Positions 1-20,006 of a stretch of 20,006 bases of DNA are shown here, one piece after another (the stretch's first letter is position 1; the number at the start of each line of letters is the position of its first letter). The notes under the pieces are model-generated. The model saw nothing but the letters and a program-made list of their open reading frames with translations. It was not told the DNA's origin and did no database searches. Source of the DNA: a virus; the IMG/VR virus record IMGVR_UViG_3300025128_000469, positions 1 to 20,006 of that record. One strand, given 5' to 3'. The position numbers and the translations under genes are program-made.

Positions 1-1517
1 GCCCTTACCTGTTGGGGGTTTGACTTCGGATCACGAAGAATACGGACTTGATTGCGGAATGCTGCGCCATAGGATGCAACTTCGTCTAGGTCAGTTGTAA
101 CTCTAGGGTCAGCAAAGTCTTTTAGCTTACGGATTCGATCATCTAGCTGTTGAATAGTCGAGAAGTGCCTATTAACATTTCGTCCCACGTTGAGCTTGCC
201 CGGAGTGACTTGAAAAGCTCCCAGCGTGGCGTTACGCCATAAGTCTCTCCACCCAACAGTTTTAGCATCGCGTCCCTGTATCAGCTTGTAAACCTGATAG
301 TCCGTCATCTTGGCCATTTCAGGGGAGTAGTTCGCCTTGCGGTATTCATCAACCATACGGGATGCCTTTAAACCCTTGCGAACTCCAAAACCAACCGCCA
401 GCATAGACAGGGGAACAGTTTCTGCAGCGAAGATTGACATCTTTTCAAGACCAGATAATTCGCGGTAGGATAGGTCAATCATTTCGTACACAAGCTGTTC
501 GGGAAGACCTACGTCCTCAAAGATTGCATTACCCTGTTCATCCCTTTCTACACCAACATATGCTTCGCCGTTACGCATGTTTGGATCGAAGCCTTCATCT
601 CCCGGACTGTAGAGCTTACGAGTGGCCCTCTGATGTCCAGTAGCTCTCCATGCAGCCTGTGCAGCCTCTTCGCTATCAAATTGCGAAAAGAACTTGCTCT
701 TGTACCACTGCTGGATGTCTGTGCTTGAAGCGTCAAAGAAGTCAGACTTGTTAAGCATGTTTTCGTACGGAGCCAGAAAGTCACCAACTCCTGCCATGTT
801 TTTATTCCAGTTTTTTAGCCACCTCTCTAAGTATCCAGTCTCCATGCCATTCGGCATGTCATCGGGAATAGATTCCGCACTCGCCTTAAGAGCAGCAGCT
901 GCCATCAATGCGAGAGTAGGCGTACGAGCAAAGTCTCCCGGAATGTTGGATGCTGTACGCGCCAACTCAGTGAGGAAGTCTCCTGTGACAAAAGAGTCAA
1001 GAAGAATGTCGGTTACTTCTGGGGGCAAATTGTACTCATTACGTACAAATATCTTTGCCATGTTTTGTCGATTACTAACGATTTCTTGGAAGGCTTCCTG
1101 CTGATGTTTCGGGAGCTTTTTGAGAGCAGGACTCAGGCGGAACCCTTCGAAGTCAGGCGTTGAAAAGGCTAGGACAGGCTTGCCTTCCTGCTGGACAGGT
1201 ACAGATCGTTCCTTACTGAAGATGCCGTACAGTTCCCCTACTTCTGCCGCAGTCATGTTTGCAAAATTTTGTTGGGCAATTTGAGGATTATTGGAGACAG
1301 CATACTGACCAACCATCGCAGCCCCATTGACTCCAGACATGGTGTCCCTGAAGCTTTGTAGCATCTCTGCTTCAGTCGGACCCTTCTGCAAGCCCCGCTG
1401 GCGTTCAATATCTTGTTGAACGATAGCTGCAATGTCGAGGTCGGAGTCAGGTGCCGCTTCTACAAACTGCCGGGTTATCTTTGGAAAATCGTAAGAATAT
1501 GTTTGTTGCGTAGCCAT
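1..1517 (-). CDS. Large putative internal virion (ejection) protein, 5' part only, open at window edge
   Basis: I translated this by hand. From ATG at 1517 (MATQQTYSYDFPKITRQF) the frame stays open for about 505 codons to base 1, so the stop lies outside the window. The start is 2 nt after the TAA of the upstream 784-residue gene, as expected within an operon. The visible part is hydrophilic and mostly helix-like, rich in Ala, Gln, Asp and Lys, with no signal peptide. A short hydrophobic patch appears around residues 195-210 (TPTLALMAAAALKAS) and another near residue 370 (SIFAAETVPLSMLAVGFGV). I see no transglycosylase or peptidase motif in this portion. Its place as the last of a run of helical genes after the tail genes suggests a DNA-ejection protein comparable in position and size class to T7 gp15/gp16. 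That role is inferred from context only. Confidence 0.72.
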   Translation of the reverse strand, partial: MATQQTYSYDFPKITRQFVEAAPDSDLDIAAIVQQDIERQRGLQKGPTEAEMLQSFRDTMSGVNGAAMVGQYAVSNNPQIAQQNFANMTAAEVGELYGIFSKERSVPVQQEGKPVLAFSTPDFEGFRLSPALKKLPKHQQEAFQEIVSNRQNMAKIFVRNEYNLPPEVTDILLDSFVTGDFLTELARTASNIPGDFARTPTLALMAAAALKASAESIPDDMPNGMETGYLERWLKNWNKNMAGVGDFLAPYENMLNKSDFFDASSTDIQQWYKSKFFSQFDSEEAAQAAWRATGHQRATRKLYSPGDEGFDPNMRNGEAYVGVERDEQGNAIFEDVGLPEQLVYEMIDLSYRELSGLEKMSIFAAETVPLSMLAVGFGVRKGLKASRMVDEYRKANYSPEMAKMTDYQVYKLIQGRDAKTVGWRDLWRNATLGAFQVTPGKLNVGRNVNRHFSTIQQLDDRIRKLKDFADPRVTTDLDEVASYGAAFRNQVRILRDPKSNPQQVR

Positions 1518-1519
1518 GT

Positions 1520-3874
1520 TTACATTGCTGCCCTATAGTTTCCGTCTGCTTGTTGTTCGTACACTTTTCCTTCGATAGTAACACGGGATGAAGGACTAGC
1601 GTTTCCTGTCTTATCAATGACTTGATCTAGGGTCATTATGTTGCTACCCCCCATTGGGGTATTTGATTGTATCATTGCTTGGGAATCGTAGGTTCCGCCG
1701 TCGCCTATAACTCCCGGACGTTCAGCAGTGCCTGTTATAACCATGCTACTGTTGCTGTCTGGTATAGGTGTTACATTTGCGTTAGGGGCAGCGGTAGCGG
1801 TGGGCTGTTGGTTGGTGACAGAAGGAGCGGCGGAGGTGCCACCCGTATTATCTTTAGACCTAGCAATTTGACCGACAATATCGGGGGTTAGCAGAACAAC
1901 AGTATTATCCTCAGTTATGCCCACATATTTAGGACTCGTAACTGTCCCCATATTACGAATCTCTTTGAACGTGCGTTCTTTTTCATTGATGGTTACAGTT
2001 GAAGGTTCATCAACAAATAAAGGAGTGAGTTTGGCAAATTCCTCTAGTGTCGGAAGCGGGGTGCCTTGACCATCATCCTGCCTGCGCTGTCCTGTTTGAA
2101 TCAAGTATTCATTACGTGCGATACCTGCAACCTTATCTGCAGAGAGTAGTTCCCTTTCCCTGCGAGTTAGCTTGTCACCCTTACCTGCAATAGTATTAAG
2201 AATACGCAAATTATCGAATTGATCGTTTAGAGTCTGAATAACTGTATCAATCTGATCTAGTTCGGCGGAGATACTAGTGCGCCCAAAGCCCTGTAGCTTT
2301 TGCAAGTTACGCATGATGTCGCCATCTGACAAACGACCAGCACTATCTTCCGCTCGTGCTAGGTCAGCAGCAATAATGTAGCGCAGGACATCTGCCTGAT
2401 TTATCTTAGAGAGGTCATCACCAAATGCGCGTATAAAGCCAGTGGTGTCCTTTTGATTGTTGATTTCGTCAAGTCCCATAGCAGCAAAAAGCTGATCAAC
2501 TGTACCACCGGCAGCAATGGTAGCACCCACATTTCGTACAACCCACTCAGCCAGACCGCCAGAAACCGTATCTTTGCTTTCAACAATTGACCTGTACTGG
2601 GCAAGTTTCTTTCGGGCACTTTCAAATGCGTTATAGCGTTCCCTAAACTGAGTAACTTCATACCCATACAAACTTTTAAACTGTTGTTCAAATGTCCTCG
2701 AACTGAAAAAGTCTTCGTTCATCAACCCTGCATTCATCATTTCTTGATGGACTTTGTTTACGCGCAGTGGACGGAATGGAGCAATAACTGTTGCCTGCAT
2801 TACGTAGTTGTCTTTAAGGTCTGCGTCTTCCATTAGGAACTTGCCAAGAGCAAGGTTTTCTTCCCTAGACAAAACAGATTTACCGACTCCCATATCCGTA
2901 AGTGTAGCCATCTTGTTCAGAACAGTGTGTAGGTCTTCTTCGTCTGCTATTTCTGGCAGCTGAACAAAATCATAAAACCACTGTTGCGTGCTTTTTCCGT
3001 TAATTTCAGCGGCACGTTTTATCGCACCAAATACTTTTTCAGGGTTTTCTAGCGCGTTAGGATCAAACATAAACGCTGCATAGTCGCCGTTCAAACCCTT
3101 TTCTTGGAGTTTTGCAAGTGTCTCTTCTCCATAGAAACTTCCCGGCACAAGTAAAAGCTCTGAGGAAAGCAACGTTTCTCGACCAAAAATATCTTGAGCA
3201 GCTTGACTTCCCTTGAAAGCTTCGCTGTTTACCTCGAACTGTTGTCCACTACTTATATTCAAGTAATTGTCAAAGTAGTCGTAGTTGTTAAGTCCTGATA
3301 GTCCTACTTTAATTTCGCCGGGGGCACCCTGCGCTCCCTTAGACTTGTAAATCAAGTTACTTGTAGTAAGTCGATTCAATTCATCTACGATGACATCTCG
3401 TTCACCTGTATCTTGTACATGAGTTTCAAAGGCTTTCGGGTTGTTTTTTACAGTGTCTGCAAGAGCATCATACAGAATCACATCTGCTCTTCCAGTTCCT
3501 ACATGATCATTATACTCTTCCGGGACCAAAAATTCAAAGGTGCCAATCTTCTTTCTGATCATACCTTCCTGTGTGTTGTCCACACTCTGCAATAGAGGTA
3601 TAACGCCGGACAAGTCAGTGTTTATGCGCGGGCCTGCTCTTCCGAATATATCGATTCTTTCCCTATCATCAATTTGATCCTGCATATCCTTGACTGCAGT
3701 GGAAAGGATTTTAGCATTGGCTGCGCTAAAATTTTTACCCCCGGTAAGACCGGCGTTCATAATCAGCTTATTTAATTCGTCTACACTTTGCTGCTCACCC
3801 ATACGAAGTTGAGCTTCTTGTTTTATGTTTCTGGTGAATCCCGCTACAGTACCCAGAGCTAAAGCTGCCAGCAT
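1520..3874 (-). CDS. 784-residue helical protein, putative internal virion/ejection protein
   Basis: The start ATG at 3874 follows the TAG of the upstream gene by 3 nt, with a GGAGGA Shine-Dalgarno inside that gene's end. Residues 1 to about 670 are charged and helix-rich (for example ERYNAFESARKKLAQYR). Residues about 674-743 are a Pro/Thr/Ala/Asn linker (TATAAPNANVTPIPDSN). A short C-terminal segment follows, ending VTIEGKVYEQQADGNYRAAM, which looks like a small beta hairpin. There is no signal peptide and no recognised catalytic motif. The size is close to T7 gp15 (747 residues), but I see no sequence resemblance. Position between other helical virion candidates supports a packaged internal or ejection protein. 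This is inference, and a tail-associated scaffold would look similar. Confidence 0.8.
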   Translation of the reverse strand: MLAALALGTVAGFTRNIKQEAQLRMGEQQSVDELNKLIMNAGLTGGKNFSAANAKILSTAVKDMQDQIDDRERIDIFGRAGPRINTDLSGVIPLLQSVDNTQEGMIRKKIGTFEFLVPEEYNDHVGTGRADVILYDALADTVKNNPKAFETHVQDTGERDVIVDELNRLTTSNLIYKSKGAQGAPGEIKVGLSGLNNYDYFDNYLNISSGQQFEVNSEAFKGSQAAQDIFGRETLLSSELLLVPGSFYGEETLAKLQEKGLNGDYAAFMFDPNALENPEKVFGAIKRAAEINGKSTQQWFYDFVQLPEIADEEDLHTVLNKMATLTDMGVGKSVLSREENLALGKFLMEDADLKDNYVMQATVIAPFRPLRVNKVHQEMMNAGLMNEDFFSSRTFEQQFKSLYGYEVTQFRERYNAFESARKKLAQYRSIVESKDTVSGGLAEWVVRNVGATIAAGGTVDQLFAAMGLDEINNQKDTTGFIRAFGDDLSKINQADVLRYIIAADLARAEDSAGRLSDGDIMRNLQKLQGFGRTSISAELDQIDTVIQTLNDQFDNLRILNTIAGKGDKLTRRERELLSADKVAGIARNEYLIQTGQRRQDDGQGTPLPTLEEFAKLTPLFVDEPSTVTINEKERTFKEIRNMGTVTSPKYVGITEDNTVVLLTPDIVGQIARSKDNTGGTSAAPSVTNQQPTATAAPNANVTPIPDSNSSMVITGTAERPGVIGDGGTYDSQAMIQSNTPMGGSNIMTLDQVIDKTGNASPSSRVTIEGKVYEQQADGNYRAAM

Positions 3875-3877
3875 ATC

Positions 3878-4432
3878 CTATTCCTCCGCCACATCTTTCA
3901 TATTTATAAAGTTTTCTTCTTTTTCCGGTGCGGGTGCGTTACCCTCACGAATGCCCCTGTTCAGGGTGTCAGCTACGTACGCAAACATAGCAGGATTATT
4001 CTCTTTCATCATCGTAAAGAACGTCTTATCATCCATCTCATCTTGGGTGAGAGCATCATCGTTTTCGAAGAATCGATACGGTATGTTGTTTTTCTCAGCC
4101 ATATTAGCGATGTATACCGCAAGCGGACCCTTGATTAACAGCCCCACGTCAGGCATGAACTTTCCCTCTTGGAACGCCTGAAGTAGATACCCCTCAACAA
4201 GAACTTCTACTGAGGCACCGACAGCAAGAAGCTTCAGAAGCTCTTGGCGGTTCTGCCTCATTTCTAGGGAATCTATAGCAGACTTCAGAATCTGTTCAGG
4301 GTTGACTTGCTGTGGCGGCTGACCCCACGGCCAACGCTCGTTTTCTACGGTCAGGCCATAGCCAGCCGGAGCCATAGCAAAATCATCCTTTGCTTCGATA
4401 CTTCCTGCAGGTGGGAGAGACGTTTTTTCCAT
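3878..4432 (-). CDS. Hypothetical 184-residue protein in the ejection-protein block
   Basis: ATG at 4432 lies 6 nt after the stop of the preceding gene. The product is acidic and soluble. The N-terminus carries a Trp/Pro-rich stretch (ENERWPWGQPPQQVNPEQIL). The middle is helical and partly hydrophobic (LLKLLAVGASVEVLVEGYLL, residues about 66-85). The C-terminal part has the segment ENDDALTQDEMDDKTFFTMM and then a helical, acidic tail. I recall related sequences next to internal virion genes of uncultured marine phages but cannot name a family. Both its neighbours are putative ejection proteins, so a virion role is plausible but unproven. Confidence 0.75.
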   Translation of the reverse strand: MEKTSLPPAGSIEAKDDFAMAPAGYGLTVENERWPWGQPPQQVNPEQILKSAIDSLEMRQNRQELLKLLAVGASVEVLVEGYLLQAFQEGKFMPDVGLLIKGPLAVYIANMAEKNNIPYRFFENDDALTQDEMDDKTFFTMMKENNPAMFAYVADTLNRGIREGNAPAPEKEENFINMKDVAEE

Positions 4433-4438
4433 GATAGT

Positions 4439-4834
4439 TTATACCTGTATATCAGTCTGTTGAACGAGTTGAGGTCGTCCACCCTTTGCCGTATAGCTGA
4501 TGTTTCCGTACTTATAGAAAAAATCAGTGACTTGTTTATTCGTTGCGTTATTTACAAGTTCGGACATAGCTGCACTCACACGGGGTTCGGACTGCATTAT
4601 TTGCTGTATAGGATTTAGACGAACCGGAGCATTGGTGGCACTCCTAGAGGGCAAGTTCATCTGTCCCAGCTTAGTTGGCCGGAGTTGCGGAGCTTGACGC
4701 AAGGGTGCTTTGTTACCCTTGCTAACAAAGCCTGCGGCTGCTTCTTTTACTGCAGCCTGACCTTCCGGCCCTATGTTCAGATATGATGCTCCTGCTACGG
4801 CGGCTAGTGGCATCAGTGATTTTAAAAGGTCCAT
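4439..4834 (-). CDS. Hypothetical 131-residue protein in the ejection-protein block
   Basis: The start at 4834 is backed by GGAG 6 nt upstream (TAGGAGATAAAAATG), overlapping the upstream gene's stop region. The N-terminus is weakly hydrophobic (LLKSLMPLAAVAGASYLNIG, residues 3-22), like a membrane-interacting or signal-like helix. A basic, Pro/Arg-rich middle follows (APLRQAPQLRPTKLGQMNLP), then a mixed C-terminus ending PQLVQQTDIQV. It resembles small membrane-active ejection components such as T7 gp14 in position and in having an N-terminal hydrophobic helix, but no homology is evident. Function is unknown. Confidence 0.72.
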   Translation of the reverse strand: MDLLKSLMPLAAVAGASYLNIGPEGQAAVKEAAAGFVSKGNKAPLRQAPQLRPTKLGQMNLPSRSATNAPVRLNPIQQIMQSEPRVSAAMSELVNNATNKQVTDFFYKYGNISYTAKGGRPQLVQQTDIQV

Positions 4835-4843
4835 TTTTATCTC

Positions 4844-6226
4844 CTACTCCGACGGGGTATCAGTACCGGGAGCTAGACTGTTGCCTATCCAAGTTGTTAC
4901 CCAATCGCCTATCTGCATTGCAAGATTATCTCGCTGTTGTTTAGTATACATTTCTTTTGTATTGGCAAATTCCATAGCCATGATGCCCAGTTCGTGTATG
5001 CGCTGTACAAAAGATTCTGACTTCGAAAAATTCCACGCCGCGTTGTCGCGGTACTTCTGCCACAAATTATTCTGAGCATTCTGAGTGGTATTAAATGCGT
5101 TAGCTACATTTATACGGTTGGTTTCATTCTGAACGGCAGTTGCTGCAGTGTTTACCTGTCTTCGCCACTGCACGTTTGACTGATCGACAGCGTATTGCAT
5201 TTGCGAATTAAACTTTTCACGACTGTCGCGAAAACTCATATTAAATTGAGTCTGGGCGTTTATTTCACCAGCGTTGAATTGTTCGGTAGCTGCTATACGA
5301 TTGAGGTTTGCTGTCTCGACTTGCGACGATAGTTCGGCAAAGAACTCTTCAACTTGTAATTCGTTCTTGGCGTTGAATTGTTTTCTTGCGTTGTCCTCTG
5401 CTGCATCCTTAAACATAGCCTGCACTTTGGCGTTGTATGAAAGGACTGCACTCTGCTGTCTAGCATCTAGGTTCTTTGTCTCTGTAGAGAGGAGCATCTG
5501 TGCATTTGTTACTGCTCCCTGTAGTCTAGCAGATAGGTTGGCCTTATCCATGCCCGCAACTACAGCAGCGTTTTGCAGTGCTGTCTTCTGTTCGTTATTT
5601 AAATTCTGTAGTTGTATAGTGGCATACTTATTTGCATCTTGTGCAGCTATTGTTATGCCGGATTCCATAACAGCCTGTGTCATGGCTGCAGCAGCCATAG
5701 AAGACCCACCTAAACCTCGTGCCTGCATCACACCACTAATTTTACGCATAGCCGGTGAAGCCCACGGTGGCATGGGCTTACCTTCTTGAATACCACCCAA
5801 AAGTTGTTCTAGCTGGTATTGAATTGTAGCCCGTTCGTCTAGTTCTTGCGTGGCTGCTACGGCCTGTGATCCTTCAGAGACTGTGCCCTGAATCTTGTCG
5901 ATATCAATCTGAGGTGCTGGACCCATCTGTTCCGCACCCAAGCCCGTTATATCGGGGGTGATCTTTGTGGTATCTTCAACTTGTCCTACACCAGAAGGGG
6001 GTGCCTCTGGTAAATCGGCTGTTAATCCTTTTGTATCTACCGTAGAAGTGCCGCCTCCAGTATTAGTATTGTCCAGTAATTTATTGGTGGTATCTTCTGT
6101 CTCTCCCTCTTTAACTGTAGGAAGTGTAGGGTCAAGCTGCGGAATATTCGAGGTATTTCCCTTAGCTTGCTCATCCATGATATCTTGTATACCCTGATCA
6201 TTGGATACTTTGTTTGTGTCGGACAT
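4844..6226 (-). CDS. 460-residue Ala/Gln/Asn-rich helical protein, putative internal virion protein
   Basis: I chose ATG at 6226 (MSDTNKVSND), one base after the TAA of the upstream gene; a longer reading to 6265 only adds out-of-context residues from the overlap. Residues about 20-125 are acidic, low-complexity Thr/Pro/Gly sequence (LLDNTNTGGGTSTVDTKGL). A short Gly/Pro/Trp segment follows (GKPMPPWASPAMRKISGVMQ, 149-168). From about 169 to 445 there is almost continuous helix dominated by Ala, Gln and Asn, without Cys, suggesting a long coiled coil. Residues 169-200 (QARGLGGSSMAAAAMTQAVM and following) match a motif I associate with marine podovirus internal or ejection proteins. The coiled-coil composition is typical of proteins forming the ejection conduit, so an internal virion role is likely but not demonstrated. 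Confidence 0.8.
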   Translation of the reverse strand: MSDTNKVSNDQGIQDIMDEQAKGNTSNIPQLDPTLPTVKEGETEDTTNKLLDNTNTGGGTSTVDTKGLTADLPEAPPSGVGQVEDTTKITPDITGLGAEQMGPAPQIDIDKIQGTVSEGSQAVAATQELDERATIQYQLEQLLGGIQEGKPMPPWASPAMRKISGVMQARGLGGSSMAAAAMTQAVMESGITIAAQDANKYATIQLQNLNNEQKTALQNAAVVAGMDKANLSARLQGAVTNAQMLLSTETKNLDARQQSAVLSYNAKVQAMFKDAAEDNARKQFNAKNELQVEEFFAELSSQVETANLNRIAATEQFNAGEINAQTQFNMSFRDSREKFNSQMQYAVDQSNVQWRRQVNTAATAVQNETNRINVANAFNTTQNAQNNLWQKYRDNAAWNFSKSESFVQRIHELGIMAMEFANTKEMYTKQQRDNLAMQIGDWVTTWIGNSLAPGTDTPSE

Positions 6227-6227
6227 G

Positions 6228-6428
6228 TTAGTTAATTCCCATAAATACTGTGACCACCATCGCAACCACCATCATTGTGCTACCCATTATCATCGCCTCC
6301 AGACGCCACATACGCTTGTCCAAGCTGTCGAGCCGCTCTTGGACAGCAGCATAGCGGATGGCGCATTCTTTTTCGTGTGCCTCCAGTTCCATCTGTGTTT
6401 TCATAGCGGGTTCCATTGCTAGTTTCAT
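6228..6428 (-). CDS. Small coiled-coil membrane protein, XhlA-like
   Basis: This 66-residue product has an amphipathic coiled-coil segment (residues about 16-45, AHEKECAIRYAAVQERLDSL) followed by one Met/Val-rich transmembrane helix (46-64, MIMGSTMMVVAMVVTVFMG) and a very short tail. That layout matches the XhlA (haemolysin-like, lysis-accessory) type of small phage protein. ATG at 6428 is preferred because AGGA sits 4 nt upstream; other in-frame ATGs follow at codons 5, 9 and 13. It lies between the second fibre gene and the ejection block, away from the lysis cassette. It may be a lysis accessory, an antiholin-like protein or a membrane factor used during ejection. The sequence does not decide between these. 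Confidence 0.8.
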   Translation of the reverse strand: MKLAMEPAMKTQMELEAHEKECAIRYAAVQERLDSLDKRMWRLEAMIMGSTMMVVAMVVTVFMGIN

Positions 6429-6440
6429 AACGTCCTAGTT

Positions 6441-9116
6441 TTAGCTCCACGGAGTAAACTGTTGTAGACCGTACTGCACTGCAACCAACTTTGTTTCGCT
6501 GCCGTTGGCAAAGGTCACAGCTTCCTGTGCGATACCGATAATCATAGACGGGCTGGCTGTTGCCTTCTGCCCAATGCCAGCCGTTGCAGATGTGCATATG
6601 CCGTCACCAACTGCAATATTACCACCAGCGTTATTGCAGAGGATGTGTCCGTCGCCCAGAACTGCGATATTATGTTGACCATCATTTACATGGTCTACAG
6701 AAGAATACGCACCTAGAACGGCCTTGCTATTTGCAGATGAAGATTTCTGGACGTTATATATAATGCCTCGTTGCGTATTTTCCCCCGCGCTATTTTTTGA
6801 GTAGGCAATACCTATTGTCTCAACCAAAGTTCCGTAAGGGTAGCCAGCAGCCGTGTCGGATGATGGTAATGTTGCCGGGTGTATTGCGGTAAACGTGCCG
6901 TAAGTAACGGTGCCGCTGCTTCCTGTAATGGAGCCAACACTGCTGGCATCACCATCTTCAAGAGCAATGAAAGTTTGGTCGCCAGAGTCTGCACCAACTT
7001 GTATTTTCAGACCCTTACGATTGACATTATTGCCATCGTTAAAAATCCGCATCAAGTAAGGGCCGCTGTTATTACCGGTTACGTCAAGATCATGCTCTGG
7101 CGCAGCGTTTCCAATTCCGATATAGCCATCACTTCCCTGCACGAAGAAAGAAGAACCAGCAGTTGTGTGTACTTTAAAATCAATATCTTGATCTTCAGTA
7201 TTAATGTCTGTTGTAGAGCCATACATATTTATACGGCTTCGCATTGTGCCTGCTTTCATTGTACGCAGGTCAAGCCCACCTTCTTCACTTCCATCAGCAA
7301 CATTATGAATTCTGCTATCAATTGAAGCAATGTTTGTGTCTTCATCAGCATCATTGTTAGCATTAAATGATATTTCGCCAGTATAATCTGAATTAGCAGG
7401 ACTAGATGAGTTTCGTCTTAAATGCAACTCTGGGCCTACGTTTGCATCCGCGTCTGTAGATACAAGAATAAGATTCTGAGAGTTATCAGAAGTTGTGATT
7501 GTAGAAGTGGCCCCTGCAGTAAACGCACCAGTGACTGTTACACTATCTACATAGGCATCCTTCCAGCGTACAGAAGTACTGCCCAAGTCAACGTCACTAT
7601 CTGACTGTGGACCGAAGATGTTGTCACCCAGATAAACCTGCTCTACATTAGCAGCATAGAAGTGTATTTCGTCAGCAGTCTCAAAGTCAATCTTGGTCTG
7701 ATCATCTTCACCAATCTTCAAGTCTGTAGCAAGAATAGAGGTGATGCCTGTCTGTGCAGCATCTACCGTAAATGTAAGATCGTAAGGATCACCATCTGAT
7801 CCGGTAGAAGTATCTGTCCAGTTGGTTGTGATACCAGAACCTATGAACTTTATTTCTTTATCTTTGGTTATAGTTACTTCAGTGCCGTCATCATCCTCAA
7901 GAACAAATGTTCCTGAATTGGCATCTACATAGGCTTTGATGGATTGTTGGGTTGCAAGTGCTGCTGCACTGTCAGAAGACATATCATCTTCATCTAGGAT
8001 GTCTGTAACTGTCGTGGTTGGCATCGCAATACTGTCAACGTATGCAACACCATCAACGTAGAGGTCTTTCCACTCCGCACCAGATGAACCCAAGTCGTGC
8101 GTATTATCTGCGGCAGGAAGAACGGCTCTTGTAACCGTTCCTGTAGTTGTGAGTGTGATCTGCGCGACTGCTGATCCTGCAACAAAGTTACTGATTACAA
8201 CGTCACTATCTTCTTCGCCGTCAGATACATCCTTCATTTGCGTCGTAATCGAAGCAATCTCTCTGGTCGTATCCCCATCACTATCGTGTTTAAATACAAT
8301 AGAACCGGCGTAGTCATTGTCGGCAGGAGAAGAACTATCCCTCTGCAGTATCATAACAGGTCCGGCAGATGCACCGGCATTCGTACTCAGGACTTCTACC
8401 GTATCAGTATCGATATCTACCTTGCCAGTTCCATTAGCGGCTATACTGATTGCACCGTTCGAACCATCAGCTATAGTTATAGAACCGGAATTCGTACCCG
8501 CGTTAGTATTTAAAATTAAATCGCCTGTACCATTGGTTGTGACAGTAACATTCGCATTGTTGTCACCTACTCGAACGGTGTCGGCGTCGAGTTGAACATC
8601 ACCTGTGCCATCTGGAGTGAGTGCGATATTTCCATTTGAATCTGTAGATGTGATTGCATTGCCGTTGATGTTAATATTATCAACGTCTAGATCACCAGTT
8701 ATGTTCGCAGCACCCGTAATTGTTAGGGTGGTCGTATCAATGGTTACAGCAGTTGACGCATCGATGTCCACAGTGGGAGATACAATTTCAATTTCGGTAT
8801 CTGCGTCTATGTCCAGTTTACCATCCGAACTAGACTGAATGAATATACCAGTATCCCTGAACTGCAGCTTCTTATCCGTTGCAATCTCTACATTCGTTGT
8901 AGTTTGCAGGGCGGATGAAGTTTGCGTAGTTTGTTGAGACGGTCCTAATTTACTGACTGGCCCACCATCACCTGTGGTAGAGCCGTCGTGAGTGTGGCCT
9001 GTAGATAGGGCGAACGCATCTTGGATAGCGTCGAACTCCCCGTCGAGAGGAGCCGCGCTGATGACGTTACCATCCGCAATGTTACCTGCCGTATCGTTTC
9101 GTGTGTAACCTGCCAT
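6441..9116 (-). CDS. Second tail fibre/structural fibre protein, 891 residues
   Basis: The N-terminal segment (residues 1-60, with NIADGNVISAAPLDGEFDAI and STGHTHDGSTTGDGGPVSKL) is a type I recognise from marine phage tail fibres and is probably the virion anchor. Residues about 80-250 are short beta-rich imperfect repeats (DGTGDVQLDADTV, NGTGDLILNTNAG, NGTGKVDIDTDTV), suggesting a beta-helical or triple-beta shaft. A module of about 78 residues occurs at 251-328 and again at 560-638 and is shared with the other fibre. LGSSGAEWKDLYVD (342-355) and LGSTSVRWKDAYVD (511-524) are a second repeat. Residues 664-681 (GYIGIGNAAPEHDLDVTG) resemble the caps seen before fibre C-terminal domains. The last 150 residues are less repetitive and may contact the receptor. 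It follows the nozzle-like gene closely, with start ATG at 9116. Confidence 0.88.
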   Translation of the reverse strand: MAGYTRNDTAGNIADGNVISAAPLDGEFDAIQDAFALSTGHTHDGSTTGDGGPVSKLGPSQQTTQTSSALQTTTNVEIATDKKLQFRDTGIFIQSSSDGKLDIDADTEIEIVSPTVDIDASTAVTIDTTTLTITGAANITGDLDVDNININGNAITSTDSNGNIALTPDGTGDVQLDADTVRVGDNNANVTVTTNGTGDLILNTNAGTNSGSITIADGSNGAISIAANGTGKVDIDTDTVEVLSTNAGASAGPVMILQRDSSSPADNDYAGSIVFKHDSDGDTTREIASITTQMKDVSDGEEDSDVVISNFVAGSAVAQITLTTTGTVTRAVLPAADNTHDLGSSGAEWKDLYVDGVAYVDSIAMPTTTVTDILDEDDMSSDSAAALATQQSIKAYVDANSGTFVLEDDDGTEVTITKDKEIKFIGSGITTNWTDTSTGSDGDPYDLTFTVDAAQTGITSILATDLKIGEDDQTKIDFETADEIHFYAANVEQVYLGDNIFGPQSDSDVDLGSTSVRWKDAYVDSVTVTGAFTAGATSTITTSDNSQNLILVSTDADANVGPELHLRRNSSSPANSDYTGEISFNANNDADEDTNIASIDSRIHNVADGSEEGGLDLRTMKAGTMRSRINMYGSTTDINTEDQDIDFKVHTTAGSSFFVQGSDGYIGIGNAAPEHDLDVTGNNSGPYLMRIFNDGNNVNRKGLKIQVGADSGDQTFIALEDGDASSVGSITGSSGTVTYGTFTAIHPATLPSSDTAAGYPYGTLVETIGIAYSKNSAGENTQRGIIYNVQKSSSANSKAVLGAYSSVDHVNDGQHNIAVLGDGHILCNNAGGNIAVGDGICTSATAGIGQKATASPSMIIGIAQEAVTFANGSETKLVAVQYGLQQFTPWS
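7203..7439 (-). repeat. Fibre module copy 2 (second fibre, residues 560-638)
   Basis: Coding repeat related to 8133-8366 and, more distantly, to 13689-13928 in the other fibre. Key residues are GPELHLRRNSSSPANSDYTG, then Asp/Glu-rich NANNDADEDTNIASI and VADGSEEGGLDL. Confidence 0.8.
8133..8366 (-). repeat. Fibre module copy 1 (second fibre, residues 251-328)
   Basis: Coding repeat. Key residues are GPVMILQRDSSSPADNDYAG, then IVFKHDSDGDTTREIASI and VSDGEEDSDVVI. The match to the copy at 7203-7439 is clear at protein level (R-x-SSSPA-x-x-DY-x-G, then IASI, then V-x-DG-x-E), with a similar length of 78-79 residues. Confidence 0.8.
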
Positions 9117-9122
9117 AGTATA

Positions 9123-11189
9123 TTACCTTCTTCCGTACTGACCGTACTCAAGCACGGCTGCGTCAAGCGAGTAGGGGGGATTTGTATCGGTGCTTTCGAA
9201 TTGTAAGGACACAGTGAATCCTGATCCCTGTACTTGATCTTCAAATATTGATTTTAGAGTTTCTCCGCTATACACCGCCGTGTTGTCCGTACCGCCAACG
9301 CTCGTAAAAATTATATCGTCATTGTCTGACACAGCCGCTGCTAAATTAGGACTGAATGCTAGCGTGGTGGTTGCAGTAGAAGGACTGAGAGAGGCACTAC
9401 CAGAAATAGAGGGTGTACCTGTGAGTGTATACGTCGTTTCAAAGTTATCTGATGAACTGCTGCTGGTTAACACCTGAAAAGTATCTCCTGTCGCTAGTCC
9501 GCTATCTATAGACATCAAGTCTACAACCATGCTTGATACACCCGCCGAATATCCACCTCCGTTGTTTATTTTAGCACCATCAGCAAACTGAACATCCGGC
9601 TCTCCAAATATGAACACTCCTCCAGCGGAAGACGTGTTCTGTAAAATTATGCTGTCAGGCTCAATAACTCCCTCTTCACTCAAGTCGTATTTCATATTCA
9701 ACGATAGTGACAGAGTGCCTTGCGGGTCTGTAAATACAGTAGCCTTGTATATGGTCTTCCGAAGACGCGGATCACTTATCGGAAAATACGGGGTGGAAAA
9801 ACTGGCTGCTATGCTTCCGCCATCAAAACTATTTCCCGATTCCATCTGATACACATAGCCATCATTGTGTGCAAACAAGATGGTTTCGGTAGTGCCACTA
9901 TATGTTGAGTCTGCAACATACGCCTTTATTCCCGACGTTTCTGCCCAGTTTATTTCCGCTCCTTGTGAGCCTTGTACTTGTGTACCTATGATTCCTTTCG
10001 AAGTTCCTGCGCTAGCTGACCCAGTAAATCCGAATATACGATACTGGGATTTTTCCCGTATAACGGTGGATGCAAAAGATGAGTTCTGTGAAGTTAACTG
10101 AACTACCTGTTTCTGGATCGGTTTCGATACGGAGGCCAAGTTAAAGTCTTGGTTACGTTCCGTAGCAGCCACAGTCCGCAATCCATCCGGTCCCAAGAAT
10201 ATCACATCTCCGGATATCTCCTGTGCAGTATCAGAGGCAACGCACCCCACATCATCAGCGATTGGTTGCATCTGAAAATCTTCGAGGCTGTTGCCAACTA
10301 GCCGGAGAATCCTGTCTTCTCCGAAAATAATCAGTTGCTCACGGAAAACAATGAGATCAGTTACACTTGTACCTACATTGATTATACCACCACCCGAAGC
10401 TGCTGTAAAGTCATCATCTTCAAATGGAGCAGAAAAAATGACTTTTTCGCCCTTTGCTACAAATATATGGTTCTTGAAGACCGTTACATGACTAGCTCCT
10501 TCTATATCAGAGGGAGTAGATAGCTTGCTTAGTCCGGTTGCAAGAACACTGGTGAGGATCAAAGGATAGCCTATACCATCTACGATAAAGAGTTTGTCTG
10601 TGCCGTCGAAGTTATACTTGGCAAATCGCGCTCTTGATGTATTTGCACCTAAAGCTATGGTGGGCTTTGTGAAGGTCAAAGTTACATCGTTAGACACACT
10701 GACAGCAGTGTTTACCACTATGTTATTCTGATCCGTCACTGTGCTTACCGTAACAGTTCCGGAAATTCCCGTCCCTGTAACTGTGTCACCCACCTCAATA
10801 GTTCCACTGTTACCGTCTAGGACTATGCCAGTAGCACTACTTACGGCCCCATTCACCACTGCAGTGGCTGTCTCTACAGACAAATCTGTCCACGCACCTG
10901 AACCGCTACTCGCGGCAAATAACTTGGGGTTCCCCGAACTCTGGTCACGAGCTACAATCGCACTGTCTTTATAGAAAACAACCCCTAAGACATTGCCCTG
11001 ACCAGTTATGGCGTTTGTGTTAAACTTTGCAAATCCCTCTATTCTGCGATAGCCACCCTCTGTAGAAGGTTCGAAGTTATTCATAACACGGGCTGAACCG
11101 GGAGCCGCAGCACCGTGCTGTAACGGACTCAAATTAGAGATTAGCCCCCCGCGAAATTCGACGGGGTATGTTTGCCAACGATCCGGCAT
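9123..11189 (-). CDS. Tail nozzle / tail tubular protein B-like protein, 688 residues
   Basis: The N-terminus (PVEFRGGLISNLSPLQHGAA, then SARVMNNFEPSTEGGYRRIE) has the arrangement seen at the start of podovirus nozzle proteins. T7 gp12 likewise begins with a 'GG-I-s' segment, an N-G/N-F turn and an 'EG-x-x-R-R' stretch. The remainder is beta-rich, with many Ser/Thr/Gly/Val strands and no Cys-rich or catalytic region, consistent with a beta-propeller nozzle. Length is 688 against 794 for T7 gp12. It directly follows the adaptor-like gene (start ATG 11189, 2 nt after the TAG), the same adaptor-then-nozzle order as T7 genes 11 and 12. It is probably the distal tail tube and fibre platform. The assignment rests on N-terminal pattern and synteny rather than strong identity. 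Confidence 0.78.
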   Translation of the reverse strand: MPDRWQTYPVEFRGGLISNLSPLQHGAAAPGSARVMNNFEPSTEGGYRRIEGFAKFNTNAITGQGNVLGVVFYKDSAIVARDQSSGNPKLFAASSGSGAWTDLSVETATAVVNGAVSSATGIVLDGNSGTIEVGDTVTGTGISGTVTVSTVTDQNNIVVNTAVSVSNDVTLTFTKPTIALGANTSRARFAKYNFDGTDKLFIVDGIGYPLILTSVLATGLSKLSTPSDIEGASHVTVFKNHIFVAKGEKVIFSAPFEDDDFTAASGGGIINVGTSVTDLIVFREQLIIFGEDRILRLVGNSLEDFQMQPIADDVGCVASDTAQEISGDVIFLGPDGLRTVAATERNQDFNLASVSKPIQKQVVQLTSQNSSFASTVIREKSQYRIFGFTGSASAGTSKGIIGTQVQGSQGAEINWAETSGIKAYVADSTYSGTTETILFAHNDGYVYQMESGNSFDGGSIAASFSTPYFPISDPRLRKTIYKATVFTDPQGTLSLSLNMKYDLSEEGVIEPDSIILQNTSSAGGVFIFGEPDVQFADGAKINNGGGYSAGVSSMVVDLMSIDSGLATGDTFQVLTSSSSSDNFETTYTLTGTPSISGSASLSPSTATTTLAFSPNLAAAVSDNDDIIFTSVGGTDNTAVYSGETLKSIFEDQVQGSGFTVSLQFESTDTNPPYSLDAAVLEYGQYGRR

Positions 11190-11191
11190 GT

Positions 11192-11872
11192 CTAGGTTGC
11201 CCTTACATAATAGTTTTCATTTACAAGTATCTTACGCATGTTCTTCATGCCATCGTCAAACTTGCCCTTCGATATCGAAGCCATTTCCATATTGTCCCTG
11301 AACATGTAACAGTAGTACATGGCACCATCTACAATGACATGCTTGTAGGGTTCTGGTATTGTGGGAACATCGTCGTGAAGAGACAAAGCGACAGGGTGCA
11401 TGAAGTATTCGTATTCGATGGTGTATGCCTTGTCCGGCATAGGAACGATTCCGAAGTATCCATCCTGTGATCTGAATACAATTTCAGGTGTACCGCCCTT
11501 AGATGTGTCCGTCTCGTCTTCTTGATCTATGAAACGATCTATGTATTCGACGTAGGTTATCTTCTCTAGTTTTCTTGCGTTGTTTACATTTACCGAACTG
11601 TCTCTTTTCAGACGAAAGGTGTTGAAGTCTATATACTTGGCCTCATCCGCAAAAGAATAACGTGTTTCACCTGCAACGAGTGTAATTTCATCTGAATTAT
11701 GATTGTAGGGCCAGTAGAGATAGTACTGGTTAATATCGTGTATGGCAGAATTTACAGAATCTTTTACAGTTCCGTAGAATCCTTTTGCCGCAGAAAAATT
11801 CGATGTTGTCAGTTCGGCTTCGTTAAGACGCCTGTTGACGTTGTTTACAATATCTAGGTAATCATATGCCAT
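11192..11872 (-). CDS. Head-tail adaptor / tail tubular protein A-like protein, 226 residues
   Basis: The protein begins MAYDYLDIVNNVNRRLNEAE, a helical start typical of phage adaptor proteins, followed by a helix (VKDSVNSAIHDINQYYLYWP). A beta-rich middle includes ITLVAGETRYSFADEAKYID, and FGIVPMPDKAYTIEYEYFMH follows. The last 50 residues are helical (GKFDDGMKNMRKIL). The pattern N-terminal helix, 'W-P-Y', 'T-Y-F/S-a', then 'P-x-P' with 'Y-x-I-x-Y-x-Y' is that of the gp11/tail tubular A and related adaptor families. T7 gp11 is 196 residues. The start overlaps the upstream gene's stop as TGATG, implying translational coupling. It should form the ring between portal and nozzle. Confidence 0.8.
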   Translation of the reverse strand: MAYDYLDIVNNVNRRLNEAELTTSNFSAAKGFYGTVKDSVNSAIHDINQYYLYWPYNHNSDEITLVAGETRYSFADEAKYIDFNTFRLKRDSSVNVNNARKLEKITYVEYIDRFIDQEDETDTSKGGTPEIVFRSQDGYFGIVPMPDKAYTIEYEYFMHPVALSLHDDVPTIPEPYKHVIVDGAMYYCYMFRDNMEMASISKGKFDDGMKNMRKILVNENYYVRAT

Positions 11873-12267
11873 CAGCTACGCTCCCTCACTCGCAAATTTA
11901 TCATTCGCTTTGTAACAATCGCAGCACTGGTCTTTGCAGAGGTACTGGTAGTTATCTCGCATATAAGAATGTAATCCTTATTAGCTATTCCTCCCTGAAG
12001 AACTATAGATGCTGTAGTGTTAGTAACAGAAGGAATACTGTTAACAATCAATCCATTCGTAGGATTAGCTACGCTATCCGTAGCATCTAGATTAGATGAG
12101 GATGATAGAGCTACGGATTCGTCGCCCTTGCTTTTTGCTCCTAGATCATTCGGAAGAATATACCTCCACTCTACGGAAGCAATGGTGAGCGTATCCAGAT
12201 AACGGGACCAGTCTACCGTATAATCCAGAAGTTCATCAGGGTCTTTGTCGGGCCAACGAAGTGACAT
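11872..12267 (-). CDS. Phage fibre-tail adaptor protein, 131 residues
   Basis: The N-terminus MSLRWPDKDPDELLDYTVDW is the hallmark of small phage 'fibre-tail adaptor' proteins (K-x-P-x-E-x-L-D-Y-x-x-D-W, then a beta sandwich). The rest is beta-rich: SVEWRYILPNDLG, ASIVLQGGIANKDYILICEI, ending in a basic strand KRMINLRVRERS. In that family the protein is thought to link side fibres to the tail tube, which fits its position between fibre genes and the adaptor. ATG at 12267 comes one base after the upstream TAA, and the 3' end overlaps the next start as TGATG. An extra Ser/Asn-rich loop (about residues 48-72) makes it somewhat longer than the typical members I recall. Confidence 0.8.
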   Translation of the reverse strand: MSLRWPDKDPDELLDYTVDWSRYLDTLTIASVEWRYILPNDLGAKSKGDESVALSSSSNLDATDSVANPTNGLIVNSIPSVTNTTASIVLQGGIANKDYILICEITTSTSAKTSAAIVTKRMINLRVRERS

Positions 12268-12268
12268 T

Positions 12269-12709
12269 TTACGCTACCTTTACTACTCTTTGAATGACTT
12301 GTGGCACAGAAACCATTCGTGGTTTTTCTCTTGAAACAGAAACGACTCTCTGCTTTTCTTGAGTTATATATACAACGTGCTTCTTGGATTCTTCTATTGA
12401 TACGTGTCTGCGAAGTTCACGAGAAATGGAAACAATTCTCTTGGTGGGATGAGCATCTACATTTGTCACTCGAATAGCATCTCTGGGTATGGATACTACT
12501 CGTGTCGTCTCAGGGGAAACGAATGAAACACGAGGCACCTCTCGACCTACGTATATTATATTCTCTAGGGGTCTATGTACGTACACCTGTCTTTGAGGCT
12601 CTTGCATAACATAGACAACTTGATCTCTTGAATAGAGAGCCGGATCAAGTCGCACTGACGGATCAGTGTTAGAGAAGGTTTCTACAGAAAATGATGATAC
12701 ACCAAACAT
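12269..12709 (-). CDS. Decapeptide-repeat protein of unknown function, 146 residues
   Basis: After a short N-terminal segment (MFGVSSFSVETFSNTDPSVR), residues 31-146 are a nearly perfect 10-residue repeat: VVYVMQEPQR, QVYVHRPLEN, IIYVGREVPR, VSFVSPETTR, VVSIPRDAIR, and so on, ending VVSVSREKPR, MVSVPQVIQR, VVKVA. There are eleven full units plus a half unit, with one extra residue inserted near position 91. Each unit is a short V-x-x-V strand followed by a charged turn ending mostly in Arg, so a beta-solenoid or a long series of beta arches is likely. ATG at 12709 overlaps the upstream stop (TGATG); a GTG one codon earlier is possible. It sits between the fibre chaperone and the fibre-tail adaptor, so a tail or fibre accessory role is the best guess. 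I do not recognise a named family. Confidence 0.85.
   Translation of the reverse strand: MFGVSSFSVETFSNTDPSVRLDPALYSRDQVVYVMQEPQRQVYVHRPLENIIYVGREVPRVSFVSPETTRVVSIPRDAIRVTNVDAHPTKRIVSISRELRRHVSIEESKKHVVYITQEKQRVVSVSREKPRMVSVPQVIQRVVKVA
12272..12619 (-). repeat. Coding decapeptide repeats (30-bp period)
   Basis: Eleven full 30-bp units and a half unit encode V-V-x-V-x-R-E-x-x-R-type decapeptides (residues 31-146 of the host gene). The plus strand shows recurrent variants of acgact/acaact preceded by tctctt/ttcttg. Units have diverged at DNA level but hold their register at protein level, apart from a one-codon insertion. Confidence 0.85.
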
Positions 12710-12963
12710 CACGGTTTAGTTGGCCAGCTAATGTTGTTCAAATCAGATTGCTTCGTTACATCGCGTAGTTGCTGCCTGTAAGTGCGCCAAGCTGCTGTGT
12801 TGCCGCCAGCATCTTCCAGTTTGTAGATTTCAATGTCGGCCTCTTCTAACAAAGGCCAACGGCTCTGACGTATATCATCTAGCTTCTCTGCGTCTGTAGG
12901 CACATCAGCAGTATCACCCTCTGCCGCGTCAACCAGAACGCCATCTAAGTATCGTTTGCTCAT
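12709..12963 (-). CDS. Tail fibre assembly chaperone-like protein (Phage_tail_APC type), 84 residues
   Basis: The C-terminal half carries the signature of phage tail assembly chaperones: DDIRQSRWPLLEEADIEIYK, then AAWRTYRQQLRDVTKQ, ending in NNISWPTKP. In that family (R-x-x-R-L/P-L-L-x-x-x-D near the start, W-x-x-Y-R-Q-x-L-R-D and a terminal W-P-x-x-P) the small protein helps fold or trimerise the adjacent fibre. Its ATG overlaps the stop of the 989-residue fibre gene (ATGA, 4 nt), so it is translated right after its likely client. It is not known to be part of the virion in related systems. Confidence 0.82.
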   Translation of the reverse strand: MSKRYLDGVLVDAAEGDTADVPTDAEKLDDIRQSRWPLLEEADIEIYKLEDAGGNTAAWRTYRQQLRDVTKQSDLNNISWPTKP

Positions 12964-15929
12964 GCTGGTAATCCGTATAAACTAAAAGTGCCACCATTTA
13001 TTTGACTACCAAAATCATGCTCATAAAGACGAATAAAGTTGACGGCTGTTGCGCTTTTATAGACGCCGCCTCCTACTCTTACTGTTTGATAATAGTCTTG
13101 CCCATCATCTGTGCCGCCACTGCGATCTTGAACAATGTGTGTCATGGATTCTATTTGAAATGTTTTGTGAAAAGCAGTTGAACGTAGGTTAGAAAAACGA
13201 ATTACAACGTTGAATTGTGCAGTAGAAGAAGGGCTTGTTTCGTATGTGCCGTCTCCGGTTAGCTGCCATTGTGCGCCATTACTTGTGTTTATAAACCTAG
13301 AAGGAGTATCTGTAGAGGTAGCTGTGTGATCTAAAGCACGACCCTCCGTCACTACACGACTTACATAAATAGTGCTTGTGTCTTGAGCGTTGCTTGTGCC
13401 TAATCGCATCCTCAGTCTAGTCAATGCCGAAACTGTTGCTCCTGATATGACTAACAGATAATCGTTGTAAGTATCAGTAATCAGGCTCGACCCAAAATCA
13501 ACGCTGGACACTCCACTGCTGACCGTCGTCGTGTTCAGAAGAACTGCGTTGCCGTTGGTCAGGGCTGCTGTGCCTGTCGCGTCAGGCAGAGTGATGGTGC
13601 GATTTTCTGCTGGAGTGGAGGGTGTAATGGTCACATGATAATCTGTGCCACCCCACGATCTAAACTGAATTGTACTATCGTCTTGAAGAAAATATAAACT
13701 TTTATTAGCGGCAGCAAATGCGTTTGTTAGGGTGCCGTTGACCATATTGCCAAGATAAAGCCAACCATCTTCTGTGCCGTCAGTTACATCTGCTGTAACA
13801 CTGGTTATTTGATTATAGACTACTTGCTCATCAGCATCATTGTCTGCATAAAATCTTATTTTACCTTCTGTGGCAAAATCGGAGGCATCGCTATGGTCGT
13901 CTGATTTTAAATCAAGAGTAGGGCCATTGTCTGCCGTTGACGTAATTGTAACAACATCGCCGGAAACACTCATGCCATCGGCTGTCGTCTCCAGCTTCTT
14001 GACGTTGTCGTGATAAAGTTCGACTGCGCCACCCTCAAAAGCGTGGAGTAGTTTTTCTGAGTTTCCTCCATTGTTGACCTTGAGGGTATTTGTCCTCATT
14101 AAAACCACGCCCGTACCAGCGTCGTGTATTATGCTGTTAGAGCCGTTGTGGTAAATTTGTAGGTCATTTCCAGCACCGAATACTGCCTTCGCATTGTCAG
14201 CGAACTCTAGTGCGTCGTCGGATTTGTCCCAGACAACATTGTAGTTATCGCCTGTGAAGGTAACGTCGCCATCGTGTGTCGCACCGTCATCTGTAACTGT
14301 ACCAGTTACATCAATGCCACCGCTGGTTGTTTCCAGTTTCTTGGCGTTGTCGTGATAAATCTGAACAGCGCCGTTCTCTGTGGCGTCTAAGAATGTTTCT
14401 GTATCACCAGCGTTTCTCAGCTTAATGACACTACCAGTTAGACGAAGGCCACCAGTTCCCGCATCGCTAACGTAACTATGACTGCCGTCATGGTAAATCT
14501 GTAAGTCATCACCTGCACCGAATACTGCCTTCGCATTGTCAGCAAACTCTAGTGCGTCAGCCGACTTGTCCCAGACGACATTGTAGTTGTCACCCGTAAA
14601 GGTAACGTCACCAGTAAATGCGCCGCCAGCCAGTGGCATAGCTGCTATATCTGACAAAACCTCAGAGGCAGAACGGCCTTCAATATCAGTGCCGTTTACT
14701 CGTAAAAAGTCATCGTCTGCAACGCCGGACGTAAATTTAGGAACATTGGTGTTTGATATACCTGTGTCCAACACCGCCGCAGTACCAAGCCCCAGACTTG
14801 TTCTGGCAGTAGCACCGGACTCTGCAACAAAGTTGCTGCCATCACCCACAATAAAGTTGCCGTCTGTTACAGCGAGGCCAGCTACATCTTGAAGTTGCGC
14901 GTCCAGTCTGGCGTTGGCGACTGTGCCAGATAATTGGGAAGCATTTATCGTTTTGTTTGTAAGCGTATCAGTGGAGCTAGCTGTAATGGCCCCTATGTCC
15001 GAAAGAACCTCAGATGTTGCTCTGCTCTCTAGGCCGTTTGCAGTGAACCTCGCATATTCATCGTCAGCAACAGATGCGCTGTCAATCTTTACAGCATTGG
15101 TGTTTGAGATGCCAAACGTCAGTGATGCCTGTGCGCCTATGTCAGACAACACCTCGCTGGTTGACCGACTCTCCAGACCGTTTGCTGTAAATCGTGCGTA
15201 CTCGTCATCTGCGACATCACCGCTGTCAATTTTTACGGCATTGGTATTGGATATGCCAAATGTCAGACTAGCCTGACCACCAATGTCAGACAGGACTTCA
15301 GAAGCAGAACGTCCTTCGATGGCTGTGCCATCTATTCTGAGGAAATCGTTGTCTACAGCACCGCTGGTAAAAGTAGCTACGTTACCACTTGAAATACCAG
15401 CAGAGGGAATGTCAGATGTTAGTGCGACTGTACCTGCGCTTGACGGCAGGGTAACAGTCACGTCTGCCGTAGATGCTGGACCTATCAATGTAACTGCATT
15501 GGTGCCGTTGTCTGTATCTTCCTTAAAAAGTATAGAGCCAGCAGCCGAAGAAGAACCAGACAGTATAGGAGCAGATAGCTGGGGTGTACCATCATTTGTC
15601 GTTACGATGTTACCGTTTGCATCAGTAAAGACAGCCTTCTCTGCGGGCTGAGTAACAAATATTTCTCGTGTACCTGCTGCCCAGTTTACGGCTGTATCGG
15701 AATTACTCGACTGAAGTATAGTTGTGCGGGCTAGGGTTGTACCGCTGGCTGTGTAGGTACCGATACCTATTTCGAAATTAGTACCATCTGTACAACAGTA
15801 ATATGTTGTGTTCCCGTTGCCGATAACAGAAAATGACTCAAACCCGGTAGCTGCACCTAAGAGCGTATAGGTACCAGTTCCCTGAGTGTTAGTCGTTTCT
15901 TTTACACGATCAGCTACCTTGAGGGCCAT
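12960..15929 (-). CDS. Tail fibre protein, 989 residues, repeat-built
   Basis: The N-terminal anchor (MALKVADRVKETTNTQGTGT to about residue 100, with NGNTTYYCCTDGTNFEIGIG and REIFVTQPAEKAVFTD) is one I recognise from many marine and enteric phage fibres. The shaft is modular. A unit of about 48 residues containing GISNTNAVKIDS and ARFTANGLESR-T-SEVLSDIG occurs four times (178-224, 225-272, 273-316, 390-430). A 104-residue unit with DNYNVVWDKS and AGDDLQIYHDGS occurs twice (440-543, 554-657). A module shared with the other fibre spans 668-747. Residues about 798-989 are non-repetitive and probably form the receptor-binding tip. The start ATG at 15929 has GGA upstream. The chaperone gene follows immediately. 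Fibre length and receptor range could vary through repeat recombination, but that is inference. Confidence 0.92.
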   Translation of the reverse strand: MALKVADRVKETTNTQGTGTYTLLGAATGFESFSVIGNGNTTYYCCTDGTNFEIGIGTYTASGTTLARTTILQSSNSDTAVNWAAGTREIFVTQPAEKAVFTDANGNIVTTNDGTPQLSAPILSGSSSAAGSILFKEDTDNGTNAVTLIGPASTADVTVTLPSSAGTVALTSDIPSAGISSGNVATFTSGAVDNDFLRIDGTAIEGRSASEVLSDIGGQASLTFGISNTNAVKIDSGDVADDEYARFTANGLESRSTSEVLSDIGAQASLTFGISNTNAVKIDSASVADDEYARFTANGLESRATSEVLSDIGAITASSTDTLTNKTINASQLSGTVANARLDAQLQDVAGLAVTDGNFIVGDGSNFVAESGATARTSLGLGTAAVLDTGISNTNVPKFTSGVADDDFLRVNGTDIEGRSASEVLSDIAAMPLAGGAFTGDVTFTGDNYNVVWDKSADALEFADNAKAVFGAGDDLQIYHDGSHSYVSDAGTGGLRLTGSVIKLRNAGDTETFLDATENGAVQIYHDNAKKLETTSGGIDVTGTVTDDGATHDGDVTFTGDNYNVVWDKSDDALEFADNAKAVFGAGNDLQIYHNGSNSIIHDAGTGVVLMRTNTLKVNNGGNSEKLLHAFEGGAVELYHDNVKKLETTADGMSVSGDVVTITSTADNGPTLDLKSDDHSDASDFATEGKIRFYADNDADEQVVYNQITSVTADVTDGTEDGWLYLGNMVNGTLTNAFAAANKSLYFLQDDSTIQFRSWGGTDYHVTITPSTPAENRTITLPDATGTAALTNGNAVLLNTTTVSSGVSSVDFGSSLITDTYNDYLLVISGATVSALTRLRMRLGTSNAQDTSTIYVSRVVTEGRALDHTATSTDTPSRFINTSNGAQWQLTGDGTYETSPSSTAQFNVVIRFSNLRSTAFHKTFQIESMTHIVQDRSGGTDDGQDYYQTVRVGGGVYKSATAVNFIRLYEHDFGSQINGGTFSLYGLPA
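13689..13928 (-). repeat. Fibre module copy 3 (first fibre, residues 668-747)
   Basis: This is related to the modules at 8133-8366 and 7203-7439 in the other fibre gene. Key residues are GPTLDLKSDDHSDASDF, then GKIRFYADNDADEQVVYNQI and VTDGTEDGWLYLG. It is more diverged than the two copies within the second fibre, mainly in the first 20 residues. Confidence 0.7.
13959..14270 (-). repeat. Fibre shaft repeat B, copy 2 (residues 554-657)
   Basis: Second copy of a 104-residue unit with a 342-bp period. It contains GDVTFTGDNYNVVWDKSDDA, GNDLQIYHNGSNS and AVELYHDNVKKLETT. The middle (residues about 604-632) differs from copy 1, while both ends are nearly identical even at DNA level. Confidence 0.88.
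14301..14612 (-). repeat. Fibre shaft repeat B, copy 1 (residues 440-543)
   Basis: First copy of the 104-residue unit, containing GDVTFTGDNYNVVWDKSADA, GDDLQIYHDGSHS and AVQIYHDNAKKLETT. The 'DLQIYHDGS' strand-turn motif is widespread in phage fibre shafts. Confidence 0.88.
14640..15398 (-). repeat. Fibre shaft repeat A, four copies of a ~144-bp coding unit
   Basis: Copies lie at about 15258-15398, 15114-15257, 14982-15113 and 14640-14762. Core residues are GISNTNAVKIDS, VADDEYARFTANGLESR and TSEVLSDIG. Copies 2 and 3 are nearly identical. Copies 1 and 4 resemble each other more (DFLR-x-x-GT-x-IEGRSASEVLSDI) and flank the pair. The third and fourth copies are separated by about 73 non-repeat residues. 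Confidence 0.9.
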
Positions 15930-15945
15930 AGATTATTCCGTAGTT

Positions 15946-16287
15946 CTAGAATACATTTGGATCGTAGGTTTCATGCACAGATATAGTTACCAGTAGAGTA
16001 TTTCCGGTGGTAGCTGTGGCGTACACAATGTCTCCTGCGTCTAGGTACAGGGGAGAATTAAAGTTGCTCAGAGCCTCAGAAGAATTAGAGGCTATAGCAC
16101 GAGCCTCAAATATGTTGTACGTCGAGGAGCCATCGTTTCTCTGAATAAGAACATTCCTAGCAGAAGAATCTGTGTTAGATATAATAATGGCCTGAACCAC
16201 AGAAGAGTGATTAGCAGGCACAGTGTATATCGTAGTCTGGGCGGTATTCGTCAGGTCAACCGACTTAGTGAGGGATTTGTTCGCCAT
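15946..16287 (-). CDS. Hypothetical 113-residue beta-rich protein upstream of the tail fibre
   Basis: The ATG at 16287 shares its A with the upstream TGA (TGATG); a TTG one codon earlier is possible but unnecessary. The protein is beta-rich, with alternating strands (TTIYTVPANHSSVVQAIIIS, ARNVLIQRNDG, LYLDAGDIVYATATTGNTLL) and an acidic/aromatic end HETYDPNVF. It has no membrane segment. Composition and the 'T-x-Y-T-V-P-A-x-x-x-S-x-V-x-x-I' pattern are like small phage virion beta-sandwich or decoration proteins found beside tail fibre genes. A structural role is likely from context; the exact role is unknown. Confidence 0.8.
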   Translation of the reverse strand: MANKSLTKSVDLTNTAQTTIYTVPANHSSVVQAIIISNTDSSARNVLIQRNDGSSTYNIFEARAIASNSSEALSNFNSPLYLDAGDIVYATATTGNTLLVTISVHETYDPNVF

Positions 16288-16517
16288 CAATCTTCAGTTT
16301 CATTATCCGTCTCTGCCACGATAGAATTCAGGGCATTCATTTTGTCGTTTGCGTTAACCCACTTCTCCAACGCGCTATCCATCTCTTCCAGCAGACCCGG
16401 ATGTTCACCCACGCCAACAGGATGTTTAGAGTAAAGAGAGAATACAAATTTTGCATCTGCCATCTCCGCAGTGTATTTATGTTTTAAAGCATCTATTGCC
16501 AACTGATATACCTTCAT
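16287..16517 (-). CDS. Hypothetical 76-residue helical protein, first gene after the internal promoter
   Basis: ATG at 16517 is preceded by a strong Shine-Dalgarno (GGGGAGAG, 7 nt upstream) and by a clear promoter. The product MKVYQLAIDALKHKYTAEMA and onward is helical and charged, with a conserved-looking turn SKHPVGVGEHPGLLEEMDSA and an acidic C-terminus TDNETED. Similar small proteins (an 'x-VGIGEHP-x-x-LEEMD' motif) occur in marine phage genomes as far as I recall, without known function. It is the promoter-proximal gene of the fibre/tail operon and is coupled to the next gene. Confidence 0.8.
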   Translation of the reverse strand: MKVYQLAIDALKHKYTAEMADAKFVFSLYSKHPVGVGEHPGLLEEMDSALEKWVNANDKMNALNSIVAETDNETED

Positions 16518-16575
16518 TACTCAACTCTCCCCAACTTATATATTGTAGCACAAGTTTATAAATTTTGCAAGTAAA
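16518..16575 (-). other. Intergenic promoter region
   Basis: This 58-bp AT-rich gap is the only sizeable internal non-coding stretch in the window. It contains the promoter at 16542-16570 and the ribosome binding site of the next gene. I see no convincing terminator for the upstream gene here, so read-through from the lysis operon is probable. Confidence 0.75.
16542..16570 (-). promoter_or_regulatory. Sigma70-type promoter with extended -10
   Basis: On the minus strand, TTGCAA (16565-16570), a 17-bp spacer and TACAAT (16542-16547), preceded directly by TGC, give an extended -10. It is followed by an AT-rich start region and the GGGGAGAG ribosome binding site of the gene at 16517. It should drive the fibre, tail and ejection genes. 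The consensus match is direct; activity is inferred. Confidence 0.75.
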
Positions 16576-17007
16576 TTATAGTCTTCCCTGAAAGTGCAAA
16601 ACTAAAAGTACAGCGGAGGCTAAGATACAAGCAAACACAATCAAGAGGAACGTAATGATTGCTACTTCAAAGTGGTGTTTGCGCTTTCGTATACGTTCCT
16701 GCTCTGCTTCTCTTCGGGCGACTCGTGCCTTTGCCTGAAAGCGTTGCCAGTCATTCCACAATCCGGGACGACCCGCGTATATCATTATTTCTTTTAGCTG
16801 TTTTTCTTTTTCGCGTAGCTCCTCCAGAGCCATAAATTCTTCTAGGTCAGAGCTTCCGCCCTTTTTAGTGGCTCTTCTCTGTAATTCCTCCTTCGCACCT
16901 ACAAAGTTGGCGATTGCCTTGCCTGCACTGGCAATCTCCTTGCCGTTCTGAACAGCAGTCTTTATTACGGCAAAGGCAGCATTCGCTGCAGCAAGTTCGG
17001 CTAACAT
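16576..17007 (-). CDS. Hypothetical 143-residue protein with C-terminal membrane anchor
   Basis: ATG at 17007 shares its A with the upstream TGA (TGATG). Residues 1-40 form an Ala-rich helix (MLAELAAANAAFAVIKTAVQ). Residues 54-110 are strongly charged and probably coiled coil (DLEEFMALEELREKEKQLKE), with a central IMIYAGRPGLWNDWQRFQAK. Residues 114-138 are a single transmembrane helix (EVAIITFLLIVFACILASAV), leaving a tail of a few residues. This tail-anchored family is one I recall as widespread in marine phages (the 'YAGRPGLW-x-D' motif) and without known function. Position between lysis and fibre genes allows a membrane or lysis-related role, but nothing in the sequence proves it. Confidence 0.87.
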   Translation of the reverse strand: MLAELAAANAAFAVIKTAVQNGKEIASAGKAIANFVGAKEELQRRATKKGGSSDLEEFMALEELREKEKQLKEIMIYAGRPGLWNDWQRFQAKARVARREAEQERIRKRKHHFEVAIITFLLIVFACILASAVLLVLHFQGRL

Positions 17008-17195
17008 CAGTACACTCGCACACTTTCATCGACCAGTTTGGGTAGGCAGTATGCCGTTACCGTTTTTCCTTGTTTGTGTAATTTTTGTGCGTACCACACA
17101 CAATCGTTTAAATCGCGGAAGTACATATCGCCGCTGACTTGTCGCTTGTCCTCCCCAATCCCCAAGAAAACGAACAGGAGAAAGACGTGTTTCAA
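17007..17195 (-). CDS. Hypothetical 62-residue small exported-like protein, TTG start
   Basis: The frame opens at TTG 17195, directly after an in-frame TAA, and this codon overlaps the upstream gene's stop (TTGA). The next Met is codon 24, which would lose the hydrophobic start KHVFLLFVFLGIG. I recall this N-terminus plus DMYFRDLNDCVWYAQKL and TAYCLPKLVDESVRVY from small marine phage proteins, so the TTG start is preferred. The hydrophobic first 14 residues act as a signal or anchor. Cys32 and Cys50 could pair outside the cytoplasm. There is no clear Shine-Dalgarno, so expression probably depends on coupling. Function is unknown. Confidence 0.7.
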   Translation of the reverse strand: MKHVFLLFVFLGIGEDKRQVSGDMYFRDLNDCVWYAQKLHKQGKTVTAYCLPKLVDESVRVY

Positions 17196-17419
17196 TTACT
17201 TGGCTTGATAGGTTTGATATCACTTCCGGGTTTCATAGCTGCGTCTTTACGACGCTTTCTGTTTCGCCTTCTTTCTTCTAAAATCGAGGGCAGCATTACA
17301 GAAGAGGCTGCAGTAGCCAAACCTAGAGTCAGTCCTCCTGCAATTAAAGATGCCTTTTGATCTGTTGTTAAAGTTGTTTCTGCACTGTCCTGCGCTTTTC
17401 TTCCTCTAGCTCCGCTCAT
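17192..17419 (-). CDS. Hypothetical 75-residue single-TM protein with basic tail
   Basis: ATG at 17419 has a good Shine-Dalgarno (GGGAGAG, 5 nt upstream); a GTG at 17476 in the same frame would add 19 residues but lacks comparable signals. The product has a polar N-terminus (MSGARGRKAQDSAETTLTTD), one transmembrane helix at about residues 24-45 (SLIAGGLTLGLATAASSVML), then a very basic stretch (EERRRNRKRRKDAAMKPGSD) that should stay in the cytoplasm. It lies just downstream of the endolysin region and within a block of small membrane proteins. No family is recognised. Its upstream region is one copy of the 34-bp direct repeat. Confidence 0.7.
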   Translation of the reverse strand: MSGARGRKAQDSAETTLTTDQKASLIAGGLTLGLATAASSVMLPSILEERRRNRKRRKDAAMKPGSDIKPIKPSN

Positions 17420-17504
17420 CAGAACTCTCCCTTGACCATAGCGTCCGAAAATTAATGCCCCCAGATTTCTCAGCACTTTCGGCAGCTATGCGACCTTTAG
17501 CCAT
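17406..17504 (-). CDS. Possible 32-residue ORF overlapping both neighbours
   Basis: ATG at 17504 has GGAG 9 nt upstream and lies inside the last codons of the upstream gene (overlap 8 nt). The product, MAKGRIAAESAEKSGGINFR and on to ESSDERS, is small and polar. The ORF ends at 17406 inside the start of the next gene. It would fill the 77-bp space between its neighbours in the tightly packed style of this region. Part of it is the 34-bp repeat read in another frame, which weakens the case. Function is unknown. Confidence 0.3.
   Translation of the reverse strand: MAKGRIAAESAEKSGGINFRTLWSRESSDERS
17417..17450 (-). repeat. 34-bp direct repeat, copy 2 (start region of the gene at 17419)
   Basis: This copy matches 17743-17776 at 31 of 34 positions, with a 22-bp perfect core (17429-17450). 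It contains the ribosome binding site and start codon of the downstream gene. Read in the endolysin frame it would repeat the endolysin's final residues SDAMVKGEF. Confidence 0.9.
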
Positions 17505-17745
17505 GCGTTTTTTCTCCACTGCCGTGTGCCCTACGAGGCTGTGACTTAGAGTATATCTTACCACCCATAGCTTGTTTTCTACGCATACCTTCGAACATGC
17601 CCGCACCCTCAAACTGATGAAGAGAGTCAATCAATGTATCTCTATCCAAAAGTTTACCGTCGCTGTCTTTAGCTGAAAAACCTACGCTACGTGCGACAGC
17701 AAGTAATTCCTTCATGGTCATTTTTTCAAAAATTTCTAAAGACAT
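17497..17745 (-). CDS. Hypothetical 82-residue protein after the endolysin
   Basis: ATG at 17745 overlaps the endolysin stop (TAATG) and has GGGGGAG 5 nt upstream, so a longer reading to 17811 is rejected. The N-terminal half, IFEKMTMKELLAVARSVGFS then KLLDRDTLIDSL, looks like a helix-loop-helix of the SAP/HeH type (a small nucleic-acid or peptide-binding fold), a tentative resemblance. The C-terminus is basic and Gly-rich (GMRRKQAMGGKIYSKSQPRR). There is no signal or membrane segment. Translation is coupled to the endolysin. Function is unknown. Confidence 0.75.
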   Translation of the reverse strand: MSLEIFEKMTMKELLAVARSVGFSAKDSDGKLLDRDTLIDSLHQFEGAGMFEGMRRKQAMGGKIYSKSQPRRAHGSGEKTHG

Positions 17746-17776
17746 TAAAACTCCCCCTTGACCATAGCGTCCGAAA
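17743..17776 (-). repeat. 34-bp direct repeat, copy 1 (end of endolysin / start of the next gene)
   Basis: This copy encodes the endolysin C-terminus (SDAMVKGEF and stop) and supplies the GGGGGAG ribosome binding site and ATG of the gene at 17745. Its partner lies 326 bp downstream in transcription order. Confidence 0.9.
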
Positions 17777-18230
17777 GCTTCGTGGCCCGCGAACCGACTT
17801 GCTTCGCCCATCTGGAATCGAGCATCTCTAGTCCAGCGGAGTCAAACTTTCGTTCTTCTATCGCATTCCACATGCGCTTAAATTTACACAAGCGTGGTAC
17901 ACCCATATTGAAAGCCATATCCATCAGGATCAACTGACGCACCGAATCTAAGTCGTTAACGACAGGCTTTACCCGACACAACTCTTCTTCGACGATCTTG
18001 ATGTCATTCATGGCAAGATAACGTGCATCCGCTTCCGTAATACCGTGTTCATAAATCACGTCCATTGAAGGGATGTCCATGTGATCCAGTTCTTCTTTAC
18101 TGATGCCGCGATCCTTGAGATTGCGTCCGATACCTATTGTGTCGATACCCAACGTGTCTTGGTACACAGTAAGGACCAAACCCTCGTGTGCAATCAACTT
18201 GTCTAGAAAATGAGATGTGTTATACTTCAT
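17745..18230 (-). CDS. Endolysin, T4-type lysozyme (glycoside hydrolase family 24), 161 residues
   Basis: This muramidase cleaves the N-acetylmuramic acid to N-acetylglucosamine bond of peptidoglycan at the end of infection. The catalytic triad of T4 lysozyme (E11, D20, T26) is present with the same spacing: E16 in AHEGL, D25 in VYQDTLG and T31 in IDTIGIGRN. The length matches T4 lysozyme (164). The C-terminal lobe shows LILMDMAFNMGVPRLCKFKR and MLDSRWAKQVGSRATKLSDA, equivalent to the conserved 'N-x-G-x-x-x-x-x-F' and 'W-x-x-Q-x-x-x-R-A' blocks. There is no signal peptide or SAR helix, so release must depend on the holin encoded upstream. The start follows the preceding stop directly, and the end overlaps the next gene as TAATG. 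Confidence 0.95.
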   Translation of the reverse strand: MKYNTSHFLDKLIAHEGLVLTVYQDTLGIDTIGIGRNLKDRGISKEELDHMDIPSMDVIYEHGITEADARYLAMNDIKIVEEELCRVKPVVNDLDSVRQLILMDMAFNMGVPRLCKFKRMWNAIEERKFDSAGLEMLDSRWAKQVGSRATKLSDAMVKGEF

Positions 18231-18410
18231 CTAGTTGCCGACCTTCTTTTTGGCCCGTATGTGAGCTTGCGTAAATGACATTCCCGCCAACATATCTTTT
18301 TTCATAGCAGCCATATGCTTTTTGCTATGGTGCTTAGAATGTTTTTTCATAGTTTCTTTTTGACGTTTTGTCAGGTCTTTTTTCTTGGGTTTTTTAGGAA
18401 CGCGTTTCAT
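18231..18410 (-). CDS. Small His/Lys-rich protein, 59 residues
   Basis: ATG at 18410 is chosen over 18446 because GGGAGGAGAG lies just upstream, inside the preceding gene, giving a 17-nt overlap. The product MKRVPKKPKKKDLTKRQKET is very basic. It continues with MKKHSKHHSKKHMAAMKKDM and LAGMSFTQAHIRAKKKVGN. The 'L-T-K-R-Q-x-x-x-x-K-x-H-S-x-H-H-x-x-x-H-M' pattern is one I recall from many marine phage genomes near lysis or structural genes, with no known role. The His cluster (five His in residues 23-32) could bind metal. It may interact with nucleic acid; this is speculative. Confidence 0.82.
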   Translation of the reverse strand: MKRVPKKPKKKDLTKRQKETMKKHSKHHSKKHMAAMKKDMLAGMSFTQAHIRAKKKVGN

Positions 18411-18615
18411 TTCTGTTCTCTCCTCCCATCCAGATTCCAAATGCACCTGTCATGGCACCCATCACAACGCTTACAAATGCGGACTGTGCTGCTGTCGGGG
18501 CATCCAAGTTCATAAACCACTCTGCACAACGCCAACTCATCAGAGTCATTATGAGCATCATAAACCGGGGTAACAACTTCCACTTGGATATGCGTTCAAA
18601 TGTTACGTCAGCCAC
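18394..18615 (-). CDS. Two-TM holin-like small membrane protein, 73 residues
   Basis: The frame extends upstream to 18699, but GTG at 18615, two bases after the holin stop and with GGAAAG upstream, gives a protein beginning MADVTFERISKWKLLPRFMM. Transmembrane helices lie at about residues 16-36 (PRFMMLIMTLMSWRCAEWFM) and 43-63 (AQSAFVSVVMGAMTGAFGIW), with a short polar C-terminus GGENRNETRS. Size, topology and position directly after the holin suggest a class II holin, antiholin or holin partner. I recall similar two-TM proteins ('K-W-x-x-x-P-R' then 'A-A-Q-x-A-F-V-S') in marine phages. Role inferred from context. Confidence 0.8.
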   Translation of the reverse strand: MADVTFERISKWKLLPRFMMLIMTLMSWRCAEWFMNLDAPTAAQSAFVSVVMGAMTGAFGIWMGGENRNETRS

Positions 18616-18617
18616 GC

Positions 18618-19001
18618 CTATTTCTTTCCGAAGAACTTTGTCGCCGAGCGGACTCCAAAGCTTGCAGCAACAATAACGCCCAAGCTGTACTGGTACCATT
18701 CAGGCATTTGCTCCAGTTGTTGAAATCCATGAGATACGACATCTTCCATTCCGGGTATGAATGCTAGGATTAACGGAACCGAAAACAAAATAACCAGCCA
18801 CTCGTCTTTCCACGAGTTCTGACTGCCCTTGATCGCTTCCAAGTCCCAGTCTATTTCACCTGTTGCTTTCTTTTCCATGATGACCGCTTCGGCTTTTGCC
18901 TTTGCGACCTTTGCGCCTGTTTCGGCTTTTGTCTTTTCGACCTTGCCCTCAAGCCATGTGCTTGCAAGACTAGAGATCGGGCCAATCAATGCAGTTAGCA
19001 T
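18618..19001 (-). CDS. Holin, gene-transfer-agent/3TM type (GTA_holin_3TM-like), 127 residues
   Basis: The protein permeabilises the inner membrane to release the endolysin. ATG at 19001 (MLTALIGPISSLASTWLEGK) is preferred over a GTG two codons earlier because GAGG is spaced 5 nt from it. The N-terminus is a hydrophobic or amphipathic segment. A charged, Lys/Glu/Ala-rich helix follows (residues 18-50), then NSWKDEWLVILFSVPLILAF (62-81) and MPEWYQYSLGVIVAASFGVR (99-118), ending KFFGKK. The 'S-W-K-D-E-x-L-x-L-L-F-S-I/V-P-L-I-L-x-F-I-P-G' and 'W-Y-x-Y-x-L-G-V-I-V-A-x-S-F-G-V-R' blocks are characteristic of this holin family. It overlaps the previous gene by 7 nt. Confidence 0.88.
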   Translation of the reverse strand: MLTALIGPISSLASTWLEGKVEKTKAETGAKVAKAKAEAVIMEKKATGEIDWDLEAIKGSQNSWKDEWLVILFSVPLILAFIPGMEDVVSHGFQQLEQMPEWYQYSLGVIVAASFGVRSATKFFGKK

Positions 19002-19279
19002 TTCCACCTCTTCCGTGCTTGGCGAAGACGACTATTCGGATTCTTCGCTGCCTTCGGGAACTTCTTCATCTGTCCGGCAGAACGCGCACAGTACGACTTG
19101 CGACGTTTAGCTGCCTTGCTTCCGGGTTTCACCTTGCCAGTAACCGCAGTCTTCAGTTTGCTTCCGGGGTTTTTCTTGCGGTAGGCTTTGACCCCAGCCT
19201 CAGTCATACCCGCACCCTTTTTTGTAGGGCGAAAGTTCTTCTTGTTACGGGCAGGCATGTTGTCAGGCTTTTTTGCCAC
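18995..19279 (-). CDS. Small basic protein, DUF6321-like, 94 residues
   Basis: The GTG start at 19279 has a near-perfect Shine-Dalgarno (GGAGG, 7 nt upstream) located inside the preceding gene (17-nt overlap). A later ATG (codon 8) lacks one. The product is strongly basic. The central block GMTEAGVKAYRKKNPGSKLK, then TGKVKPGSKAAKRRKSYCAR, and the end RLRQARKRWKC with Cys64 and Cys94, match a family I know from marine phages (I believe DUF6321). No function is established. High charge suggests nucleic-acid or membrane binding. The 3' end overlaps the holin start, so the two are translationally linked. Confidence 0.87.
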   Translation of the reverse strand: MAKKPDNMPARNKKNFRPTKKGAGMTEAGVKAYRKKNPGSKLKTAVTGKVKPGSKAAKRRKSYCARSAGQMKKFPKAAKNPNSRLRQARKRWKC

Positions 19280-19508
19280 TGGCCTTCCTCCTTTTGCCCG
19301 AAGCCGTAACTGACCAATTCACTCTTCGTGACCCAGTCTTCTTGGCAGCTTCTTTCTTAGTTATGCGCTTGGCCACTTTGGCTGGTCTACATGCGGGGTA
19401 GGGCCGTTTCTTCTTTTCTGATCCGGAGCGACCACATTTCTTGCCGGTCTTTACATCCCGCCAGTCTTCCTTGAACCATTTAGTTAAGCCACCCTTTGGT
19501 TTAGCCAT
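19263..19508 (-). CDS. Small basic Cys-containing protein of unknown function, 81 residues
   Basis: The product MAKPKGGLTKWFKEDWRDVK continues with TGKKCGRSGSEKKKRPYPAC and RPAKVAKRITKKEAAKK. The layout 'G-L-x-K-W-F-K-E-x-W-x-D-V', 'K-C-G-R' and 'Y-P-x-C-R-P' is recurrent in small proteins of marine phages and large viruses. Cys25 and Cys40 are its only cysteines. The C-terminus is Lys/Arg/Ser-rich. ATG at 19508 follows the upstream TAA by 2 nt with a weak purine-rich site. The function of this family is not known to me. Confidence 0.85.
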   Translation of the reverse strand: MAKPKGGLTKWFKEDWRDVKTGKKCGRSGSEKKKRPYPACRPAKVAKRITKKEAAKKTGSRRVNWSVTASGKRRKASGKKA

Positions 19509-19510
19509 AG

Positions 19511-19714
19511 TTATTTCTTTTTCTTAGCCTTGCCGCCCACTGCCATTTTCTTTGCTGCAACCTTGCCGCCCGTCTTTTTACCGACTCTTTTAATTCCGGC
19601 TTCAGGTATCACTCTAAATGTACCGTCAGGAAGTTTTATTTTTCCGCTGTTAACGATTTTACCATTCCTTACTGTAAGAATAGTACGTTCGCCTGTTTCT
19701 TTTTTTAGTGCCAT
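19511..19714 (-). CDS. Small basic hypothetical protein, 67 residues
   Basis: I start at ATG 19714 (MALKKETGERTILTVRNGKI), which has GGAG 7 nt upstream; an extension to 19774 runs back into the upstream gene in another frame and looks spurious. The N-terminal 40 residues look like a small beta unit (ILTVRNGKIVNSGKIKLPDG, then TFRVIPEAGIKR). The C-terminal 25 are Lys/Gly/Ala-rich (KTGGKVAAKKMAVGGKAKKK) and probably disordered. Function is unknown. It belongs to the cluster of small basic proteins that follows the right-hand promoter. Confidence 0.77.
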   Translation of the reverse strand: MALKKETGERTILTVRNGKIVNSGKIKLPDGTFRVIPEAGIKRVGKKTGGKVAAKKMAVGGKAKKKK

Positions 19715-19728
19715 TTTATGTCTCCATT

Positions 19729-19911
19729 TTAGGCGTACGTCCCGCCACGCTTCTTGTACGTCCTGACCAGCCACGCATTTGCATAGGCTGATGGGTACAC
19801 GTCAAACTTTTTCTTCGCCTCTGCTTTTACACGGGCGTAGAGTGCTTTGTTTTTGGGGGTTGCGCCCTTCGACTTCTTTTTCTTGGGCTTGGGTGGTGCT
19901 TTACGTGCCAT
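19729..19911 (-). CDS. Small Lys-rich protein, possibly DUF5872-like, 60 residues
   Basis: This is the first gene after the right-hand promoter. The N-terminus is Pro/Lys-rich (ARKAPPKPKKKKSKGATPKN). The C-terminal 40 residues form a compact-looking unit: LYARVKAEAKKKFDVYPSAY, then ANAWLVRTYKKRGGTYA. The 'Y-x-x-V-K-x-x-A-K-x-K-F-x-x-x-P-S-A-Y-A-x-x-W-L-V-x-x-Y-K-x-R-G-G' pattern is widespread in marine phages and giant viruses. I associate it with a domain of unknown function, possibly DUF5872, but am not certain of the name. Nineteen of 60 residues are Lys or Arg. ATG at 19911 has a G-rich site (GGGGAA) about 8 nt upstream. Confidence 0.85.
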   Translation of the reverse strand: MARKAPPKPKKKKSKGATPKNKALYARVKAEAKKKFDVYPSAYANAWLVRTYKKRGGTYA

Positions 19912-19937
19912 AGGTGTATTCCCCGCAAAGGTTATTG

Positions 19938-19966
19938 CTTATAACATAAATTGAGTAAAGAGTAAA
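19938..19966 (-). promoter_or_regulatory. Sigma70-type promoter with extended -10
   Basis: On the minus strand, TTTACT (19961-19966), a 17-bp spacer and TATAAG (19938-19943), preceded by TGT, give an extended -10. It would start transcription about 20-25 bp before the first gene at 19911. The architecture (17-bp spacer, TG-n) equals that of the promoter at 16542-16570. Confidence 0.7.
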
Positions 19967-19988
19967 GGGGGCAAGTTGCCCTGCCCCC
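19967..19988 (-). terminator. Possible hairpin terminator just upstream of the promoter
   Basis: A 7-bp GC-rich stem (GGGGGCA / TGCCCCC) closes an 8-nt loop. On the minus strand it is followed by TTTACTCTTTACT, a broken T-run. An alternative inner stem GGGCAA/TTGCCC exists (19969-19981). It could end transcription arriving from beyond the right edge. The weak T-tract keeps confidence moderate, and it could instead be an operator or a structured leader. Confidence 0.5.
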
Positions 19989-20006
19989 AAAAGTATTATG
20001 TGCCCG

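Follow-up and report, generated by a model that had tools for sequence, protein, structure and literature searches.

A decapeptide-repeat protein beside the fibre-tail adaptor in a viral genome fragment: a probable beadless relative of GP4-type chain-fibre ropes

The DNA analysed here (hereafter the window) is a fragment of a viral genome, 20,006 nucleotides long, and the protein encoded directly upstream of its fibre-tail adaptor is probably a beadless member or derivative of the rope family that belongs to chain fibres of the phage GP4 type. Since this protein has no bead repeats and its genomic neighbourhood has no bead gene, it was classed as a beadless derivative and not as a full rope. 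A rope of this family has three parts in one presumably elongated polypeptide, beginning with a short N-terminal cap, followed by 20-residue repeats on which gp80 beads would be threaded, roughly one per repeat, and ending with decapeptides that would tie it to the ring of gp77 encircling the tail of the podovirus. For the window protein we infer a place in the virion, with decapeptides binding gp77, and a present role next to the base of the fibre, where it would be a bare thread or a clamp. The features on which the argument depends are the following.

9123..11189, minus strand: large tail protein, probably the nozzle (named from gene order and position); phrog_5107, and weakly phrog_3287 (virion protein)
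11192..11872, minus strand: tail adaptor of the SU10 adaptor family; PF24175, E 1.1e-20; phrog_10775 tail protein
11872..12267, minus strand: fibre-tail adaptor, homologue of phage GP4 gp77; PF23148, E 1.6e-14, 54.6 bits (cut-off 27)
12269..12709, minus strand: rope-family protein, ORF of 146 aa; homologues start with M-F-G at ATG
12272..12619, minus strand: decapeptide array, residues 31-146, about 11.5 units with consensus R-V-V-x-V-x-x-E-x-x
12620..12709, minus strand: N-terminal cap, residues 1-30 (MFGVSSFSVETFSN... DPALYSRDQ), from the alignment of upstream genes at 80 loci
12709..12963, minus strand: fibre assembly chaperone, upstream of the repeat gene; PF16778, E 3.8e-10
12960..15929, minus strand: tail fibre of 989 aa; phrog_8745 and phrog_3484 (tail fibre); its start adjoins the empty bead site
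15930..15945, no strand: empty bead site, 16 bp separating the 114-aa gene from the fibre gene, where relatives have the gp80 bead gene (gene order compared with L105, L106, L107, L108 and L113)
15946..16290, minus strand: gene of 114 aa marking the bead site; it flanks gp80 in several relatives

The reading frame may be extended to an alternative GTG at 12712 (ORF 12269-12712, minus strand, 147 aa), but the relatives begin with M-F-G, so that the ATG at 12709 is the likely start; this start overlaps the stop of the chaperone gene. The array consists of units QVVYVMQEPQ, RQVYVHRPLE, NIIYVGREVP, RVSFVSPETT, RVVSIPRDAI, RVTNVDAHPTK, RIVSISRELR, RHVSIEESKK, HVVYITQEKQ, RVVSVSREKP, RMVSVPQVIQ and RVVKVA, where RVTNVDAHPTK is the single unit of 11 residues. 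At lag 10 the protein is identical to itself at 30 residues against a mean of 10.2 in shuffled sequences, and none of 20,000 shuffles reached 30 identities at this or any other lag. The description of residues 31-146 in the first-pass annotation, about 11.5 ten-residue units with one slip, was thereby borne out. At the DNA level identity is 41% at lag 30 versus roughly 18-29% at neighbouring lags; with units diverged to this extent the array is old and not a product of recent slippage. Other contigs carry the same array with 1-13 non-synonymous differences.

Two sides of the repeat gene are occupied by fibre-related genes. Directly downstream lies the gp77 homologue, whose PF23148 score exceeds the curated cut-off, and this location supports the earlier suggestion that the protein could glue, or tether, the fibre to the tail. 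The fibre gene upstream (12960-15929) proved to be mosaic among near-identical phages: compared with L001 51-2204 its C-terminal 441 residues are 97% identical and its middle just 37-68%, which, next to a conserved tail, suggests exchange of fibre modules. Farther away, at 18231-19911, there is a row of small Lys/Arg-rich proteins of 60-94 aa, partly conserved among relatives and perhaps representing putative DNA-binding virion proteins.

The slot occupied by the repeat gene was compared in relatives by scanning viral contigs with gp77, which gave 80 loci, and inspecting the gene that ends just before gp77. Nearly all loci with a readable upstream gene encode there a protein with a cap, repeats and a decapeptide tail. 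The cap follows the pattern M-F/L-G-F-x-x-F-S-x-x-P-F-S and is succeeded by 6-30 copies of a 20-residue repeat and then by C-terminal decapeptides of the window type. In the closest group and in gp80-associated ropes the middle part repeats every 20 residues exactly, and in others every 20-23 residues. The window protein shares the MFG..FS..PFS cap (MFGVSSFSVETFSN compared with MFGFSAFSETPFSA and others), which the alignment of upstream genes from the 80 loci shows to be conserved in ropes having 20-residue repeats, and the segment FDPALYSRD of its cap also precedes the decapeptides of long ropes. At the other end its Arg-type ten-residue repeats align with the tails of bead-bearing ropes, and the C-terminus common to it and its closest bead-bearing relatives ('PRMVSVPQAAQRLAKVA') reaches 68% in the best segment (L003). 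Absence of the repeat from close homologues, which the first-pass annotation named as grounds for refutation, can be dismissed, because nearly all homologues in the slot end in the decapeptide, with about 3-13 units.

Middle repeats are missing from three clades: that of the window, that of L045/L046/L049 and that of L023-L025. The first two have long decapeptide arrays, of about 11.5 and about 12 units, while bead-bearing relatives mostly have 4-7 and some long ropes end with merely 3-6. Separate mini-genes (37-80 aa) made of Arg-type decapeptides stand directly upstream of gp77 in some HMO-2011-type phages and IMG/VR contigs (L088 8885-8998; L181 9281-9463; L188, L189, L193, L201). Additional small repeat proteins ('GLGFYDT...') were seen just upstream of the rope in L123 (2495-3502) and L121 (8342-8548); their units are 20-residue-like or of 11 residues, and they are possibly second ropes.

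The prototype of this arrangement is fibre I of GP4. GP4 reportedly has five fibres I, each composed of five gp80 dimers joined by an elongated rope protein, and these are said to be anchored on a 15-fold ring of gp77. A passage of PMC10925440 mentions a 15:12 mismatch "like in the podophage GP4". The structure with the title "Fiber I and fiber-tail-adaptor of phage GP4" (PDB 8JOU) includes 10 chains of gp80 (beads, PF23140) and 3 chains of gp77 (PF23148), the latter belonging to the family encoded next to the window protein. Both proteins of record L293 are identical to those in 8JOU, and the gene order there is gp80, an ORF of 325 aa, an ORF of 568 aa and gp77. The 325-aa ORF (2206-3180) contains 11 chained units of about 20 residues and, towards its C-terminus, a short Arg-type decapeptide tail; it has the same three-part build and the same location between gp80 and gp77 as the wider family. 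No PDB chain has its sequence, though its neighbours are present in 8JOU/8JOV, so the GP4 rope seems to have no assigned sequence in the PDB, and this ORF is a candidate because of where it lies, how its repeats are arranged and how many there are. Compared with it the window protein differs in having about 11.5 decapeptides instead of about 2 and in lacking 20-residue repeats, and the bead site of its phage is devoid of gp80.

If the middle repeats serve gp80, beads and repeats should be met together. PF23140 was searched in the contigs behind the gp77 loci and gene order was then compared. All 14 contigs scored as gp80-positive encode 6-24 twenty-residue units, whereas those in which the bead site was sequenced but contained no gp80 (the window, G014, circular G007 and G022/G023) all have 0 units. 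In all five gp80-bearing contigs that were compared for gene order, the bead gene is located upstream of the large fibre gene; the two are direct neighbours in four contigs, and in L113 a second bead gene lies between them. In the window and in G014 the sequenced bead site shows the 114-aa gene followed by the fibre gene with a gap of 16 bp and no bead. The 20-kb record of the window, a fragment of a genome, gave no match to PF23140, and its repeat protein has no 20-residue bead repeats (0 units). Contig G007 (53.8 kb) encodes neither bead, and its rope consists of decapeptides alone. Its ends overlap by about 98 bases, and the bead site is complete once they are joined; since the terminal bases differ, a test for exact matches found no overlap, and circularity is our own reading of the sequence ends. 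G022 and G023 have a different bead at the bead site and a rope of 107 aa with 0 units. In a tree of gp77 plus adaptor, where branch support is moderate in places, the unit-less members fall into three clades, two of them nested inside bead-bearing groups, so joint loss of beads and 20-residue units probably occurred two or more times. Both bead genes are found side by side in one phage (L043, with a rope of 842 aa, and L113 1563-2392); in its rope many 20-residue units of the gp80 type are accompanied by a single weak unit of the second kind, and a domain of about 350 residues is inserted.

An independent sample was obtained by scanning viral contigs with the gp80 profile, which yielded 80 loci and 47 non-redundant cases of the next ORF. 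The best autocorrelation of this ORF was at 20 or 40 residues in 42 of the 47 cases versus 8% of 286 control ORFs, and for its last 60 residues the best lag was 10 or 20 in 35 of the 47 versus 6% of controls. The tail itself is of two kinds: Arg-type in 9 gp80 loci that bear gp77 (6 recognised by pattern and 3 by eye) and Trp-type (NTWTPVSxDS) in 53 gp80 loci without gp77. Tail chemistry that tracks gp77 fits the role of a tail anchor, and shared ancestry contributes to this association. A scan of the genome collection with GP4 gp80 returned one doubtful fragment.

Among characterised phages the same combination occurs in several groups. Burkholderia phage BcepMigl encodes, not far from its gp77 homologue, a counterpart of the GP4 "fiber I protein" gp80 (PF23140), and in JC1, BcepIL02, Itty13 and POI1126 a three-part gene lies between gp80 and gp77. 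The repeat protein of Lessievirus in this position (BcepIL02 gp56, BcepMigl gp57, JC1 gp54; phrog_19041) has the N-terminal cap and an Arg-type tail ('ENRALRVPRPQR') like that of the window protein, and in JC1 and BcepIL02 about 10-11 twenty-residue repeats. Unlike the window protein, these ropes have beads and bead repeats and just 2-4 decapeptides. The BcepIL02 and BcepMigl equivalents are annotated as virion-associated. Mass spectrometry of JC1 detected the homologues of the bead and of the adaptor but not the rope ORF gp54 (PMC9144972), which is the main caution for the whole family.

The gp77 of the window is also distantly matched in Roseobacter phages CRP-207, CRP-345 and CRP-603, which are HMO-2011-type phages (PMC9038755). 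Their ropes (CRP-207 gp50, CRP-345 gp55 with gp54, CRP-603 gp57) lie upstream of gp77 and have repeats of 20-23 residues; in CRP-345 the decapeptides form a separate gene of 37 aa. They differ in the bead family, since these ropes come after a 145-aa protein of phrog_644. The AlphaFold model of the latter (pLDDT 72) had GP4 gp80 as the best by E-value of 350,542 PDB chains, with E 0.32 and TM about 0.4, and VIA-align superposed 109 residues of this pair at Z 6.2 and scored some other phage proteins higher; hhalign of both bead families gave nothing significant (E 0.062, probability 0.9%). The relationship of the phrog_644 bead to gp80 is therefore suggestive only. Mycobacteriophage Faith1 encodes in succession a gp77-like protein (gp22), a gp80-like protein (gp23) and a 762-aa "minor tail protein" (gp24), which ends in Ala/Val repeats and in Arg-type decapeptides like those of the window protein. 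It differs in host and family (Vilmaviridae), in gene order and in a long glycine-rich N-terminus. In our record of this phage (L092 3593-6628) the triad is annotated as "minor tail protein" / "head protein". Among the papers searched, none describes a phage "rope protein".

Searches with the window protein itself gave no Pfam match, a best PHROG E-value of 0.027 and no significant sequence match in the PDB, where CRP-603 gp57, BcepMigl gp57, the Lessievirus rope profile and the GP4 rope had no relative either. BLAST matches in the phage genomes KLEP7 and PJNS034 lie outside tail operons and were discarded as chance, as was a match in L004, also outside tail operons.

The first-pass annotation had preferred a self-standing beta-solenoid or stacked beta-arch spike or fibre, and the strict Arg-ended alternation with a period of ten residues is indeed compatible with stacked strands. 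This idea now looks quite improbable: the same repeat occurs in just 3-6 units at the end of long ropes or as a mini-gene of 37-61 aa, too short for such a fold, and the monomer modelled by AlphaFold together with 33 relatives has no confident fold (pLDDT 30, pTM 0.15), so that no fold can be claimed for the protein. The model is uninformative on a beta-solenoid and does not contradict it, since folding may depend on contact with partner proteins. Still less credible is a cationic repeat binding a polyanion such as LPS or nucleic acid, also proposed at that stage from the alternation of hydrophobic and cationic residues. Nothing in the data spoke for it; tails in the same position in gp77-less phages are rich in Trp, Thr, Ser and Asp and are not cationic, and within the decapeptide unit Glu is nearly as regular as Arg. 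The further idea of a ruler may fit the family, in which the copy number of the 20-residue repeat ranges between 6 and 30, but does not apply specifically to the window member's decapeptides.

Somewhat unlikely is the possibility that the decapeptides bind another partner, be it the 989-aa fibre, the chaperone of that fibre or the edge of the capsid, and that the protein links or positions the fibre. The repeat gene does lie between the chaperone gene and gp77, and in marine relatives the fibre gene adjoins the bead site. This linkage to the fibre is not conserved, however: in phages of the Lessievirus type the rope gene stands between gp80 and gp77, neither a fibre nor a chaperone gene intervenes, and the type of tail tracks gp77. 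Most probably, we infer, the partner is gp77, and the array at 12272..12619 would then be the tail-anchor module. It is unlikely that the chain fibre was lost and the decapeptide ORF is a decaying leftover under weak constraint and with no present role. Such a remnant would account for gp80 and its repeats missing together, and also for the pN/pS of the window repeats, which is 0.66 (versus L011) against about 0.02-0.03 in the adaptor and a value that is lower in gp77 too, all from small counts. Judged from these ratios, constraint on the repeats is weaker than on their neighbours, yet the decapeptide pattern is kept and the frame is open in five contigs, with small difference counts. Moreover, the array is longer than in bead-bearing kin, and a long one is likewise present in another beadless clade that is unrelated to this one, which fits enlargement rather than decay.

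Taken together, and with about even confidence, the data may be read as a large, unnamed family of two-period ropes that builds bead-on-string fibres in podoviruses and in one or more groups of siphoviruses. How many gp80 beads a fibre has, and hence its length, would be set by the number of 20-residue repeats (6 to about 30), the chemistry of the ten-residue tail (Arg or Trp) would match the tail adaptor, the GP4 rope would be the 325-aa ORF beside gp80, and the window phage would be a natural beadless version. If this is true, one class of phage fibres encodes its length in a repeat that can be counted in any genome, GP4 gains a likely rope gene, and many "hypothetical" repeat proteins of marine phages acquire a function. 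The window phage would in that case represent a natural deletion experiment, in which bead repeats and the bead gene are gone and the tail-anchor repeats are enlarged.
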